The notes beneath the pieces were generated by a model. It saw only the letters and a program-made list of their open reading frames with translations. It was not told the origin of the DNA and did not search any database. Positions 1 through 64,000 of a DNA stretch of 64,000 nt are shown here, piece by piece. The stretch is from Thalassospira sp. (GTDB taxonomy: Bacteria > Pseudomonadota > Alphaproteobacteria > Rhodospirillales > Thalassospiraceae): NCBI RefSeq assembly GCF_002709775.1, contig NZ_PAQR01000007.1, positions 1 through 64,000 of the forward strand, read 5' to 3'. Both the position numbers and the translations under genes were made by a program. How positions within the stretch are numbered: position 1 is the stretch's first letter; every line of letters starts with the position of its first letter.

Positions 1-47
1 CGGCAGGCGATCTCACCGCGGTTGGCGATCAGAAGTTTGCGCGGCAT
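1..47 (-). CDS. mccA: 3-methylcrotonyl-CoA carboxylase biotin-carrying subunit, N-terminal fragment
   Basis: Only the first 15 codons lie in the window. Read on the minus strand they give [15 protein letters not shown], the invariant opening of biotin carboxylase chains (the LIANRGEIA element of the N-terminal fold). Acetyl-CoA, propionyl-CoA and methylcrotonyl-CoA carboxylases share this opening, so the substrate is inferred from the neighbours: it directly follows a methylglutaconyl-CoA hydratase gene (1-nt gap) and a carboxyltransferase beta-subunit gene. The product would carboxylate biotin with ATP and bicarbonate in leucine degradation. Confidence 0.8.
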   Translation of the reverse strand, partial: MPRKLLIANRGEIAC

Positions 48-48
48 G

Positions 49-861
49 TTATTTCTTGCTCCAGTTCGCGGGACGTTTTTCCAGAAAGGCACCGACACCT
101 TCGCGGCCCTCGTCGCTTGCCCGTTGATCGGCAATACGTTGTGCTGTGTCGTCAATCACGGCATCCGAAATCGGCTTGTTGGCAACCGCGTAAATCAGGT
201 TCTTGGCAGCATGCATCGCATCCGGACCATTGGCCAGCAGAAGGGTCGCCATGTCCTGTCCGCGGGCCGCCAGTTCATCGGTTGTGGTGATTTCATGCAC
301 CAGCCCGATTTGCTGGGCGGTTTGGGCGTCAAAGCGCTCAGCGGTCAGGAAATAACGCCGTGCCTGATTAACGCCGATGGCCTCAACCACATAGGGTGAA
401 ATCACTGCCGGGATCAGGCCGAGTTTGACTTCCGACAGGCAGAAACTGGCACGATCCGATGCAATCACGATGTCACAACATGCCGCCAGACCAACCCCGC
501 CACCAAAAGCCGCACCATTGACCAGGGCGATGGTTGGCTTTGATGCGAAGTTCAAAACCTTCATCAGTTTGGCAAGCGCACGGGAATCGGCAAGGTTTTC
601 GGCATGGCTATAGCCCGCCATACGCTTCATCCAGTTAAGATCAGCACCGGCTGAAAAGCTTTTGCCCGCACCCGTCAGGATGATCACGCGGACCGCAGGA
701 TCTGCATCAAGCGCCTCGATCTTGGCCGTCAGATCGGCAATCAGGACATCATCAAACGCATTGTGAATTTCCGGGCGGTTGAGCGTGATGGTCGCAACGC
801 CATTGTCCGCGATCTCACACAGGGCGGCACCAGGAATGTTATCGGTGTTTACATTGCTCAT
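49..861 (-). CDS. liuC: Enoyl-CoA hydratase, probable methylglutaconyl-CoA hydratase (LiuC-like)
   Basis: A 270-residue crotonase-fold protein, normal length for the family. Visible motifs are AGADLN at residues 71-76 (first oxyanion-hole segment), GAAFGGG at 116-122 (second oxyanion hole) and the Glu of SEVKLG at about 144, a usual catalytic position. In leucine catabolism this enzyme hydrates 3-methylglutaconyl-CoA to HMG-CoA. It lies 7 nt after the carboxyltransferase gene and 1 nt before the biotin carboxylase gene, so the three are almost certainly one transcript. An open frame extends 35 codons upstream into the previous gene, but the ATG at 861 starts at the expected domain boundary. 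General enoyl-CoA hydratase activity cannot be excluded from sequence alone. Confidence 0.88.
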   Translation of the reverse strand: MSNVNTDNIPGAALCEIADNGVATITLNRPEIHNAFDDVLIADLTAKIEALDADPAVRVIILTGAGKSFSAGADLNWMKRMAGYSHAENLADSRALAKLMKVLNFASKPTIALVNGAAFGGGVGLAACCDIVIASDRASFCLSEVKLGLIPAVISPYVVEAIGVNQARRYFLTAERFDAQTAQQIGLVHEITTTDELAARGQDMATLLLANGPDAMHAAKNLIYAVANKPISDAVIDDTAQRIADQRASDEGREGVGAFLEKRPANWSKK

Positions 862-868
862 GACGGCC

Positions 869-2479
869 TCACATTCTGAATACGCCAAACCGGGTTTCCT
901 CGACCGGTTTGTTGAGTGCTGCCGACAGGCCAAGACCCAGAACCATGCGGGTATCGGCCGGATCAATCACGCCGTCATCCCAAAGGCGCGCAGACGCATA
1001 ATAAGGATGACCCTGTTCTTCATATTGATCGCGGATCGGGCCCTTGAATGCTTCCTGTTCGGTTTCCGGCCAGCTTTCACCACGTTTTTCCATGGCATCA
1101 GCACGGATTTGCGTCAGTACGTTGGCGGCCTGTTCGCCGCCCATGACCGAGATGCGGGCATTTGGCCACATCCACAAGAAGCGCGGGCTGTAGGCGCGGC
1201 CACACATGCCATAGTTCCCCGCGCCGAACGAGCCACCGATCAGAACGGTGAATTTCGGGACATTGGCGGTGGCAACAGCAGTCACAAGCTTCGCGCCATC
1301 CTTGGCGATGCCGCCGCTTTCATATTTGCGGCCAATCATGAAGCCGGTGATGTTTTGCAGGAACACCAGCGGAATACCGCGCTGGGCGCAAAGCTCGATG
1401 AAATGCGCACCCTTAAGCGCGCTTTCGGAAAACAGAATGCCGTTATTGGCAACGATGCCGACCGGATAGCCAAAGATGCGGGCAAAGCCGGTGACAAGGG
1501 TCGTGCCATACTGGGCCTTGAACTCATCAAATTCGGAGCCGTCAACGATGCGGGCAATGATTTCGCGAACGTCATAGGGCTTTTTGGTGTCGGTCGGTAC
1601 CACGCCATAAATCTCGCGCGGGTCGTAGGCCGGTGCACGCGGCTCGCTCACCGTCAGGCCGGGGTTCTTCGTCCAGTTCAGGTTCTTGACCACGTCACGC
1701 GCAATCGACAATGCATGACTGTCATCCTGCGCATAATGGTCGGTGACACCGGATGTTTTGCAGTGAACATCCGCCCCGCCAAGGTCCTCGGCCGAGACGA
1801 CTTCACCGGTCGCGGCCTTCACCAGCGGCGGGCCGCCGAGGAAGATCGTGCCCTGTTTGCGGACGATGATGCTTTCATCAGACATTGCCGGGACATAGGC
1901 GCCGCCGGCCGTGCAAGACCCCATGACAACCGCGATTTGCGGGATGCCTTTCGAGGACATGGTTGCCTGGTTAAAGAAGATGCGCCCGAAATGGTCGCGA
2001 TCCGGGAATACATCATCCTGACGTGGCAGGTTGGCACCGCCACTATCGACCAGATAGATGCAGGGCAGGTTGTTTTCCAGCGCGATTTCCTGTGCGCGCA
2101 GATGCTTCTTTACGGTCATCGGGTAGTAGGATCCACCCTTGACCGTCGCATCATTGGCGACAATCACGCATTCAACGCCCGATACCCGGCCAATGCCGGT
2201 AATGATGCCTGCTGCCGGGACGTCTTCGTCGCCATACATGCCATGGGCGGCAAGCTGGGAAAGTTCTAGAAACGGTGAGCCAATATCAAGAAGCTGGCGG
2301 ATGCGTTCACGTGGCAGGAGCTTCCCGCGACCCGTATGGCGATCGCGGGCGCGTTCGCCGCCGCCCAGTTTGACCGTCGCAATCTGATCACGAAGATCGG
2401 CGACCAGTTTTCCCATATGGTCGGCATTGTTGCGGAATTCTTCTGAACGGGCGTTCACCGCAGATTTCAGTACCGTCAT
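869..2479 (-). CDS. mccB: 3-methylcrotonyl-CoA carboxylase, carboxyltransferase (beta) subunit
   Basis: A 536-residue acyl-CoA carboxylase beta chain. It transfers the carboxyl group from biotin to 3-methylcrotonyl-CoA in the leucine pathway, acting as a complex with the biotin-carrying subunit encoded two genes downstream. Hallmarks include [17 protein letters not shown] near the N-terminus, the [18 protein letters not shown] segment, and [20 protein letters not shown] in the C-terminal crotonase-like half. The last two are characteristic of methylcrotonyl- rather than propionyl-CoA carboxylases. It is the first gene of the operon. No isovaleryl-CoA dehydrogenase gene, common at this place, lies upstream. 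A LiuR-like operator overlaps its predicted promoter. Confidence 0.93.
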
Positions 2480-2540
2480 CGTCCGTTTTCACCGTTTTTG
2501 TTGTGGGCAACCGGGCCCGCGTGCAGGGTGTTTATGGCTG

Positions 2541-2571
2541 TTGTTATGGGTGAAGTTTACGTAAACGTCAA
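2541..2571 (-). promoter_or_regulatory. Promoter and LiuR-like operator for the mcc/liu operon
   Basis: Positions 2556-2571 read TTTACGTAAACGTCAA, a 16-bp inverted repeat with one mismatch, of the TTnACGT-NN-ACGTnAA form described for MerR-family LiuR regulators of leucine and isovalerate breakdown. On the minus strand TTGACG (2571-2566) followed by 17 bp and CATAAC (2548-2543) makes a credible -35/-10 pair with the operator over the -35 and spacer, as expected of a MerR-type regulator. No liuR gene is in the window. The motif match is from memory of the family. Confidence 0.5.
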
Positions 2572-2579
2572 TATTAAAT

Positions 2580-2595
2580 CGGTATTTTAGTACCG
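2580..2595. promoter_or_regulatory. Short inverted repeat between mccB and the divergent secreted-protein gene
   Basis: CGGTA-TTTTAG-TACCG is a perfect 5-bp inverted repeat in the AT-rich space between two divergent genes. It may be an operator for the rightward gene, but no regulator family is recognised and such a short repeat can arise by chance. Confidence 0.2.
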
Positions 2596-2780
2596 AAATT
2601 ATATATATGCTGCAAATGCGCAGATTATGAACCGTTTGGTGGGCCTTTCGTTGGTCGGCATAATGCAGGAATTTCAATGCAATGAAGGTTGCCTTTTGCT
2701 GCGGCGCACCTAGTCGGTTTTGTTTACAGAGGACGCCTTCGCAGAATACACTCATGTGTAGAGACACATGGAGATGGTTC

Positions 2781-3677
2781 GTGCTCGAGTTTGGTTGGTG
2801 TAAAAAAGAAAAATCTTATACGGCTTTGATCTGGCTTATGTTTTTGTCGGTGCTTGCCGGCCCTCTCGCCACAGCACCGGTGCAAGCGCAGGAAGCCGTA
2901 AGCGATATTCATTGGCTCAAGGCCGATGTTCCGCCGATTGGTATTTCGAGTGGTCCATTTGCCGGCAAAGGGTTGCATGGCGGTATCGTGAAAGCCCTTT
3001 TGGGGCATGAAGCCGGTCCGGGTATGGTTGAGGGACATGCAAACATGGCCCGCCTGTTCAGCCTGATAAAATCGGGCAACTATTGCGTGCCTGGACTGAT
3101 CAAAACCGCGGAACGTGAAGAGTTCGTCTATTTCACCGATCATCCGACTGCTGTGCTTGATACCAGTCATCTGGTTTATGCTGTCAGCAACAAAAAGCTG
3201 CGTGACAAAATTGATGAAAATGTCTCGCTCAGGCAGCTCCTTGCGGATGGTTTTGTTGTCGGGGTCGGGGCGGGCATATCTTATGGCGACGGGATTGATG
3301 AGATCATCCAGAGCTATGAGGGGGAGCCTGTCGTGATCCGCCATCCAACGCCGAATTTCATCGAGCCGATCCTGTCGATGATTGAAATGGAACGGGTGGA
3401 CTTTTCACTGGCACCACCCTGGGCGATTACCTGGCTGCTTTTGAATGAGAAGCTCAAGCCTCGGAATGCAAAAATGCCAAAGGTCATTACCCACCCATTT
3501 CGCGAGGCATCGACAAAAACCAACTATCACGTGGCCTGCACCAAGAATGACTGGGGCAGGCAGGCGGTCGCGTTGCTAGATGAAATGTTGACCCGTGCGG
3601 ATGTGCAGCAGGCCCTTGATCGCAATGCCGAAGTCTGGATGTCAGTCAAAAACGCGCAAGAGCATTTACTGGATTAG
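2781..3677 (+). CDS. Secreted solute-binding protein (family 3 / TIGR02285-like)
   Basis: About 298 residues. A positively charged stretch (KKEK) and a hydrophobic core ending APVQAQ form a Sec signal peptide, so the mature protein should be periplasmic. The mature part has the two-lobed periplasmic-binding-protein look: an opening HWLKADVPPIGISSGPFAGKG, an EREEFVYFTDHP segment, and a second lobe with GVGAGISYG. It resembles the TIGR02285 group of family-3-like binding proteins, whose ligands are mostly unknown. The GTG at 2781 is preferred because GGAG lies 7 nt upstream and it puts the basic residues at the N-terminus; an ATG at 2682 would give an implausible leader. No transporter genes lie next to it. 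Confidence 0.72.
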   Translation: MLEFGWCKKEKSYTALIWLMFLSVLAGPLATAPVQAQEAVSDIHWLKADVPPIGISSGPFAGKGLHGGIVKALLGHEAGPGMVEGHANMARLFSLIKSGNYCVPGLIKTAEREEFVYFTDHPTAVLDTSHLVYAVSNKKLRDKIDENVSLRQLLADGFVVGVGAGISYGDGIDEIIQSYEGEPVVIRHPTPNFIEPILSMIEMERVDFSLAPPWAITWLLLNEKLKPRNAKMPKVITHPFREASTKTNYHVACTKNDWGRQAVALLDEMLTRADVQQALDRNAEVWMSVKNAQEHLLD

Positions 3678-3688
3678 AGTGGGGCTGG

Positions 3689-4321
3689 TTAGTCGGCGGG
3701 GTCGTCGATCAAGCTGCCGGCAGCCCCTTTGCGCAGTGAAATCCACTGGGCGAGCTGGTCAATGCGGTCATTTCCGAAGAAGGGTTCGTCTTCATAAAAG
3801 AAGAATGGTGATCCGAAGGCGCCCATGGCAATGGCATCTTCGGTGATGGCACGGACATGGTCTTTCCATTTCTGGGATTCGACGGCGGCGCGCATTTCGC
3901 TGGCATTGATGGAATGGCGGGTCGCGGCGGCAAAGACATTTTCCGGATTGGCCATATCAAGCCCGTCGCCGAAATAGCCGCGATAGATATCCATGGCAAA
4001 CTTGCGTGCCAGCATCGGCGAACGCGATTCAAGCCAATAATAGGCCCGGGTTGGCACCAGTGCGGCATAGGGAAAGTTAGTCGGGATCTGGAACGGAACG
4101 TTTTGCAGCCGTGCGCAGCGTTCCATGTCATGTCGAAAATAGGGGCCGCGGATCGGCTGATCGAGAAGGGGGCTTTGCCCAGTTTGTTTGAAGGCCGCGC
4201 CAATCATGAAGGGGCGCCAGACCACCGTAACGCCAAGGCGCTTTTCGAATTCTTCCATCCGCTCGGCAGCAAGGTAGCCGTAAGGTGACGAGAAATCGAA
4301 ATAGAAGCTGACTTCAGACAT
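3689..4321 (-). CDS. DsbA-fold 2-hydroxychromene-2-carboxylate isomerase family protein
   Basis: A 210-residue cytoplasmic protein with no signal peptide. It opens with SFYFDFSSPYGYLAAERM, the kappa-class glutathione S-transferase and 2-hydroxychromene-2-carboxylate isomerase signature in which a Ser replaces the DsbA active-site Cys. The cis-proline loop appears as FGSPFFFYEDEPFFGNDRI near the C-terminus. Characterised relatives isomerise hydroxychromene carboxylates in naphthalene degradation using glutathione, but no aromatic catabolic genes are near, so the substrate here is unknown. It converges on the preceding gene with only 11 nt between stop codons. A second member of the family occurs at 12230-12820. 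Confidence 0.82.
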   Translation of the reverse strand: MSEVSFYFDFSSPYGYLAAERMEEFEKRLGVTVVWRPFMIGAAFKQTGQSPLLDQPIRGPYFRHDMERCARLQNVPFQIPTNFPYAALVPTRAYYWLESRSPMLARKFAMDIYRGYFGDGLDMANPENVFAAATRHSINASEMRAAVESQKWKDHVRAITEDAIAMGAFGSPFFFYEDEPFFGNDRIDQLAQWISLRKGAAGSLIDDPAD

Positions 4322-4441
4322 GTTCCTGCACCCGTTTTCCGTTTTTGTTTGAACAACAACTTTGCCCTACAGATCTTCTGTCTGCTTTGGTGGGCGTGAT
4401 CTTGATGTATTAAGTTGTTGCGAATCAACAAAAAAGTGAAA

Positions 4442-4915
4442 TCACGGAATAACGATGCCCGGCCGGACTTTTACTTCTTCCATCACGACATATGTATGAG
4501 TCTGACCGACACCCTGAACCGAAGACAGACGTTCGAGGAACTCGCGATAGGCGTACATGTCCTCAACCCTTAGCTTGGCAAGATAGTCAAAGCCGCCAGC
4601 GACCATGTGGCATTCTTCGATCTCTGGCAGCTTTTTGATTGCGGCGGCAAAGACGTCAAAAACATCAGGTGTGGTACGATCAAGGGTGATTTCAACGAAG
4701 ACCACCAGCGACTGGTTGAGCTTTCGCGGATCGAGTGTCGCCATATAGCCGGTAATAAAGCCGTTTTGTTCAAGGCGGCGCACGCGTTCAAGGCACGGGG
4801 TCGGGCTTAGATTGACCCGGCGCGATAGTTCAACATTGGACATGCGACCGTCATTTTGCAGCTCGCGGAGGATCTGTTTGTCGATCTTGTCCAGGCTTTT
4901 GTGGTTCTTCTGCAT
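4442..4915 (-). CDS. putR: Lrp/AsnC-family regulator, probable PutR activator of putA
   Basis: A 157-residue regulator. Residues 8-60 hold the winged helix (LDKIDKQILRELQNDGRMSNVELSRRVNLSPTPCLERVRRLEQ) and the rest is a RAM/AsnC ligand-binding domain (LVVFVEITLD, MVAGGFDYLAKLRVEDM). In alphaproteobacteria an Lrp-type protein encoded divergently from putA acts as the proline-responsive activator PutR. The divergent arrangement here, with about 200 bp between starts, supports the same role. The open frame runs 62 codons further upstream, but that part is low-quality sequence and the ATG at 4915 gives a standard Lrp N-terminus. Confidence 0.88.
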   Translation of the reverse strand: MQKNHKSLDKIDKQILRELQNDGRMSNVELSRRVNLSPTPCLERVRRLEQNGFITGYMATLDPRKLNQSLVVFVEITLDRTTPDVFDVFAAAIKKLPEIEECHMVAGGFDYLAKLRVEDMYAYREFLERLSSVQGVGQTHTYVVMEEVKVRPGIVIP

Positions 4916-5120
4916 TTTAAATATCCAGCCAGTGTTTGTGACTACAAGAATATAAAATCCGTGGATGATATATCGTAATTTCGCCAAAAATGGCAGCACA
5001 TTTTTCGGGTGAAATAATATTGTCTGTCGCCATAGAGGTGCAAAAGGCTCCGAAGCGCTTGGAAAAACGTGCGTTCTTCGGGGTCGGCAAAAGTCCAACA
5101 TCAGGGAGAGGCTTTAAAAC
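4916..5120. promoter_or_regulatory. putR-putA divergent promoter region
   Basis: An AT-rich 205-bp spacer between two divergent genes. It contains ATTTCGCC (4978-4985) facing GGGTGAAAT (5007-5015), an imperfect inverted repeat of a size seen at Lrp-type operators. AGGGAGAGG at about 5104 is the putA ribosome binding site. No unambiguous -35/-10 pair was assigned. Confidence 0.35.
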
Positions 5121-8100
5121 ATGTTCCGTACCGACTTGCCCCAACCGAACAAAATCCGCCAGACGATCCGCGATTCCTATCGCGCTGACGAAGAGGCCGT
5201 CGTTGAACGCCTGATCGAAACCGCGCGTCTTTCCCCGGAACAGACCGCGCGTGTTCAGGGCCGCGCCTATCAGCTGGTTGCCCGCGTGCGCAGTGCCGAT
5301 AACGGCAAAAGCGGCATTGATGCCCTGCTGCACGAATACGAGCTTTCCAGCAAGGAAGGCGTCATTCTGATGTGTCTGGCCGAGGCATTGCTGCGTGTGC
5401 CCGATGCGGTCACCGCCGATAAGCTTATTCAGGACAAGCTGTTTGATGCCGATTGGCAAAGCCATCTGGGCCATTCCGACAGCTTCTTTGTCAACGCATC
5501 GACCTGGGGACTGATGCTGACCGGGCGGGTGATCAAGTTTGGCAAGGCCGAAAAGGCTGATCCCAGCCGCCTGATCAAACGCATGATCGGTCGTTCGGGC
5601 GAGCCGGTTATTCGCAAGGCATTTAACCACGCGATGCGCATTATGGGCCGTCAGTTCGTGATGGGCCGCACCATTGACGAAGCATCCGAGCGCGCCAAGG
5701 CGAACGAGGAAAAAGGCTATCGCTATTCCTATGACATGCTGGGCGAAGCTGCCCGCACGATGAAGGATGCGGATCGCTATTATAAGGCATACGAAACCGC
5801 CATTCACGATATTGGCCGTGTTGCCAATGGCCGTGGCCCGATCGATAGCCCGGGTATTTCCGTCAAGCTGTCGGCGATCCATCCGCGTTATGACTTTGCC
5901 AACTACGAACGGGTGATGAGCGAACTGACCCCGCGCCTTAAGGAACTGGCGCTGCTGGCGAAGAAATACGATATCGGCTTCACCGTCGATGCCGAGGAAG
6001 CCAACCGTCTCGACCTGTCGCTTGATGTCATCGGCACTGTCTTTGCCGATCCGGATCTTGATGGCTGGGAAGGTTATGGTCTGGCGGTTCAGGCCTATCA
6101 GAAGCGTGCCTATCACGTTCTGGAGTGGCTGGCCGATCTGTCGACCAAGGTCGGCCGCAAGATGATGGTCCGCCTTGTGAAGGGCGCGTACTGGGATACC
6201 GAAGTCAAATTCAGTCAGGAAAACGGCTTTGACGGTTATCCGGTCTTTACCCGCAAGGCATCGACCGATGTGTCCTATCTGGCCTGTGCCAAATTGATGC
6301 TGTCGCGTCGCGATGCGTTCTATTGCCAGTTCGCAAGCCATAACGCCCATACGGTTGCGTCGATCCTTGAGATGGCGGGCAATGACCGCACCTTTGAATT
6401 CCAGCGCCTGCATGGCATGGGCGAAGCACTGTATGAGCAGATCGTCGATAAGAACGGTGAAAACGTACCGTGCCGCGTTTACGCGCCGGTCGGGACCCAT
6501 GAAGACCTTCTGGCCTATCTGGTGCGTCGTCTGCTCGAAAACGGGGCGAACACCAGCTTTGTGAACCGTATTCAGGACGAACAGCTGCCGATCGAGGAAA
6601 TGATCGCTGATCCGATCGAAAAGATGGCAGCCCTTCCGCGCAAGGGCCATCCGAAAATCCCGGCGCCGATTGACCTTTATGGCGCAACGCGTGTGAACTC
6701 TCGCGGGATTGACCTGACCGATACCGAAAAGCTTTTGCCGCTTAGTGCCAAGTTGGCCGAGATCAAGGACAAGACCTGGAACGCGGCGCCGCTAATTGAT
6801 GGCAAGCTGGTATCGGGCACCCCGGTTGATGTCATCAACCCGGCGAAACTGAATGAAAAGGTCGGTGACCTTGTTCAGGCGACCGAGGCCGATGTTGAGG
6901 CCGCCGTGGTCGCGGCCGTGAAGGGGTATGAAACCTGGAACAAGACACCGGCGAGTGATCGCGCAAAGGCGCTTCGTTGTCTGGGTGATCTGCTTGAAGA
7001 AAACATGGACGAGTTCATCGCCCTTTGTCAGCGCGAAGCGGGCAAGCTGTATCTTGATGGTGTTGCCGAAGTGCGTGAGGCCGTCGATTTCTGCCGCTAT
7101 TACGCCAACCGGGCAGAAGAAACCTTCCGCGAAGGCAGCCCGCTTGAAGGTCGTGGCGTGATCGTTTGCATCAGCCCGTGGAACTTCCCGCTGGCGATCT
7201 TCCTTGGTCAGGTGACAGCAGCACTCGCAGCAGGAAATGCTGTCATTGCCAAACCGGCAGAGCAGACTTCACTGGTTGCCGCCCGTGCAGCAGAACTGAT
7301 CCTTGAATCCGGTGTGCCGGGATCGGCATTCCAGCTGGTTCCGGGGCCGGGCCGTGTGATCGGTAATCAGCTGATCAATGATCCGCGTATTGCCGGTGTG
7401 GCCTTTACCGGATCGACCGAAACCGCACAGGTGATCAACCAAGCGCTGGCAAAGCGCCCGGGCGTGCCGTTGCCGCTGATCGCCGAAACCGGTGGTCAGA
7501 ACGCGATGATTGTGGATTCGACCGCACTCCCGGAACAGGTGGTACAGGACGCGATCATTTCCGGCTTCCAGTCGGCTGGTCAGCGTTGCTCCGCCCTTCG
7601 TGTGCTGTTTGTTCAGGAAGACATTGCCGACAAGCTTTGTGAGATGCTGGTCGGCGCGATGAAGGAACTGCGGGTTGGTGATCCGAAGTTCCTTGATATC
7701 GACGTCGGTCCGGTGATTGACGAGAAATCGCGCAAGGTGCTTGAAGCCCATGCCGAGCGCATGAAAAAGGAAGCCAAGCTTCTGCATGCTTGTGACACAC
7801 TTCCGGAATGCGAAGGTGGCAATTTCTTTGCCCCGCATTGCTTCGAAATTCCGTCGATTGAAGTTCTGGAACGCGAAGTGTTCGGCCCGGTCGTGCATGT
7901 GGTGCGCTTCAAGGCGCGCGACCTGCCCAAGATCCTTGATCAGATCAATGCATCGGGTTACGGCCTGACGCTTGGTATCCATTCACGTATCGATACCACC
8001 GTGCGCGAGATTTCCCAGAAGCTGCGCGTTGGCAACTGTTACGTAAACCGTAACCAGATCGGTGCGGTGGTTGGTGTCCAGCCGTTCGGCGGGCAGGGTA

Positions 8101-8924
8101 AATCGGGCACCGGTCCAAAGGCCGGTGGTCCGCACTATGTCGAACGCTTTGCCAAGCCGATTGCGCATGCCCAGACCATCTCAAATGATACGGCGTCCGA
8201 CGACCGCGCGCCGATCATCGTCAAGGACGTCATTGCGACAAACGAATATGCCGCGATGCTCTCGGCTCAGGAAGAATGGCAGGCGACCGACGGCAACGCC
8301 CGCGTGACCATTCTTGAAAAGCTGTCGTCGAAGATGGATGCATCGGGGAATGATGCATTGATGGCAGGTGCGGATCATGTCGCGAATTTTGCCGCCCTTT
8401 CGGAAAATGGCTTTGTCGCGCCGACCCGGATGCCCGGGCCGACCGGTGAAACCAACGACCTTTATTGTCAGGGGCGTGGGGTTTACCTGATCCAGGCAGA
8501 CAAGGACGTCGAACCGGCAAAGGTGATCCGTCATTTGGGGGCGGCCTTGGCCGCGGGCAATGCGGTGATCCTGGCTGGTGATCAGAAATGGCTGGCTGAT
8601 ATTCCCGCACTGGCCCAGCAGGCGGGCCTTCCGGCGAAGCTTGTGAAGTCTGTCGGGACTAATACCGGTCTTGGTGCCATGTATGATGGCGATATCGCCG
8701 GGGTATCCTGTGTGGCCACCCTTGATCGGGTGACCTCGTTCAAGCAGCTGCTGGCGAAACGTGATGGCGCGATCCTGTCGCTGATTTCCGATAGCGGGGC
8801 CGAGGATGATGGTGCATTGCCGGATGAGGCCTTCCTGCATCGCTTTGCCACCGAAAAGACGATCACGATCAACACCACGGCGGCCGGGGGCAATGCATCC
8901 CTGATGTCGATGGAAGAGGATTGA
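5121..8924 (+). CDS. putA: Bifunctional proline dehydrogenase / delta-1-pyrroline-5-carboxylate dehydrogenase
   Basis: A 1267-residue PutA that oxidises proline to glutamate. Order: helical arm and N-terminal domain (about 1-130), FAD-binding proline dehydrogenase barrel (about 130-500; SVKLSAIHPRYDF, RLVKGAYWDTE at about 351-361, and the closing element YLVRRLLENGANTSFVNR), aldehyde dehydrogenase domain (about 560-1020; Glu789 in AETGGQNA and catalytic Cys823 in SAGQRCS), then a C-terminal ALDH-superfamily-like domain (about 1060-1267). It has no N-terminal ribbon-helix-helix domain, so it cannot repress its own gene; that fits regulation by the divergent Lrp-type gene. This layout matches the long, non-DNA-binding PutA class. 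A strong terminator follows. Confidence 0.96.
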   Translation: MFRTDLPQPNKIRQTIRDSYRADEEAVVERLIETARLSPEQTARVQGRAYQLVARVRSADNGKSGIDALLHEYELSSKEGVILMCLAEALLRVPDAVTADKLIQDKLFDADWQSHLGHSDSFFVNASTWGLMLTGRVIKFGKAEKADPSRLIKRMIGRSGEPVIRKAFNHAMRIMGRQFVMGRTIDEASERAKANEEKGYRYSYDMLGEAARTMKDADRYYKAYETAIHDIGRVANGRGPIDSPGISVKLSAIHPRYDFANYERVMSELTPRLKELALLAKKYDIGFTVDAEEANRLDLSLDVIGTVFADPDLDGWEGYGLAVQAYQKRAYHVLEWLADLSTKVGRKMMVRLVKGAYWDTEVKFSQENGFDGYPVFTRKASTDVSYLACAKLMLSRRDAFYCQFASHNAHTVASILEMAGNDRTFEFQRLHGMGEALYEQIVDKNGENVPCRVYAPVGTHEDLLAYLVRRLLENGANTSFVNRIQDEQLPIEEMIADPIEKMAALPRKGHPKIPAPIDLYGATRVNSRGIDLTDTEKLLPLSAKLAEIKDKTWNAAPLIDGKLVSGTPVDVINPAKLNEKVGDLVQATEADVEAAVVAAVKGYETWNKTPASDRAKALRCLGDLLEENMDEFIALCQREAGKLYLDGVAEVREAVDFCRYYANRAEETFREGSPLEGRGVIVCISPWNFPLAIFLGQVTAALAAGNAVIAKPAEQTSLVAARAAELILESGVPGSAFQLVPGPGRVIGNQLINDPRIAGVAFTGSTETAQVINQALAKRPGVPLPLIAETGGQNAMIVDSTALPEQVVQDAIISGFQSAGQRCSALRVLFVQEDIADKLCEMLVGAMKELRVGDPKFLDIDVGPVIDEKSRKVLEAHAERMKKEAKLLHACDTLPECEGGNFFAPHCFEIPSIEVLEREVFGPVVHVVRFKARDLPKILDQINASGYGLTLGIHSRIDTTVREISQKLRVGNCYVNRNQIGAVVGVQPFGGQGKSGTGPKAGGPHYVERFAKPIAHAQTISNDTASDDRAPIIVKDVIATNEYAAMLSAQEEWQATDGNARVTILEKLSSKMDASGNDALMAGADHVANFAALSENGFVAPTRMPGPTGETNDLYCQGRGVYLIQADKDVEPAKVIRHLGAALAAGNAVILAGDQKWLADIPALAQQAGLPAKLVKSVGTNTGLGAMYDGDIAGVSCVATLDRVTSFKQLLAKRDGAILSLISDSGAEDDGALPDEAFLHRFATEKTITINTTAAGGNASLMSMEED

Positions 8925-8963
8925 TCAAAGCCGAGCTGTCGGCCTTGTAATCGTGACTTCGGC

Positions 8964-8997
8964 AAATGGACCGGAAAGGAATTTCCGGTCCATTTTT
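8964..8997 (+). terminator. Rho-independent terminator after putA
   Basis: A perfect 14-bp stem (8964-8977 with 8982-8995), tetraloop GGAA, followed by a T run. Confidence 0.9.
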
Positions 8998-9173
8998 CTA
9001 TCTTTTATTCATGATCTCTGATGTAGGATGCGTCCGGCTTACATAAGGTCGGGCTTTTTTTCGTCAAAATTGGCTGCAATAGCTATTGGCCGGAACAGTT
9101 CACGTCCTGCGGCGTTGGAACTGACGCAAGAAGATTGACCCATGTCGGGCAGGCATGAACAAGGAGAACAGGA

Positions 9174-9803
9174 ATGATCAAGGTGACCCGCGGTTTTGGC
9201 CGTGTCCTGAAAACGGTATCGGTATGTGCGCTGTTGGCGGTGCCGCTTGCGGCTTGTGGGCCGTTGCAGATGCCGTTGGAAGACCGCACAGGCAATGACC
9301 AGTGGCTCGATACCCAGATCAAGTCCGGTATCCTTGGCGAGTTCTCCAAGGTAGATCACACCTATCTGATGGATGTGAATATCGATATCTGGGAACAGAA
9401 TGTCATGGTCACCGGCATGGTGGATTCCAAGGGCAAGTATTATGACGTCATGTCGCTGGTCAAACAGGACAACCGGATCAAAACCGTCCATGACCATCTG
9501 GTGATTGCCGATCAGGAAACGATTGATGCCTACCATGCGGCCGAAGACGAATACGGCAAGAATGCCGTCCCGACGGATTCGGCCACCCAGTCGGTATCCG
9601 ATGTCTGGATCGAAAGTCAGATCAAGGCATTGTTATTGGCCGAAAAAGGTGTGAGCTCTGTCAACTATCGTTGGCAGTCAGTGCAGAACGTCGTCTACAT
9701 CATGGGCGAAGCGCAAAGCAGTGCAGAGCTTGATAAGGTGCTTTCCATCGTGCGCCGGATCAAAGGTGTGACCAAGGTCGTCAGCCACATTGCAACGGCC
9801 TGA
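9174..9803 (+). CDS. BON-domain lipoprotein (DolP/OsmY-like)
   Basis: A 209-residue protein with a lipoprotein signal peptide: a hydrophobic segment VCALLAVPLAAC with a LAAC lipobox at about residue 28. Two BON domains follow, first about residues 42-110 (NDQWLDTQIKSGILGEFSKV, VMVTGMVDSKGKYYDVMSLVK) and second about 140-207 (SDVWIESQIKALLLAEKGV, VVYIMGEAQSSAELDKVLSIVRRIKGV). This is the layout of outer-membrane lipoprotein DolP, which supports envelope integrity; the Asp-free position after the lipid Cys (Gly-Pro) is compatible with outer-membrane sorting. A good Shine-Dalgarno (AAGGAG) precedes the ATG. It is a single-gene unit between two terminators. Confidence 0.85.
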   Translation: MIKVTRGFGRVLKTVSVCALLAVPLAACGPLQMPLEDRTGNDQWLDTQIKSGILGEFSKVDHTYLMDVNIDIWEQNVMVTGMVDSKGKYYDVMSLVKQDNRIKTVHDHLVIADQETIDAYHAAEDEYGKNAVPTDSATQSVSDVWIESQIKALLLAEKGVSSVNYRWQSVQNVVYIMGEAQSSAELDKVLSIVRRIKGVTKVVSHIATA

Positions 9804-9838
9804 TCCGCCGATCACCTTGTGATAAAACAGTTTTTTGG

Positions 9839-9878
9839 AAATTCCCCGCAGGCGTTCGTCTTTGCGGGGAATTTTTTT
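9839..9878 (+). terminator. Rho-independent terminator after the BON lipoprotein gene
   Basis: A 12-bp GC-rich stem (9839-9850 with 9863-9874) followed by seven T residues. Confidence 0.9.
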
Positions 9879-9902
9879 GTCCGGATTTGTTGCAAAAGTG
9901 TT

Positions 9903-9917
9903 TGAAAACCATTCGCA
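9903..9917 (+). promoter_or_regulatory. Candidate Fur box upstream of bfd
   Basis: TGAAAACCATTCGCA fits the 7-1-7 Fur consensus TGATAATnATTATCA at five of seven positions in each half. It lies about 50 bp before a bacterioferritin-associated ferredoxin gene, a classic iron-repressed gene. Alphaproteobacteria may use Irr or RirA instead, so the regulator is uncertain. Confidence 0.35.
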
Positions 9918-9967
9918 TTTAATTTAGAGGTGATTTCACGTAATTAATAACTGATTGCAATCGCACC

Positions 9968-10201
9968 ATGTATGTCTGCATTTGTAATGCGCTCAAGGAA
10001 AAAGACGTTCGCCATGCCGCCGAGCAGGGCGGGGCAACACGTCCGGCGGACGTGTTCCGTTTCCATGGCTGCGCGCCGCAATGTGGTAAATGCGCCTGCC
10101 ATATGCGCGCTGAGCTGCTTCAGGCAAAGACCTGCGGCAATTGCGATTGTGATGATGCAGCAGCCGTGACGGCAAATATCGAACCGATTGCCGCCGAATA
10201 A
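9968..10201 (+). CDS. bfd: Bacterioferritin-associated ferredoxin
   Basis: A 77-residue [2Fe-2S] protein. The Bfd fold ligands are visible as Cys4 and Cys6 (MYVCICNA) and Cys39 and Cys42 (QCGKC). Bfd delivers electrons to bacterioferritin to release stored iron when iron is scarce. The C-terminal part has extra cysteines (44, 56, 59, 61) in CACH and CGNCDCDD, more than the four needed for the cluster; their role is unknown. It is a monocistronic gene with a possible Fur box upstream and a terminator downstream. No bacterioferritin gene is in the window. Confidence 0.88.
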   Translation: MYVCICNALKEKDVRHAAEQGGATRPADVFRFHGCAPQCGKCACHMRAELLQAKTCGNCDCDDAAAVTANIEPIAAE

Positions 10202-10230
10202 GGTGCTCCCCGACATTTCAGCGAAACGAA

Positions 10231-10263
10231 AAAGGCGAAGCCATATGGCCTCGCCTTTGTTGT
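10231..10263. terminator. Shared terminator between bfd and leucine dehydrogenase
   Basis: A 12-bp stem with one mismatch (10231-10242 with 10247-10258), T-rich on the plus side and A-rich on the other, so it can serve both convergent genes. Confidence 0.75.
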
Positions 10264-10292
10264 TTGTGCCTGATGCGGTTTGAGCAGGGCCG

Positions 10293-11342
10293 TTATTTCT
10301 TCAGGCCAAAGCGTTCCTCGGCCAAACGGTCGGCGACAAAGCCGGTCGACAGGTTCTGGTCCTTGGCGCGTTTGAAAATTTCGCGCACGGTTTCGCCAAT
10401 GCCTTCGATATGCATGTTGGTTTCGGCCACGGTTTTGCCTTCGCGGCAGTAATAGACTTCGACCACACCGCCAGCATTGATGACGTAATCCGGGGCATAC
10501 AGGATCCCGGCTTCGCGCAACATCTCGCCGTGGCGATCATGTTCAAGCTGGTTATTGGCTGCACCGGCAATTACGCCGACCTTGAGCTCATCAATCGATT
10601 TGTCGTTGATCACCCCGCCCAAGGCGCAAGGGGCAAGGATATCGGCCTCAACCGACAGGATCTTATCAACCGGAACTGCGGTTGCGCCAAATTCCATGGC
10701 GGCGGTCTTCATGCTGGCGGCATTAAGGTCGGCAACAATCAGCTTGGCGCCAGCAGCATGAAGCATCCGGCAAAGGTGATAGCCAACATGGCCAAGCCCC
10801 TGAACCGCGACGCGCATGCCATTCAGGTCGTCACTGCCATGTTTGAATTTGACCGCTTCCTTAAGTCCGATGAAAACGCCATAGGCGGTAAAGGGGGACG
10901 GGTCACCGGTGCGTGCCGGGTCCTTGCCATCATTGATGCCGCCGACATGCTTGGTCTGGCTTGCGATATGGCCCATGTCTTCGGGGCTGGTGCCGACATC
11001 CTCGGCCACGATATAGCGCCCGCCAAGCTGTTCGACAGCGCGGCCCATGGCGCGGAAGAATTCCGGTGTCTTCTGACTGCGGGGATCACCGATGATGACG
11101 GACTTGCCGCCGCCAAGCGGCAGATTGGCAAGGGCTGACTTATAGGTCATGCCGCGCGACAGGCGCAAAACATCGTGGATGGCTTCCTGTTCGCTGGCAT
11201 AGGGCCACATACGACAACCGCCAAGCGACGGGCCAAGGTTGGTGTTATGGACGGCGATGATAGTTTTCAGACCGGTGGATTTGTCGCTGGCAAAGACGAC
11301 CTGTTCATGGTCGTCAAAGGCGATATCGGAAAAGACGTTCAT
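10293..11342 (-). CDS. ldh: Glu/Leu/Phe/Val dehydrogenase, probable leucine dehydrogenase
   Basis: A 349-residue amino acid dehydrogenase that oxidatively deaminates a branched-chain amino acid with NAD+. The N-terminal substrate domain shows GPSLGGCR (37-44), MTYKSALANLPLGGGK with Lys68 and catalytic Lys80, and VAEDVGTSPEDM. The Rossmann domain has VQGLGHVGYHL. Length and the GGCRM motif match leucine dehydrogenase rather than the larger glutamate dehydrogenase. Its product would feed the leucine degradation branch represented by mccB at the left end of the window. The ATG at 11342 is chosen over one nine codons upstream because AGGAGG precedes it and the domain begins at once. Confidence 0.87.
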   Translation of the reverse strand: MNVFSDIAFDDHEQVVFASDKSTGLKTIIAVHNTNLGPSLGGCRMWPYASEQEAIHDVLRLSRGMTYKSALANLPLGGGKSVIIGDPRSQKTPEFFRAMGRAVEQLGGRYIVAEDVGTSPEDMGHIASQTKHVGGINDGKDPARTGDPSPFTAYGVFIGLKEAVKFKHGSDDLNGMRVAVQGLGHVGYHLCRMLHAAGAKLIVADLNAASMKTAAMEFGATAVPVDKILSVEADILAPCALGGVINDKSIDELKVGVIAGAANNQLEHDRHGEMLREAGILYAPDYVINAGGVVEVYYCREGKTVAETNMHIEGIGETVREIFKRAKDQNLSTGFVADRLAEERFGLKK

Positions 11343-11369
11343 CCTCTTGCAGCCTCCTGGCAGCATCAT

Positions 11370-11883
11370 TGTTCTGGTGCAGGCTGTTTCCTGCTTATCC
11401 CTTTATGTTTGATGCATCGGGCTTTTGATCAATTTCTAATTCCCGGAAGTCGGAAAAAAGACCGTTTCGGTTGAGGCGCTGCTGTGGTGTGGAATTATTC
11501 TGAGTCTGTTGGAACTGCTTTGTAATTTTATTGCGCGAGATGTGCGGTGCAAAATGCCGTGGTTGTCGAGCTGAACGCCAAATTCACCTTTTCAGGGATT
11601 CTCCGGCGGTACGCATTTCAGGACTTTTGGATCGGTCAGTTTATGTTGCGGTGCACATCCGGTGATTTGTCCTGAATCAGGGAATTGATCATGCGGCCAT
11701 GCCAAATTCGCACTTGAAACCGGAGCAATTAATCAGGAAATATGAATCAACCGGATAATTTACGGCTCGTTAAGGAGCGAAACGTAGACTCACGGTTGGG
11801 TATCTTGTGGTTGAGATTCCCGGTTCAGGACAGGTTGGCGTCTGGGCGGCGCCAGCGAACAAAAAGTAAGGAGAGCGGCGGAA
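11370..11883. other. Intergenic region with no recognised gene
   Basis: About 500 bp between the divergent leucine dehydrogenase gene and the small gene at 11884. Short open frames are present, including one of 61 codons at 11742 on the plus strand, but none has a ribosome site or protein-like composition. The promoters of both flanking genes must lie here. AAGGAG just before 11884 is the ribosome binding site of the small gene. Confidence 0.4.
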
Positions 11884-12117
11884 ATGTCTGCATTCACAGA
11901 CCATCGCCAAACCGTATTCGAGGTTGAACTGCACAATCAGGCTGTGCGCGAGTGTGTCAAAGAGAACCGATCCCACGATCTCTTTGATGACCGTTGGGCT
12001 GATGTTCAAACTCATGAAGTTGCGGCAAGCGACGAATCCAAGGCCCTTGCCATGATCGAAAACAGCTATCCGTCCGAAGACGGTTTCGTTGTCGATCACG
12101 TCAAACGCCTTGGCTGA
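11884..12117 (+). CDS. Small hypothetical protein
   Basis: A 77-residue soluble, acidic protein with no signal peptide or membrane segment. It is probably real because TAAGGAG sits at a suitable distance upstream, codon use looks like that of its neighbours, and a perfect 17-bp terminator follows 50 nt after the stop. No family is recognised. The composition (VFEVELHNQAVRECVKENRSHDLFDDRWAD) suggests a mostly helical protein. It stands alone between intergenic DNA and a terminator, so context gives no function. Confidence 0.6.
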   Translation: MSAFTDHRQTVFEVELHNQAVRECVKENRSHDLFDDRWADVQTHEVAASDESKALAMIENSYPSEDGFVVDHVKRLG

Positions 12118-12165
12118 TTTACGCTAAGCGGGCAGAGATATGATCCATGGGGTATGCATGGACGA

Positions 12166-12203
12166 AAACACATCGGGCGGGGTAATCCCCGCCCGATGTG
12201 TTT
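12166..12203. terminator. Bidirectional terminator
   Basis: A perfect 17-bp stem (12166-12182 with 12187-12203) with loop TAAT, AAA on the left and TTT on the right, serving the small gene and the convergent isomerase-like gene. Confidence 0.88.
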
Positions 12204-12229
12204 CTGGATGAAGTTATGAACGGCAATGC

Positions 12230-12820
12230 TCAGGGCAGGGCGCGGTCGACAAAATCCAGGCGATCCTGACCCCAGAACATTTCGTTGCCGACGAAATAGG
12301 TGGGAACGCCAAAGATATTGCGCTCGCGCGCCGACTGACAGTTGTCGTCATAGATCTTGGCAACTGCCGGAAGATCCGCATTTTCCAGATATTCTGTCGA
12401 AAGGCCGCTTGAGACCAGCGCATCGCGCACGGTCGCGGGCAATGAAATATCGCGTTCACGCAGCCAGATATCGCCCATCAGGGTTTCTGTCAGGTCGCTG
12501 ACATCCTTGCCGTCTTCCTGAACCGCAATGATGGTGCGTGCTGCTAGCGTTTCATCCACCGGGAAATGCGTCGGGTGCAGATTGATCGGAATGCCAAGAT
12601 GCTCCGACCAGCGTTTCAGTTCGACAAGGCGGTATTCCTGACGCGGTTGCGGGCGTTTCGCCAAAGGCACGCCACCACCATGTTCCCAGACATCGGCGGC
12701 CCGGCAGGGTTTGTGAATGATGCTGACACCATGCTTTTTGGCGATGTCGACAGCGCGGCGAAACCCGAAAAAGGACCACGGGGATTGTACGAAGAAATAA
12801 TGGATGATCGGCTCGGACAT
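12230..12820 (-). CDS. DsbA-fold 2-hydroxychromene-2-carboxylate isomerase family protein (second copy)
   Basis: A 196-residue cytoplasmic protein of the same family as 3689-4321 but clearly diverged. It opens HYFFVQSPWSFFGFRRAVD, with the Ser-Pro-Trp motif in place of a CxxC. The cis-proline region is IFGVPTYFVGNEMFWGQDRLDFV. Such proteins are glutathione-dependent isomerases or transferases of largely unknown substrate. A ribosome site (GGAGG) lies just before the ATG. The two copies do not share an operon and differ in length and helical-domain sequence, so they are old paralogues rather than a recent duplication. Confidence 0.8.
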   Translation of the reverse strand: MSEPIIHYFFVQSPWSFFGFRRAVDIAKKHGVSIIHKPCRAADVWEHGGGVPLAKRPQPRQEYRLVELKRWSEHLGIPINLHPTHFPVDETLAARTIIAVQEDGKDVSDLTETLMGDIWLRERDISLPATVRDALVSSGLSTEYLENADLPAVAKIYDDNCQSARERNIFGVPTYFVGNEMFWGQDRLDFVDRALP

Positions 12821-12971
12821 GTCGGCCTCCTGTGTCTGCTGGGCAGATGTTGTTTTTCAATGACGTTACACTGCCCAAGCAGACATGCTTCGTCAAACAC
12901 CTGTCATGACGAGACAGGCGAAATCCGTTCATATGTTTGTGATGGTCTTGGCGAACAGGTGGGACTGGGAT

Positions 12972-14159
12972 TTAGTAATCCAGCCACCAGGCATATTCAT
13001 CAATGCCCGCCATCAGAACCCCATCAAAGCCAAGCTTCATGATGTTGCCAAGATAGCTGTTCTCGCTGCCAAAGATGATTCTTTGCCATTCGCGGGTCCA
13101 GTAATGGACGTGGTTTTCCTGACCCCAGCGGGCCATCAGGTTGCCTTCACTAATGAAATCGGGGCTACCTGCGCGCCATCCGCTTTGCCAGTAATAGCGA
13201 TAGGTCTCAGCCGTTGCGATATTGAGGTATGAAATCAGCGTGCGTGGTGTGCCGGTTTGCTTGTAGCGCAGCCGTTTCATATCATCATAGGTCAGAGGAA
13301 TGGTGCCGCGATGGAACGGATCAAAGATCAGCGTGTCATAGTTAGTCGCAACCAGCGCATCGACATAGGCATCCTTGGTGCCATAGGGCGAACTATCAAG
13401 CACCAAGGCATAGTTTTTGGCCTGCCGGATGTTATCGATCACATGCGGGTTGGAACCAAACGGCGTGCTGGGCACTTTTGCCAACGATGAAAGCTGCATG
13501 CCGGGCGGCGGGGCGGCATAATAAAGCGCATCAAGCCCTCTAAGCTGCGCGCGTGCCTTGTCCATGTCGGCCCGGTTTTCGGTGTAGTCGACAGCGATAT
13601 ATTGCAGTCCCTCGAGCTTGAGCCGCTCCAGATAGCCAAGGATATATTTGGTTTCTTCAGCGTTGGTCGCTTCGCCGTATTTATCGAAACCGTAAAACGG
13701 GGCTTCGACCATGATGGCATCAAGCGCACGCAGATAGTTGCGTGCCGGCTCGGCAACGCCACGGGTGGCAAACAGGGTTTTTTCAAGGAATTCAGTCAGC
13801 TCAAGCCCGTTCATGGCAATGATCGAAAAATCACTGCGATAGCTTTTTGCCCAACGACTGATCGCGATGACGTAATCGCGCATTTCCTCGATGAAATCTT
13901 TTTCCGGTTTGCCGGTGTCGGTGCCAAGCCCGCGACCGCTGCTCAGGCTATTGGGGGCCGGGATAAAGGGTTCGAGTTCCTGTGCAAAGGCACCAAGCGG
14001 GGAGCTCGCCAGCAATGCACCGCCAAGTCCGGCAGCACCTGTACCAAGGAAGTTTCGGCGCGACATGGATTTAGGCGCGGCTTGCCCGCCTGACGTGTTT
14101 GGCGTCGGTTGGATCTGCCGTGACTTGCTGTGACGTTGCTTGGCCATGCCTTTATCCAT
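12972..14159 (-). CDS. Tat-exported glycoside hydrolase GH114-like protein
   Basis: A 395-residue protein. A twin-arginine signal is visible at residues 31-60 (MSRRNFLGTGAAG followed by a hydrophobic run to GAFAQE), so a folded protein is exported. The mature part resembles the TM1410 / endo-alpha-1,4-polygalactosaminidase (GH114) barrel: YVIAISRWAKSYRSDFSIIAMNG, IAVDYTENRADMD, LIFDPFHR, and a C-terminal FDGVLMAGIDEYAWW, where Asp and Glu could be catalytic. Members are annotated as extracellular and most are uncharacterised. Two ATG codons (14159 and 14147) are possible and neither has a convincing ribosome site. It follows the FAD oxidoreductase gene by 20 nt and may be co-transcribed with it. 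Confidence 0.68.
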   Translation of the reverse strand: MDKGMAKQRHSKSRQIQPTPNTSGGQAAPKSMSRRNFLGTGAAGLGGALLASSPLGAFAQELEPFIPAPNSLSSGRGLGTDTGKPEKDFIEEMRDYVIAISRWAKSYRSDFSIIAMNGLELTEFLEKTLFATRGVAEPARNYLRALDAIMVEAPFYGFDKYGEATNAEETKYILGYLERLKLEGLQYIAVDYTENRADMDKARAQLRGLDALYYAAPPPGMQLSSLAKVPSTPFGSNPHVIDNIRQAKNYALVLDSSPYGTKDAYVDALVATNYDTLIFDPFHRGTIPLTYDDMKRLRYKQTGTPRTLISYLNIATAETYRYYWQSGWRAGSPDFISEGNLMARWGQENHVHYWTREWQRIIFGSENSYLGNIMKLGFDGVLMAGIDEYAWWLDY

Positions 14160-14179
14160 CGCTGATTATATTGGCGATA

Positions 14180-15316
14180 TTATGATGCTGCCTGCATGTT
14201 GCCTTGAGTTGTGATCAGCTCGGTCACCCGGTTGCCAATCGCAAGCGATGCAGTAAGACCCGGTGATTCAATACCATAGAGCATTACAAGACCATTAAGC
14301 CCGTGCTGTTTTTCATCGGCAATCATGAAGTCGCGTGCAGCTTCTCCCGGTGCCTGAATTTTCGGGCGCACCCCGGCATAGCCGGTTTGAAGGGCGCTCT
14401 CATCAAGGTTGGGGTAATATTTGCGAATGGCTTCGGCAAAGGCGGCCCGGCGTTCTTCGGGCACATCATAGTTCGGCGCATCCACCCAGGTGACATCCGG
14501 ACCAAAGCGCGCCTGACCGCCCATATCAAGGGTCAGGTGGATGCCAAGACCGGCCTGTTCCGGTGCCGGATAAATCAGGGTGGAAAACGGTGCCTTGCCC
14601 GACAGTGTGAAATAACAGCCACGTGCATAATGCTGTGGCGGAACGGTTGCGGGCGGTAGCCCGGCAAAATTGTGGCCCAATGTCTGGGTGTGCAGGCCGC
14701 CAGCAACGATCAGTTCCGCGCAGGTCAGGCTCATTTCCTCGCCATCGGCATCGGTGGTGCTGACGGTATAAAGCCCGTTTTCAAAGCTGACAGAGGTGAC
14801 CTTGGTGTTGATTGCAAGGGTCGCACCGTTGTTTTCCGCCTCACCAAGCAGGGTGACCATCAGCTGGTGGCTATCGACAATGCCGGTCGACGGGCTTTCG
14901 AGTGCGCCAACGCAATGCAGGGCCGGTTCGCGTTCAAGGGCCTCTTCGCGAGAGATCCAGACCAGATCATTCACGCCGTTTTCCGCGGCCTTTTCCTTGA
15001 TTCCGGCCAGTGCGGTCATTTGGTCTTCGGCGGTGGCGACGATCAGCTTGCCGGTGCGTCTGTGTTCGATGCCGTTTTCCGCACAATAGCGATACAGCAT
15101 CTCGCGCCCGGCAACGCAAAGCTCGGCCTTCAGGCTGCCTTTCGGATAATAGATTCCGGCATGGATGACTTCGCTGTTGCGTGCGCTGGTCTCGGTGCCA
15201 ATTGCATCATGCTGCTCAATAATCAGGACTTCGCGCCCCGTGCGTGCAAGAGAACGGGCACATGCCAGTCCGGCGACGCCGGCACCGATGACGATGGGTT
15301 GAATATCTGCAGTCAT
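14180..15316 (-). CDS. FAD-dependent oxidoreductase, L-2-hydroxyglutarate dehydrogenase-like
   Basis: A 378-residue DAO-family flavoprotein. The N-terminal dinucleotide motif is VIGAGVAGLACARSLA with the ribose-binding Glu in LIIEQ, followed by TSARNSEVIHAGIYYPKGSLKAELC, a signature of the L-2-hydroxyglutarate oxidase/dehydrogenase group. PALHCVGALESPSTGIVDSHQLM also fits. The enzyme would oxidise L-2-hydroxyglutarate (or a related 2-hydroxy acid) to the keto acid and pass electrons to the quinone pool. The start is ATG 15316; a GTG two codons upstream is possible and neither has a clear Shine-Dalgarno. Context does not settle the substrate. Confidence 0.78.
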   Translation of the reverse strand: MTADIQPIVIGAGVAGLACARSLARTGREVLIIEQHDAIGTETSARNSEVIHAGIYYPKGSLKAELCVAGREMLYRYCAENGIEHRRTGKLIVATAEDQMTALAGIKEKAAENGVNDLVWISREEALEREPALHCVGALESPSTGIVDSHQLMVTLLGEAENNGATLAINTKVTSVSFENGLYTVSTTDADGEEMSLTCAELIVAGGLHTQTLGHNFAGLPPATVPPQHYARGCYFTLSGKAPFSTLIYPAPEQAGLGIHLTLDMGGQARFGPDVTWVDAPNYDVPEERRAAFAEAIRKYYPNLDESALQTGYAGVRPKIQAPGEAARDFMIADEKQHGLNGLVMLYGIESPGLTASLAIGNRVTELITTQGNMQAAS

Positions 15317-15362
15317 GATCACTAATGTCTTGGTTGGGATGTGGGGAAACGTTGGTCAGGTT

Positions 15363-16382
15363 CTAATTGGCTTGGCGGAAATAGACAGCCTGCCCCTGAT
15401 TGTCCTTGCCGTTGCCGGTGACAATTGCGGGGGATTCGCTGGTGTAATGGCCGCGCGCAAAGCTGCTGTCGTTACAATAGACATACCAGCTGCCAAAGGG
15501 CAGCGTGTCGCTTTGATACGCGCCGCCTTCATGGCGCCAGATGCCTTCGCAATGACGGCTATCATCATCAAGGATCATCGTGCCTTCACCCGATGGCTGA
15601 TCAAAGCGAAGCTTGCCGGTGCCGCGCACCGATTGCCAATTGGTGATGATATCAATGCCATCAATCGGCGGCGGTGTGGTTTCGCCTTCGGGCTGCCGAA
15701 GGGCGGTGTCATCGACCGGTCCGGCAACGGCCGCTGCAATCGCGGAATTTTCCGGCAATTCAAGGGTAAGACGGCCAAAGAACCCGGCTGCAAATTCCTG
15801 CGCATCAATCATCGGCAGGCCGTTCAGGGGCGCACTGGTACCACTTGTCGCCTGAGCCTGTGTCGGGGTGCAGTAATACCCCAGAAGGCGGCTGCCGCGT
15901 TGGGCTGGTGTTTGCGGGTCCCACTGCCCGACAAAGGATACGCATTGCGACCCATTGCGGGTAAAGGGCGACAGCGCAATCGCACCGTATCGGGTTTCCT
16001 GCACGAAGTTCGCACCATTCAGGCTGCTGCGCCCCTTCAGGTTATCGAACATATCAAGCAGCTGCTCGGACGCCATGGCGGTGCTGAAGCGAAAACCGGG
16101 GGCAGATGTCGTATAAACGGTTTCAAGGTAAAGGTCGCTTGCGGCAGCTGGTGATTCGCTCACCGATTGCTGCGCATACCAGCGCCCGACAAAAACCGTG
16201 CTGTTATCGCGATATTGACGCAGGAAGCTGTTCTGGCCGTCGGTGTTTGTTGCAAACAGAACCGGGCTCTGGTCTTGCGGGATTTGTTCGAACCCGCCGG
16301 TTTGCTGTGCAAGTGCGATCTGGGGCGTTGCCACCAGAAGGCTTGCAAACATGCTGCCGATCAAAGCCGCCCGATACTTCAC
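15363..16382 (-). CDS. Secreted hypothetical protein
   Basis: A 339-residue protein with a clean Sec signal peptide (MKYRAALIGSMFASLLVA then a cleavage site near ALAQ). The mature chain has a few cysteines (for example SQCVSFVGQW, LLGYYCTP, SRHCEGIW, WYVYCNDS) that may pair in the periplasm. Two halves can be seen: an N-terminal alpha/beta region containing FVGRWYAQQ and a C-terminal region with RGTGKLRFDQPSGEGTMILDDDSRHCEGIW, which resembles a beta-barrel ligand-binding segment. I recognise no family. It is divergent from mipZ across about 210 bp. Confidence 0.72.
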   Translation of the reverse strand: MKYRAALIGSMFASLLVATPQIALAQQTGGFEQIPQDQSPVLFATNTDGQNSFLRQYRDNSTVFVGRWYAQQSVSESPAAASDLYLETVYTTSAPGFRFSTAMASEQLLDMFDNLKGRSSLNGANFVQETRYGAIALSPFTRNGSQCVSFVGQWDPQTPAQRGSRLLGYYCTPTQAQATSGTSAPLNGLPMIDAQEFAAGFFGRLTLELPENSAIAAAVAGPVDDTALRQPEGETTPPPIDGIDIITNWQSVRGTGKLRFDQPSGEGTMILDDDSRHCEGIWRHEGGAYQSDTLPFGSWYVYCNDSSFARGHYTSESPAIVTGNGKDNQGQAVYFRQAN

Positions 16383-16591
16383 ATTGCGTCCTTTCAGTTT
16401 GTTTTCAGGCGCATTTTTGCGTTGCGCTACTCTTATGTTTACCTTTGTGCATCTAGATTGGCTAGGGTTCAGTCGCTTGTACGATGTGAGTCAGATCGCT
16501 TTTACCTTGATTTTTAGGGTTAAACGGGCTCATTGGGGAGATTGGCCTTGGGGACGAAGACAATAAGCCTGAAGATACGGAGCATATTATC

Positions 16592-17491
16592 ATGACGGTG
16601 CAACAGACCGGCGCAGACGGGGACAGCGCGGGCCAGCAGACGGCAACGGACAAGCAGCCGCCGTCCAATCGCGCCCATGTAATCGTGATCGGCAATGAGA
16701 AGGGCGGGTCGGGCAAATCGACGACCGCGATGCATTTGATCGTTTCCCTGATGAAGATGGGATTTAAGGTCGGCTCGCTTGATATCGACGCCCGTCAGGG
16801 AACGCTGACACGCTATGTCGAAAACCGGATCGCCTTTAACGAAAAAAAGGGACTGAAACTTCCGGTGCCCGAACACCGCCCGATCTATCGCAGCGAATTG
16901 TCTGATGGCAACGAAGCCAAGCTCGATGAGCGCGAACGCTTTACCACCGCCCTTGGCGAAATGGTGATCAGTTGCAATTTCATCGTCATGGATTGTCCGG
17001 GGAGTGACAATTACCTGTCGCGCCTGGCGCATGCCTGTGCCGATACCCTGATCACCCCGATCAATGACAGCTTCATTGATCTTGATATGCTGGCCCGCAT
17101 TGATCCGGATAACCTGTCGATCAAGGGGCCGAGCATCTATGCCGAGATGGTTTGGGATGCGCGCAAGCGCCGTGCGGCCATTGATGGCGGCACGATTGAC
17201 TGGATTGTGATGCGCAACCGCCTGTCGCACCTTGATGCGCGTAACAAACGTGATATTGCCGAAATCGTTGAAAAGCTTGCGGATCGCATCCGGTTCCGTC
17301 AGGCACCTGGCTTTGGCGAACGCGTGATTTACCGTGAATTGTTCCTCAAGGGGCTGACGCTTCTCGATCTACGTGAAAAGGGCGTTGGCATCCCGATGAG
17401 CATGTCGCATATGGCGGCCCGTCAGGAAGTCAGATCGCTTCTGGAAGTGATCGGCTTCAAACCAGCCGATGGCGAGGAGTTGCCGATCTGA
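16592..17491 (+). CDS. mipZ: Division-plane positioning ATPase MipZ
   Basis: A 299-residue ParA-family P-loop ATPase. Walker A is KGGSGKST at residues 37-44, preceded by VIGNEKGG. The switch I region holds LDIDARQGTLTRYVENR and Walker B is FIVMDCPGSDN. These match MipZ of Caulobacter, which forms a bipolar gradient with ParB and blocks FtsZ assembly away from midcell. The first 25 residues are a polar, probably disordered extension. It is the first gene of a set with a VWA gene (68-nt gap) and a membrane DnaJ-like gene. MipZ is specific to alphaproteobacteria and strongly supports the taxonomic call. Confidence 0.93.
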   Translation: MTVQQTGADGDSAGQQTATDKQPPSNRAHVIVIGNEKGGSGKSTTAMHLIVSLMKMGFKVGSLDIDARQGTLTRYVENRIAFNEKKGLKLPVPEHRPIYRSELSDGNEAKLDERERFTTALGEMVISCNFIVMDCPGSDNYLSRLAHACADTLITPINDSFIDLDMLARIDPDNLSIKGPSIYAEMVWDARKRRAAIDGGTIDWIVMRNRLSHLDARNKRDIAEIVEKLADRIRFRQAPGFGERVIYRELFLKGLTLLDLREKGVGIPMSMSHMAARQEVRSLLEVIGFKPADGEELPI

Positions 17492-17558
17492 CGGCATCCG
17501 GCCTATATCTTGTGGGACATGAAATTGTCCAACCGGAATATGAAACAGGCAGGGCTCC

Positions 17559-18281
17559 TTGACGCGCAAAGATATCACTGCAGAGACATCCGGGGCCAAG
17601 GAAGTGGCAGACTTCCTTGGCAAGGCGCGCGAACTTGCGGTGCATGCACCGTCGTCGGGGCCTGCGCAAGGACGCCTGATCTTTGCCATGGACGCAACCG
17701 CCAGCCGCCAACCCAGTTGGGATCATGCCGCCGTAATTCAGGCCGAGATGTTTGATGCGGTTGACGGCGTTGGTGCCCTTGATGTGCAGCTTGTGTTCTT
17801 TCGCGGGCTTTCCGAATGCAAATCAAGCGGTTGGTGTCGCAATGCCAAATCCTTTCGCGATTATATCACCAAGGTGACCTGTCGTGCCGGGCATACCCAG
17901 ATCGAACGGGTACTGGCCCATGTCGAACGGGAAGCGGGCGATAAGAAGATCGATGCCTTGATTTATGTCGGCGACTGTATCGAAGAAAACCCTGATCATT
18001 TGGCCCCGATCGCCGGCAAACTGGCGCTCAAGGGGGTTAAGGCATTCATGTTTCAGGAGGGCCATGACAGGGACGCGGCATTTGCCTTTGGCGAGATTGC
18101 CCGCATAACCGGCGGCGCCTTCATGCAGTTTGATGCCAGTGCGGCTGGCAAACTTCGCGATTTGCTTGGCGCTGTGGCAAGTTACGCCGTCGGCGGGCAG
18201 GAAGGTCTTTCGATCTATCAAAAGAAAACCGGGTCCGAGGAAGTTCTCAGGCTTGGTCACCAATTGCGAAAGCCGCGTTGA
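17559..18281 (+). CDS. VWA-domain protein linked to mipZ
   Basis: A 240-residue cytoplasmic protein that is essentially one von Willebrand A fold. The metal site is visible as FAMDATASR, a DxTxS variant of the usual DxSxS MIDAS motif, and later strands include LDVQLVFFRG and IDALIYVGDCIEENPDHL, where the Asp could complete the site. Start: TTG at 17559, with a weak GCAGG upstream; no ATG fits the fold. Its stop overlaps the start of the DnaJ-like gene (TGATG), so the two are translationally coupled. The function is unknown; position between mipZ and a co-chaperone-like gene suggests a role in cell division or protein assembly, which is inference only. Confidence 0.75.
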   Translation: MTRKDITAETSGAKEVADFLGKARELAVHAPSSGPAQGRLIFAMDATASRQPSWDHAAVIQAEMFDAVDGVGALDVQLVFFRGLSECKSSGWCRNAKSFRDYITKVTCRAGHTQIERVLAHVEREAGDKKIDALIYVGDCIEENPDHLAPIAGKLALKGVKAFMFQEGHDRDAAFAFGEIARITGGAFMQFDASAAGKLRDLLGAVASYAVGGQEGLSIYQKKTGSEEVLRLGHQLRKPR

Positions 18282-19108
18282 TGCAGTGGTTGTTGATTGG
18301 CATCGCCGCATTCGTCGGTGTCGGGTTCTTTATCCGATGGATGACAGAGGCCGAGCCCAAAGAAATCCGCAAAATTGTCTTATTTCTGATCATCTTGGTG
18401 TTGATCATGCTTGCCGGTTGGTTGTTGCTCACCGGCAAAATTGCCGCGATGGGTGCAGCTTTGGCGGCGATGGTGCCGTTTTTGGTGCGCATGTTGAAGC
18501 TTGGATTCCTGTGGCCAGTTTTGCGCAGGATCTTTGCATCAACGCGAAAACGTGCCCAACCGGGAGGTTTTGGCACCCGCACGGCCGGTGCGGGATCAAG
18601 TTCGGAAATTCGCACTGAATTTCTGCATATGATGCTTGATCTTGAAACCGGGCAAATGCGTGGTGGTGTTGTCAGCGGCCCCTATGAAGGGGCCAATCTT
18701 GACAGCTTGGGACTTGACGACTTGCAGTCGCTTTATGTTGACTGTTGCAGTGCAACCGACCAAAGCCGGGCGGTTCTGGAGGCCTATCTTGACCGTCGTC
18801 CCGATTGTGCGGGATGGCAAAGCTGGCGCCAGAGTGATCACGGCGAAGACGGAGCACAAAACGGAGGAAACGACCGCAACTATAACGAGCAAGGCCGTGA
18901 TGGCGAAAGGAGTTCAAGCGCGTCAGGCATGACGGCTGATGAGGCCCGGAAAATCCTTGGTGTTGGTGAAAACGCCACCCGCGCGGAAATCAACCGGGCC
19001 TATAAAAAGCAGATCAAGGCTGTCCATCCCGATCATGGTGGATCGGACTATCTGGCCTCAAAGATCAATGCCGCGCGAAGCCTTTTGTTACGGCTATGTA
19101 AAGATTAG
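18281..19108 (+). CDS. Membrane-anchored DnaJ-domain protein
   Basis: A 275-residue protein. Hydrophobic segments at about residues 1-18, 33-52 and 57-75 anchor it in the inner membrane. A basic linker (RKRAQPGGFG) and a soluble region follow (LDLETGQMRGGVVSGPYEGANLDSL). The last 60 residues are a short J domain, MTADEARKILGVGENATRAEI...VHPDHGGSDY, with the HPD tripeptide that stimulates Hsp70 ATPase. A C-terminal J domain on a membrane anchor resembles the TIM14/PAM18 and DjlA-type co-chaperones. The ATG overlaps the stop of the VWA gene, so coupling is expected. Substrate is unknown. Confidence 0.82.
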   Translation: MQWLLIGIAAFVGVGFFIRWMTEAEPKEIRKIVLFLIILVLIMLAGWLLLTGKIAAMGAALAAMVPFLVRMLKLGFLWPVLRRIFASTRKRAQPGGFGTRTAGAGSSSEIRTEFLHMMLDLETGQMRGGVVSGPYEGANLDSLGLDDLQSLYVDCCSATDQSRAVLEAYLDRRPDCAGWQSWRQSDHGEDGAQNGGNDRNYNEQGRDGERSSSASGMTADEARKILGVGENATRAEINRAYKKQIKAVHPDHGGSDYLASKINAARSLLLRLCKD

Positions 19109-19221
19109 CGTCAATAATACGTGCGCTTGCTTGATCCGTGTTCTGGAAATGTGGCAGAAGCATATATGCAGGCAATTCCGACATGGACTGGCGTGCAGCG
19201 GTTGAAAAAGGAACCTATTGA

Positions 19222-20109
19222 ATGTCAAAAAGAATCAAGAAGGCAGTTTTCCCGGTTGCAGGTATGGGAACCCGCTTTTTGCCCGCCACCAAGGCGATGC
19301 CAAAAGAAATGCTGCCGGTCGTTGACAAGCCGCTTATTCAATACGCTGTCGAAGAAGCCATTGCCGCAGGCATTGAAGAATTCATTTTTGTTACCGGTCG
19401 TGGAAAAACCGCGATTGAGGACCACTTTGACCGTTCCGCAGAACTTGAAGCCATCCTGAAAGAGCGCGGCAAGGAAGACGCGCTTTCCAAGGCACTTGAA
19501 ATGATTCCGGAAAATGGTCGCGTAACCTACACCCGTCAGGGCAACCCGCTGGGGCTTGGTCATGCTGTTTTGTGCGCCAAGTCGCTGGTTGGCGATGAGC
19601 CGTTTGTCGTGCTACTGGCTGATGACCTTATCCAGTCAAAAGTCCCCTGCATGAAGCAGATGGTTGATAGTTATGGCCGCACTGGTGGCAACATGGTTGC
19701 CGTGATGGATGTCCCGCGCGAGGAAGTGCACCGTTATGGTGTTCTTGAAATCGAAGGCACCAATGGTCGCCTTGTCAGCGCATGCGGCATGGTTGAAAAA
19801 CCCAAGCCTGAAGAAGCGCCGTCAACCCTTTCGGCCATTGGGCGCTACATCCTTGATCCGGGCATCTTCGATGTGCTTGAAAACATTCCGCGTGGTGCTG
19901 GTAATGAAATCCAGCTTACCGATGCATTGGCGGCCATGATTGGTCATGTGCCGTTCTATGGTTACAACTTTGAAGGCCGCCGTTTCGATTGCGGCAACAA
20001 GATCGGCTTCCTGAAAGCCACCATGTCATTTGCTCTTGCTCGTGAAGATATGCGTGACGATGTTCGTCAGCTTATTCACGAATTCGCTGATGGCGAAGCA
20101 GCGCAATAA
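19222..20109 (+). CDS. galU: UTP-glucose-1-phosphate uridylyltransferase
   Basis: A 295-residue nucleotidyltransferase making UDP-glucose from UTP and glucose-1-phosphate. The N-terminal signature is FPVAGMGTRFLPATKAMPKEMLPVVDKPLIQYAVEEA (split here: GMGTRFLPATK is the nucleotide loop, KEMLPVVDKP the following element). Other conserved segments are GLGHAVLCAKSLVGDEPF, the VVLLADD metal-binding region and EIQLTDAL. AAAAAGGA precedes the ATG. It opens a three-gene nucleotide-sugar cluster with ugd and a phosphohexomutase. UDP-glucose made here is the substrate of the next enzyme. Confidence 0.95.
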   Translation: MSKRIKKAVFPVAGMGTRFLPATKAMPKEMLPVVDKPLIQYAVEEAIAAGIEEFIFVTGRGKTAIEDHFDRSAELEAILKERGKEDALSKALEMIPENGRVTYTRQGNPLGLGHAVLCAKSLVGDEPFVVLLADDLIQSKVPCMKQMVDSYGRTGGNMVAVMDVPREEVHRYGVLEIEGTNGRLVSACGMVEKPKPEEAPSTLSAIGRYILDPGIFDVLENIPRGAGNEIQLTDALAAMIGHVPFYGYNFEGRRFDCGNKIGFLKATMSFALAREDMRDDVRQLIHEFADGEAAQ

Positions 20110-20189
20110 CCATTTATGTCAACTTTGACCGACCGGAACAGAATGATGAATTGTTTCGGTCGGGACTTACTTAGCAGGATAGAACCTCC

Positions 20190-21506
20190 ATGCGCGTAGC
20201 TATGATCGGGACCGGATATGTTGGTCTTGTTTCCGGTGCCTGTTTTTCCGAATTCGGTACGGACGTCGTTTGTGTCGACAAGGATGTGGAAAAAATCGCC
20301 CGTCTCGAAGACGGTATCATGCCAATCTACGAGCCCGGTTTGGATGTTCTGGTTGAAAACAACGTCAAGGCAGGTCGACTGACCTTCACCACCAGCCTCA
20401 AGGAAGGGGTCAAGGACGCGGACGCTGTCTTTATTGCCGTCGGCACCCCGACCCGTCGTGGCGATGGCCATGCCGATCTGAGCTATGTCTATGCCGCTGC
20501 AGAAGAAATCGCCGAAGCCATGGATGGTTTCACGGTTATCGTGACCAAATCGACGGTGCCGGTCGGCACGGGCCGCGAAGTGGAACGCATCATTCGTGAA
20601 AAACGTCCGGATGCCGAATTTGCGGTGGTCTCAAACCCGGAATTCCTGCGCGAAGGTTCGGCGATTGGCGATTTCATGCGCCCCGATCGGGTCGTGATCG
20701 GCACCAGTGATGAACGGGCGCGCGAGGTTATGTCTGATCTCTATCGTCCGCTATACATCATTGAAACGCCGATTGTGTTCACAACCCGTGAAACCTCGGA
20801 AATGATCAAATACGCGGCCAACACCTTCCTTGCAGCCAAGATCACCTTCATCAACGAAATTGCCGATCTCTGCGAAAAAGTCGGGGCGGATGTGCATGAC
20901 GTCGCACGCGGTATCGGTCTTGACGGCCGTATTGGCAAAAAATTCCTGCATCCAGGGCCTGGTTATGGCGGGTCCTGCTTCCCGAAAGACACCTTGGCAT
21001 TGGTGCGTACGGCCCAGGAATATGACAGCCCGCTTCGCATCATCGAGACGGTTGTTGATGTGAATGCCAAGCGCAAAAAGGCAATGGCAGATCGCGTGAT
21101 TTCGGCTTGTGGCGGTTCTGTTGCGGGCAAGACCATCGGTATTCTGGGGCTTGCCTTTAAACCCAACACCGATGACATGCGTGATGCGCCAAGCCTTGAT
21201 ATCGTGCCCGCCCTGATCGCGGCAGGTGCAAGCGTAAAGGCCTATGACCCCGAAGCCATGGAAGAAGCCAAGAAGCTTCTCGATGGCATTTCTTATTGCG
21301 ACAACGCCTATGAGACGGTCGAGGGTGCGGATGCGATGGTTGTCCTGACCGAGTGGAACGAGTTCCGCGGTATGGACCTTGATCGTATCAAGGACGGACT
21401 CAAACACCCGATCGTTGTTGATCTGCGTAACGTTTATGACCCGACCGAGATGGCTGAAAACGGTTTCAGCTATTCCTGTGTTGGTCGTGCATCTATCGGA
21501 GGCTAA
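20190..21506 (+). CDS. ugd: UDP-glucose 6-dehydrogenase
   Basis: A 438-residue enzyme oxidising UDP-glucose twice with NAD+ to UDP-glucuronate. It begins MRVAMIGTGYVGLVSGACFSEFG, the Rossmann GxGxxG loop, and carries the catalytic Cys263 in GYGGSCFPKDT. The C-terminal UDP-binding domain has GLAFKPNTDDMRDAPSL. Length is typical of the bacterial family. AGGATAGAACCTCC ahead of the ATG contains the ribosome site. It lies 80 nt after galU and 8 nt before the phosphohexomutase gene, so it is probably one operon supplying acidic sugars for capsule, exopolysaccharide or lipopolysaccharide. Confidence 0.96.
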   Translation: MRVAMIGTGYVGLVSGACFSEFGTDVVCVDKDVEKIARLEDGIMPIYEPGLDVLVENNVKAGRLTFTTSLKEGVKDADAVFIAVGTPTRRGDGHADLSYVYAAAEEIAEAMDGFTVIVTKSTVPVGTGREVERIIREKRPDAEFAVVSNPEFLREGSAIGDFMRPDRVVIGTSDERAREVMSDLYRPLYIIETPIVFTTRETSEMIKYAANTFLAAKITFINEIADLCEKVGADVHDVARGIGLDGRIGKKFLHPGPGYGGSCFPKDTLALVRTAQEYDSPLRIIETVVDVNAKRKKAMADRVISACGGSVAGKTIGILGLAFKPNTDDMRDAPSLDIVPALIAAGASVKAYDPEAMEEAKKLLDGISYCDNAYETVEGADAMVVLTEWNEFRGMDLDRIKDGLKHPIVVDLRNVYDPTEMAENGFSYSCVGRASIGG

Positions 21507-21514
21507 TCCAAATC

Positions 21515-22930
21515 ATGACGAATTCTGCCGGACACAAGTTTGATAGCTCTGTTTTGCGCGAATATGACGTGCGTGGCGTTGTGGGCGAAACCTTGCATCC
21601 CGATGATGCCAACGCGCTGGGCAAGGCATTCGGCACCATAGTGCGCAGATCCGGTGGTAAGCGTGTCGCCTTGGGGCGTGATGGTCGTCTGAGCTCGCCA
21701 GAGCTGGCTGCAGCGCTTGCAGAAGGCATTCTTTCGACCGGTTGTGACGTCGTGCGCATTGGCCGCGGTCCGACCCCGATGCTTTATTTCACGGTTTATG
21801 ATCAAAAGACCGATGCGGGCATCATGGTTACCGGTTCGCACAACCCGTCAAACTACAACGGCTTCAAGATGCTCAATGCTGGCAAGTCCGTGTTTGGCGA
21901 CGCCATTCAGGAGCTTGGCAAAATTGCCGCTGCCGGTGATTTTGAAACCGGGCAGGGCAGTGCATCCGATATCGAGATCGAAGATCGCTTTGTTGAGCGT
22001 CTTCTGGCCGAACTTGATTGTGATGTGCCCAATCCGATGACCATTGTCTGGGATTGCGGCAATGGTTCTGCCGGTGATGTTGTGCGCAAGCTGACGGCAA
22101 AGCTGCCGGGGACGCATCATCTGCTGTTTGATGATATCGACGGCAACTTCCCGAACCACCATCCCGATCCGACGGTTGAAGCCAACCTGGTTGATCTCAA
22201 GGCTGCTGTTGCCAAACACAATGCCGACTGGGGTGTCGCCTTTGACGGTGATGGCGACCGGATTGGTGTGATTGATGGCAAGGGCAACGTGCTTTGGGGC
22301 GATCAGCTGCTTCAGATCTATGCCGCAGATGTTCTGCAGCGTCAGCCGGGGGCTGCCATCATTGCCGATGTGAAGGCCAGCCAGACCCTGTTTGACGAGG
22401 TCAACCGGATCGGCGGCAAGGCCATCATGTGGAAAACCGGACATTCCCTGATCAAAACCAAAATGATCGAGGAAAAGGCACCGATCGCCGGCGAAATGAG
22501 CGGCCACATCTTCTTTGCCGAACGCTATTATGGCTATGACGATGCAACCTATGCGGCCGTGCGCCTTTATCGCATTCTGGTGCAAAGTGGCAAAAGCCTT
22601 GCCGAATGGCGTGCCGCGATGCCGGTTGCCGTCAATACGCCGGAAACCCGCATTGACTGCCCGGATGATCGCAAGTTCGCCCTGATCGAGGAAGTGCGTG
22701 CACGCCTGGCCGAAGCCGGTGCCGAAGTTAGTGGAATTGATGGCGTACGTGTCAGCACCGAAGACGGTTGGTGGCTGCTGCGTGCATCCAACACCCAGCC
22801 CGCCATTGTGGCCCGTTGTGAAGCAGCTGATGAAGCCGGCCTGGAGCGCCTTAAGGGGCAGGTGACCGATCAGCTGGTGAAAAGCGGGTTGTCTTCGGAC
22901 GACTTCTTTGCTCCGGGTGGCGGACACTAA
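21515..22930 (+). CDS. manB: Phosphomannomutase / phosphoglucomutase
   Basis: A 471-residue alpha-D-phosphohexomutase. The active-site phosphoserine is Ser108 in TGSHNPSNYNGFK; the metal loop is DGDGDRIG; the sugar-binding loop is GEMSGHIFF; the phosphate-binding loop near the C-terminus is LLRASNTQPAIVARCEA. This is the order of the PMM/PGM (AlgC-type) subfamily, which interconverts mannose-6-P/mannose-1-P and glucose-6-P/glucose-1-P. It would supply glucose-1-phosphate to GalU, encoded two genes upstream. A strong terminator ends the cluster. Confidence 0.93.
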   Translation: MTNSAGHKFDSSVLREYDVRGVVGETLHPDDANALGKAFGTIVRRSGGKRVALGRDGRLSSPELAAALAEGILSTGCDVVRIGRGPTPMLYFTVYDQKTDAGIMVTGSHNPSNYNGFKMLNAGKSVFGDAIQELGKIAAAGDFETGQGSASDIEIEDRFVERLLAELDCDVPNPMTIVWDCGNGSAGDVVRKLTAKLPGTHHLLFDDIDGNFPNHHPDPTVEANLVDLKAAVAKHNADWGVAFDGDGDRIGVIDGKGNVLWGDQLLQIYAADVLQRQPGAAIIADVKASQTLFDEVNRIGGKAIMWKTGHSLIKTKMIEEKAPIAGEMSGHIFFAERYYGYDDATYAAVRLYRILVQSGKSLAEWRAAMPVAVNTPETRIDCPDDRKFALIEEVRARLAEAGAEVSGIDGVRVSTEDGWWLLRASNTQPAIVARCEAADEAGLERLKGQVTDQLVKSGLSSDDFFAPGGGH

Positions 22931-22955
22931 GTCTCAAGCGATAACGCCAAAACTG

Positions 22956-22991
22956 AAAAAGCCCGTCAGAACACTCTGACGGGCTTTTTTG
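22956..22991 (+). terminator. Terminator of the galU-ugd-manB cluster
   Basis: A perfect 15-bp stem (22956-22970 with 22975-22989), loop ACAC, then a T run. The A run on the left lets it also stop the convergent carboxypeptidase transcript. Confidence 0.92.
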
Positions 22992-23016
22992 TGTCTTTGT
23001 TTGTGGTGCGGGCTGG

Positions 23017-24318
23017 TTAGCCGGCGTCACCCGCGTTTACCGGGATGCAAGCGACGTTCTCGCGCTTGAGTGCAGCGCAGGCTGCGCGTGCCTCGGTCTC
23101 GCCATCAAAGCCCAGCAGGCGGGCGCGATAGACGATGCCGGTGCCACTGGACTGCTGTTCGACGGCGGCACGGGTCAGGCGCAGGACATCGGGTGCAGTG
23201 CGCGCAGCGGCAAGGACCGCTTCCTGTGCACGGCGCTGGTCGCTAAACGCGCCAACCTGAATGCCCCAACCTGCATCGGTTTCGGGTTTCAGTCGGGTTA
23301 CGACCGTTTGCGTATCAATGCGGCCCGGCTGTTCGGCTTCGCGCAGCGTATTGCGTTTGGCAATCAGCAACTGGGCGTCAGCCGGCAGGATCTTGTCTTC
23401 CGGGCTGATGCGCGGACGCGGAACAACGATCTCGCCTTCTTTGGTCAGTTTGACATAGGCCTGATCAAGAAGCTTTTTCATCTGATCATCGCGGGTACGC
23501 GCGGTACGTCCGCCAAAGACAACACCGATCAGGCGTTTGCCATTGCGATTGACCGACGCGACAAGGTTAAAGCCCGATGCATTGATATAGCCGGTCTTGA
23601 TCCCGTCGGTGCCATAGTAGGACGCCAGAAGGTTGTTGTGGTTGCCATAGGTACGGTTGCCAAAGCGGAACTTCTGGGTGGCAAAGTAATGATAGTAGCT
23701 GCCGTAATTCTTGCGAAGCGCCACGGCCAGTTTGATCATGTCGCGCGCGGTGGTCATCTGCCCGCGGTTCGGCAGGCCCGACGCATTGCGGAACGTGGTG
23801 CGCGTCATGCCAAGGCGGCGCGCCTCGGATGTCATCATCTGGGCAAACTTGATTTCCGTACCGCCAAGATGCTCGGCAACAACAACGGCGATGTCATTGG
23901 CGGATTTGGTTACCAGTGCCAGGATCGCGTCCTTGACCGAAATGGTCTCACCGGCCTTAAGGCCCAGTTTGGACGGGGCCTGACCCCAGGCGCGTTTGGA
24001 AACCTTCATGCGAGTCGAAAGCGACACCTTGCCGTGTTCGAGTGCATCAAAGACCATATAAAGGGTCATGATTTTGGTCAGGGATGCCGGATAGACCTTA
24101 TGATCCGGGCGGTATTCATGCAGCGTTTCGCCAGTATCGCCATCAATGATCATCGCCGTATAGGTCCGCGCAAGAGCAGCGGACGGCGAAAGAACCGTGA
24201 CTGAGATGATTGCGACCAGACACAAAAGCACAGGAACAAGGCCACGCATGCAGAGCGTGCGTGCGGCGGACTGAGCTTTGGCCATTGCATTTGGCCCGGC
24301 AAGGGTCATTAAACGCAT
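23017..24318 (-). CDS. dacC: D-alanyl-D-alanine carboxypeptidase with SPOR domain
   Basis: About 433 residues. A signal peptide (a hydrophobic run ending SAALA) is followed by a peptidase S11 domain with SLTK (catalytic Ser), SAN and KTG (in GIKTGYI) motifs, as in penicillin-binding proteins 5/6. The last 80 residues are a SPOR domain (WGIQVGAFSDQRRAQEAVLAAA ... YRARLLGFDGETEARAACAALKRENVACIPV), which binds denuded glycan at division septa. The enzyme trims D-alanine from stem peptides in the periplasm. The start is uncertain: GTG at 24366 and ATG at 24318, 24309 and 24285 are in frame and none has a strong ribosome site; 24318 gives a plausible leader. Confidence 0.9.
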   Translation of the reverse strand: MRLMTLAGPNAMAKAQSAARTLCMRGLVPVLLCLVAIISVTVLSPSAALARTYTAMIIDGDTGETLHEYRPDHKVYPASLTKIMTLYMVFDALEHGKVSLSTRMKVSKRAWGQAPSKLGLKAGETISVKDAILALVTKSANDIAVVVAEHLGGTEIKFAQMMTSEARRLGMTRTTFRNASGLPNRGQMTTARDMIKLAVALRKNYGSYYHYFATQKFRFGNRTYGNHNNLLASYYGTDGIKTGYINASGFNLVASVNRNGKRLIGVVFGGRTARTRDDQMKKLLDQAYVKLTKEGEIVVPRPRISPEDKILPADAQLLIAKRNTLREAEQPGRIDTQTVVTRLKPETDAGWGIQVGAFSDQRRAQEAVLAAARTAPDVLRLTRAAVEQQSSGTGIVYRARLLGFDGETEARAACAALKRENVACIPVNAGDAG

Positions 24319-24499
24319 TATATCGGGCTCGGCTTTGAGGTTTCCCCAAGAACTAAATAAGTTCACTGTCTCATCCCAGCCTTAAACAAATGTTTAAGAG
24401 CATCAAAATTTGACGGTCGTCACTCGGGCCTTGAGATGGCCATTTTTATACGCGAAAGTACATTTTATATCTCCAGATCGGTAAAAAATCGAGGATCGA

Positions 24500-25249
24500 A
24501 TGTTTGAAAAGAGGGTTTCAGTTCACACCCGTAGCGCAACGACCCGTGCCAATTGGGCTAGGGCAGGGATCGCAGCACTTGTGATTGCCGGGCTTGGCGG
24601 CTGCACCTTTACCCAGACAAGTGATGTCAGTAATCCGCTTGTGCGCAAGGCGTCCTGGTTCTCGTATCTGAATGCCGATGATCTGCGTCAGGCCTGTTCG
24701 GCGGGAACTGCGGATGGTCAAATCCGCATCATTTACAATGCGGACTACTACAAGGAAGTCCGTGTCTTTGAGCTGACGCCCTATCCCGGTAACGAACAAT
24801 TCAACCTGACCACGCGCGTGTTCGGCCCGCTTCAGGTCAAGGATATCAATGTTGAGCTGAATGCGCCGCTTGGCGCCTTTGGCGGGGAAGAGGCGGTCGA
24901 CCGGATTGATCGCGCATCCTACCTCGCCATCACCGATGCTCTGCAGGCCGAAGGCTTCGGGACCCAAAGCCGTGATGGTTTGCGTCTTTATTCCGATGAC
25001 TATTACTGGGTGGCAATCGGATGTTCTTCGAGCAACATAACGCTGGCAGCCTGGGCATCGGGTGTTGATGACATGCATGCGCTTGATTTCCCGGATGTTT
25101 TGGCAAACCTGTCATCCGTGGAGCGCGAATTGCCTGAACCGCCTGCCGTTGAAAATGCGCGGTCCCAGGGGGCAGCGCAATTGCACTACGTTCAGAATAA
25201 CGACTCTCGTGATTTCTACCGCACCGTGCGTGGAAACATGCTTCGCTAA
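24500..25249 (+). CDS. Hypothetical lipoprotein
   Basis: A 249-residue protein with a lipoprotein signal: AGIAALVIAGLGGC, where LGGC is the lipobox and Cys is at about residue 35. The n-region is long and basic (HTRSATTRANWAR). The mature chain is mixed alpha/beta with segments IRIIYNADYYKEVRVFELTPYPGNEQFNLTTRVFGPLQVK and YYWVAIGCSSSNITLAAWASG; I do not recognise the family. It is monocistronic, divergent from the carboxypeptidase gene, and followed by a spacer with a PhaR-like palindrome. Confidence 0.75.
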   Translation: MFEKRVSVHTRSATTRANWARAGIAALVIAGLGGCTFTQTSDVSNPLVRKASWFSYLNADDLRQACSAGTADGQIRIIYNADYYKEVRVFELTPYPGNEQFNLTTRVFGPLQVKDINVELNAPLGAFGGEEAVDRIDRASYLAITDALQAEGFGTQSRDGLRLYSDDYYWVAIGCSSSNITLAAWASGVDDMHALDFPDVLANLSSVERELPEPPAVENARSQGAAQLHYVQNNDSRDFYRTVRGNMLR

Positions 25250-25318
25250 GGCGGTGCGGACCAAAAGATTGGAACGGCAGCATGTAAGGCACCTGCTGCT
25301 GTTTCACGATGTCAAATT

Positions 25319-25331
25319 GCTGCAATGCAGC
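25319..25331. promoter_or_regulatory. PhaR-like palindrome, distal copy
   Basis: GCTGCAATGCAGC is a perfect 13-bp palindrome sharing the CAATG centre and TGC/GCA arms with the palindrome at 25477-25493. PhaR regulators of PHB granule genes bind TGC-rich sites of this form. Confidence 0.4.
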
Positions 25332-25445
25332 GATGGCTTTTGCTAGTGCCTTGTTCAATAAGTCATTTTGAAGTTTATCCCGGACTTCTGGCGTTTTCAT
25401 CTATCCTGAACCTCGGTTTGTGTCCGAAATGTCACTAAACTGTGC

Positions 25446-25493
25446 TTGACGAGGCGGGGTATTTCCATCTAGGGTTATGTTGCAATGCAACAT
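25446..25493 (+). promoter_or_regulatory. Phasin promoter with PhaR-like operator
   Basis: TTGACG (25446-25451), 18 bp, and TAGGGT (25470-25475) form a possible promoter. Immediately after lies ATGTTGCAATGCAACAT (25477-25493), a perfect 17-bp palindrome covering the expected transcription start, where a repressor would block initiation. The arrangement fits PhaR control of a granule protein. Confidence 0.45.
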
Positions 25494-25534
25494 TGATCCG
25501 GGGTGGATATCCCGGCGATCAGGAGGTCGAGGCA

Positions 25535-26932
25535 ATGGCTGATTCCAGGAAGAAAACATCCGGGAAAACTGCAACGAAGCCGGTTTCCAAAGCGTCGCCC
25601 AAATCGACAGCGCCCGCAGTGGGAAGCACACCTGCCAAGCGCAGGGTGATGACATCTTCCGAGATCGAAGCTGCTGCCCAGAAGGTATCTGGCGCTGATG
25701 AAAAAATGGCGTCGGAGACTCAAGAGACTCCTTCGGCAATGTCCGAAGTTGCCGCAGCTAAAGCGCCGGAGAGTTCGGCTGCGCCAGTTAGTGCAGCACC
25801 CGAACCTATTAAGGACGAAGCGGCTGCGAAGGCAAAGCCATCGAGTGCGCCGAGTACCAAAAGTGCGCAATCCGGCCCGTCTGAAGAGGTGGTCGGGAGT
25901 GCTGCTGCTCCTGTAAAACCCCAGCCTGCATCCAAGGCACCTGCCTCTTCGCCAGCGCCGAAGACATCGAAACCCTATGAGAAGTCACCTGTTGCAACCA
26001 CCGGGGCCGCGCGACCTGCTGCGAAAAGTACGCCGGCAGCAAAATCGACAGCGCCCGTACCATCCACCAAAACTGAAAAGGCCAGTACCGTGAGCACGAA
26101 AAGCAAATCTGCGGCAACGAGCAAGTCGGCCGCTTCTTCCGCCCCGAAAAAAACAACCGCTGCAAAGGCAACCGCCAAAGCAGCCCCGAAAAAGGCCGCT
26201 GCTGCCCCGGCAAGTGCCGCAACCAAATCAGCACCCGCGCCAAAGGCATCAGCACCAGCCAAGCTTGCTGGAAAGGAGGCCGCGCCGCAATCAGCAGCGC
26301 CTACCAAACCGGCACCTGTGTCGACACCGGCCAAGCCGGCAGTTGCGCCAAAATCGGTCGAGGCAAAGCCAAAAGCCGAGCCAAAACAGGCCGACGTATT
26401 TGGCTTTGGCGCGCTGTTCATGGATGGCACCGGCATGGAGCCGTATTTCGAGCTTTGGAAAACCCCCGAGGTCGAAGCCATGGTTGCCGCTGGCAATGAT
26501 GCCTTTGAAGACAGTGTTTCTGCAGCCAACGAAGCATTCGGTAAAATCTTTGAAACCATGACCGGTCAGGCCGATGTATTTTCCGGGGCAGGGTCGCGGG
26601 TTGCCGCGCAGTATGAAGAGCTCCTCGATGCCCAGAAGAAAAGTTTCGAGGAAGTCTGGCAGGCAACCATGACGATGTTTGAAAAGACTGGCGGGATCGG
26701 AACCGAGCTTTCAAGCTGGATGCAGAAGGAATTTGAAGCATCGCAGGATGATCTTGATGAGCTGGCCAAAGTCGAAAGCCTTGCCGATCTTCAGGAGCTG
26801 CATTCGCGCATCCTCAATCGCTGCTATGCCAGCAGTATGGCCGAGGGTGAAAAGATGCAGGAAATCATGTTTTCTGCCATCTCGGATAGTCTGGATGCGA
26901 TCAGCAAGGCAACCAATGCCGCGATGAAATGA
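25535..26932 (+). CDS. Phasin-family granule protein with long Ala/Lys/Pro-rich N-terminal region
   Basis: A 465-residue protein. Residues 1 to about 290 are low complexity and rich in Ala, Lys, Pro and Ser, with histone H1-like blocks such as KKTTAAKATAKAAPKKAA. The last 170 residues are helical with phasin character (MEPYFELWKTPEVEAMVAAGNDAFEDSV, YEELLDAQKKSFEEVWQATMTMFEK). Phasins coat polyhydroxyalkanoate granules. PhaF of pseudomonads also joins a phasin domain to an H1-like DNA-binding tail, but there the tail is C-terminal. AGGAGG lies 8 nt before the ATG at 25535, which decides the start over an upstream frame. PhaR-like palindromes precede it. Confidence 0.75.
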   Translation: MADSRKKTSGKTATKPVSKASPKSTAPAVGSTPAKRRVMTSSEIEAAAQKVSGADEKMASETQETPSAMSEVAAAKAPESSAAPVSAAPEPIKDEAAAKAKPSSAPSTKSAQSGPSEEVVGSAAAPVKPQPASKAPASSPAPKTSKPYEKSPVATTGAARPAAKSTPAAKSTAPVPSTKTEKASTVSTKSKSAATSKSAASSAPKKTTAAKATAKAAPKKAAAAPASAATKSAPAPKASAPAKLAGKEAAPQSAAPTKPAPVSTPAKPAVAPKSVEAKPKAEPKQADVFGFGALFMDGTGMEPYFELWKTPEVEAMVAAGNDAFEDSVSAANEAFGKIFETMTGQADVFSGAGSRVAAQYEELLDAQKKSFEEVWQATMTMFEKTGGIGTELSSWMQKEFEASQDDLDELAKVESLADLQELHSRILNRCYASSMAEGEKMQEIMFSAISDSLDAISKATNAAMK

Positions 26933-26973
26933 TGCAAGCGACAATGTTGGATATTCCAGCAATCAGAATTTCC

Positions 26974-27008
26974 GGGCGGGTATGGCTTTTGGCCATGCCC
27001 GCTTTTTC
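26974..27008 (+). terminator. Terminator after the phasin gene
   Basis: An 11-bp stem with one G-T pair (26976-26986 with 26992-27002) and a following T run. Confidence 0.85.
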
Positions 27009-27235
27009 TTTGCCTGATTTCCTGCCATGCCATTTTGGATCAACAATAATCAGGAAGTTTGTTGCTTGATCTTGCAGTGCGTTATTCGCGGCCTAAATGA
27101 ATCGAAGATGGACAACAAACAACACTCGGATGCACAATAAATTCCTAGTGAGAACCGCGTAGCGTACTTTGAAAGAGTTTGGCAATGACCTATCATGGAG
27201 TTCACGCAGGAAATAAGGGTTCCGGTAAGTAGACG
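27009..27235. other. Spacer before clpS
   Basis: AT-rich non-coding DNA between the phasin terminator and clpS. It should hold the clpS-clpA promoter; no confident -35/-10 pair was assigned. Confidence 0.35.
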
Positions 27236-27562
27236 ATGACTGAACAGGATAATGACGGCACTGATCTGCCGAACACGGGGATCGTAACAAAGACACGGCC
27301 CAAGACGAAAAAGCCGTCCATGTACAAGGTGCTGTTGCTGAATGACGACTACACGCCGATGGAGTTCGTCGTTCACGTACTGGAACGGTTTTTCGAAAAA
27401 GGTCGTGAAGAAGCCACCGAGATCATGCTTCAGGTGCACCGCAAGGGTGTCGGAGTGTGCGGTGTCTTCACATATGAAATTGCAGAGACCAAAGTTAACC
27501 AGGTCATGGACCTGGCCCGCCAGAATCAGCATCCGCTGCAGTGTACCTTAGAGAAGGAGTGA
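27236..27562 (+). CDS. clpS: ATP-dependent Clp protease adaptor ClpS
   Basis: A 108-residue adaptor that binds N-degrons (Leu, Phe, Trp, Tyr at protein N-termini) and delivers them to ClpAP. The substrate pocket is seen in [20 protein letters not shown], where Asn and Asp contact the alpha-amino group, and in the His of LQVHRKGVG. The N-terminal 25 residues are a flexible tail that engages ClpA. The ClpA gene begins 4 nt after the ClpS stop with a ribosome site (AGAAGGAG) inside the ClpS end, so they are co-translated. Aat, which tags proteins for this route, is encoded at 36735-37400. Confidence 0.95.
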
Positions 27563-27565
27563 CAT

Positions 27566-29884
27566 ATGCTATCGCGCAATCTTGAGGAAAGCCTGCACCG
27601 TGCGCTCGCATATGCGTCGGAGCGCCGGCACGAATATGCCACTCTTGAACATCTTCTGTTGTCACTGACCGAAGATCAGGATGCACTGGCGGTACTTAAG
27701 GCCTGCCGGGTTGATATTGATCGCCTGCGGTCAGACCTTCTGGAATTCGCCGATAGCGAACTTTCCGGTCTGATCAGCGCACGCTTGGTAGATCCAAAGC
27801 CGACCGCCGGTTTCCAGCGCGTGATCCAGCGTGCAGCCATCCACGTTCAGTCGTCCGGCCGCGAAGAAGTGACCGGTGCAAACGTGCTGGTCGCGCTGTT
27901 CTCGGAGCGGGAGTCGCATGCGGTTTACTATCTGCAACTGCAGGATATGACGCGCCTTGATGCGGTGAATTACATTTCACACGGCATCGCCAAGGCGACC
28001 GAGCTTAATGAACGTCGCATCCCGCGTGGTGCCGACGAAGAGCCGGTATCGGGCATGCCGCCAGAAGGTGACGAAAGCGGCCCGGCCGAAGGCGAGGCGC
28101 TTAAGGCCTATTGTGTGAACCTTAATGTCAAGGCGCAGAGCGGCAAGATCGATCCTTTGATCGGCCGCCAGAGCGAGATTGACCGCACCATTCAGGTCCT
28201 GTGCCGTCGTACCAAAAACAACCCGCTTTATGTCGGGGATCCGGGCGTTGGTAAAACCGCCATCGCCGAGGGGCTTGCGCGCCGGATCAATGATGGTGAT
28301 GTGCCCGAGGTGCTCGAGAACGCCACGATCTTTGCCCTTGATATGGGCGCGCTTCTGGCCGGAACGCGCTATCGCGGTGATTTCGAGGAGCGCCTCAAGG
28401 CTGTGGTCAAGGAGCTTGAAGAGTACGAAGGTGCTGTTCTGTTCATTGATGAAATCCACACCGTGATCGGTGCCGGTGCGACGTCAGGCGGCGCAATGGA
28501 TGCGTCCAACCTGCTCAAGCCTGCGCTGGCAAGTGGGTCACTGCGTTGTATCGGGTCGACGACCTATAAGGAATTCCGCGGGCATTTTGAAAAGGACCGT
28601 GCCCTTGTCCGTCGTTTCCAGAAAATCGATGTCGAAGAACCGTCCGAAGCAGATACCGTCAAGATCCTTAAGGGGCTGAAGCCCTATTACGAGGAGCATC
28701 ATCAGGTCAAATACACCAACGAAGCGCTGCGTTCTGCGGTTGAGTTGGCGTCGCGTTACATCAGTGACCGCAAGCGGCCTGACAGTGCGATTGACGTGAT
28801 TGACGAGGTTGGTGCGTCGCGCATGCTGGTTGCACCAAGCAAGCGTAAGCGCACGGTTGGTAAACGTGATGTCGAGGAAATCGTCGCCAAGATCGCCCGC
28901 ATCCCACCAAAATCAGTCTCGACCGACGACCGCAAGGCACTGGCCAATCTGGAGCGCGACCTTAAAACCGTTGTGTTTGGTCAGGATGGTGCGATTGAAG
29001 CACTTGCGAGTGCGATCAAGCTTGCGCGCGCAGGCCTTCGTGAACCGGAAAAGCCGATTGGTAGCTATCTGTTCTCTGGCCCGACCGGTGTCGGTAAGAC
29101 GGAGGTCACCAAACAGCTGGCAACCGTCATGGGGATCGAGTTCATCCGCTTTGACATGTCGGAATATATGGAGCGCCACAGTGTGTCGCGCCTGATCGGT
29201 GCGCCGCCGGGCTATGTCGGCTTTGATCAGGGTGGTCTTCTGACCGATGCCGTGGATCAGCATCCGCACGCGGTTGTGCTGCTTGATGAAATTGAAAAGG
29301 CCCACCCGGACCTGTTCAATATTCTTCTGCAGGTCATGGACCACGGCAAACTGACTGACAATAATGGCAAGACGGTTGATTTCCGCAACGTCGTACTGGT
29401 CATGACGACCAATGCCGGCGCATCGGATATGGCCAAACCGCCGATCGGCTTCAAGCGTGAAATGCGCACCGGTGAAGATGAAGAAGCAATCAAACGCACC
29501 TTCACGCCGGAATTCCGCAACCGTCTGGATGCGGTCATTCCGTTCGCCAACCTGAAGCCGGAAGTCGTCAAGATGGTTGTCGACAAGTTCATCCTGCAGC
29601 TTGAAGCGCAGCTGGCGGATCGTAACGTTTCGATCGAGCTGACCGAAGCCGCACGGGCCTGGATGGCGGAGCGCGGTTACGACGTCGCATTCGGTGCGCG
29701 TCCGCTGGGCCGGGTCATTCAGGAGCACGTCAAGAAGCCGCTTGCCGAAGAATTGCTGTTTGGCAAACTGTCGAAGGGCGGGGCTGTCTTGGTCGATATC
29801 GAAGACGATGCTGTTGTCTTCCGTTATCCGGAAGATGAAAACGGCGAGAAACAGCAGAAGAAAGACCCGGAAATGGCGGGCTGA
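27566..29884 (+). CDS. clpA: ATP-dependent Clp protease ATP-binding subunit ClpA
   Basis: A 772-residue AAA+ unfoldase. Order: N-terminal Clp repeat domain ([20 protein letters not shown]), first AAA+ module with Walker A GDPGVGKT and Walker B LFIDEIH, second module with Walker A GPTGVGKT and Walker [13 protein letters not shown], and a C-terminal D2 small domain. The ClpP-docking tripeptide is present as IGF in KPPIGFKRE, which distinguishes ClpA from ClpB. It hexamerises on ClpP and threads substrates, including N-degron proteins handed over by ClpS. Length matches the family. Confidence 0.97.
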
Positions 29885-29936
29885 AAACGCCTTTCCCGGT
29901 TTTCAGGTTGTTGTTAATCATTGGCAGTATAGATTG

Positions 29937-29963
29937 GTGCCCGGGAATACTGTTCCCGGGCAC
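29937..29963 (+). terminator. Hairpin after clpA
   Basis: A perfect 11-bp stem (29937-29947 with 29953-29963) just before the next gene. It lacks a T tract, so it may be a weak terminator or an RNA-processing or stabilising hairpin rather than a classic terminator. Confidence 0.5.
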
Positions 29964-29989
29964 AATCATATCAAGAACGCCAGAATATC

Positions 29990-30532
29990 ATGAGCCAGGC
30001 TGCACAAAGAAAATTTCGAAACGAAGTCGAGGAGTTCCTGTCCCGGCTTGAGCTGCGCGCGCGTAAGCTGATCTCGCTCGCGGACGTTCTTGATAAGAAC
30101 GCCGATAAGTCCGATGTTACCGGTTATCGCCCGTTTCGAGAAGAGGTGGATAACTTCAAGGCGTTGTCGATTGTGATCATGGAGCGGATGAACAAGCTCG
30201 AAAGTCATCCCAAGAAAGAAGAGCTTGAAGAGCAGTTCCACAAGTTGCAGGTCTTGATGCTGCGTCTTGTCATCAAGACCAGCCTGAAGTTCTTTTTTAT
30301 CATGAGTGCCAAGGAGCACCTGCCGCTTGGCGCGCGCGAAATGTTCCAAAGCGAGTTGCGTACCCTCTATGAGGCAGAGCGAATGATCTCCGATCCGCGC
30401 TATATCAGTCAGCTTGACGACTCCGCCAAGGAAGACCTTGATACGGCCAAAGATATTCTCGAAGAAATCATCGAGAAGGCGCCGGCACTGCTGAATTTCA
30501 ATAAACCAAGAAAGAAAAAGCGCACCAGTTAG
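29990..30532 (+). CDS. Hypothetical helical protein
   Basis: A 180-residue, highly charged, almost wholly alpha-helical soluble protein with no signal peptide. Heptad-like stretches (FRNEVEEFLSRLELRARKLISLADVLDKN; MERMNKLESHPKKEELEEQFHKLQ) suggest coiled coil, and it ends in a basic tail PRKKKRTS. No family is recognised. It lies 105 nt after clpA across a GC-rich hairpin, so it could be read through from clpSA or have its own promoter. Base composition and codon use look native. Confidence 0.7.
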   Translation: MSQAAQRKFRNEVEEFLSRLELRARKLISLADVLDKNADKSDVTGYRPFREEVDNFKALSIVIMERMNKLESHPKKEELEEQFHKLQVLMLRLVIKTSLKFFFIMSAKEHLPLGAREMFQSELRTLYEAERMISDPRYISQLDDSAKEDLDTAKDILEEIIEKAPALLNFNKPRKKKRTS

Positions 30533-30587
30533 TGTGCCATAAGTTGCTTGCAAATAACGCAATTCTCTAAAGTATAGGTAGATTTTT

Positions 30588-30647
30588 GCATTTTGCGAAA
30601 ATAGAAGTTCGCATTTTGCAATCTTTGCATTTTGAAATGCAAAGATT
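30588..30647. repeat. AT-rich repeat block with 28-bp perfect inverted repeat
   Basis: GCATTTTGC occurs at 30588-30596 and 30611-30619, and a related GCATTTTG at 30627-30634. The last is part of a perfect inverted repeat: 13-nt arms at 30620-30632 and 30635-30647 around TG. There is no T tract, and no gene ends nearby. It lies about 85-140 bp upstream of a sigma-54-like promoter, the usual distance for an enhancer-binding-protein site. Confidence 0.6.
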
Positions 30648-30727
30648 ATGAGTTAATGTAATTTTACTCGGAAGGGGATGTGCCGAAATTTCCCGGAAAA
30701 CCGGCGATTTCAAAGGTTTTTCGAAAG

Positions 30728-30744
30728 TTGGCACACATCCTGCT
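30728..30744 (+). promoter_or_regulatory. Sigma-54 (RpoN) promoter candidate
   Basis: TTGGCACACATCCTGCT matches the YTGGCACG-N4-TTGCW consensus at all but two positions and keeps the obligatory GG-N10-GC spacing (GG 30730-30731, GC 30742-30743). Predicted transcription would begin near 30755. Confidence 0.6.
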
Positions 30745-30754
30745 TAGTTCCGGG

Positions 30755-30866
30755 TGGACAGTTGTTCTTTGCAGGGGCGCGTATCGCGCCTGGAACAACG
30801 TAATCTTCTGCAGTTTGCTCGTGTCCCAACCAAACTCAGCGGCGGTCTTATACCGCCGCTTTTTTC
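30755..30866 (+). ncRNA. Candidate small regulatory RNA
   Basis: The region between the sigma-54-like promoter and a strong terminator has no convincing open frame. The predicted RNA of about 112 nt would fold into a first hairpin (30761-30767 with 30793-30799, enclosing 30776-30781 with 30785-30790), a 38-nt single-stranded linker, and the terminator hairpin. This three-part layout is typical of trans-acting bacterial sRNAs. The nearest plus-strand gene ends 222 nt earlier, so the terminator is not explained by a coding transcript. No known RNA family was recognised. Confidence 0.5.
30838..30866 (+). terminator. Rho-independent terminator without an adjacent gene
   Basis: A 9-bp GC-rich stem (30838-30846 with 30852-30860) and a run of T. 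It lies over 300 nt after the nearest plus-strand stop codon and marks the end of the candidate sRNA. Confidence 0.88.
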
Positions 30867-31000
30867 TTGCCTGATTTCCGGGCTCACCATTTCCCCAGTT
30901 TCTGCCGATCGCACTGTTGTTTTGGCGCACGCAATCCACATATAGAAAATGTGGAAGCTCGTCTCATGCGGCTCCAAAGTTCCCAGGATTCTAAAAAAGG

Positions 31001-31029
31001 TTGTATTTGCGTTATATCCTTTGTATAAG
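31001..31029 (+). promoter_or_regulatory. Sigma-70-type promoter of the Cache/chemoreceptor pair
   Basis: TTGTAT (31001-31006), a 17-bp spacer, and TATAAG (31024-31029). GTATA (31023-31027) and TATAC (31034-31038) form an inverted repeat over the -10 that could be an operator. Confidence 0.55.
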
Positions 31030-31088
31030 GTGCTATACGAATAGATAGTCAATCTTCGCCGTCGGCATAGACTAGGGGAGTAAAACGA

Positions 31089-31706
31089 ATGAAGTCCAAG
31101 TGTGGTGTGGCTTTGGCCGGGATGCTGACAGCAGCAGTGCTTGCTGTGCCGCATACCGCATTTGCCAAGGCAGAGTTGCCGGGGGATCCCAACGCGCTCA
31201 TTACTGATCAGTTCATCCGCGATATCCGCGAATGGCTTGCCAATCCGGTTGTGGCGCTTTCCATTACGTCGCAGAACAAGCTCCGTAAGGATATGACACA
31301 GGGCGAGATTGATGCCGCCGACGAGCAATGGCGTGCGGAACGCGAAGCTGAAGATCAGCCGCTGGTGGCAGCAATTCTGACCAACCCACTGTCGAGCTAC
31401 CTGACACAGGTACAGGCACGCTCTGGCGGGATGTATGCCGAAATCTTTGTAATGGATGCAGCTGGCCTGAACGTTGGGCAAAGCTCCATCACCTCGGATT
31501 TCTGGCAGGGGGATGAGGCGAAGTTCCAGAACACCTATCCGAATGGCCCAGATGCGGTTTTCATTGATGAAGCCGAATACAACGAAAATTCTGACGCCTG
31601 GCTGTCGCAGCTCAACATGACGATGAGCGATGCGGACCGTCAGCCGATCGGTGCCGTGACCATCGAGGTCAATCTCAATGAACTTGCGCGCCGTCGCGGT
31701 CTGTAG
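31089..31706 (+). CDS. Periplasmic Cache (PDC)-like sensor protein
   Basis: A 205-residue protein with a Sec signal peptide ([19 protein letters not shown] with cleavage near AFAKA) and no other membrane segment. The C-terminal 100 residues look like a Cache fold: [39 protein letters not shown], where the FVMDAAGxxV strand-turn and the DFWQGDE segment are typical. It would be a soluble periplasmic ligand-binding domain. The gene sits 11 nt before a chemoreceptor whose own sensor region is helical, so the two probably act together; that partnership is inference. Confidence 0.75.
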
Positions 31707-31717
31707 GGAGAACAGTC

Positions 31718-33400
31718 ATGAAATTCTTTGAAAACCTCTCTATCCCGGCAAAGCTGATGTCCTGTTTTGCCATCATGATTGCTGTCATTTTGATGGTCGC
31801 TGGTGCTGGCATCTTCGCGACCATGAAGGTCGATAGTGCGAATGTTGACCGCGAATATCTGTCAGAATTTGAACGCGATTACCGTGATCTTGATCGTGCT
31901 TACCTTTCGGCACGACAGGCCCTCGTTTACTTCCTGACCACAGGTGATCGTACCGGTCTGACCAGCTATGAAGAGTCACTGGAGCGCATTGATAGCGAAA
32001 CGGACGCACTCAAGACATATGAATCGATCAGCCCAGCCGTAGCTAAATTGATTGAAGACATGGATGCGGCAATTGATCGTTGGGAAGAAATCGCTGCCCA
32101 GCAGGCACAGCTGATGCGTCATTACCTGACCGTCAACCACGCCCGTGCCATCGAGGCATCTGGCGAGCCGCGGGAACTTTCCGATCAGGTCACGATGATT
32201 GCGGGCGAGCTTGCTAAAAACATTGATCAGCTGGTGGCAGAAGTTAAGGCGGATGTCGAACAAGCGATGCTGATCTTCCAGGTGCCGCTGGGTATCGGGG
32301 TTGTCTTGCTGATCGCGATGGCGGCTCTGTTTGGTGGTACCTTGTCACGCATGATCGCAACTCCGATCCGTAAAATGACTGAAGCCATGGGGAACCTTGC
32401 TTCTGGTAACCTTGATATCGAAACGCTAGATATGAAGCGTGCCGATGAAGTTGGTGCGATGGCGAAATCGCTTGAAGTCTTCCGCGAGAACGCCCGTGAA
32501 CGTGCCCGTATGGCTGAGCAGGAAAAAGTCGAAGCCAAACGCCAGGTCGAACGTAGCCAGCGCATGGGTACGCTGACCAAGGGGTTTGATGACAAAATCC
32601 AGGACGTTCTGCAAGCCGTGAACGCAGCGCTTAATGATGTCCGTTCGGCATCTGAAACGCTGACTTCCCATGCTCAGCGTGCCAACCAGGATGCCCAGGA
32701 TGTGGCAGAGCAGGCCCAAGAGTCTTCGACCAACATCGAAACCGTGGCTTCTGCAACCGCACAGCTGTCGGCCTCGATTTCAGAAATCTCGTCGCAGATT
32801 GCACGCGTGACTGAAATCACCCAGGTCGCGGTAGGCGAAACCGAACGTACCAACGAACGCGTTTCGAAACTCAATGATGCTGCGCAAAGCGTTGGCGAGG
32901 TTGTCAACCTGATCAGTGACATTGCCGACCAGACCAACCTGCTGGCACTGAACGCAACCATTGAATCGGCCCGTGCGGGTGAAGCGGGTAAAGGCTTTGC
33001 TGTGGTGGCCGGTGAGGTGAAAAACCTTGCTTCCCAGACCGTCAAGGCGACCGAACAGATCACTGCCAAGATTGCCGAGATGCAAAGCGAAACCGGTGCG
33101 GCTTCCGAGGCTGTGCGTGGCTTTGCCGACACCATCACCAAGATTGATGAACTGATGTCGGTTGTCGCCAGCGCGGTTGAAGAGCAGGGCGCTGCGACCG
33201 AGGAAATCTCGCGCAGTGTCGAAGGGGCTGCCAACGGTAACGTAGCCATCACCAATGCCGTTAAAAACGTTGCTGATGCCACGACCGAAAGCGGTGATCT
33301 TTCCAATGGTCAGCTTGACAGTGTCGGGCGTCTGGCCGCCGCCAACGATGAGCTTCGCAGCCACGTGAACGGCTTCCTGAACGACGTCCGTTCGGTCTGA
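31718..33400 (+). CDS. Methyl-accepting chemotaxis protein
   Basis: A 560-residue chemoreceptor. A first membrane helix at about 12-34 and a second at about 187-208 flank a helical periplasmic sensor of about 150 residues ([34 protein letters not shown]), resembling a four-helix-bundle or CHASE3-type domain. A HAMP domain follows ([20 protein letters not shown]). The signalling hairpin tip is recognisable as [41 protein letters not shown]. It relays ligand state to CheA/CheW. It shares an operon with the upstream Cache-like protein and ends at a strong terminator. No che genes are in the window. Confidence 0.93.
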
Positions 33401-33420
33401 CGCACAAGACTTAACATGAC

Positions 33421-33456
33421 AAAAGGCGCGGGAATTTCCCGCGCCTTTTCTTTTTG
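33421..33456. terminator. Terminator between the chemoreceptor and the convergent acetyltransferase gene
   Basis: A perfect 13-bp stem (33421-33433 with 33437-33449) followed by T-rich sequence; the A tract on the left allows use from both sides. Confidence 0.9.
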
Positions 33457-33478
33457 GGATATGTGGGCTTAGGCCGGG

Positions 33479-34675
33479 TTACGAGCCCGGTTGTTCCTGC
33501 CGATAGGGACTGTGTTCCGACAGGATATAGTCGCGATCCTGATCAATATGGTCGCGTTCTTGCCTCAGAAACTGCGCAACCGCGCGCTTGAGGCCCGGGT
33601 CTGCAATCAAGTGGGCGGAATGGGTGATGACGGGTTCGTAGCCGCGCTGGATCTTGTGTTCGCCCTGTGCGCCGGCCTCGACCGTTTTAAGGCCATGTTC
33701 AATCGCGATATCAATGGCCTGATAGTAACAGGTCTCGAAATGCAAAAGCGGGGTGCGATCAATCGTGCCCCAGTTACGGCCATAAAGCGTTTCCGACCCG
33801 ATCATGTTAAGTGCACCGGCCACCATTTCCCCATCATTAAACGCGCAGACCAGAACTGTGCGATCGCGAATGCGCTCATGGAGCAAATCAAAGAAGTCAC
33901 GCGTCAGATAGGCCTGACCCCATTTGCGATCCGATGTATCACGATAGAAATGATAAAACCGGTCCCAATGATGGGGTTTCAGATCATCGCCGCGCAGGGC
34001 TTGAAAACTGTAACCGGCTTCAAGAACCTGTTTGCGTTCCTTGCGCAGGTTCTTGCGCTTGCGCGAATTAAGCGCGCCAAGGAAATCGTCAAAATTCTGA
34101 TAATCGCGATTGCGCCAGTGATATTGCATGCCGGTGCGCGCAAGGAACCCGGCCTGTTCCATCTGCCTGCTTTCATCGCCACTGCAAAACGTCACATGCA
34201 AGGTCGCTATGCCAAGCTTTTCAGGCAGGATCGTCATGCCATTGATCAGCGCAGTGCGCACGCTTTCGGGATCCGGGTGATCCTTGGCGATAAGCAGTCT
34301 TGGGCCAGGGACGGGTGAAAAGGGGACTGCTGATTGCAGTTTCGGGTAATAGCGACCGCCAGCCCGCTCATAGGCCTCTGCCCAGGCCCAGTCAAAAACA
34401 TACTCGCCGTAAGAATGGCCTTTGACATAAAGCGGCACGATGCCGATGACGGAACCTGTTTCATCTTCGGCCACCAGATGGAAGGGCTGCCAGCCTGTTT
34501 CGGCCGTGGTCGATCTGCTGTCTTCCATGGCCGAAAGAAAGGCAAAACTGACGAACGGGTTGTCCGACCCCGCGCAGTTGTCCCAGTTCTGTTGGCCGAT
34601 TTGGTGAATATCGGTGACGGTTCTGATTTCGACAGGCAAAGCAAGTTCCCCGAAGCGGGGCCCCAAAGGTGACAA
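33479..34675 (-). CDS. FemAB-like / DUF482 GNAT-family acetyltransferase
   Basis: A 398-residue protein of the FemAB-like GNAT group often labelled peptidoglycan biosynthesis or recognition. Features include NPFVSFAFLSAMEDSRS near the N-terminus, RKRKNLRKERKQVLEAGYSF mid-chain, and a C-terminal LHFETCYYQAIDIAIEHGLKTVEAGAQGEHKIQRGYEP, which is characteristic of this family. No signal peptide. The substrate is not known. Start is TTG 34675 in the longest frame; TTG 34639, with GGGGAA 5 nt upstream, is a good alternative. It is divergent from serA. Confidence 0.78.
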   Translation of the reverse strand: MSPLGPRFGELALPVEIRTVTDIHQIGQQNWDNCAGSDNPFVSFAFLSAMEDSRSTTAETGWQPFHLVAEDETGSVIGIVPLYVKGHSYGEYVFDWAWAEAYERAGGRYYPKLQSAVPFSPVPGPRLLIAKDHPDPESVRTALINGMTILPEKLGIATLHVTFCSGDESRQMEQAGFLARTGMQYHWRNRDYQNFDDFLGALNSRKRKNLRKERKQVLEAGYSFQALRGDDLKPHHWDRFYHFYRDTSDRKWGQAYLTRDFFDLLHERIRDRTVLVCAFNDGEMVAGALNMIGSETLYGRNWGTIDRTPLLHFETCYYQAIDIAIEHGLKTVEAGAQGEHKIQRGYEPVITHSAHLIADPGLKRAVAQFLRQERDHIDQDRDYILSEHSPYRQEQPGS

Positions 34676-34883
34676 CGGCCCGTTGAAGGGGCCTGATTTT
34701 CATACGCATTAGCCGGTATATGCGTTCAGAAGATAGGCGCAATGCGTATTTACGCAAGGGAAAGCCTTTGACGGACGTGCCGCGAAGTCCTATTTCATTG
34801 TGCCACAGACCGATTTTAAACGGTTTGAAAAACGGCTCGGGGATTTTCCCGTGTCGCCCTCGCGAAGAAAAGGATGGTGCGCC

Positions 34884-36125
34884 GTGAACAGCAAACTTTC
34901 GTTGGAGAAGGACAAGATCAAGGTTGTCCTGCTCGAAGGTATCCATGAAAACGCTGTAAAGATGTTCAAAGAGGCCGGCTACTCTAATGTCGACCATTAC
35001 CCTGCTGCGCTCGACGCGGACGAACTGAAGTCCGTTGTCTCCGAAGCGCACTTTTTGGGCATTCGTTCCCGTACCAAACTCACCGAAGAAGTCATTGATG
35101 CCGCATCCAAGCTGACCTCGATCGGCTGTTTCTGCATCGGCACCAACCAGGTCGATCTGCAGGCCGCTGCCATGCGCGGCATTCCGGTGTTCAACGCGCC
35201 GTATTCCAACACCCGTTCGGTTGCCGAACTGGTGCTTGGTCAGATCATCATGCTGCTGCGTGGTATCCCGAAGCGCAATGCGGCTGCTCATGAAGGTGGC
35301 TGGCTGAAAAACGCCCATGGTTCCTATGAGGCGCGCGGCAAGACGCTGGGCATCATCGGTTATGGCCATATCGGTTCGCAGCTTTCGGTGCTGGCGGAAT
35401 CGCTTGGCATGAACGTCATTTACTTTGACGTGGTCAACAAGCTTGCCATGGGCAATGCCAATTCCTGCTCGTCGATGGATGAGCTTCTGGAAAAGTCTGA
35501 CGTCGTGTCCCTGCATGTTCCGGCCAACGAGCAGACCAAGAACATGATCACCGCTGCCGAAATCGCCAAGATGAAAAAGGGCGCGCATCTGATCAATGCC
35601 GCACGTGGCAATGTCATCGTCATCGACGATCTGGCCGCCGCCCTTGAAAGCGGTCATCTGGCCGGTGCGGCGCTTGACGTGTTCCCGGTTGAGCCGGCAG
35701 GCAAGGACGAACAGTTCGAAAGCCCGCTGCGTGGCATGGATAACGTTATCCTGACCCCGCATATCGGTGGCTCCACACAGGAAGCACAGGAAAATATCGG
35801 GATTGAGGTCGCAGACAAGTTGATCACTTATTCCGATAACGGTTCGACCCTTGGGGCTGTGAACTTCCCGGAAGTCTCGCTTCCGGTCAAGGACCGCACC
35901 CATACCCGCTTCATGCATATTCACCGCAACGTTCCGGGCGTGCTGCTTAAGATCAACGATGTGTTTGCCCGTCGTGGCATCAACATCAGCGGTCAGTATC
36001 TGCGTTCCGAAGGCGGCGTTGGCTATGTGGTCGTCGAAGTCGACAAGGAAATCAAACCGGGCGAGGGCGTTCGCAAGGAACTGTCTGCCATCGAAGGGAC
36101 CCTTCGCGTCCGCTTCCTGTTCTGA
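34884..36125 (+). CDS. serA: D-3-phosphoglycerate dehydrogenase, E. coli-type
   Basis: A 413-residue enzyme catalysing the first step of serine synthesis (3-phosphoglycerate to 3-phosphohydroxypyruvate, NAD+). The start is GTG 34884, giving MNSKLSLEKDKIKVVLLEG, nearly the same opening as E. coli SerA; AAAAGGA precedes it, whereas the ATG at 34800 has no support. The nucleotide loop is GIIGYGHIGSQL, and the catalytic His lies in LTPHIGGSTQEAQENIG. The C-terminal 80 residues form an ACT domain for serine feedback (MHIHRNVPGVLLKINDVFARRGINI). It lacks the extra intervening domain of the roughly 530-residue form common in alphaproteobacteria. Confidence 0.95.
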   Translation: MNSKLSLEKDKIKVVLLEGIHENAVKMFKEAGYSNVDHYPAALDADELKSVVSEAHFLGIRSRTKLTEEVIDAASKLTSIGCFCIGTNQVDLQAAAMRGIPVFNAPYSNTRSVAELVLGQIIMLLRGIPKRNAAAHEGGWLKNAHGSYEARGKTLGIIGYGHIGSQLSVLAESLGMNVIYFDVVNKLAMGNANSCSSMDELLEKSDVVSLHVPANEQTKNMITAAEIAKMKKGAHLINAARGNVIVIDDLAAALESGHLAGAALDVFPVEPAGKDEQFESPLRGMDNVILTPHIGGSTQEAQENIGIEVADKLITYSDNGSTLGAVNFPEVSLPVKDRTHTRFMHIHRNVPGVLLKINDVFARRGINISGQYLRSEGGVGYVVVEVDKEIKPGEGVRKELSAIEGTLRVRFLF

Positions 36126-36151
36126 TCTGAACAGATCGGTTTAGAAATACA

Positions 36152-36188
36152 AAAGGGCGGGTGCCAGATGGTACCCGCCCTTTTTGTT
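36152..36188. terminator. Terminator between serA and the convergent acetyltransferase gene
   Basis: A 15-bp stem with one G-T pair (36152-36166 with 36171-36185) and a T run on the plus side. Confidence 0.9.
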
Positions 36189-36206
36189 TGTCTTAATTTG
36201 GTTTGC

Positions 36207-36689
36207 TTAAAGCTTGCGATACATCACCAGTGCATCGGTTTCACCCAATGTCGGATGCATGAAGGCGCCGGGCAGGCGGCCGACGATCTCAAAGCCCAGT
36301 GTCGGCCAAAGGTGAACCGCGGCAGCGTTGCTGGCGATCACGAAATTGAACTGCATGGCGCGGTAGCCAAGCGCCTTGGCGCGCACAAGCGAGTCTTCAC
36401 ACATACGTCGCGCAATGCCGCGTCCACTGGCCGCAGGTGACGTCATGTAGCCGCAATTACACACATGTGATCCGCCGCCGCCCTGGTTTTGGCGGATGTA
36501 ATAGGTGCCGACCACCTTGCCATCTTCCTCGGCCACCAGCGTTACCTTGTCCTTTCCCATCCAATAGGCAATGACGTCGTCGTCGGTCATGTCGCTATCA
36601 ATGGCATAGGTATCACCTGCCCGCAGGATCGGGGCGACGATATCAAGAATGGCGGGGATGTCTTGTTCGGTGGCGGGGCGAATATTCAT
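36207..36689 (-). CDS. GNAT-family N-acetyltransferase
   Basis: A 160-residue GNAT protein. Motif A for acetyl-CoA is seen as NCGYMTSPAASGRGIARRMCEDSL (the R/QxxGxG/A loop as SGRGIA), preceded by the strand VTLVAEEDGKVVGTYYIRQN. The last strand has NAAAVHLWPTLGFEIVGRLPGAF, common in GNATs that acetylate small amines or antibiotics. The acceptor cannot be told from sequence. It lies 45 nt after aat on the same strand and may be read through from it. Confidence 0.85.
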   Translation of the reverse strand: MNIRPATEQDIPAILDIVAPILRAGDTYAIDSDMTDDDVIAYWMGKDKVTLVAEEDGKVVGTYYIRQNQGGGGSHVCNCGYMTSPAASGRGIARRMCEDSLVRAKALGYRAMQFNFVIASNAAAVHLWPTLGFEIVGRLPGAFMHPTLGETDALVMYRKL

Positions 36690-36734
36690 GTGGAACTCGT
36701 CGTGGTGTGGAGGTCGTGATGGGCGCTGCAGACT

Positions 36735-37400
36735 TCAGGGCTGCAGATGAGCCTCACTATCGCCGCCCGTCAGCGTTTCTTCAAGGATTTCCGGATCGAC
36801 TTCAAACGGAAGGTTGGCACGCCCGGTCAACGCCTTGGCCAGTTCGTTGCGATATCGCTCGCGCGGGATTTCCTCGACCCCGAACTGTTTGAGGTGATCA
36901 TTGACGAACTGCGTATCAAGCAGGCTGTATCCGCCCTGACGCATCAATGCGACCAGATAGACCAAGGCGACCTTTGATGCGTTGGTGGCACGTGAAAACA
37001 TGCTTTCGCCAAAGAACGCCTTGCCGAGGCTCACGCCATAAAGACCGCCGACCAACTCGCCGTCTTTCCATGCCTCGATCGAATGCGCGCAGCCCATCTT
37101 GTGAAGCGCGCAATAGGCGTCAAGGATGTTGCTGTTAATCCAGGTGTCATCGCGGGTATCGGTCGGTTCTGCACAGGCGCGGATCACGTCGGGAAAGGCA
37201 CGGTCGACATGGATTTTATAGGTGCCCTTGCGCACTTCCTTACGCAGGCTGCGCGGCACGTGGAAGCCATCAAGCGGCAAGACACCACGCCATTCCGGAT
37301 CGATCCAGTAAAGTGTTGGATCATCATGGCTTTCGGCCATCGGAAACAGGCCGACGGAATAGGCTCGGATCAAAAGATCAGGGGTCAGCTGGTTTGACAT
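36735..37400 (-). CDS. aat: Leucyl/phenylalanyl-tRNA-protein transferase
   Basis: A 221-residue N-end-rule enzyme that adds Leu or Phe from tRNA to proteins starting with Lys or Arg, creating a ClpS degron. Typical segments: [50 protein letters not shown] at the N-terminus, [51 protein letters not shown] in the middle, and [24 protein letters not shown]. The genome neighbourhood accC-accB next to aat is common in alphaproteobacteria. ClpS and ClpA, the next steps of the pathway, are encoded at 27236-29884. Confidence 0.96.
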
Positions 37401-37553
37401 GATCGCAGTGATAATTGCTCTGGTCCTGTTTGTCTGGTGTCAGTTTACATATGAGAGACCCGGTCGGTCCCGACAAGGTCATCACACATCCCAGTCTGAA
37501 CCGGACTTTTATAATAGGGAAGCTTGATTAACGTTTTGATGTGGATCGGAAAC

Positions 37554-37583
37554 AAAAAAACGGGAACCCGAAGGTTCCCGTTT
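37554..37583 (-). terminator. Terminator of accB-accC
   Basis: A perfect 11-bp stem (37558-37568 with 37573-37583), loop CGAA; on the minus strand it is followed by seven T. Confidence 0.92.
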
Positions 37584-37603
37584 GAAATCGGATAGAACGC
37601 TGA

Positions 37604-38953
37604 TCACAGCGTTTTTTTCATGCCCATGAACTTTTCCAGCCAGTGGATGTCGTAATCCCCTTTCTGGATGTCCGGGTTGGACAGAAGCGTCTGATGCAGC
37701 GGAATGGTGGTTTTGATACCACCAATCGCATATTCCGCCAGCGCACGGCGCAGGCGCATCATGCATTCTTCACGGTCACGACCATGCACAATCAGCTTTG
37801 CGATCATGCTGTCGTAATAGGGCGGAATCGAATAACCGGTATAGATGCCGCTATCGACACGCACGCCAAGACCGCCCGGTGCATGATATTCCTTGATCTT
37901 GCCCGGTGACGGAACAAAGGTCTGCGGATCTTCGGCATTGATACGGCATTCAATCGCATGACCATGAATTTCAAGGTCTTCCTGCTTGAATGACAGCTCA
38001 AGACCAGCTGCAACGCGGATCTGTTCACGCACAAGGTCAACACCGGAAATCATTTCAGTTACCGGGTGTTCGACCTGCAGGCGGGTGTTCATTTCGATGA
38101 AATAGAACTCGCCGTTTTCATACAGGAACTCGATCGTACCGGCATTGCGATAGCCCATGCCGATCATGGCATTGGCAACAGTGGAGCCGATGCGTTCGCG
38201 TTCTTCCGGTGTCAGGGTCGGAGACGGAGCTTCTTCAAGTACCTTCTGGTGACGACGCTGCAAGGAGCAATCGCGTTCAAACAGGTGAACGGCGTTGCCA
38301 TGCATGTCACCAATGACCTGCAATTCGATGTGGCGCGGCTTGCCAAGGTACTTTTCCATGTAAACGGCGGCATTGCCAAAGTTCTGCAATGCTTCCTTAC
38401 GGGTCATGGAAAAGGCTTCGGCAAGGTCTTCCTCGCGCTCGACCACTTTCATGCCGCGACCGCCGCCGCCGCCCGATGCCTTGATCAGGACCGGATAGCC
38501 GATGTCCTTGGCGCATTTGCGGGCTTCGTCAACGGTGGTGATTTCACCATCAGACCCCGGCACACACGGAATACCAAGCTTCTCGGCGGTCTGTTTTGCC
38601 GTGATCTTGTCACCCATGGTGCGGATATGTTCCGGCGTCGGGCCGATGAAGGTAAAGCCGTGCTCTTCGACCATGGATGCGAAATCGGCACTTTCCGACA
38701 GGAAGCCGTAGCCCGGATGGATGGCTTCGGCACCGGTGATTTCAGCAGCCGAAAGAATGGCCGGAATGTTGAGATAGCTGTCTTTGGATGCTGCCGGACC
38801 GATGCAGACCGATTCGTCGGCCAGACGCACATGCATGGCGTCCGCATCGGCAGTGGAATGCACCGCGACAGTTTTGATGCCCATTTCGCGGCAGGCGCGC
38901 TGAATACGAAGCGCGATTTCACCACGGTTGGCAATCAGGATTTTGTCGAACAT
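37604..38953 (-). CDS. accC: Acetyl-CoA carboxylase, biotin carboxylase subunit
   Basis: A 449-residue biotin carboxylase that carboxylates the biotin on AccB using ATP and bicarbonate, the first step of fatty acid synthesis. It begins [26 protein letters not shown], has the ATP-grasp glycine loop [32 protein letters not shown], and [22 protein letters not shown] with the catalytic Arg. Length equals the standard free AccC (not a fused biotin-carrying chain). It is 17 nt after accB on the same strand. Confidence 0.97.
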
Positions 38954-38970
38954 GCGGTTGATACCCCGGC

Positions 38971-39420
38971 TTATTCAATAATGACTAGCGGCTCGTCATA
39001 TTCGACCGGATGGCCGTCGGTCGCCAGAATCTGGGTGACCTTGCCCGATTTCGGGGCGCGGATCGGGTTGAAGGTCTTCATCGCTTCGATCAGCATCAGG
39101 GTCTGACCTTCGGAAACCGAGGAGCCAACCGAGATAAACGGTGCTGCACCCGGTTCCGGTGCGAAATAGACAACGCCGACCATCGGCGATTTAACCGCAC
39201 CCGGGTGGGATCCGGCATCAGACGGTGCCGCAGCGGCAGGTGCCGCAGCCGGTGCCGGCGCAGCAGCAGGGGCGGCAGCCGGAGCAGCAACCATGGTGCC
39301 CTGACGGGCGACGCGAATGCGGTTGTCACCTGCGGCAACTTCAATTTCGGTCAGATTGGTGTCGTCCAGCAGCTCTGCGAGCTGGCGAATGGCGTCATTG
39401 TCGATGTTGAACTTGCTCAT
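38971..39420 (-). CDS. accB: Acetyl-CoA carboxylase biotin carboxyl carrier protein
   Basis: A 149-residue carrier protein. The N-terminal helical region ([28 protein letters not shown]) is joined by an Ala/Pro linker (about 45-66) to the biotinyl domain. Biotin is attached to Lys115 in [10 protein letters not shown]; the MKT form in place of MKM is usual in alphaproteobacteria. It works with AccC encoded directly downstream. In relatives aroQ lies immediately upstream in the same operon; here only a decayed aroQ is found, ending 10 nt before this gene, so the promoter arrangement has probably changed. Confidence 0.96.
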
Positions 39421-39430
39421 TTCGATATCT

Positions 39431-39815
39431 TTATGATGGTGTGTGGATCAATCCGCGCATGGCATCCAGGGCGTTCTTGGTGCTCCGGGAGCCAAAGCCA
39501 TAGATCATGCCGTTTAAAGCTTTCGAGACGTATAATTCGTGTCTGAATGCATTCCGCTTTTGAATGTTGGACAGATGAAACCCGAATTTCGCCAACGCAG
39601 AAGCGGCGAAAGGATCAAGGTTCGCAACCGATGTGTGCGTATATGCCTTAGCATTGCCAAGAATGCCAGAGTCTTCTTGTCGGTTTTGTCTAAAACCAGT
39701 CAACTCGTTCACTTCCATTCTTGCTTCGGGGCATTCGATGCACTTCTGTCCGCAGGGCATCCAGTCCCTGCATGCCCAACATTTGGTGTTGCGTTTATAA
39801 CACGACTAAAGTCTG
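39431..39815 (-). pseudogene. aroQ: Degenerate type II 3-dehydroquinate dehydratase gene
   Basis: On the minus strand the last 70 codons of an open frame still read AYTHTSVANLDPF, FHLSNIQKRNAFRHELYVSKALNGMIYGFGS and NALDAM, which match the C-terminal half of AroQ (AYTHTSVA, EVHLSNIxxREAFRHHSYVS, GVIxGFG). Upstream, in another frame, QTLVVL-stop-TQHQMLG and RSKNGSERVDWF-stop echo the AroQ N-terminus (VLNGPNLNMLG and FRQSNHEGELVDWI). The gene therefore carries two stop codons, at least one frameshift and a deletion of about 20 codons. By my count 39661-39720 is 43% GC, lower than its surroundings. It sits where intact aroQ lies in relatives, 10 nt before accB. Confidence 0.75.
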
Positions 39816-40004
39816 ACGCAACTTTGCATTGGCCTTTGCAACGCCGCCTTGATGGCGAAGAGGTCTGGCTTATGTCTGGCCAGTGGGATCGGCTATGTGG
39901 ACAAAGCCAAAAAGGTACGCAAGACAGCTTGCTTCGGGCGAATGTGCTGCGCATACTGCGCGGCAATCGTGAAGATTTTGATACCAAAGGGATGAAACGA
40001 AAAG

Positions 40005-41000
40005 ATGCGTCTGACGATCAACGGTGAAGACCGCACCATCGAAAATGCCGGAAACGTTGCCGAACTTCTTGGCGAACTTGGAATCGCCCAGACCAAGGTC
40101 GCGGTTGAGCGCAATCTGGAAATCGTTCCCAAGACGGCCTACAGCGAAACACCGCTTGCCGAGGGCGACAAATTCGAAATCGTCCATTTCATCGGCGGCG
40201 GTTCGCATGAGGCCGGTTTGGCGGCGGCAGACGACGATGGCTTCGTCGTTGCGGGCAAGAAATTCTCATCCCGTCTTCTGGTTGGTACCGGTAAATACAA
40301 GGATTTCGAAGAAACCAAAATCGCGATTGAGGCATCGGGGGCGGAAATCGTCACCGTTGCTGTCCGCCGCGTGAACCTGACTGACCCGAACCAGCCGATG
40401 CTGGTCGATTATGTCGATCCGAAAAAATATACCTATCTGCCGAATACTGCGGGCTGCTTTACCGCCGACGATGCCGTGCGGACCTTGCGTCTTGCGCGCG
40501 AAGCGGGCGGCTGGAACCTGGTGAAGCTTGAAGTGCTGGGCGATCAGGCAACGCTGTATCCCAATATGCCTGAAACGCTGACGGCGGCCGAAGCGCTGAT
40601 CAAGGATGGCTTTGATGTGATGGTCTACTGCAGCGATGACCCCATTCAGGCCAAGATGCTCGAAGACATGGGCTGCTGCGCGATCATGCCGCTGGGATCC
40701 CTGATCGGATCGGGCATGGGGATTTTGAACCCGGTCAATATCGCGCTGATCAAGGAAAACGCCAATGTGCCGGTTCTGGTTGATGCCGGGGTCGGGACCG
40801 CATCGGACGCCGCGGTTGCCATGGAGCTTGGCTGTGACGGTGTTTTGATGAATACCGCAATCGCCGGGGCAAAGGATCCGATCCGCATGGCGCGTGCGAT
40901 GAAACATGCGATCATTGCCGGGCGTGAATCCTTCCTGGCTGGCCGCATGCCGAAAAAGAAATACGCTGATCCGTCTTCGCCATTGGCCGGAATCATCTGA
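40005..41000 (+). CDS. thiSG: ThiS-ThiG fusion: sulfur carrier and thiazole synthase
   Basis: A 331-residue fusion. Residues 1-66 are Thi[23 protein letters not shown] with the beta-grasp fold ending in FIGGG at 62-66, the glycines that carry the thiocarboxylate. After a 12-residue linker ([12 protein letters not shown]) residues 78-331 are ThiG, a TIM barrel making the thiazole phosphate of thiamine: [21 protein letters not shown] with the Schiff-base Lys, and [31 protein letters not shown]. Free ThiS needs an exposed C-terminal Gly, so the fusion must be cleaved, act in another way, or depend on a second ThiS. No thi box or TPP riboswitch was seen upstream. Other thi genes are absent. Confidence 0.92.
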
Positions 41001-41026
41001 TCAGCAAATGTTTGCGAGATACGACA

Positions 41027-41072
41027 AAATCAAAGGGCCGTTTCGAATATGAAACGGGCCTTTGATTTTTTA
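41027..41072. terminator. Terminator between thiSG and the convergent dsbA gene
   Basis: A 19-bp stem with one mismatch (41027-41045 with 41050-41069 approximately) and T-rich flank; works for both genes. Confidence 0.88.
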
Positions 41073-41134
41073 TTACGGCGGCGAGACAACCAAACTGCAC
41101 ATGTTGGCCGTTTCGCGATACCTGTCTGTTTGGA

Positions 41135-41896
41135 TCAGGAAGCGTCTTTCAGGCCGGCATCGACCAGCGCGTTGACGCGATCCATATCCGCACCTGATAC
41201 CATGGTGCCGTTGATCAGGAAGGCCGGGGTGCCGGAAATGCCAACTGCATGGGCCATCGCCGAATATTGCGAAATCATACCGGTGATTTCAGGTGCCTTC
41301 ATGTCTTCAAGCATCTGGTCAACATCAACACCGGCACCGGCTGCCAGTTCATTGATGCGGTCCTGATCAAGAAGGCCACGGTTGGTCATGAAGGCTTCGT
41401 GGGTTTCCATGTATTTTCCCTGCTTGGCTGCGGCCAGAGCCGCGCGCGCGGCAAGGGTGCTTTCTTCGCGCAGGATCGGGAATTCGATAAAGAGGGTGCG
41501 GACCTTGCCGTCACTGTTTTCGACAATTTCCTTCACGCCATCAAATGCGCGTTTGCAGTATCCGCAGTGATAATCAAAGAACTCGATCACGGTGACCGGC
41601 GCATCCACCGGGCCGACGGACGGAACGCTGCTGTCAGCCACAAGCGCATCCCAGACTGGAACAATGGCTTCTGCCTGCTGGCGGGACTGCTCAGCCGCCT
41701 GCCATGACTGAACATTCTGGATGGCGCGCAGCAGGACGTCCGGATTATCAAGCAGATATTGTTCAATAACGCCTTCGATTTCAGCTTTCTGGTCGGTGCT
41801 GAGTGCATCCTGAGCCATGGCAACATTTGCACCAAACAGCATGCTCATGCCAAGAGCCGTACCTGCAACAAAGCGTTTTGCGATCTGGGAAGTCAT
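41135..41896 (-). CDS. Periplasmic DsbA-family thiol:disulfide protein
   Basis: A 253-residue protein with a signal peptide (AGTALGMSMLFGANVAMAQ). An N-terminal helical segment of about 60 residues (DQKAEIEGVIEQYLLDNPDVLLRAIQNVQ) precedes a thioredoxin fold with the active site CGYC at 111-114 in FFDYHCGYCKRAF and the cis-Pro loop GISGTPAFLING. The CGYC motif and the leading helical extension match the DsbA/ScsC-like or DsbG-like group (often paired with ScsB/DsbD). It would form or isomerise disulfides in the periplasm. It follows the lipoprotein/M48 unit on the same strand with an 88-nt gap. Confidence 0.87.
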   Translation of the reverse strand: MTSQIAKRFVAGTALGMSMLFGANVAMAQDALSTDQKAEIEGVIEQYLLDNPDVLLRAIQNVQSWQAAEQSRQQAEAIVPVWDALVADSSVPSVGPVDAPVTVIEFFDYHCGYCKRAFDGVKEIVENSDGKVRTLFIEFPILREESTLAARAALAAAKQGKYMETHEAFMTNRGLLDQDRINELAAGAGVDVDQMLEDMKAPEITGMISQYSAMAHAVGISGTPAFLINGTMVSGADMDRVNALVDAGLKDAS

Positions 41897-41984
41897 AGGG
41901 CGTCCTTTTGTCTCTCTGGTCAGTGGTGACGGGATGTACCTGACCCTGATTGAATGTGATGGTTTTTGATACGTGATCTGGTTG

Positions 41985-42692
41985 CTAACGGGAAAGTAAA
42001 ATATGCGTTAGGTGTGTGACACTGTTCTCTACCGGGGCATGATCCGTGCCCGACACCAGTCCGATCCAGACAAGGCGGACCTCGTCTGCGGGCGCATCTG
42101 GCCAATAACGTCGATAAAGTGTTGCCAGATCAAAATATTCCCTGTGCCATTCCCCATAACGTACCGAATACTGGCCAATCGCAATGCGGACTTCATGATC
42201 TATACCCGGTTTCCCCGATCCAAGATCGTTTTCAGTCCAGCTGCCCTGCGCTTGTCGCCGGAAACCCAGAACCAGTTCAACATCGCCGACCTGTGCGGCA
42301 CTGTTAAATTGCCAGTCAAAGGACAGGAACGGGGATGCCAGAACGATGACGTTGGTTCTTCGTCCAATTTCAAACGATCCCAGTCCCGGTCGGGCGGCAA
42401 GGGCAATGCGCCCGTCCTTGTCTTCCCAACTGAGCGGCCCGGGATCACCATTCTGGCGCACCTGCCAATAGCGCGGCGGGTTGCTAAGCGAAAATGGCGC
42501 ATAAAGCAGTTTTAGATCACCGCCAACATCCACACCCGCACCGGGCAGGGAGCAGCCGGCCAGACTGCTGATCAAGCTCACGGTGCCCAATGTTCCTGCT
42601 GTTTGGATCACAGACGCCAAAAGACCCCTACGTGTGAACGCACGGGTCTTGGGAGACGTGTTGGGTGGGGCAGCGGTGTGGGGCGTGCTCAA
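41985..42692 (-). CDS. Tat/Sec lipoprotein of unknown function
   Basis: A 235-residue protein. The N-terminus shows TRRGLLASVIQTAGTLGTVSLISSLAGC: a twin-arginine pair, a hydrophobic run and a LAGC lipobox with Cys at about 47. The mature region (LKLLYAPFSLSNPPRYWQVRQNG, FLSFDWQFNSAAQVGDVELVLGFRRQ, VRLVWIGLVSGTDHAP) looks like a beta-rich sandwich and resembles DUF3047-type proteins, but the match is weak. Start TTG overlaps the M48 stop codon (TTGA), so the two are coupled. Its association with a periplasmic protease suggests envelope quality control, which is inference. Confidence 0.65.
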   Translation of the reverse strand: MSTPHTAAPPNTSPKTRAFTRRGLLASVIQTAGTLGTVSLISSLAGCSLPGAGVDVGGDLKLLYAPFSLSNPPRYWQVRQNGDPGPLSWEDKDGRIALAARPGLGSFEIGRRTNVIVLASPFLSFDWQFNSAAQVGDVELVLGFRRQAQGSWTENDLGSGKPGIDHEVRIAIGQYSVRYGEWHREYFDLATLYRRYWPDAPADEVRLVWIGLVSGTDHAPVENSVTHLTHILLSR

Positions 42693-44044
42693 TTGGGTTT
42701 GTCCTGACCCGGCACACCATCAGGGTTGGTAGCCTGCAGGATATCCTGCGCGCGCAGCCAGGTTGCCGTTCCCTTTTCAAGTTTCCGGTCGGCCTGCACC
42801 GCGTGATAGCTTGCGGCCTGTCGATCACCGGTCAAAAGGCTGTATTCCGCCTGTGAAAGCGACGCTTCACCCTCGTTACCCAGACGGTTTTCAATAATCG
42901 CGCGGAAACGCCATGCCGATGCATTGCCGCGTTCGCGTGACAAAACCCCGATCAAGTTTTCCTTGGCCGGCGCAAGATAGGCTTCATCACCAGTTTCGAT
43001 CATCGCATGCGCCAGAAGCAACCGGATCAACGGTGCCCCGTTAGACAGGTCGGTTGCCTGCTGCAATGGCGGGATGGCATCGCGCGCACGGCCGAATTCC
43101 AGAAGAATCTGTCCTTTCAGTTCCTCGAAATACGGGTTGGACGGTTCGTCTACGATCAGGCCTTCGATGATCTCAAGCGCTGGTTCAAGCTGTGAGTCGC
43201 GATAATAGGCGATGGAACGCGCATAGCGCGCCGGAATGCTCGTATCGCTTTCCGGATAGGTGCGCATCGTATTCTGGATATGGTTGGTAAAGGCAAACAG
43301 CTTGGCGCGCATGCGGGCATGGCGTTCGTAAAGTTCCGGGCTGACCTTGGCATCCTTGAGCGGCGAGTTGGCCACATAGTTCTCAAGAAAATCGACACGC
43401 TCAACCGTCAGCGGGTGGCTTCGCAGATACGGGTCCTGGCTTGCCGTACTCAGCAATTCCTGACCTTCAAGCGTTTCCATGAATTCCATCATCCCGCGCG
43501 ATGAAATGCCGGCCTCTGTTAAATACTTCACACCAGCCTGATCAGCACTGCTTTCCTGGGTTCGGGAATAGGCAAGGAAGTTACGGGTTGCCACGTTCTG
43601 ACCACCCAGAATGGCGGCCGTGCCAACGTCAGAACGGCCCGCAGCAACACCTGCGGCAACACCGGCAATGGTTGAAAGAATGGAGATCGCAGACGCATTG
43701 CGCAGCTGGTCATGAACGCGCGAAAGATGGCCGCCCGATATGTGGCCGGTCTCGTGGGCAACAACGCCGATAACCTGTTCGGGAGTCTCTGCTTTTAACA
43801 ACAGCCCAGTATTGATAAAAAGCTTTTGGCCCCCGGCAACAAATGCGTTCAAGCTGTTGTCGGAAACGATATAAATGGACACGCCATTCGGATCGAGGCC
43901 AGCTGCCCTGAAAATGGGCGTGGCATACATCCGGAGGGTTTCCTCGATCTCTGTATCGCGGATAAAAGAGCGACCCTGCGCGAAAACCGTGCTAGGCAGG
44001 GCAACAAGGAAAATGGCAGTGAGAGTAATAATGCGTCTGAGCAA
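42689..44044 (-). CDS. bepA: M48-family periplasmic metalloprotease with TPR region (BepA-like)
   Basis: About 451 residues. A signal peptide LLRRIITLTAIFLVALPSTVFAQ is followed by the M48 catalytic domain with HETGH (His, Glu, His at about 97, 98 and 101) in VVAHETGHISGGHLSRVHDQL, and by SADQAGVKYLTEAGIS with the third zinc ligand. The C-terminal 200 residues are TPR-like (ARSIAYYRDSQLEPALEIIEGLIVDEPSNPYFEELKGQILLEFGRARDAI). This is the architecture of BepA/YfgC, which assists and degrades outer-membrane proteins. Start: TTG 44044 gives a standard leader; the frame also opens at TTG 44098. The gene diverges from the next one with almost no spacer. Confidence 0.87.
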   Translation of the reverse strand: MLRRIITLTAIFLVALPSTVFAQGRSFIRDTEIEETLRMYATPIFRAAGLDPNGVSIYIVSDNSLNAFVAGGQKLFINTGLLLKAETPEQVIGVVAHETGHISGGHLSRVHDQLRNASAISILSTIAGVAAGVAAGRSDVGTAAILGGQNVATRNFLAYSRTQESSADQAGVKYLTEAGISSRGMMEFMETLEGQELLSTASQDPYLRSHPLTVERVDFLENYVANSPLKDAKVSPELYERHARMRAKLFAFTNHIQNTMRTYPESDTSIPARYARSIAYYRDSQLEPALEIIEGLIVDEPSNPYFEELKGQILLEFGRARDAIPPLQQATDLSNGAPLIRLLLAHAMIETGDEAYLAPAKENLIGVLSRERGNASAWRFRAIIENRLGNEGEASLSQAEYSLLTGDRQAASYHAVQADRKLEKGTATWLRAQDILQATNPDGVPGQDKPN

Positions 44045-44045
44045 A

Positions 44046-45419
44046 ATGTGCGTTCCATATTTTCGTTCGACTGATGTCGGTTCCGTGCCGACGCGCAAGC
44101 CATCATGGCGGATCGCGTTCGCAATCGCAATGACTGCCGGTCTTGCTGCATGTAGTGCTAATGAAACAGAAAATATTGGTCAAATAGGGGCAGTCTCTGG
44201 CTACTTCGGTGGCGTGGTCGCCGACGAGCCGCGCGCGGTGCGTAATGCGCGCGATGTTCTTTCGGCTGGCGGCACGGCGGCGGATGCGGCTGTTGCACTT
44301 TATGCCACGATGACCGTGACCAAGCCGTCTGTTGCCGGCATCGGTGGCGGCGGGGTTTGTGTCGTGCATGACCGCGAAAGCAAAAAGGTCGAAGTCCTTG
44401 ATTTCTGGCCACGCCCGGGTACGCGCACCGGCTCTGACCAAACTGCAACCACCGTCCCGACCGTGCCGCGCGGCCTTTATGCGCTGAGTGCCCGTTATGG
44501 TCGTTTGCAGTGGGGCTCGCTGATCAGTGCGGCTGAACAATATGCCCGCCTGGGTGTGCCGGTCTCGCGATCGCTGGTCAATGATATCGAAGCCAACCGT
44601 GCCCGGATCGAAGCCAGCCCGGCACTGCGCGCAACCTTCATGCCTGATGGCAAGATGCTGGAAGTCGGTGATCGTATTCGCGCGGTCAACCTTGCTGCCC
44701 TTCTGACCTCGCTTCGTGTCAAGGGACCGGGCGAGTTTTATAACGGTGCGCTCGGCGCCGATATTGCCAATGCCGTGACGGCAGCGGGTGGTACGCTGAC
44801 CGCCGAAGATATGCGCACCTATCGCCCGCAATGGAAAACCGCGACCGAGGTCAAGGTTGGCAACGAAACGCTTTACCTTGCCTATCCGCCGCGCGCCAAT
44901 TCCGGTGCCTCGGTGATCAGCGAGGGCGGTGAGCTTGCCGATATCCTCAACCGTTATCTGGCTGATATCGCATCGGGGACCGAGGCCGCACAGGCAAATG
45001 CTGGACGCAGTGGTTTTGTCGTGGTCGATCGTGCGGCCAATGCAGTTGCCTGTGTCACGACCATGAACACACCGTTTGGTGCGGGGCTTGGCGCGGATGC
45101 CTTTGGCCTTAACCTTGCCGCTGGCGACGCTGCGATGGTCTCGACCCCGCTGATGGGCCCAGCCCTGATGGTGAACCCGTTTGTCTGGGAATACTATTAC
45201 GGCATTGCCGGAACAGGCACGCCAGCCGGCGCAACCAAACAGATTGCCACCATGGCCGAAGACCTGATTGGCAGTGGTGCTGCATCCGGTGTGGCGCTTA
45301 ATTCCGATGGGGCCTCTTCGGTGAATGTCATCAAGTGCCTTGAAGGTACGCCACCTCATCCGGAAAGCTGCCAGTTCCTTGCCGATCCGGCGGGCGGTGG
45401 CATGGCTGGAACCCGCTAA
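44046..45419 (+). CDS. Gamma-glutamyltransferase-like lipoprotein lacking the catalytic threonine
   Basis: About 457 residues with a lipoprotein leader (WRIAFAIAMTAGLAAC, LAAC lipobox). The body follows gamma-glutamyltranspeptidase: ARDVLSAGGTAADAAVALYATMTVTKPSVAGIGGGGVCVV, VPTVPRGLYALSARYGRLQWGSLISAAEQYARLG. In true enzymes the chain is cut before the Thr of TTHxSVVD, which becomes the nucleophile. Here the aligned segment is RSGFVVVD, with Arg at the nucleophile position, followed by NAVACVTTMNTPFGAGL. Self-cleavage and transpeptidation are therefore not expected. ATG 44046 is the first plausible start; GTG 44085 is an alternative that puts the basic n-region directly before the hydrophobic core. 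Confidence 0.82.
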   Translation: MCVPYFRSTDVGSVPTRKPSWRIAFAIAMTAGLAACSANETENIGQIGAVSGYFGGVVADEPRAVRNARDVLSAGGTAADAAVALYATMTVTKPSVAGIGGGGVCVVHDRESKKVEVLDFWPRPGTRTGSDQTATTVPTVPRGLYALSARYGRLQWGSLISAAEQYARLGVPVSRSLVNDIEANRARIEASPALRATFMPDGKMLEVGDRIRAVNLAALLTSLRVKGPGEFYNGALGADIANAVTAAGGTLTAEDMRTYRPQWKTATEVKVGNETLYLAYPPRANSGASVISEGGELADILNRYLADIASGTEAAQANAGRSGFVVVDRAANAVACVTTMNTPFGAGLGADAFGLNLAAGDAAMVSTPLMGPALMVNPFVWEYYYGIAGTGTPAGATKQIATMAEDLIGSGAASGVALNSDGASSVNVIKCLEGTPPHPESCQFLADPAGGGMAGTR

Positions 45420-45432
45420 TCAAAGACTAACC

Positions 45433-45466
45433 AACAGGGCAGGGAACAACCTGCCCTGTTGTTCTT
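45433..45466 (+). terminator. Terminator after the gamma-glutamyltransferase-like gene
   Basis: A perfect 11-bp stem (45433-45443 with 45450-45460) followed by a short T-rich stretch. Confidence 0.8.
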
Positions 45467-45489
45467 GAACCCATGTCAGGACCCCACTA

Positions 45490-46641
45490 ATGGCATTGAA
45501 ACAATCCCTTCGCGGCGCAATTTCCCCCTTTATCGTGATGGATGTCATGCGCGCGGCCAATGCGCGCGAAAAGGAAGGCAAGGCTGTCTATCACCTCGAA
45601 GTCGGCCAGCCCGGAACCCCCGCACCGCGCAAGGTGCGCGAAGCCGCCGCCAAGGCGCTTGAGTCTGATCTGATCGGCTATACCAACGCCATGGGGATTG
45701 ATCCGCTGCGCGAAGCCATTGCCGGGCACTATAAAACCAAGTTTGGCGTTTCGGTCGATCCAGCACGCGTCTGTGTTGCCAGCGGGTCGTCCTCGATCTT
45801 TGTGCTGGCGTTTCTGGCCGCCTTCGATGCGGGTGACCGGGTTGCGATGGCAGCCCCAGGTTACCCGGCCTATCATAACATCCTGAGCGCGCTTGGCATT
45901 GATACGGTCAACCTGCCAGCCGGGCCGGAAACCCATTATCAACCGACCGTTCAGATGCTGCGTGATCTCGATGAACCGGTCGATGGCTTGATAGTTGCCA
46001 GCCCGTCCAACCCGGCGGGCAGCATGATTGATGTCGAAACCTACCGCGAACTGGCGACCTATTGCCGCGAAAACGGCATTCGCCTGATCAGTGACGAGAT
46101 CTATCAGGGTATTTCATTTGGCGATGTCGCTGAATGCACTGCCCTTGAATTCGGTGATGAGGCGATCATCATCAACAGCTTCTCGAAATACTTTTCCATG
46201 ACCGGCTGGCGTCTGGGTTGGGCGATTGTGCCGCCCGATCTGATGCGTGCGGTCGAATGCCTGCAGCAGAACCTGTTTATCTCGGCCCCGGCATTGTCAC
46301 AGCTGGCCGCAGTGGCCGCATTTGATTGCGAGGACGAACTGCAGGCCAATATCGCGGCCTATGCGCGCAATCGTGAAATCCTGCTTGATGGTTTGCCCAA
46401 GGCCGGTTTCACCAAATTCGCCCCGGCCGATGGCGCGTTTTACCTGTATGCCGATGTCCGCGAACTGACCAGTGACAGCGAAGCCTTCTGCAAGCAGATG
46501 CTCGAAGAAACCAGTGTCGCGACGACGCCCGGCACCGATTTCGACCGCCTGCGCGGCAAGGGCTATGTCCGCTTCTCGTTTGCGCATAGCGAAGAAACCA
46601 TGATCGGCGCGGTCAAGGCGCTTCAGAACTGGAAGCGCTGA
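45490..46641 (+). CDS. Class I/II PLP-dependent aminotransferase
   Basis: A 383-residue fold-type I aminotransferase. Conserved points: YHLEVGQPGTPAPRKVREAAAKAL at the N-terminus, IVASPSNPAGSMIDVETYREL with the substrate-site Asn, ISDEIYQGISF, SFSKYFSMTGWRLGWAI with the PLP-binding Lys, and a C-terminal YVRFSFAHSEETM with the Arg that holds the alpha-carboxylate. It belongs to the broad aspartate/alanine/aromatic group, and the amino donor cannot be told. It begins 70 nt after the gamma-glutamyltransferase-like gene, across a terminator, so is probably its own unit. Confidence 0.88.
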   Translation: MALKQSLRGAISPFIVMDVMRAANAREKEGKAVYHLEVGQPGTPAPRKVREAAAKALESDLIGYTNAMGIDPLREAIAGHYKTKFGVSVDPARVCVASGSSSIFVLAFLAAFDAGDRVAMAAPGYPAYHNILSALGIDTVNLPAGPETHYQPTVQMLRDLDEPVDGLIVASPSNPAGSMIDVETYRELATYCRENGIRLISDEIYQGISFGDVAECTALEFGDEAIIINSFSKYFSMTGWRLGWAIVPPDLMRAVECLQQNLFISAPALSQLAAVAAFDCEDELQANIAAYARNREILLDGLPKAGFTKFAPADGAFYLYADVRELTSDSEAFCKQMLEETSVATTPGTDFDRLRGKGYVRFSFAHSEETMIGAVKALQNWKR

Positions 46642-46662
46642 CCTTTTAAACGATACCCAATG

Positions 46663-46698
46663 AAAAAGGGCTGCCCAATGGGCAGCCCTTTTTTCTTT
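46663..46698. terminator. Bidirectional terminator between the aminotransferase and rne
   Basis: A perfect 14-bp stem (46663-46676 with 46680-46693), loop AAT, followed by T-rich sequence on the plus side and A-rich on the left. Confidence 0.92.
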
Positions 46699-46715
46699 TG
46701 TTCTGTTAGCCGGTC

Positions 46716-49709
46716 TTAACGACCAAGGCTCCACCAGCCACGTTTTTTCGGCTTTGGCTTTTCATCCTTTGCCGGTTCGGCTGCAGGGGCCGCTTCCGGT
46801 GCCGGGGCAGGAGCCGGTTCTGCAGCTTTCGGCTCGGCAGGTTTTTCTGCCGGGGCTTCTGCCTTCGGAGCTTCCTTTTTCGGCGCCGGGGTGCTGACTT
46901 CTGCCGGGGCAGCGGCCGGGGCGCTTGCTGCTTCCGGTTTTGCTTCGCTCGGGGCTTCCGACTGTGCTTCCGGGGCCGGGCCAGACTGGATCGGGATGTT
47001 CTTCACATCGCGTTCGTTGCCCTCGTCATTGCGATCCGAACGGGTGTTGCGGTCACGACGATTGCGACGGTTATCATTGCGATCACGGCGCGGACGGGCC
47101 GGGGCCGGGGCAGTGGTGCTGCGCGAGCGTCCGGTACGAACACCTTCCTGATCGAAGCTGTCTGCATCCTGACCTTCGCTCTCGGCGTCGATCACGGTGT
47201 CTTCGGCGGCACCGTCCGGTGCTTCGTGATCACGGTTGCGGCGGGCTGCTGTCAGGGCCGGATCATCAGCGGGCGAACGGGTACGGTTGCCATCAAAGTC
47301 CTGACGGCGCGAACGACGGCGACCACCACGTTTGCCACGACGGCGGCGCTTGCGGTTGCTGTCATCATCATCATCGTCGTCATTATTGTTACGATCATTG
47401 TTGTCAGACGCATCATCACTGTCGCCCGATGCATCCTGCTGCTGATCGTTATTGCGATCATCGCGGTCATCGTTGCGGCCACGGCGGCGACGGCGACGAC
47501 GACGGCGTTTGCCGCCCTGATCATCATCTTCGTTGCGTTCGATGTCATCTTCTTCGTCATCCGTATCAACCGGATTTTCAATCGCGGTCAGAGAAACGCT
47601 GTCGGTATTGAGAACGGCCGAGGTTTCTTCGACTTCGTCACCCTTTTTTGCGCGGGTGCGCTCAATGCGGTGGTCCGGCGAAATCAGGCTGTCATCACCA
47701 AAGATCATGACGCTGAAGCCATAACGGCTTTCGATTTCGCCAAGCGAATCACGTTTGCGGTTCAGGATGTAAAGCGCGACTTCACTGGCAACATGGACGG
47801 TCAGCGCGCCGGAACGGCGACGCATGCCTTCTTCCTCGATCACGCGCAGCAGATGAAGGGCCGCACTTTCGATCGAACGGACAAGGCCGACACCACGGCA
47901 GTGGGTGCAAACTTCAAACGCGCTTTCGACCAGCGACGGACGCAGGCGCTGACGCGACATTTCAAGCAGGCCAAACGGGCTGATGCGACCGATCTGCAAA
48001 CGGGCACGGTCGTTGCGCATTGCTTCTTTCAGCTTGCGCTCGACGGATGCCTGATTGCGGTGGTCTTCCATGTCGATGAAGTCGACAACGATCAGACCGG
48101 CAAGGTCACGCAGACGCAGCTGGCGTGCCAGTTCTTCGGCTGCTTCAAGGTTGGTCTTGTAAGCGGTTTCTTCGATGTTGCGTTCGCGGGTCGAGCGGCC
48201 GGAGTTAACGTCAACCGCGACCAGTGCTTCGGTCGGGTTAATAACAAGATAACCTCCGGATTTAAGCTGTACGACCGGGTTGAGCATCGCATCAAGCTGG
48301 CTTTCCACCTGGAAACGGTGGAACAGAGGCACGCCCTGATCCTTGTAGGGCTGCACACGCTTGGCATGCGAAGGCATCAGCATCTTCATGAAGTCTTTGG
48401 CAACGCGGTAACCTTCGTCACCTTCGACCAGCACTTCATCGACATCGCGTGCATAAAGGTCACGGATGGAACGCTTGATCAGATCGGCTTCTTCGTAAAT
48501 CAGGCAAGGTGCCTGGCTCTGAAGGGTGGTTTCGCGGATACGGTCCCACAGACGCATCAGATAATCGAAGTCGCGTTTGATTTCGGCTTTGGTCCGTTCG
48601 GCACCGGCGGTACGAACGATGACCGCCATGCCATCGGGAATCTCAAGCTCTGCCAGAATGGATTTCAGACGCTTGCGGTCCTTGGCGTTGGTGATCTTGC
48701 GCGAAATGCCACCACCACGCGGGGTGTTTGGCATAAGCACACAATAACGACCGGCCAGCGACAGGAAGGTCGAAAGAGCAGCACCCTTGTTGCCGCGTTC
48801 TTCCTTGACGACCTGAACCAGAATGATCTGGCGGCGTTTGATGACTTCCTGGATCTTGTAGCGTTTCTGAAGCTGACGGCTGTGCGATTCGACGAACTCG
48901 TCGCTGTCATCACCGCCAAGGTCTTCGATATCTTCTTCAACATCGGCGGTCGCATCAAGTGCGGTCACTTCGTTGGCATCGTCGCCTTCGGCATCGACAT
49001 CAACGTCAAGTTCGGCGATTTCTGCCGACATCGCAGCGTTACCGCCGGTCGGGGTGTCATCCCCGTTTGATCCGTTATCGTCGCTGCCTTCGGAAGAGGT
49101 GCTTGCATCTGCGTCCGAACCGGCTGCTTCGACATCGTCGCTTTTCTTGCGACGGTTGCGCGGACGGCGGCGGCGCGGCTTGGCTTCTTCTTCCTCGCCA
49201 GAACCGGCATTGTCGGTTGCTGCGTCAGAAGGTGCATCTGACTGGGCAGGGGCCTCGGTCGTGGCATCAACATCCTTGGCTTCTGCATCAGACGTATCGG
49301 ATGCTTCGTCCTTGTCCTTGGCGCGCGGTTTGCGGCGCGAACGGGAGCGTGACGGTTTCTTTTCTTTTTTCGGGCTGTCTTCGCCATCGCCGATATTGTC
49401 TTCGACGATCTCGGCGTCCTTGACCTGTGCGTTGCTCTGCGCAATCGCCTCGCGGTCTGCAACCGGAATTTGGTAATAGTCGGAATGGATTTCGCTAAAG
49501 GCAAGGAACCCGTGACGGTTTCCGCCGTAGTCAACAAAGGCCGCCTGAAGTGACGGTTCTACACGCGTGACTTTCGCGAGATAGATATTACCCTTGATCT
49601 GTTTTTTCGTCGAAGTTTCGACGTCGTATTCTTCTAGGCGATTTCCGTTAATAACAACGACGCGGCTTTCTTCCGCGTGCGTTGCATCAATAAGCATGCG
49701 TTTGACCAT
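46716..49709 (-). CDS. rne: Ribonuclease E/G family endoribonuclease
   Basis: A 997-residue RNase E that processes rRNA, tRNA and starts mRNA decay. The S1 fold begins at about residue 36 (GNIYLAKVTRVEPSLQAAFVDYGGNRHGFLAF) and is split by an acidic and Arg-rich insertion from about 95 to 278 before it resumes at QKRYKIQEVIKRRQIILVQVVKEERGNKGAALST. Catalytic Asp residues lie in VAVDVNSG and VVDFIDMEDHRNQ. The zinc-link is CTHCRGVG. The C-terminal third is a disordered scaffold with Arg runs, an Asp run and an Ala/Pro-rich tail that would hold the degradosome binding sites. It ends in a short conserved WWSLGR. Confidence 0.95.
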   Translation of the reverse strand: MVKRMLIDATHAEESRVVVINGNRLEEYDVETSTKKQIKGNIYLAKVTRVEPSLQAAFVDYGGNRHGFLAFSEIHSDYYQIPVADREAIAQSNAQVKDAEIVEDNIGDGEDSPKKEKKPSRSRSRRKPRAKDKDEASDTSDAEAKDVDATTEAPAQSDAPSDAATDNAGSGEEEEAKPRRRRPRNRRKKSDDVEAAGSDADASTSSEGSDDNGSNGDDTPTGGNAAMSAEIAELDVDVDAEGDDANEVTALDATADVEEDIEDLGGDDSDEFVESHSRQLQKRYKIQEVIKRRQIILVQVVKEERGNKGAALSTFLSLAGRYCVLMPNTPRGGGISRKITNAKDRKRLKSILAELEIPDGMAVIVRTAGAERTKAEIKRDFDYLMRLWDRIRETTLQSQAPCLIYEEADLIKRSIRDLYARDVDEVLVEGDEGYRVAKDFMKMLMPSHAKRVQPYKDQGVPLFHRFQVESQLDAMLNPVVQLKSGGYLVINPTEALVAVDVNSGRSTRERNIEETAYKTNLEAAEELARQLRLRDLAGLIVVDFIDMEDHRNQASVERKLKEAMRNDRARLQIGRISPFGLLEMSRQRLRPSLVESAFEVCTHCRGVGLVRSIESAALHLLRVIEEEGMRRRSGALTVHVASEVALYILNRKRDSLGEIESRYGFSVMIFGDDSLISPDHRIERTRAKKGDEVEETSAVLNTDSVSLTAIENPVDTDDEEDDIERNEDDDQGGKRRRRRRRRRGRNDDRDDRNNDQQQDASGDSDDASDNNDRNNNDDDDDDDSNRKRRRRGKRGGRRRSRRQDFDGNRTRSPADDPALTAARRNRDHEAPDGAAEDTVIDAESEGQDADSFDQEGVRTGRSRSTTAPAPARPRRDRNDNRRNRRDRNTRSDRNDEGNERDVKNIPIQSGPAPEAQSEAPSEAKPEAASAPAAAPAEVSTPAPKKEAPKAEAPAEKPAEPKAAEPAPAPAPEAAPAAEPAKDEKPKPKKRGWWSLGR

Positions 49710-50287
49710 TCGGAACCTGTTCCTGTAGGCCCCGCCAGTTCAATGCTATGGGCGCAATTGCGCTGATATGCAAACAAACCGGCGTGTCCGGAGGCGCCGC
49801 CCATAAAGGTCGCGATATGTCCTGTATGTATCTGGGTCATCGCGTGTCGGCTGCTCTTCCGGTTGGACCTGGTTTTGGTGTTGAAACAAAAGAATTAGAT
49901 TGCGTGTCTTTTCGAGCGCGCCAAGACAGCCTTGTTGAGGAGGGCTCTATCGGGAGCGGGAATTGCCGCGTCACCGAGACACCGACCGTAAGAACTGCAC
50001 TCGTCGCGTCCTCAGCCTGGTGGCATTTTGATTACTTACCACAAGGCTATTAGGAATCTCGGGTGCAACATATCTCTTTTATGCGTATGCTACAAACAGT
50101 TTTGTTGCGCGATGTGACGACTTTCTGACAGTAACGTGTAAAAACACACAGAAATCCGCGCCATTTTCCTTTTGGCGATTTATTCCCGGCAAATATATGA
50201 AAAGACACTGTTTTTACCGTGTCACCATTTGCCTTGGTCATCGCGGAAAGTTGAAATACGCGATCCCCAAGTTCTGGCGTTGGTCAA
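49710..50287. other. Long leader region of rne and upstream spacer
   Basis: Nearly 580 bp between divergent rne and amiC with no credible gene; open frames on either strand have no ribosome site and odd composition. A long rne leader is usual in proteobacteria, where it allows RNase E to control its own mRNA, so this part is probably the rne 5-prime untranslated region. AGGAACAGG lies shortly before the rne ATG. Confidence 0.45.
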
Positions 50288-50316
50288 TTGCCCGTTAACC
50301 AACGCATTGCTATAAG
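50277..50316 (+). promoter_or_regulatory. amiC promoter with inverted repeat
   Basis: TTGCCC (50288-50293), a 17-bp spacer and TATAAG (50311-50316) form a good promoter. GCGTTGGT (50277-50284) and ACCAACGC (50298-50305) make a perfect 8-bp inverted repeat around the -35, a possible operator. Confidence 0.55.
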
Positions 50317-50361
50317 CGGTGAACAGATACTCTTGCAGGGTAACAGGCGCTGAAACGACAC

Positions 50362-51645
50362 ATGCATTCACAGCACGCGAATTCACTTTCCATGACGAAA
50401 AACGCATCATCGCGATCGATCCTGGCCAAAATCGGCAGGTCGATGATGGTGTTGTTTGCGCTGGTGTTTGCAGCCCAGATGATCGCATCAACGGCATCGG
50501 CCCAGCCGGCCAAGGTGCTTGGCGCACGTTTGGGGGTTTATCCCGATTATACTCGCTTTGTGATCGACCTTGATCAGGATGTCGACTTTACCTATTTCCT
50601 GCTGCCCGATCCGTATCGCATCATCATCGATATGCCTGAAATTGACTGGAATGCGCCTCCGGGCAAGGTGACGTCGGGCGGGGGACTTATTTCCGGGCTG
50701 CGCTATGGTCTGTTTAAACCGGGCACGTTCCGTGTCGTTCTGGATATTGCCCAGCCGTCATTGGTGTCCAAGATTTTCTCACTGCCGCCCGGTGGCGGAA
50801 AACCCAACCGGCTTGTGGTGGATATCAAACCGACACAGCGTGACGCCTTCCTGACCGCATCGCGCCAGAGCATGGAAGCCTATTCTGCGCGCAGCCGTAA
50901 CGACACCAGCGCCACCGAACAAAGTGTGGACGTTGCTGTTCAATCCGGACGTGGCGGCGATGAAAAGCCGTTGATTGCCATTGATGCCGGCCATGGCGGG
51001 GTTGATCCGGGTGCCATCGGGGTGGGCAATGTCTATGAAAAGGACCTGACCCTTGCCGCTGCCCGTCAGCTTGCCGAAACATTGACGGCATCGGGGCGCT
51101 ATCGCGTGCTTCTGACGCGCGATAAGGACGTGTTCCTTAAACTCCGTCAACGTGTCGATATCGCCCGCAAGGCCGGGGCGGATCTGTTCATTTCCCTGCA
51201 TGCAGACTCAATTGGCAATCCCAAGCATCGTGGTGCATCTGTCTATACCCTGTCTGAAAACGCATCGGACAAAGAAGCCGCCGCCCTGGCATCTAAGGAA
51301 AACAAGGCCGACGTCATTGCCGGTATTGATCTTTCTGATGAAAACACGCTGGTGCAGAGCATCCTGATTGATCTGGCACAGCGGGAAACCATGAACCTGT
51401 CGGCAACGCTTGCGGCTAACATGGTCACCCAGCTTGCCCAAAGCATCGAACTTCAACGCCGCACCCATCGCTTTGCCGGTTTTGCAGTTCTAAAGGCACC
51501 AGATATCCCCTCGGCCCTGTTTGAAATGGGGTATTTGTCGAACGCGACGGATGCCAAGCTGTTGCAAAGTCCCGCACATCGTAAAAAGATTGCCGAGGCC
51601 GTCATGCGGGCAATTGATATCTATTTCGAGAAGCACAAGTTCTAA
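50362..51645 (+). CDS. amiC: N-acetylmuramoyl-L-alanine amidase with AMIN domain
   Basis: A 427-residue periplasmic amidase that cuts the stem peptide from peptidoglycan during cell separation. After a signal peptide (MMVLFALVFAAQMIASTASAQ) comes an AMIN domain (about 45-155; YTRFVIDLDQDVDFTYFLLPDPYRIIIDMPEIDW) for envelope localisation. The Amidase_3 domain has zinc ligands in IAIDAGHGGVDPGAIG, VYEKDLTLAAARQL and ISLHADS and the catalytic Glu in LFEMGYLSN. The start may be 50362 or ATG 50392; neither has a strong ribosome site. It precedes the PBP1A gene by 268 nt. Confidence 0.93.
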   Translation: MHSQHANSLSMTKNASSRSILAKIGRSMMVLFALVFAAQMIASTASAQPAKVLGARLGVYPDYTRFVIDLDQDVDFTYFLLPDPYRIIIDMPEIDWNAPPGKVTSGGGLISGLRYGLFKPGTFRVVLDIAQPSLVSKIFSLPPGGGKPNRLVVDIKPTQRDAFLTASRQSMEAYSARSRNDTSATEQSVDVAVQSGRGGDEKPLIAIDAGHGGVDPGAIGVGNVYEKDLTLAAARQLAETLTASGRYRVLLTRDKDVFLKLRQRVDIARKAGADLFISLHADSIGNPKHRGASVYTLSENASDKEAAALASKENKADVIAGIDLSDENTLVQSILIDLAQRETMNLSATLAANMVTQLAQSIELQRRTHRFAGFAVLKAPDIPSALFEMGYLSNATDAKLLQSPAHRKKIAEAVMRAIDIYFEKHKF

Positions 51646-51913
51646 AAGCTGGGTTCGCGTTTGCTGCCTTTGGGATCAATCCGGCCTTTGGGGCGTTGAC
51701 TGATGGTGGTTGTGCGCGCTGTTTCTGAAATAAAACCTGCCGGGCGTGGCGGCTGTCACAACCTCGTCATTATTTTGCCGCTATAATGCGGGCAAATCCG
51801 CGTTTTCGGCACAGACGGGCGAAATGTCTGCCGGGACATTGCATTTCCGATAAGAGTGCATGAATATGCCCCCTTGTCGGATCAGGCCAACAAAATGAAA
51901 AAGACCTGCTTAC

Positions 51914-54337
51914 ATGCGCATTTTACTTAGTATTTTCGGCTTTCTGTTCTTGATGGCGGTTGCGGGCGGTGCCGGTATGCTGGCGATCTTCTGGCATTTT
52001 GGTCAGGGACTTCCCGATTACACCCAGCTTGAAAATTACGAGCCCGAGGTCATGACACGCGTTCATGCATCTGACGGGGCACTGATTGCCGAATATGCCC
52101 GTGAAAAGCGCGTTTTCGTGCCGATTTCGGCCATCCCGCACAAGGTTGTTGACGCCTTTGTCGCGGCCGAGGACAAGAACTTCTTCTCCCACCCGGGGAT
52201 CGATTTTGCCTCTGTCCTGCGCGCCGCTGTCACCAACGTTGTCAATCTGGGGACAGGTAAACGCCCGGTCGGTGCATCGACGATCACCCAGCAGGTCGCC
52301 AAGAACTTCCTTCTGACCAACGAAGTTTCCTATGAGCGTAAAATCAAGGAAGCCATCCTTTCCTTCAGGATCGAGCGGGCCTTTTCCAAGGAACATATCC
52401 TTGAGCTTTACCTCAACGAGATTTACCTCGGCAGTGGCAGCTATGGCGTGGCTGCAGCAGCCTTGCGCTATTTCGACAAGTCGCTTGATGAGCTGAATGT
52501 CGAAGAGGCGGCCTATCTTGCGGCCCTGCCAAAGGCACCGTCGAACTATCACCCGGTCCGCAACCATGACGAAGCCAAGGCGCGTCGTAACTGGGTGATT
52601 GGCCGGATGCTGGAAGAAAAATACATCACCGAGGCCGAAGCGCAGGCGGCGTGGTCATCCCCGCTCGTTGGGAAAAGCCGTGAATCGGTTGATACCTATC
52701 AGGCCGATTTCTTTGCCGAGGAAGTCCGTCGCCAGCTTGTCGATCGTTACGGCGAAGGCATGCTTTATGACGGTGGCCTTTCGGTGCGGTCCACCGTGGT
52801 TCCACGTTTGCAGGATATCGCCGACAAGGCGCTGTTTGACGGGCTGGTCGAATATGACCGTCGTCATGGCTGGCGCGGTCCAATCACCAATATCGACCTG
52901 TCCGGCAACTGGCAGCAGACCCTGCGCGAAGTCGAAACACCGGCTGATATCCCGTGGGATCGCGCGGTGGTGCTTGATACAGATGCGAACGAGGCAAAAC
53001 TAGGCCTTCTGAATGGCGAGCAGGGCCGTATTCCGCTGCGCTTCCTGACATGGGCGCGCCCGTGGCAAAAGGGTCAGACGCTGGGTGCTGTCGTGAATAG
53101 CCCGTCGGATGTGCTTAAGCCCGGTGATGTTATTTACGTCAAACATTTCGCCGAACTTGATGGCGAACAGCTGCCGCCCAATACCTACGGCCTGCGCCAG
53201 ATTCCGAATGTGAATGGCGGTCTGGTGGCGATGGACCCGCATACCGGTCGCGTTCTGGCGATGACGGGTGGTTTTTCGCATGATATGTCGAAATTCAACC
53301 GCGCAACCCAGGCCCGTCGTCAGCCGGGCTCGGCCTTCAAGCCGTTTGTTTATCTCGCCGCCCTTGATAAGGGCTTTACCCCATCGACACTGGTGCTTGA
53401 TGCACCGTTTGTGATTGATCAGGGGCCGGGCCTTGGCAAGTGGAAGCCGGGCAACTATAGCGGCCAGTTCTATGGTCCTTCGACCATGCGTCTGGGGATT
53501 GAAAAATCGCGTAACCTGATGACCGTGCGTTTGGCCCAGACCATCGGTATGCCGACTGTGGTCGATTACGCTGAGCGTTTTGGCATTGTTGATGAAATGC
53601 CAGATGTGCTTTCGATGTCGCTTGGGGCGGCCGAAACCACCGTCATGCGCCTGACGGCTGCTTATGCCGAACTGGTCAATGGCGGCAAGGAAATTACGCC
53701 GACCCTGATTGACCGTATTCAGGACCGTCGCGGCAATGTGATTTACCGCCGGGACGAGCGCGAATGTGCCCAGTGTCAGGACGTGGCATTCCGTAATCAG
53801 ATGCCGCCGGACCTGCCTGATACCCGCGAACAGCTGACCGATCCCGCCAGTGCGTTCCAGATGGTGCATATCATGGAAGGTGTTGTTTCGCGCGGGACCG
53901 GTCGCCGTATTGCCGAGCTTGGCTATCCGCTGGCCGGTAAAACCGGCACGACCAATGATTCGCGCGATGCCTGGTTTGTCGGGTTCTCGCCGGATTTGGC
54001 AGTTGGTGTTTATGTTGGCTTTGATGACAACCGATCCCTTGGTGACAAGGAACAGGGAGCCAGTGCCGCAGCCCCGATCTGGAAGGAATTCATGCGCGGT
54101 GCCCTTGAAGGCACCAAGGCCATTCCGTTCCGTACCCCACCGGGCATTCGCATGGTCCGGGTTGAAGCCCGCACCGGTCTTCCGGCCCGTCCGGGCGATC
54201 AGGATGTGATTTGGGAAGCGTTCAAACCAGGCACCATCCCGGCTTCAAATGACAGCGTCATTGACGGTGGGTATAGCGGTTCGGGCGGATCGGACAGCAG
54301 CGGCGGTGCCGTTGCCGGGCCGGGCGGCATTTATTAG
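51914..54337 (+). CDS. mrcA: Penicillin-binding protein 1A
   Basis: An 807-residue bifunctional peptidoglycan synthase. One membrane anchor lies at about 5-27. The glycosyltransferase domain (about 50-230) has the catalytic Glu86 in AAEDKNFFSHPGID, GASTITQQVAKNF and RKIKEAILSFRIERAFSKEHILELYLNEIYLG. The transpeptidase has the acyl-enzyme Ser473 in PGSAFKPF, SRN, and KTGT at 676-679. An OB-like insertion occupies about 330-420. The C-terminal tail is Gly/Ser-rich. It builds wall in the periplasm, along with AmiC and the carboxypeptidase at 23017. A terminator follows. Confidence 0.96.
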   Translation: MRILLSIFGFLFLMAVAGGAGMLAIFWHFGQGLPDYTQLENYEPEVMTRVHASDGALIAEYAREKRVFVPISAIPHKVVDAFVAAEDKNFFSHPGIDFASVLRAAVTNVVNLGTGKRPVGASTITQQVAKNFLLTNEVSYERKIKEAILSFRIERAFSKEHILELYLNEIYLGSGSYGVAAAALRYFDKSLDELNVEEAAYLAALPKAPSNYHPVRNHDEAKARRNWVIGRMLEEKYITEAEAQAAWSSPLVGKSRESVDTYQADFFAEEVRRQLVDRYGEGMLYDGGLSVRSTVVPRLQDIADKALFDGLVEYDRRHGWRGPITNIDLSGNWQQTLREVETPADIPWDRAVVLDTDANEAKLGLLNGEQGRIPLRFLTWARPWQKGQTLGAVVNSPSDVLKPGDVIYVKHFAELDGEQLPPNTYGLRQIPNVNGGLVAMDPHTGRVLAMTGGFSHDMSKFNRATQARRQPGSAFKPFVYLAALDKGFTPSTLVLDAPFVIDQGPGLGKWKPGNYSGQFYGPSTMRLGIEKSRNLMTVRLAQTIGMPTVVDYAERFGIVDEMPDVLSMSLGAAETTVMRLTAAYAELVNGGKEITPTLIDRIQDRRGNVIYRRDERECAQCQDVAFRNQMPPDLPDTREQLTDPASAFQMVHIMEGVVSRGTGRRIAELGYPLAGKTGTTNDSRDAWFVGFSPDLAVGVYVGFDDNRSLGDKEQGASAAAPIWKEFMRGALEGTKAIPFRTPPGIRMVRVEARTGLPARPGDQDVIWEAFKPGTIPASNDSVIDGGYSGSGGSDSSGGAVAGPGGIY

Positions 54338-54388
54338 CGCTAAACTACCCCCCCTTAGCACCATCAGAAATGGTGGGCAAACATGATC

Positions 54389-54420
54389 AAAGCCGGATGT
54401 GATCAGAATCCGGCTTTTTT
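54389..54420 (+). terminator. Terminator after the PBP1A gene
   Basis: A perfect 10-bp stem (54389-54398 with 54408-54417) and a T run. Confidence 0.88.
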
Positions 54421-54515
54421 CGTTCAGGGACGTGTTCACCTGAAAGGTTTGACTTTCGGATCGGCGGTTTTGCAAACCTTTTGAGTCATCAAAGCGTGAT
54501 AAAACAATCAAGGCA

Positions 54516-54532
54516 CTGACATCGGGGTGTCA
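54516..54532 (+). promoter_or_regulatory. Candidate Pho box upstream of phoD
   Basis: CTGACATCGGGGTGTCA has two TGwCA elements exactly 11 bp apart, each one mismatch from CTGTCA, the PhoB direct repeat; a third TGTCA at 54541 is out of register. The spacer is GC-rich instead of AT-rich, which weakens the case. The downstream alkaline phosphatase is a classic PhoB target. Confidence 0.35.
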
Positions 54533-54588
54533 CGAGATTTTGTCATGATCTTCAATGTATTGTTTCATACGCTGAAGAGGTTCTTGTG

Positions 54589-56160
54589 ATGAGTTTTCGT
54601 CTTTCCCGCCGAAAGTTTTTGACCGCCAGTGCGACGGCAGGTACCGCAACTGCTATGGGTGGTTTCTTTATGCCGTCGATTTCACGTGCTGCGGATCGTC
54701 CCATTCTGACCCACGGTGTTCAGAGTGGTGACGTTACGCAAAGTACAGCCTGCATCTGGGGGCGCGCAGATCGTGCATCGCGCATGGTGACTGAGATCGC
54801 CACCACCGAAGGCTTCAAAAAATCTCTACGTATTCCGCATGTCGATGTGCTGCCGGAACGTGACTTTGCCGGTAAGCTTGCCCTTGCTGATTTGCCTGCC
54901 GGTCAGGACATATTTTACAAGATCCATTTTGAGAATCTTGATGATGGTCGCGCATCGTCCGAGCCGATTATTGGTCATTTCCGCACGGCACCAGCGGCCA
55001 AGCGCAATATTCGTTTTGGCTGGTCCGGTGATACCGGCGGGCAGGGCTGGGGTATTGATGAAGACCGCGGTGGCATGAAAACCTATGCGACGATTGCCAA
55101 TCACAATCCCGATTTCTTCATCCATTCCGGCGATACAATTTATGCCGATGGTCCGTTTGCCGAGACCAAGGAAACGCCGGACGGCGAAATCTGGAAAAAC
55201 ATCACCACCGAAGACACCGCAAAGGTTGCCGAGACGCTTGATGAGTTTCGGGGCAACTACAAATACAACATGCTTGATCAGCATGTGCGCGAATTCAACC
55301 GTCTGGTGCCTGTGTATTATCAGTGGGATGACCACGAAGTGACCAACAATTGGTATCCCGGCGAGATGCTGCTGGGTGATGATCGTTATACGGAAAAGTC
55401 CGCTTCCTTGCTTGCCGCACGTGCCAATCGCGCCTTCCGCGAGATGTTGCCGATTACTGAACACGCATCGGAACCGGGCCGGGTTTACCGCAAGGTTTCC
55501 TATGGGCCATCTCTGGAAATTTTCTTCCTTGATATGCGCACCTATCGTGGCACGAACGATGCCAACAACAGCCCTTCACCGACGGACAATACGGACTTCC
55601 TTGGTCGTGCCCAAATGGAATGGCTCAAACGAGGTCTTTTGAATTCCAAGGCAACCTGGAAAGTGATCGCTGCGGACATGCCGATTGGCATGATCGTCTA
55701 TGACGACTGGAAAAATAAAAGCACCTTTGAAAACCTTGCCAATGGTGATGGTGCACCAGCCGGGCGCGAACTTGAAATCGTCGAATTGCTGCGCTTCATC
55801 AAGAACGCAAAAATCAACAATACGGTTTGGCTGACGGCCGATGTTCATTACACGGCGGCCCATTACTATGACCCGAACAAGGCACAGTTCCAGGATTTCG
55901 AACCGTTCTGGGAGTTCGTCTCGGGGCCGTTGCATGCAGGAACTTTCGGTCCGAATGAAATGGACAACACATTTGGTCCGCAGGTCAAATTCACTAAACA
56001 CCCGACCGAGGAACAGGGGATCAACCTGCCGCCATCTTACGGCCTTCAGTTCTTCGGGCTGGTTGATATTGATGCCGATACCGAACAGTTCCGCGTTTCG
56101 CTTCGCGATGTCGCCGACCAGGAGCTTTACGCCGTAACGCTTGATCCAGTTTACACCTGA
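54589..56160 (+). CDS. phoD: Alkaline phosphatase D family phosphodiesterase
   Basis: A 523-residue Tat-exported enzyme. The leader has SRRKFLTASATAGTATAMGG; the mature protein begins around ADRPILTHGVQSGDVTQSTACIWGRADR, as in PhoD. Metal-binding positions are seen in GWSGDTGG, FFIHSGDTIYADG, YYQWDDHEVTNNW and WLTADVHYTAAHYY. PhoD enzymes use Fe3+ and Ca2+ to release phosphate from phosphate mono- and diesters, including teichoic acids and nucleotides, under phosphate starvation. The ATG at 54589 is preferred because AGAGG lies 8 nt upstream. It interrupts what is often a direct mrcA-prfB pair in related genomes. Confidence 0.92.
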   Translation: MSFRLSRRKFLTASATAGTATAMGGFFMPSISRAADRPILTHGVQSGDVTQSTACIWGRADRASRMVTEIATTEGFKKSLRIPHVDVLPERDFAGKLALADLPAGQDIFYKIHFENLDDGRASSEPIIGHFRTAPAAKRNIRFGWSGDTGGQGWGIDEDRGGMKTYATIANHNPDFFIHSGDTIYADGPFAETKETPDGEIWKNITTEDTAKVAETLDEFRGNYKYNMLDQHVREFNRLVPVYYQWDDHEVTNNWYPGEMLLGDDRYTEKSASLLAARANRAFREMLPITEHASEPGRVYRKVSYGPSLEIFFLDMRTYRGTNDANNSPSPTDNTDFLGRAQMEWLKRGLLNSKATWKVIAADMPIGMIVYDDWKNKSTFENLANGDGAPAGRELEIVELLRFIKNAKINNTVWLTADVHYTAAHYYDPNKAQFQDFEPFWEFVSGPLHAGTFGPNEMDNTFGPQVKFTKHPTEEQGINLPPSYGLQFFGLVDIDADTEQFRVSLRDVADQELYAVTLDPVYT

Positions 56161-56194
56161 TCCGAAACTTCGGCGACTTGGACTGTCACTGCAG

Positions 56195-56225
56195 AACCCG
56201 GCGCATTAACCGCGCCGGGTTTTTG
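56195..56225 (+). terminator. Terminator after phoD
   Basis: A perfect 10-bp GC-rich stem (56195-56204 with 56212-56221), loop ATTAACC, then T residues. Confidence 0.9.
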
Positions 56226-56333
56226 CATGGTTGCAGGGGTTTCAAGCGGGACAAAAACTGTTATAAGCCACGCCGACATTGCCGCATCATCGATGCGGCG
56301 AAACAGATTTTCAGACGAATAACGGAGACATCA

Positions 56334-57462
56334 ATGCGCGCTGAAGCACAGGCATTGGTCGATGAAATCAAGCAGTCGATGGCACTGCTGAGGAGGCATC
56401 TTTGACTGGGATAACGCTCTTAGACGCCTCGACGAACTGAACGCACTCGCCGAAGACCCGACCCTTTGGGACAATGCGGCGAACGCGCAGAAAGTCATGC
56501 GTGAACGTACCCAGCTTGATGACGCCATCAATGGCTATAAAAAGCTCGCCCAGGAGCTTGAAGACAGTATCGAACTGATCGAACTTGGCGAAGCCGAGGA
56601 CGACAGCGAAACGGTCGAGGAGGGCGAAGAAGCCCTGCGTTCGATCCGCGAGATCGCCGCAAAGCGCGAACTTGAAAGCCTGCTTTCGGGCGAAGCCGAT
56701 TCCAATGACGCCTATCTCGAAATCCACGCCGGTGCCGGCGGGACTGAGGCACAAGACTGGGCATCAATGATGGCGCGCATGTATTACCGTTGGGCAGAGT
56801 CCAAGGGTTACAAGCTCGAGATGCTTGAAGAAAGTGATGGCGAGGAAGCCGGTATCAAATCGGTGACCTACAAGATCACCGGTCACAATGCCTATGGCTG
56901 GCTCAAGAACGAAGTAGGCGTGCATCGTTTGGTGCGTATTTCGCCCTATGACAGTTCTGCCCGTCGCCATACCAGCTTCTCGTCTGTTTGGGTTTATCCT
57001 GTGATTGACGACGATATCGAAATCGAAATCCTGGATAAGGATCTTCGTGTCGATACCTATCGCGCATCGGGTGCCGGTGGTCAGCACGTTAACAGAACCG
57101 ATTCTGCTGTGCGTATGACCCATATTCCGACCGGTATTGTTGCCCAGTGTCAGAACGACCGTTCGCAGCATAAAAACCGCGAAACGGCGATGAAGATGCT
57201 GAAAGCCCGTCTGTATGAGGCTGAGCTGAAAAAGCGCGAAGCCGAAGCACAGGCAGTCGAAGACAGCAAAACCGACATCGGTTGGGGCCATCAGATCAGA
57301 TCTTACGTCCTGCAGCCTTATCAGATGATCAAGGATCTGCGCACGGGTACGGAAACGTCTGATACCCAGGGCGTTCTGAACGGCGATCTTGATGCCTTTA
57401 TGGCAGCAGCCCTTGCCGCCAAGGTCACGGGTTCTGCCGGGGAAATCGAAGATATCGATTGA
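56334..57462 (+). CDS. prfB: Peptide chain release factor 2, with programmed +1 frameshift
   Basis: A 375-residue RF2 encoded as join(56334..56402, 56404..57462). The first 23 codons end in CTT and meet an in-frame TGA at 56403-56405; an internal Shine-Dalgarno AGGAGG lies 3 nt before CTT. Slippage by +1 on CTT-TGA-C gives Leu-Asp-Trp-Asp and enters the main frame. This is the classic RF2 autoregulation: low RF2 lets the ribosome slip. The stop-codon recognition tripeptide is SPY at 203-205 (SPF in E. coli), as in other alphaproteobacteria that I recall. The catalytic GGQ is at 248-250. Confidence 0.97.
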
Positions 57463-57490
57463 TCGGTCTTTTGATCCTGCCTGAATTTGC

Positions 57491-57527
57491 AAACACCCCG
57501 CTGATCATTCGGTGGGGTGTTTTTCTT
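57491..57527 (+). terminator. Terminator after prfB
   Basis: A 9-bp stem (57491-57499 with 57514-57522), 14-nt loop, and a T-rich tail. Confidence 0.82.
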
Positions 57528-57716
57528 TGCACGGATCAAAACGACAAGAAAACCGACCAAAGTCCGCAAAAATCCCATTTCTGTCACAGAATTGCCGAAT
57601 AGCTCTGCAAGAGTACGGTCAAGCGCGGCCTGTCAAAAACAACAAATCACCGGCATAGCACGGGGCACTGGCAGGTTGTGCGGAGCAAACATCCATACTC
57701 TCACGGGAAGATCCAA

Positions 57717-57971
57717 ATGGCCCATCAGTCCCATGGTCCGGTCGCGGTCGGCGACCAGTTCAAACTCGCTACACCCAACGGTCCGATTTTCGAAGTCATC
57801 AAAATCCGCGAAATGGCACCGGTTGATCATGCGCTGATTACCAAGGTGCGTGATACCAAATCCCCCACTCTGATTTCGATCAACACATTGCTTGATCGTG
57901 ATTTCTATATTCCGGTACCGCCGGAAAGTCGGCAACTGCCTGACAGTGACGGCATCTTGCGCGGTCTTTGA
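57717..57971 (+). CDS. Small hypothetical protein
   Basis: An 84-residue cytoplasmic protein with no signal or membrane segment. CGGGAAG lies at a suitable distance before the ATG. The composition is protein-like: GPVAVGDQFKLATPNGPIFEVIKIREMAPVDHALITKVRDTKSPTLISINTLLDRDFYIPV, a pattern of short beta strands like a small barrel. I do not recognise the family. It lies alone between prfB and the deaminase gene. Confidence 0.65.
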   Translation: MAHQSHGPVAVGDQFKLATPNGPIFEVIKIREMAPVDHALITKVRDTKSPTLISINTLLDRDFYIPVPPESRQLPDSDGILRGL

Positions 57972-58089
57972 TTGTCAAACGGATCGATACGCTGTTTAGC
58001 GCGATTAAAAGCGAAAAACAGGTTGGCTTGGCGGCCCGGACGCGATGAAATGGGATGATACGCATTCACCGTCATCCGGGACCGCCAAC

Positions 58090-58695
58090 ATGACCGATAC
58101 CAAGACTGATCAGCAAATCCTCGACCGCCTGTTTTCCGTGCTCGAAGACGATATCTTGCCGAAAACGCGCGCCGGGGTATCGGGTGGCAACAAGCTTTTC
58201 GGCGCGGCGATCCTGCGCAAGGATGATCTGTCGCTGGTGATTGCTGAAACCAACAATGAAACCGAAAATCCGCTATGGCATGGCGAGGTGCATTGTCTTA
58301 AGCGCTTCTATGAAATGCCCTCTGACCAGCGCCCGGCAACCTCGGAGCTGATCTTCCTCTCGACGCACGAGCCGTGCTCGATGTGCCTTTCGGCCATTAC
58401 CTGGGCCGGGTTTGATAATTTCTATTACTTCTTCTCGTATGAAGATTCGCGCGATGCCTTTGCCATCCCCCATGATCTGAAAATCATGAAGGAGGTCTTT
58501 ACTCTTGAAGACGGCGAATACAATAAATCCAACGCGTTCTGGGATAGCCATTCGATGATGGGCATGGTCGCAGAGATGCCGGCGCCGCAAAAGGAAATCT
58601 ATGTTGCCCGCGCCAAGGCGATCTCGGACGAATATGACGCGCTGTCCGCTCAATATCAGGACACCAAGGCGGATAACGATATCCCGTTGAACTAA
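58090..58695 (+). CDS. Cytidine/deoxycytidylate deaminase-fold protein
   Basis: A 201-residue zinc deaminase. The catalytic set is His64-Gly-Glu66 (HGEVHCLKRF) and PCSMC at 95-99 with zinc ligands Cys96 and Cys99. It resembles nucleoside, guanine or tRNA adenosine deaminases, but the N-terminal extension (DQQILDRLFSVLEDDILPKTRAGVSGGNKLFGAAILRKDDLSLVIAETNNETENP) and C-terminal helices are longer than in TadA, so the substrate is probably a free base or nucleoside. ATG 58090 with GGGA upstream is chosen over the frame start at 58045. Confidence 0.83.
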   Translation: MTDTKTDQQILDRLFSVLEDDILPKTRAGVSGGNKLFGAAILRKDDLSLVIAETNNETENPLWHGEVHCLKRFYEMPSDQRPATSELIFLSTHEPCSMCLSAITWAGFDNFYYFFSYEDSRDAFAIPHDLKIMKEVFTLEDGEYNKSNAFWDSHSMMGMVAEMPAPQKEIYVARAKAISDEYDALSAQYQDTKADNDIPLN

Positions 58696-58708
58696 CGGCC
58701 AGTTACCC

Positions 58709-58748
58709 TAAAAAAACGTGCTCCGTAATGAAACGGAGCACGTTTTGG
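58709..58748. terminator. Terminator shared by the deaminase gene and the convergent chemoreceptor gene
   Basis: A perfect 14-bp stem (58713-58726 with 58733-58746); the run of A at 58710-58716 gives a T run on the minus strand. Confidence 0.88.
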
Positions 58749-58766
58749 TCTGGTCGGGCGATTTGA

Positions 58767-60905
58767 TCAGGCTGCCCGGACAGTTGCGATGAAGCTGTCG
58801 ACTTCCTTGCCAAGTCGGCTTGCCGATTGTGAAAGCTCCTGCGCGCTGGCAAGAACCTGGGCAGCGGAATGGCTGCCTTCGGTTGCGGCCTTGGTGACAT
58901 CGGTAATCGCGTTGGCGACTTCCTGCGTGCCATTGGCGGCAAGGGCGATGTTATGAGTGATTTCATTGGTGGTGGCGTCTTGTTGCTCCACAGCAGCCGA
59001 AATCACGGTCGAGCTTTGCTTGTTGTTTTCAATAACATCACTGATCTCGTCGACCGCAGTTACCATGGTGTTGGTAATGCGCTGAACCTTTTCGATTTGT
59101 GCAGTGATGTTTTCGGTCGCACGTGCCGTCTGGCTGGCAAGGTTTTTGACTTCCTGCGCGACAACCACAAATCCCTTGCCGGCATCGCCTGCACGTGCGG
59201 CTTCGATCGTGGCATTGAGCGCCAGAAGGTTGGTTTGTTCGGCAATGTCTTGGATCAGTTCGACCACACTGGAAATTTCGCGCACAGAGTCGGCAAGGCC
59301 GGTCGCGGTTTCGCGCGTTGAGGTGGCCGTTTCGGTCGCGCGGGTCGTGATATGGGTGGCATTTTGAACCTGCGCACTGATTTCACGGATGGATGTCGCC
59401 ATTTCTTCGCAGGCGGACGCCACGGTTTCGACATTGGCACTGGCAAGGCCAGAGGCATTTGAGACCGAGGTTGCCTGTGTGTTGGTCTGTTCCATCATCG
59501 CCGTCAGGCTCTGCGCGGTTGCTTCAAGCTCGGTCGCGGCAGACGCCACAACCCTGACGATGGAGCCGACATTGTCCTGGAAGGCATCGGCAAGCTTGTT
59601 CATCTGCTCACGCTTTTCTGCCGCCGCACGTTCCTTGGCCTTTTCGGCCTCGCTTTCGAGTTCCTTGGCCCGGATCATGTTCTTTTTAAACACTTCGGTT
59701 GCCTTGGCAATGTCGCCAATTTCATCGGCACGGCTGGTGCCAAAGACCTCGGTATCAAGTTTGCCATCGGCAAGCTGGCCGAGGTTGCCGACAATCTTCT
59801 CAATCGGTTTGGTGACCGAACGGGCAAACAGGATGCTGCCGGCAACGCCAAGTGCTGTCACAATGGCGACGATCACGGCGGCAATCATCAGGGCGCTATA
59901 TACTGGGCCGAATGCTTCGGCCGTATCGATTTCACCGAGAACGATCCAGTCGACACCATTGAAGTGGATCGGCATATAGGCAGAGATGACCGGGATGCCG
60001 CGATAATCAAGAATTTCGTGAATGCCGCTATTGCCAGACAATGCGTCACGCGTGGCAGCATCGTTCACCCGGGTTTTAAGGATGGTGCTTTCCTCGGAAA
60101 AGCGCGAATCACTGCGCATCAAGCCGTTTTGACCAACGATATAGGTCTCGCCACTTTCGCCCATGCCGACCGACACATTCATGATGTTGTTGATGCGTGA
60201 AATCGGCATCTGGAAGACCATGGCACCCAGCAACTGACCCGCTTCGCTGCGGACCTGATGTCCGATGAAGCTCGCCGGTGCGTCTGCACTGGGCGCATAG
60301 GGACTGAAATCGGTAAAGGCGATGTCCTTGGCGGAACTCGCCGCCATTATATCGTGAAACACGCGCCCCAGATCGGTTTCCGCCCATTCACCGGTATTAA
60401 GGTTGGTGGCAAAGTCAGCTTCCTTGAAGACGGAATAAACAAGTTCCCCATCAGCACGGATCAGGAAGATGTCGTAATATCCCTTGAGTTCAAGGAACTC
60501 ACGAAAATGCGGGTGATATGTCTGGTGTGCCTGGCTCCAGTCCGATCCGTCGCCCGCGTCGGTCAGAAGATGCTTCTCGCCAAGCGGATGGCTGTTGTCC
60601 GAGATGTAAAGCTTCTGAAGCGATGTCATCGGGTTGCCATCCAGGCGATCCCAACCTTGGGCAAATGCCTTGAGAGCATCACGCGTGTAACCACTGTCAG
60701 CTTCTATAGTCAGGTCTTCTTCAATCGCCTGCAGATAGGACTGAATGGCGTTCTTGCGCGCATCTGTCAGTGCCAGAAGTTTGTTGTGAACCTCGGTTTT
60801 CTGGGTCACCCAGAGTTCAAAAGACAGGATGCCACCCGCGCTCAGCGCGGTTAGCAGAATCAGGCACGCAATGATCGTCGGTAGTTTCACCGAAATACGT
60901 TTCAT
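58767..60905 (-). CDS. Methyl-accepting chemotaxis protein with dCache sensor
   Basis: A 712-residue chemoreceptor. One membrane helix at about 9-31 and another at about 335-357 flank a 300-residue periplasmic double-Cache region (GYYDIFLIRADGELVYSVFKEADFATNL; GETYIVGQNGLMRSDSRFSEES; GVDWIVLGEIDTAEAF), a common sensor of amino acids and organic acids. A HAMP domain (SVTKPIEKIVGNLGQLADGKLDTEVFG) and a signalling domain follow, with hairpin tip [42 protein letters not shown]. It has no C-terminal CheR-tethering pentapeptide. It is single-gene. Its sensor differs from the helical sensor of the receptor at 31718. Confidence 0.94.
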   Translation of the reverse strand: MKRISVKLPTIIACLILLTALSAGGILSFELWVTQKTEVHNKLLALTDARKNAIQSYLQAIEEDLTIEADSGYTRDALKAFAQGWDRLDGNPMTSLQKLYISDNSHPLGEKHLLTDAGDGSDWSQAHQTYHPHFREFLELKGYYDIFLIRADGELVYSVFKEADFATNLNTGEWAETDLGRVFHDIMAASSAKDIAFTDFSPYAPSADAPASFIGHQVRSEAGQLLGAMVFQMPISRINNIMNVSVGMGESGETYIVGQNGLMRSDSRFSEESTILKTRVNDAATRDALSGNSGIHEILDYRGIPVISAYMPIHFNGVDWIVLGEIDTAEAFGPVYSALMIAAVIVAIVTALGVAGSILFARSVTKPIEKIVGNLGQLADGKLDTEVFGTSRADEIGDIAKATEVFKKNMIRAKELESEAEKAKERAAAEKREQMNKLADAFQDNVGSIVRVVASAATELEATAQSLTAMMEQTNTQATSVSNASGLASANVETVASACEEMATSIREISAQVQNATHITTRATETATSTRETATGLADSVREISSVVELIQDIAEQTNLLALNATIEAARAGDAGKGFVVVAQEVKNLASQTARATENITAQIEKVQRITNTMVTAVDEISDVIENNKQSSTVISAAVEQQDATTNEITHNIALAANGTQEVANAITDVTKAATEGSHSAAQVLASAQELSQSASRLGKEVDSFIATVRAA

Positions 60906-61178
60906 GACATTTCCTCTCGCAGTGCCCGTCGCCCGTTACTGAGGTCTGGGGGGCTCTCGCCCAGGTTTCGACAGCGTCAATATTAACCTTTGGTATAGTT
61001 TTTAGTTCTGTTGACGACGCCAAAACATCCCCATTTAGGGACTATGCTTGTTTGTTGAGTATTTGGTGATTGAACGCCAAGGTTGAAAGGTATTGTGTTT
61101 GTGTCTGCAAAACAGATTTGGAACGTATGAGTCCGAATCTGGCGAGTTTTGTTTGCCGGTTCTGGTAAACTGCCGGGC

Positions 61179-62666
61179 ATGGAACAGCTCAATAACGATA
61201 TCTGCTATCAGGCACTCAAAACCCGGGACCGTCGGTTTGACGGGCGGTTTTACACCGCGGTTCGGACCACCGGGATTTTCTGTCGCCCGATCTGTCCGGC
61301 CGTCACGCCCAAGCGTGACAATGTCGAATTCTATCCCAGTGCCGAGGCCGCCATTGCACACGGCTTTCGCCCGTGCCTGCGCTGCCGGCCAGAAGCTGCA
61401 CCGGGCAGCCCGGCAAGTGCCGGTGTGCACGCCACCGTGGCCCGTGCGGTGCGGCTGATTGATCAGGGGGCGCTTGAAGATGGCTCGATCGCGGGTCTGG
61501 CAGATCGGCTTGGCGTTGGTGACCGGCATTTGCGCCGCATCTTCAAGGACCATACCGGCGTCACCCCGCAAGAACACGCCAAGGCACGGCGACTGCTGCG
61601 TGCCCGTCAGTTGATTGTCGATAGCAACCTGACCATGACTGAAATCGCCGATATTGCCGGTTTTGGCAGTTTGCGTCGCTTCAATGATGCGATGAAGCAG
61701 GCCTATGGGCAGGCGCCAACCGCGTTTCGCCGGGGCATCAAAACCAAGGCACAGGGAAAGCCCGACACGGATGATCCGTTTGCCGCGCGTAATGACGATC
61801 TGATTTTACGTCTGCGCGCCCGCCAACCGTTTGATGCCGACTATCTTCTGGCCTTCTTCCGTGCACGCGCCATTCCGGGCCTTGAGACGGTGTGTGACCG
61901 CATCTATGTGCGCGGTTTCAAGTTTGATGGTCGGGTTGGCTTGATGATCTGTCATTTCAGTGCTGATCAAAGTGGTGTGGATGTCATCCTGCGCGGCCTG
62001 GCGCGCGAAGCGGTGCTGGAGATCGGGGCACGGGTCCGCAGGCTTTTTGATCTGGATGCCGATGTGCCGTCCATCACCGCCCAATTTGCCGAGGATGCCT
62101 TGCTCGCCCCCTTGGTGGCAAAACGCCCGGGCCTTCGGGTGCCGGGATGCTGGGATCGGTTTGAACTGGCCCTGCGGGCGGTTTTGGGACAGCAGGTTTC
62201 GGTCGCGGCAGCACGCACCTTGGCCGGCCGGCTGGTGGCACGCTTTGGCGAGGCCTTGCCAGATGATCTGGTGGACGGAACCGGCATTACGCATGTGTTT
62301 CCGACGCCGCAAAGCCTGATCGGGCAGGAACTGATCCCGATTGGCCTGACCACGCGCCGGGCGCAAACCCTTGCGGATGTCATTGACCTTTTTGCCAGCC
62401 CCGATTGCGATCAGAAATCCGGGGATGAGCTGATTGCCATCATGACTGCGATCAAGGGGATTGGGCCATGGACGCTGAATTACTTTGGTCTGCGTGGGCT
62501 TGGTGATCCCGATGCCTTTCCGGCCGCCGACCTTGGCATCCTTAAGGCATCAGGCATGGGCGGCGGTCCGGACAAACCCAAGGCGCTGGAAAGCATTTCG
62601 GAAAACTGGCGGCCTTGGCGGGCCTATGCCGCGCAGTATCTTTGGTCCGCATTGGAAGGAGAATGA
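61179..62666 (+). CDS. Ada-type methylphosphotriester sensor/regulator fused to AlkA DNA glycosylase
   Basis: A 495-residue fusion. Residues 5-75 are the Ada zinc domain with Cys35, Cys39, Cys66 and Cys69 (FCRPICPA and PCLRCRP); Cys35 would accept methyl from DNA phosphotriesters. Residues 85-190 are an AraC-type double helix-turn-helix (LADRLGVGDRHLRRIFKDHTGVTPQEHAKARRL; IADIAGFGSLRRFNDAMKQAYGQAPTAFRR). The rest is AlkA, a 3-methyladenine glycosylase with helix-hairpin-helix IKGIGPWTLNYFGLRGLG and the catalytic Asp in FPAADLG. The Ada O6-methyltransferase domain is absent and is instead encoded next door. ATG 61179 is preferred over 61149. Confidence 0.93.
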   Translation: MEQLNNDICYQALKTRDRRFDGRFYTAVRTTGIFCRPICPAVTPKRDNVEFYPSAEAAIAHGFRPCLRCRPEAAPGSPASAGVHATVARAVRLIDQGALEDGSIAGLADRLGVGDRHLRRIFKDHTGVTPQEHAKARRLLRARQLIVDSNLTMTEIADIAGFGSLRRFNDAMKQAYGQAPTAFRRGIKTKAQGKPDTDDPFAARNDDLILRLRARQPFDADYLLAFFRARAIPGLETVCDRIYVRGFKFDGRVGLMICHFSADQSGVDVILRGLAREAVLEIGARVRRLFDLDADVPSITAQFAEDALLAPLVAKRPGLRVPGCWDRFELALRAVLGQQVSVAAARTLAGRLVARFGEALPDDLVDGTGITHVFPTPQSLIGQELIPIGLTTRRAQTLADVIDLFASPDCDQKSGDELIAIMTAIKGIGPWTLNYFGLRGLGDPDAFPAADLGILKASGMGGGPDKPKALESISENWRPWRAYAAQYLWSALEGE

Positions 62667-62668
62667 TG

Positions 62669-63190
62669 ATGTCCACCCAGATTAATGTCATGCGTTATGC
62701 CAGCCCGATCGGCAAACTCTCGCTTGCGAGCATTGGCTGTAAGCTGGTGCATCTTGATTTCGAAGACAATGATGACCGCCTCCACACCATCCAGAACCGC
62801 CGTTTCAAAAACCTTGAATGGGAGGAGGGCGGTACGGCCCCCGCGCCATTGATCAAGTGGTTGGATGGCTATTTCGCAGGCATCGTCGGGCCGTTGCCGA
62901 TGGACTCTATCAATATGGTCGGCACCGCGTTTCAGAAATCGGTATGGGATGCGCTGATCACGATCCCGAGTGGTCAGAGCCTGTCTTACGCCGGGTTGGC
63001 TGATCAGTTGGGCAATCCCAAGGCTGTGCGGGCCGTGGCCCGTGCCAATGCCCATAACCCGGTTTCGATTATCGTGCCCTGCCATCGGGTGATCGGATCA
63101 AACGGCACACTGACCGGCTATGCTGGCGGGCTTGAGCGCAAGAAATGGTTGCTCGATCATGAAGCCGCCATGCGGGCCAAAGCGGCCTGA
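62669..63190 (+). CDS. ogt: Methylated-DNA-[protein]-cysteine S-methyltransferase
   Basis: A 173-residue suicide enzyme that takes the methyl from O6-methylguanine onto Cys138 in IIVPCHRVIGSNG; GTLTGYAGGLERKKWLLDHE follows as usual. The wing helix is FQKSVWDALITIPSGQSLSYAGLADQLGNPKAVRAVARANAHNPV. Three ATG codons in a row (62663, 62666, 62669) follow AAGGAG; 62669 has the best spacing (7 nt). The first ATG overlaps the stop of the Ada-AlkA gene, so expression is coupled. The pair makes a compact adaptive-response operon. Confidence 0.94.
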   Translation: MSTQINVMRYASPIGKLSLASIGCKLVHLDFEDNDDRLHTIQNRRFKNLEWEEGGTAPAPLIKWLDGYFAGIVGPLPMDSINMVGTAFQKSVWDALITIPSGQSLSYAGLADQLGNPKAVRAVARANAHNPVSIIVPCHRVIGSNGTLTGYAGGLERKKWLLDHEAAMRAKAA

Positions 63191-63197
63191 AATCAAA

Positions 63198-63226
63198 AGA
63201 AAAGGCTGCCGGATGGCAGCCTTTTG
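63198..63226. terminator. Terminator between ogt and the alcohol dehydrogenase gene
   Basis: An 11-bp stem (63200-63210 with 63215-63225), loop GGAT, A run on the left and T run on the right. Confidence 0.85.
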
Positions 63227-63247
63227 TGGTCGTGATGTATCGGTCGA

Positions 63248-64000
63248 TCAGATCGACATGACAATACGGCCATCGATCTTGCCATCGCGCATACGATCAA
63301 AGATCGAGTTGATGTTTTCCATCGGCTCGGTCGTGAAGTGGGAATGCACCTTGCCGTCGCCCGCGAAATCAAGGGCTTCCTGCAAATCCGCACGGGTGCC
63401 GACAATCGATCCACGGATGGTTTTGCGCGACAGGACGGTATCGAAAATATCAAGTTCGAACGTTCCCGGGGGCAGGCCGCAAAGCGCCATCGTGCCGCCA
63501 CGGCCTAGCATGCCAACACCCTGTTTGAAGGCCGCGCGTGAAACGGCTGTGACCAGCACGCCATTGGCGCCACCCATCTGTTTTTGCACTTCGGAAACAA
63601 CATCGGCCTCGGCCGCATTCAGGGTCCAGTCGGCACCAAGGTCCTTGGCGAGTTTGAGTTTCTCATCGGCAATATCAACGGCAATGACTTTCATACCCAT
63701 GGCCTTGGCATATTGCACAGCCATGTGGCCAAGCCCGCCGACACCGGAAATCACCACGGTCTCGCCGGGTTTGCATTCGGTTTCCTTGAGCCCCTTATAG
63801 ACTGTCACACCGGCACACAGGACCGGGGCGGCATTGCCAAATTCAAGCGGGTCGGGCAGGTGGCCGACATAATCCGGATCGGCCAGAACATATTCGGCAA
63901 AGCCGCCATTGACGGAATAACCGGTATTGAGCTGTTCACCGCACAGGGTTTCCCAGCCGGTGATGCAGTGATGGCAATGACCACAGGCCGAATGCAGCCA
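63248..64000 (-). CDS. adhP: Zinc-dependent alcohol dehydrogenase (AdhP-like), 5-prime end outside the window
   Basis: The final 250 codons of a medium-chain dehydrogenase; the N-terminus lies beyond 64000. Reading from the edge, WLHSACGHCHHCITGWETLC carries the four structural-zinc cysteines. The coenzyme domain has VVISGVGGLGHMAVQYAKAMGM with the GxGxxG loop and Asp in VAVDIADEKL for NAD. NGVLVTAVSRAAFKQGVGMLGRGGTMALCGLPPG and GSIVGTRADLQEALDFAGDGKV are typical of AdhP-type ethanol dehydrogenases. It converges on ogt across a terminator. Confidence 0.92.
   Translation of the reverse strand, partial: WLHSACGHCHHCITGWETLCGEQLNTGYSVNGGFAEYVLADPDYVGHLPDPLEFGNAAPVLCAGVTVYKGLKETECKPGETVVISGVGGLGHMAVQYAKAMGMKVIAVDIADEKLKLAKDLGADWTLNAAEADVVSEVQKQMGGANGVLVTAVSRAAFKQGVGMLGRGGTMALCGLPPGTFELDIFDTVLSRKTIRGSIVGTRADLQEALDFAGDGKVHSHFTTEPMENINSIFDRMRDGKIDGRIVMSI

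Follow-up and report, generated by a model that had tools for sequence, protein, structure and literature searches.

Does the non-coding stretch between two small genes of a Thalassospira sp. contig carry a free-standing RNA gene, and if so, which regulator would switch it on? The first-pass annotation of the window (the whole 64,000-nt stretch of DNA analysed here) had placed at this spot a sigma-54-dependent RNA of about 112 nt, probably controlled by an enhancer-binding protein. The parts of the proposed gene are the following:

30729..30744, + strand: sigma-54 promoter TGGCACACATCCTGCT, with -24 GG, -12 GC and N10 spacing
30755..30866, + strand: small RNA gene, fold z -4.41, present in all 29 genus genomes; RNA positions 1-82 are 94.4% identical on average
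30755 or 30756, + strand: predicted RNA start, with the end within or just past the T-run at 30860-30865
30756..30760, + strand: 5' arm of the outer stem, GGACA, pairing with UGUCC at 30822-30826 in the predicted fold
30761..30799, + strand: two-level hairpin, lower stem 30761-30768/30792-30799 and upper stem 30775-30781/30785-30791
30800..30836, + strand: linker GUAAUCUUCUGCAGUUUGCUCGUGUCCCAACCAAACU, near-invariant in the alignment, candidate pairing region
30838..30866, + strand: intrinsic terminator, stem 30838-30860 plus T-run, one pair changed on both sides from G-C to A-U

Read from 30756 to 30866 on the + strand, the RNA spans about 111 nt and is ordered as hairpin, near-invariant linker and intrinsic terminator, its predicted start being the placement expected from a sigma-54 promoter at 30729-30744. 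The fold reaches -43.3 kcal/mol (z -4.41) and 0 of 200 shuffles fold equally well, so the fold proposed in the first-pass annotation is better than chance. The strong intrinsic terminator was also found, with a stem of 9 pairs, 7 of them G-C, ahead of the T-run, and it lies about 306 nt downstream of the stop codon at 30530-30532, in agreement with the distance of more than 300 nt given at first. The linker, described as 38 nt long and open, is present but not fully open, since UGUCC at 30822-30826 pairs with GGACA at 30756-30760 in the predicted fold. Its CUGCA (30808-30812) could also pair with the bulge UGCAG (30770-30774) in a possible pseudoknot.

We then looked at the distribution of the RNA. 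BLAST with 30660-30880 against 60 genomes matched 29, all of them Thalassospira and the window's own genome included; the G024 genome gave a second, short match (L031). Promoter, hairpins and terminator are conserved in all 29, so the conservation in relatives on which the first-pass annotation had made its claim hinge holds. A covariance model built from the 29 sequences, run against 317 genomes of the order, returned 30 matches: the 29 genus genomes and one in G279 (L061, 1501-1585), which falls on the terminator of a flagellin-like gene, one of several in tandem, and was discarded as a false positive. Outside the genus this search found no such RNA in the 317 genomes, which include 67 non-genus genomes with LuxO-like proteins. 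A pattern scan of genome contigs gave 24 stretches, 21 from Thalassospira, one from a Rhodospirillales MAG and two others, L072 and L074, which sit inside apparent coding sequences and were taken as chance. Mean pairwise identity among the 29 genomes is 94.4% over RNA positions 1-82, compared with 67.3% in the promoter stretch, 45.9% in the region from -220 to -30, 34.9% in the 150 nt past the terminator, and 71.9% and 68.5% (nucleotide identity) in the flanking coding sequences.

Covariation was computed on the 20 distinct RNA sequences with 500 shuffles. Standard pairs fill 99.8% of the pair cells, and three pairs, in the upper hairpin and the terminator, change on both sides, a count that 8 of 500 shuffles reach. 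Cells with changes on both sides number 11, reached by 0 of 500 shuffles, a figure that relatedness among the sequences can inflate, and the measure of further pair types did not rise above the shuffles (8 vs 8.6). Within the upper hairpin stem two pairs change on both sides and 99.3% of stem cells are paired. In the lower hairpin stem a single pair varies, and just one of its two bases does so; the rest of the stem is invariant, which puts it beyond the reach of covariation; the outer stem and the possible pseudoknot are invariant in 20 of 20 sequences, so covariation speaks neither for nor against them. At the level of sequence analysis, the small RNA gene at 30756-30866 is confirmed as real, and the free-standing, sigma-54-dependent RNA of about 112 nt is supported by the conservation of its promoter, hairpins and terminator throughout the 29 genus genomes.

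No described family was found for the RNA in Rfam. At gathering scores, 0 of 4227 Rfam families match anywhere in the window, and with E values up to 10 the region 30560-30900 shows weak matches only. Rfam holds a Qrr family, and no Qrr family is among these matches. The best Rfam match on the RNA itself is suhB/mmgR of rhizobia (RF00519), likewise an alphaproteobacterial small RNA with a 3' terminator hairpin; it was rejected, since its 20.5 bits fall short of the gathering score (41) and the similarity is mostly in the terminator and a few preceding bases. Matches to mir-5595 and mir-19 (30607-30663), far below the cut-offs, lie on the enhancer palindromes described below and were also set aside. 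None of six strings searched for occurs in the main text, the part covered, of a paper with published tables of Thalassospira 'miRNAs' (PMC6413936).

Two other readings of the same conserved stretch, as a short peptide gene or as a cis-acting leader, can be judged from the alignment. The absence of a credible open frame, claimed from the window alone, stands on the + strand: an ATG occurs within RNA positions 1-82 in only 1 of the 29 genomes. Most genomes keep a TTG-led frame of 13-14 codons open, which would suit a peptide, and a GTG at 30754 opens a 63-codon frame in the window. Against this, the GTG is present in just 10 of 29 genomes, the longer TTG-led frames (from positions 7 and 14) are altered in L018, which is 2 nt shorter, the near invariance shows no codon pattern, and a ribosome-binding site has no room before position 7. 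Length differences of the RNA among genomes are not multiples of three and would shift minus-strand frames crossing it as well. A peptide gene in place of a regulatory RNA is, on these grounds, scarcely credible. The order clpA, 180-aa gene, RNA, 205-aa gene, methyl-accepting chemotaxis protein (MCP) gene is kept in 29 of 29 genomes, as might be expected of a leader or attenuator whose terminator is conditionally read through into the 205-aa and MCP genes. Yet the terminator has nine pairs, seven of them G-C, and a T-run, the sequence past it falls to 34.9% mean identity over 150 nt, and the distance to the next gene ranges from about 190 to 441 nt, so we regard a cis-acting role as quite improbable and continue with a separate RNA. 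The flanking 180-aa (29990-30532) and 205-aa (31089-31706) genes have no Pfam match at E 0.001. Elsewhere in the window, 25442-26929 encodes a long protein, rich in Ala, Lys and Pro, that has a phasin domain (PF09361) at its C-terminus.

The promoter itself is a short pattern. GG-N10-GC matches once in the window, where 0.47 matches are expected by chance, and is not significant alone; the case for the promoter therefore rests on conservation. The RpoN promoter first proposed was recovered at 30729-30744, and all 29 genomes keep its GG-N10-GC at one and the same distance from the RNA, even as the intervening 11-mers come in 27 different forms.

Control by an enhancer-binding protein, the remaining part of the original proposal, gained both candidate enhancer sites and a likely activator. 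The sites, which carry no strand assignment, are:

30586..30598: LuxO-type site 1, TTGCATTTTGCGA, centred at about -163, one mismatch to TTGCAWWWTGCAA
30609..30621: LuxO-type site 2, TCGCATTTTGCAA, centred at about -140, one mismatch to TTGCAWWWTGCAA
30625..30637: LuxO-type site 3, TTGCATTTTGAAA, centred at about -124, one mismatch to TTGCAWWWTGCAA

TTGCAWWWTGCAA is the LuxO site (UAS-LuxO) of Vibrio qrr promoters and is also used by SypG, a relative of LuxO, according to the available text of PMC10162802. Every one of the 29 genus genomes has two to five copies with at most two mismatches, some overlapping, between -220 and -30. Their usual positions are about -163, -140 and -124 to -116. Site 1 is found at a similar position in most relatives, often as a perfect match, and so is site 2, which lies at -127 to -128 in L025-L028 and L030; a third site falls at -106 to -124 in 28 of 29 genomes, with none in L030. 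In L025-L028 and L030 the arrangement is shifted to about -150, -128 and -107, with some sites missing. Altogether, 100 sites fall within the 5,510 nt of upstream DNA from the 29 genomes: 31 are perfect, 46 have one mismatch and 23 have two. The corresponding counts are 0, 0 and 3 in the remaining 78,383 nt of these loci, which served as control. Shuffling the upstream DNA, with twenty rounds per genome, yielded 0, 20 and 83 sites with zero, one and two mismatches over all rounds. In the window's own genome a genome-wide search found no perfect TTGCAWWWTGCAA; mismatch-free TTKGCAWWWTGCRAA occurs at this locus only, and the relaxed pattern with one mismatch also at 9 other places.

Which protein would read these sites? 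The Pfam Sigma54_activat model matches 15 times in the genome, 11 of them strongly, and one of the genes stands out as LuxO-like (G000:C48:12202-13848). Its product scores 641.6 bits against the NCBIfam LuxO model NF041946, with the next family at 392.9, and matches the LuxO structure 5ep0 at E 3.9e-140; the LuxO model and the LuxO structures fit it far better than any other family listed. The score is below the NF041946 cut-off of 800 bits, which is reached in 0 of the 317 genomes of the order. The protein has the REC-AAA-Fis domains, a GAFTGA motif and the LuxO recognition helix SPSTIYRK, all features shared with LuxO and SypG, and it differs from LuxO in its length of about 548 codons against 463 model positions, in its score under the cut-off and in an Asp replacing the linker Gly. 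An alanine scan in V. cholerae defined 11 helix-turn-helix residues critical for qrr binding (available text of PMC11407668), of which 9 are identical in GSIPRAADALGVSPSTIYRKKQ, the differences being at N410 (S) and L429 (K). The SPSTIYRK helix is absent from all 8 other activators of the genome that were compared, with L106 and L107 outside the comparison. The genome encodes one LuxO-like activator. A glycine in the REC-AAA linker is described as typical of LuxO in the portion of PMC4878744 available. The corresponding position, placed by alignment, is occupied by Asp in all four Thalassospira proteins that were inspected. Of 30 proteins from other genera, 26 were scored: 25 have Gly there and one has Arg. 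LuxO-like matches at E 1e-130 or better are present in 96 of the 317 genomes of the order and in 29 of 29 within the genus.

A stand-alone HPt frame of 116 codons lies 2.2 kb from the luxO-like gene. Also nearby are genes for a periplasmic sugar-binding-type protein and a diguanylate cyclase; a STAS gene is oriented divergently, and a HATPase-REC-SpoIIE gene comes next after it. In all three relatives examined, the HPt, STAS and HATPase-REC-SpoIIE genes are likewise no more than about 6 kb from luxO; two of the three also have the sugar-binding-type protein on that stretch, and one has a close match to the cyclase. The STAS and HATPase-REC-SpoIIE neighbours may resemble SypA and SypE. In other genera, a motif search found an HPt-like ORF beside the luxO-like gene in 10 of 30 loci (L112, L115, L117, L118, L123-L125, L131, L135 and L139), each as a converging ORF of about 120-180 aa, forming LuxO-LuxU-like pairs.

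To see how closely the motif follows LuxO, we compared genomes across the order. Outside the genus, 67 LuxO-positive genomes contain 48 perfect motifs (6 for a reversed control), and 67 genomes with no LuxO match at E 1e-130 contain 23 (again 6 for the control). This is an enrichment of roughly twofold, and genomes without a LuxO match have the motif too, so its presence alone is no proof of LuxO control. In five genus genomes searched in the same way, 3 of the 5 perfect motifs belong to the RNA gene; the other 2 lie away from it and lack a good promoter. Thirteen of the 48 non-genus motif loci have a downstream sigma-54-like site scoring at least 13.7 of 15.9, in a consensus-based score with no chance control; 12 of these sites lie at 97-186 bp, and that of L149 at 40 bp, inside ORFs. 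Of the 12 loci with 97-186 bp spacing, 11 have an ATG-led ORF no more than about 120 nt away from the expected start. In 6 of 11 LuxO-positive genomes of family f22 (L150, L152, L153, L156, L177 and L182), TTGCAAAATGCAA stands 72-106 bp before the luxO match, suggesting that luxO regulates itself there.

The model that we favour, and consider probable, is that in Thalassospira a trans-acting RNA unlike Qrr is turned on by sigma-54 together with a LuxO-like activator, much as LuxO controls Qrr in Vibrio. Sigma-54 RNA polymerase would transcribe the gene from the promoter at 30729-30744, and the genome's single LuxO-like protein, presumably activated by phosphorelay from the HPt protein, would bind the three TTGCA-W3-TGCAA-like sites about 120-165 bp upstream to activate it. 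The link to LuxO is supported by the identity of the sites, the identity of the helix, co-occurrence in 29 of 29 genomes and the motif ahead of luxO in 6 of 11 f22 genomes. Qrr are Hfq-assisted pairing RNAs (PMC3262071, available text). From this analogy and from the invariance of the linker, we infer that the Thalassospira RNA may act in trans, its conserved linker base-pairing with mRNAs. Two exact 12-base complements of the linker were used to look for an mRNA target: in the own genome both occur only at the RNA gene, and across the 29 genomes, where 11 and 11 loci other than the RNA gene were examined, no site at a start codon recurs from one genome to another. The window and the luxO region were also scanned for duplexes; energies were obtained, but no target emerged. 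Of the mRNAs with which Qrr pair (luxR/hapR, aphA and luxO), the luxO 5' region was examined: a 9-base partial complement lies there in L142 and in the same DNA in L229, and is absent from L230. As to the signal, no LuxS was found in the own genome, whose assembly is 93% complete; AI-2 made by the cell itself is therefore not a likely candidate.

Both halves of this model, activator and mode of action, have a competitor. The same sigma-54-dependent RNA might answer to a different enhancer-binding protein whose site resembles that of LuxO: the genome has 11 strong sigma-54 activator matches, two activators (L106, L107) stood outside the helix comparison, and LuxO-type motifs turn up in LuxO-negative genomes too. 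The SPSTIYRK helix, however, belongs to the LuxO-like protein only among the activators compared, and the same motif precedes luxO itself in those six f22 genomes, which leaves another activator improbable. As for the mode of action, stems as near-invariant as the linker and a search that turned up no long antisense target would fit an RNA that sequesters a protein instead of pairing with mRNAs; but no repeated motif was noticed by eye, and the target search, with two 12-base seeds, was a weak one. We consider sequestration unlikely and keep LuxO-driven, trans-pairing RNA as the preferred reading.

How does this gene relate to known systems? LuxO-sigma-54-Qrr is a classic small-RNA switch, and the Thalassospira locus shares its sigma-54 promoter, its upstream TTGCAWWWTGCAA-type sites and, elsewhere in the genome, a LuxO-type activator and an HPt protein. 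It differs in the RNA, which has no Qrr family among its Rfam matches up to E 10, in its host, Qrr being a Vibrionaceae RNA whereas Thalassospira belongs to the Alphaproteobacteria, and in its location. The RNA lies on contig C6 and the luxO-like gene on C48, and in G012, where both are on one contig, they are about 1.35 Mb apart; in Vibrionaceae, in contrast, a putative Qrr is found opposite luxO in 20 of 21 taxa (PMC10162802, available text). Lacking both Qrr similarity and a luxO-adjacent location, the RNA is not classed as a member of Qrr, and still the control of its gene should work like that of a Qrr gene. Judged by sequence, this is a new small RNA gene, shared throughout the genus and carrying a sigma-54 control region of the LuxO type.

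In the literature found, as far as its available text goes, the LuxO-Qrr switch has so far been placed in Vibrionaceae. Among the publications listed as matches, judged by title and the start of the abstract and with few subscription journals covered, none pairs LuxO with a small RNA in Thalassospira or other Alphaproteobacteria, and the available part of a Caulobacter paper (PMC12559287) cites Qrr as a Vibrio comparison. We tentatively suggest, as a possibility that falls a little short of probable, that an old LuxO-HPt phosphorelay, widespread in the order, where its sites mostly seem to precede protein genes, has been rewired in Thalassospira onto one unrelated small RNA, maybe the principal gene under its direct control. 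One enhancer code would then govern two separately arisen small RNAs in two bacterial classes. If true, this would suggest that the LuxO phosphorelay, with its DNA code, has an earlier origin or a broader reach than Vibrio quorum sensing, and that small RNAs can be plugged into the phosphorelay independently. An otherwise anonymous RNA thereby gains a candidate regulator and binding sites that are directly testable.

A locus in another family deserves separate mention. On the minus strand of L160 (genome G227), a LuxO-type site is combined with TTGGCACACCTCCTGCA, the promoter lying at oriented position 1631. Downstream are about 200 nt of strongly folded sequence without an ATG-led ORF of at least 51 codons, overlapped by a GTG/TTG-led frame, and a terminator-like hairpin is visible by eye that the scan did not call. 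L160 is a possible second LuxO-driven RNA.
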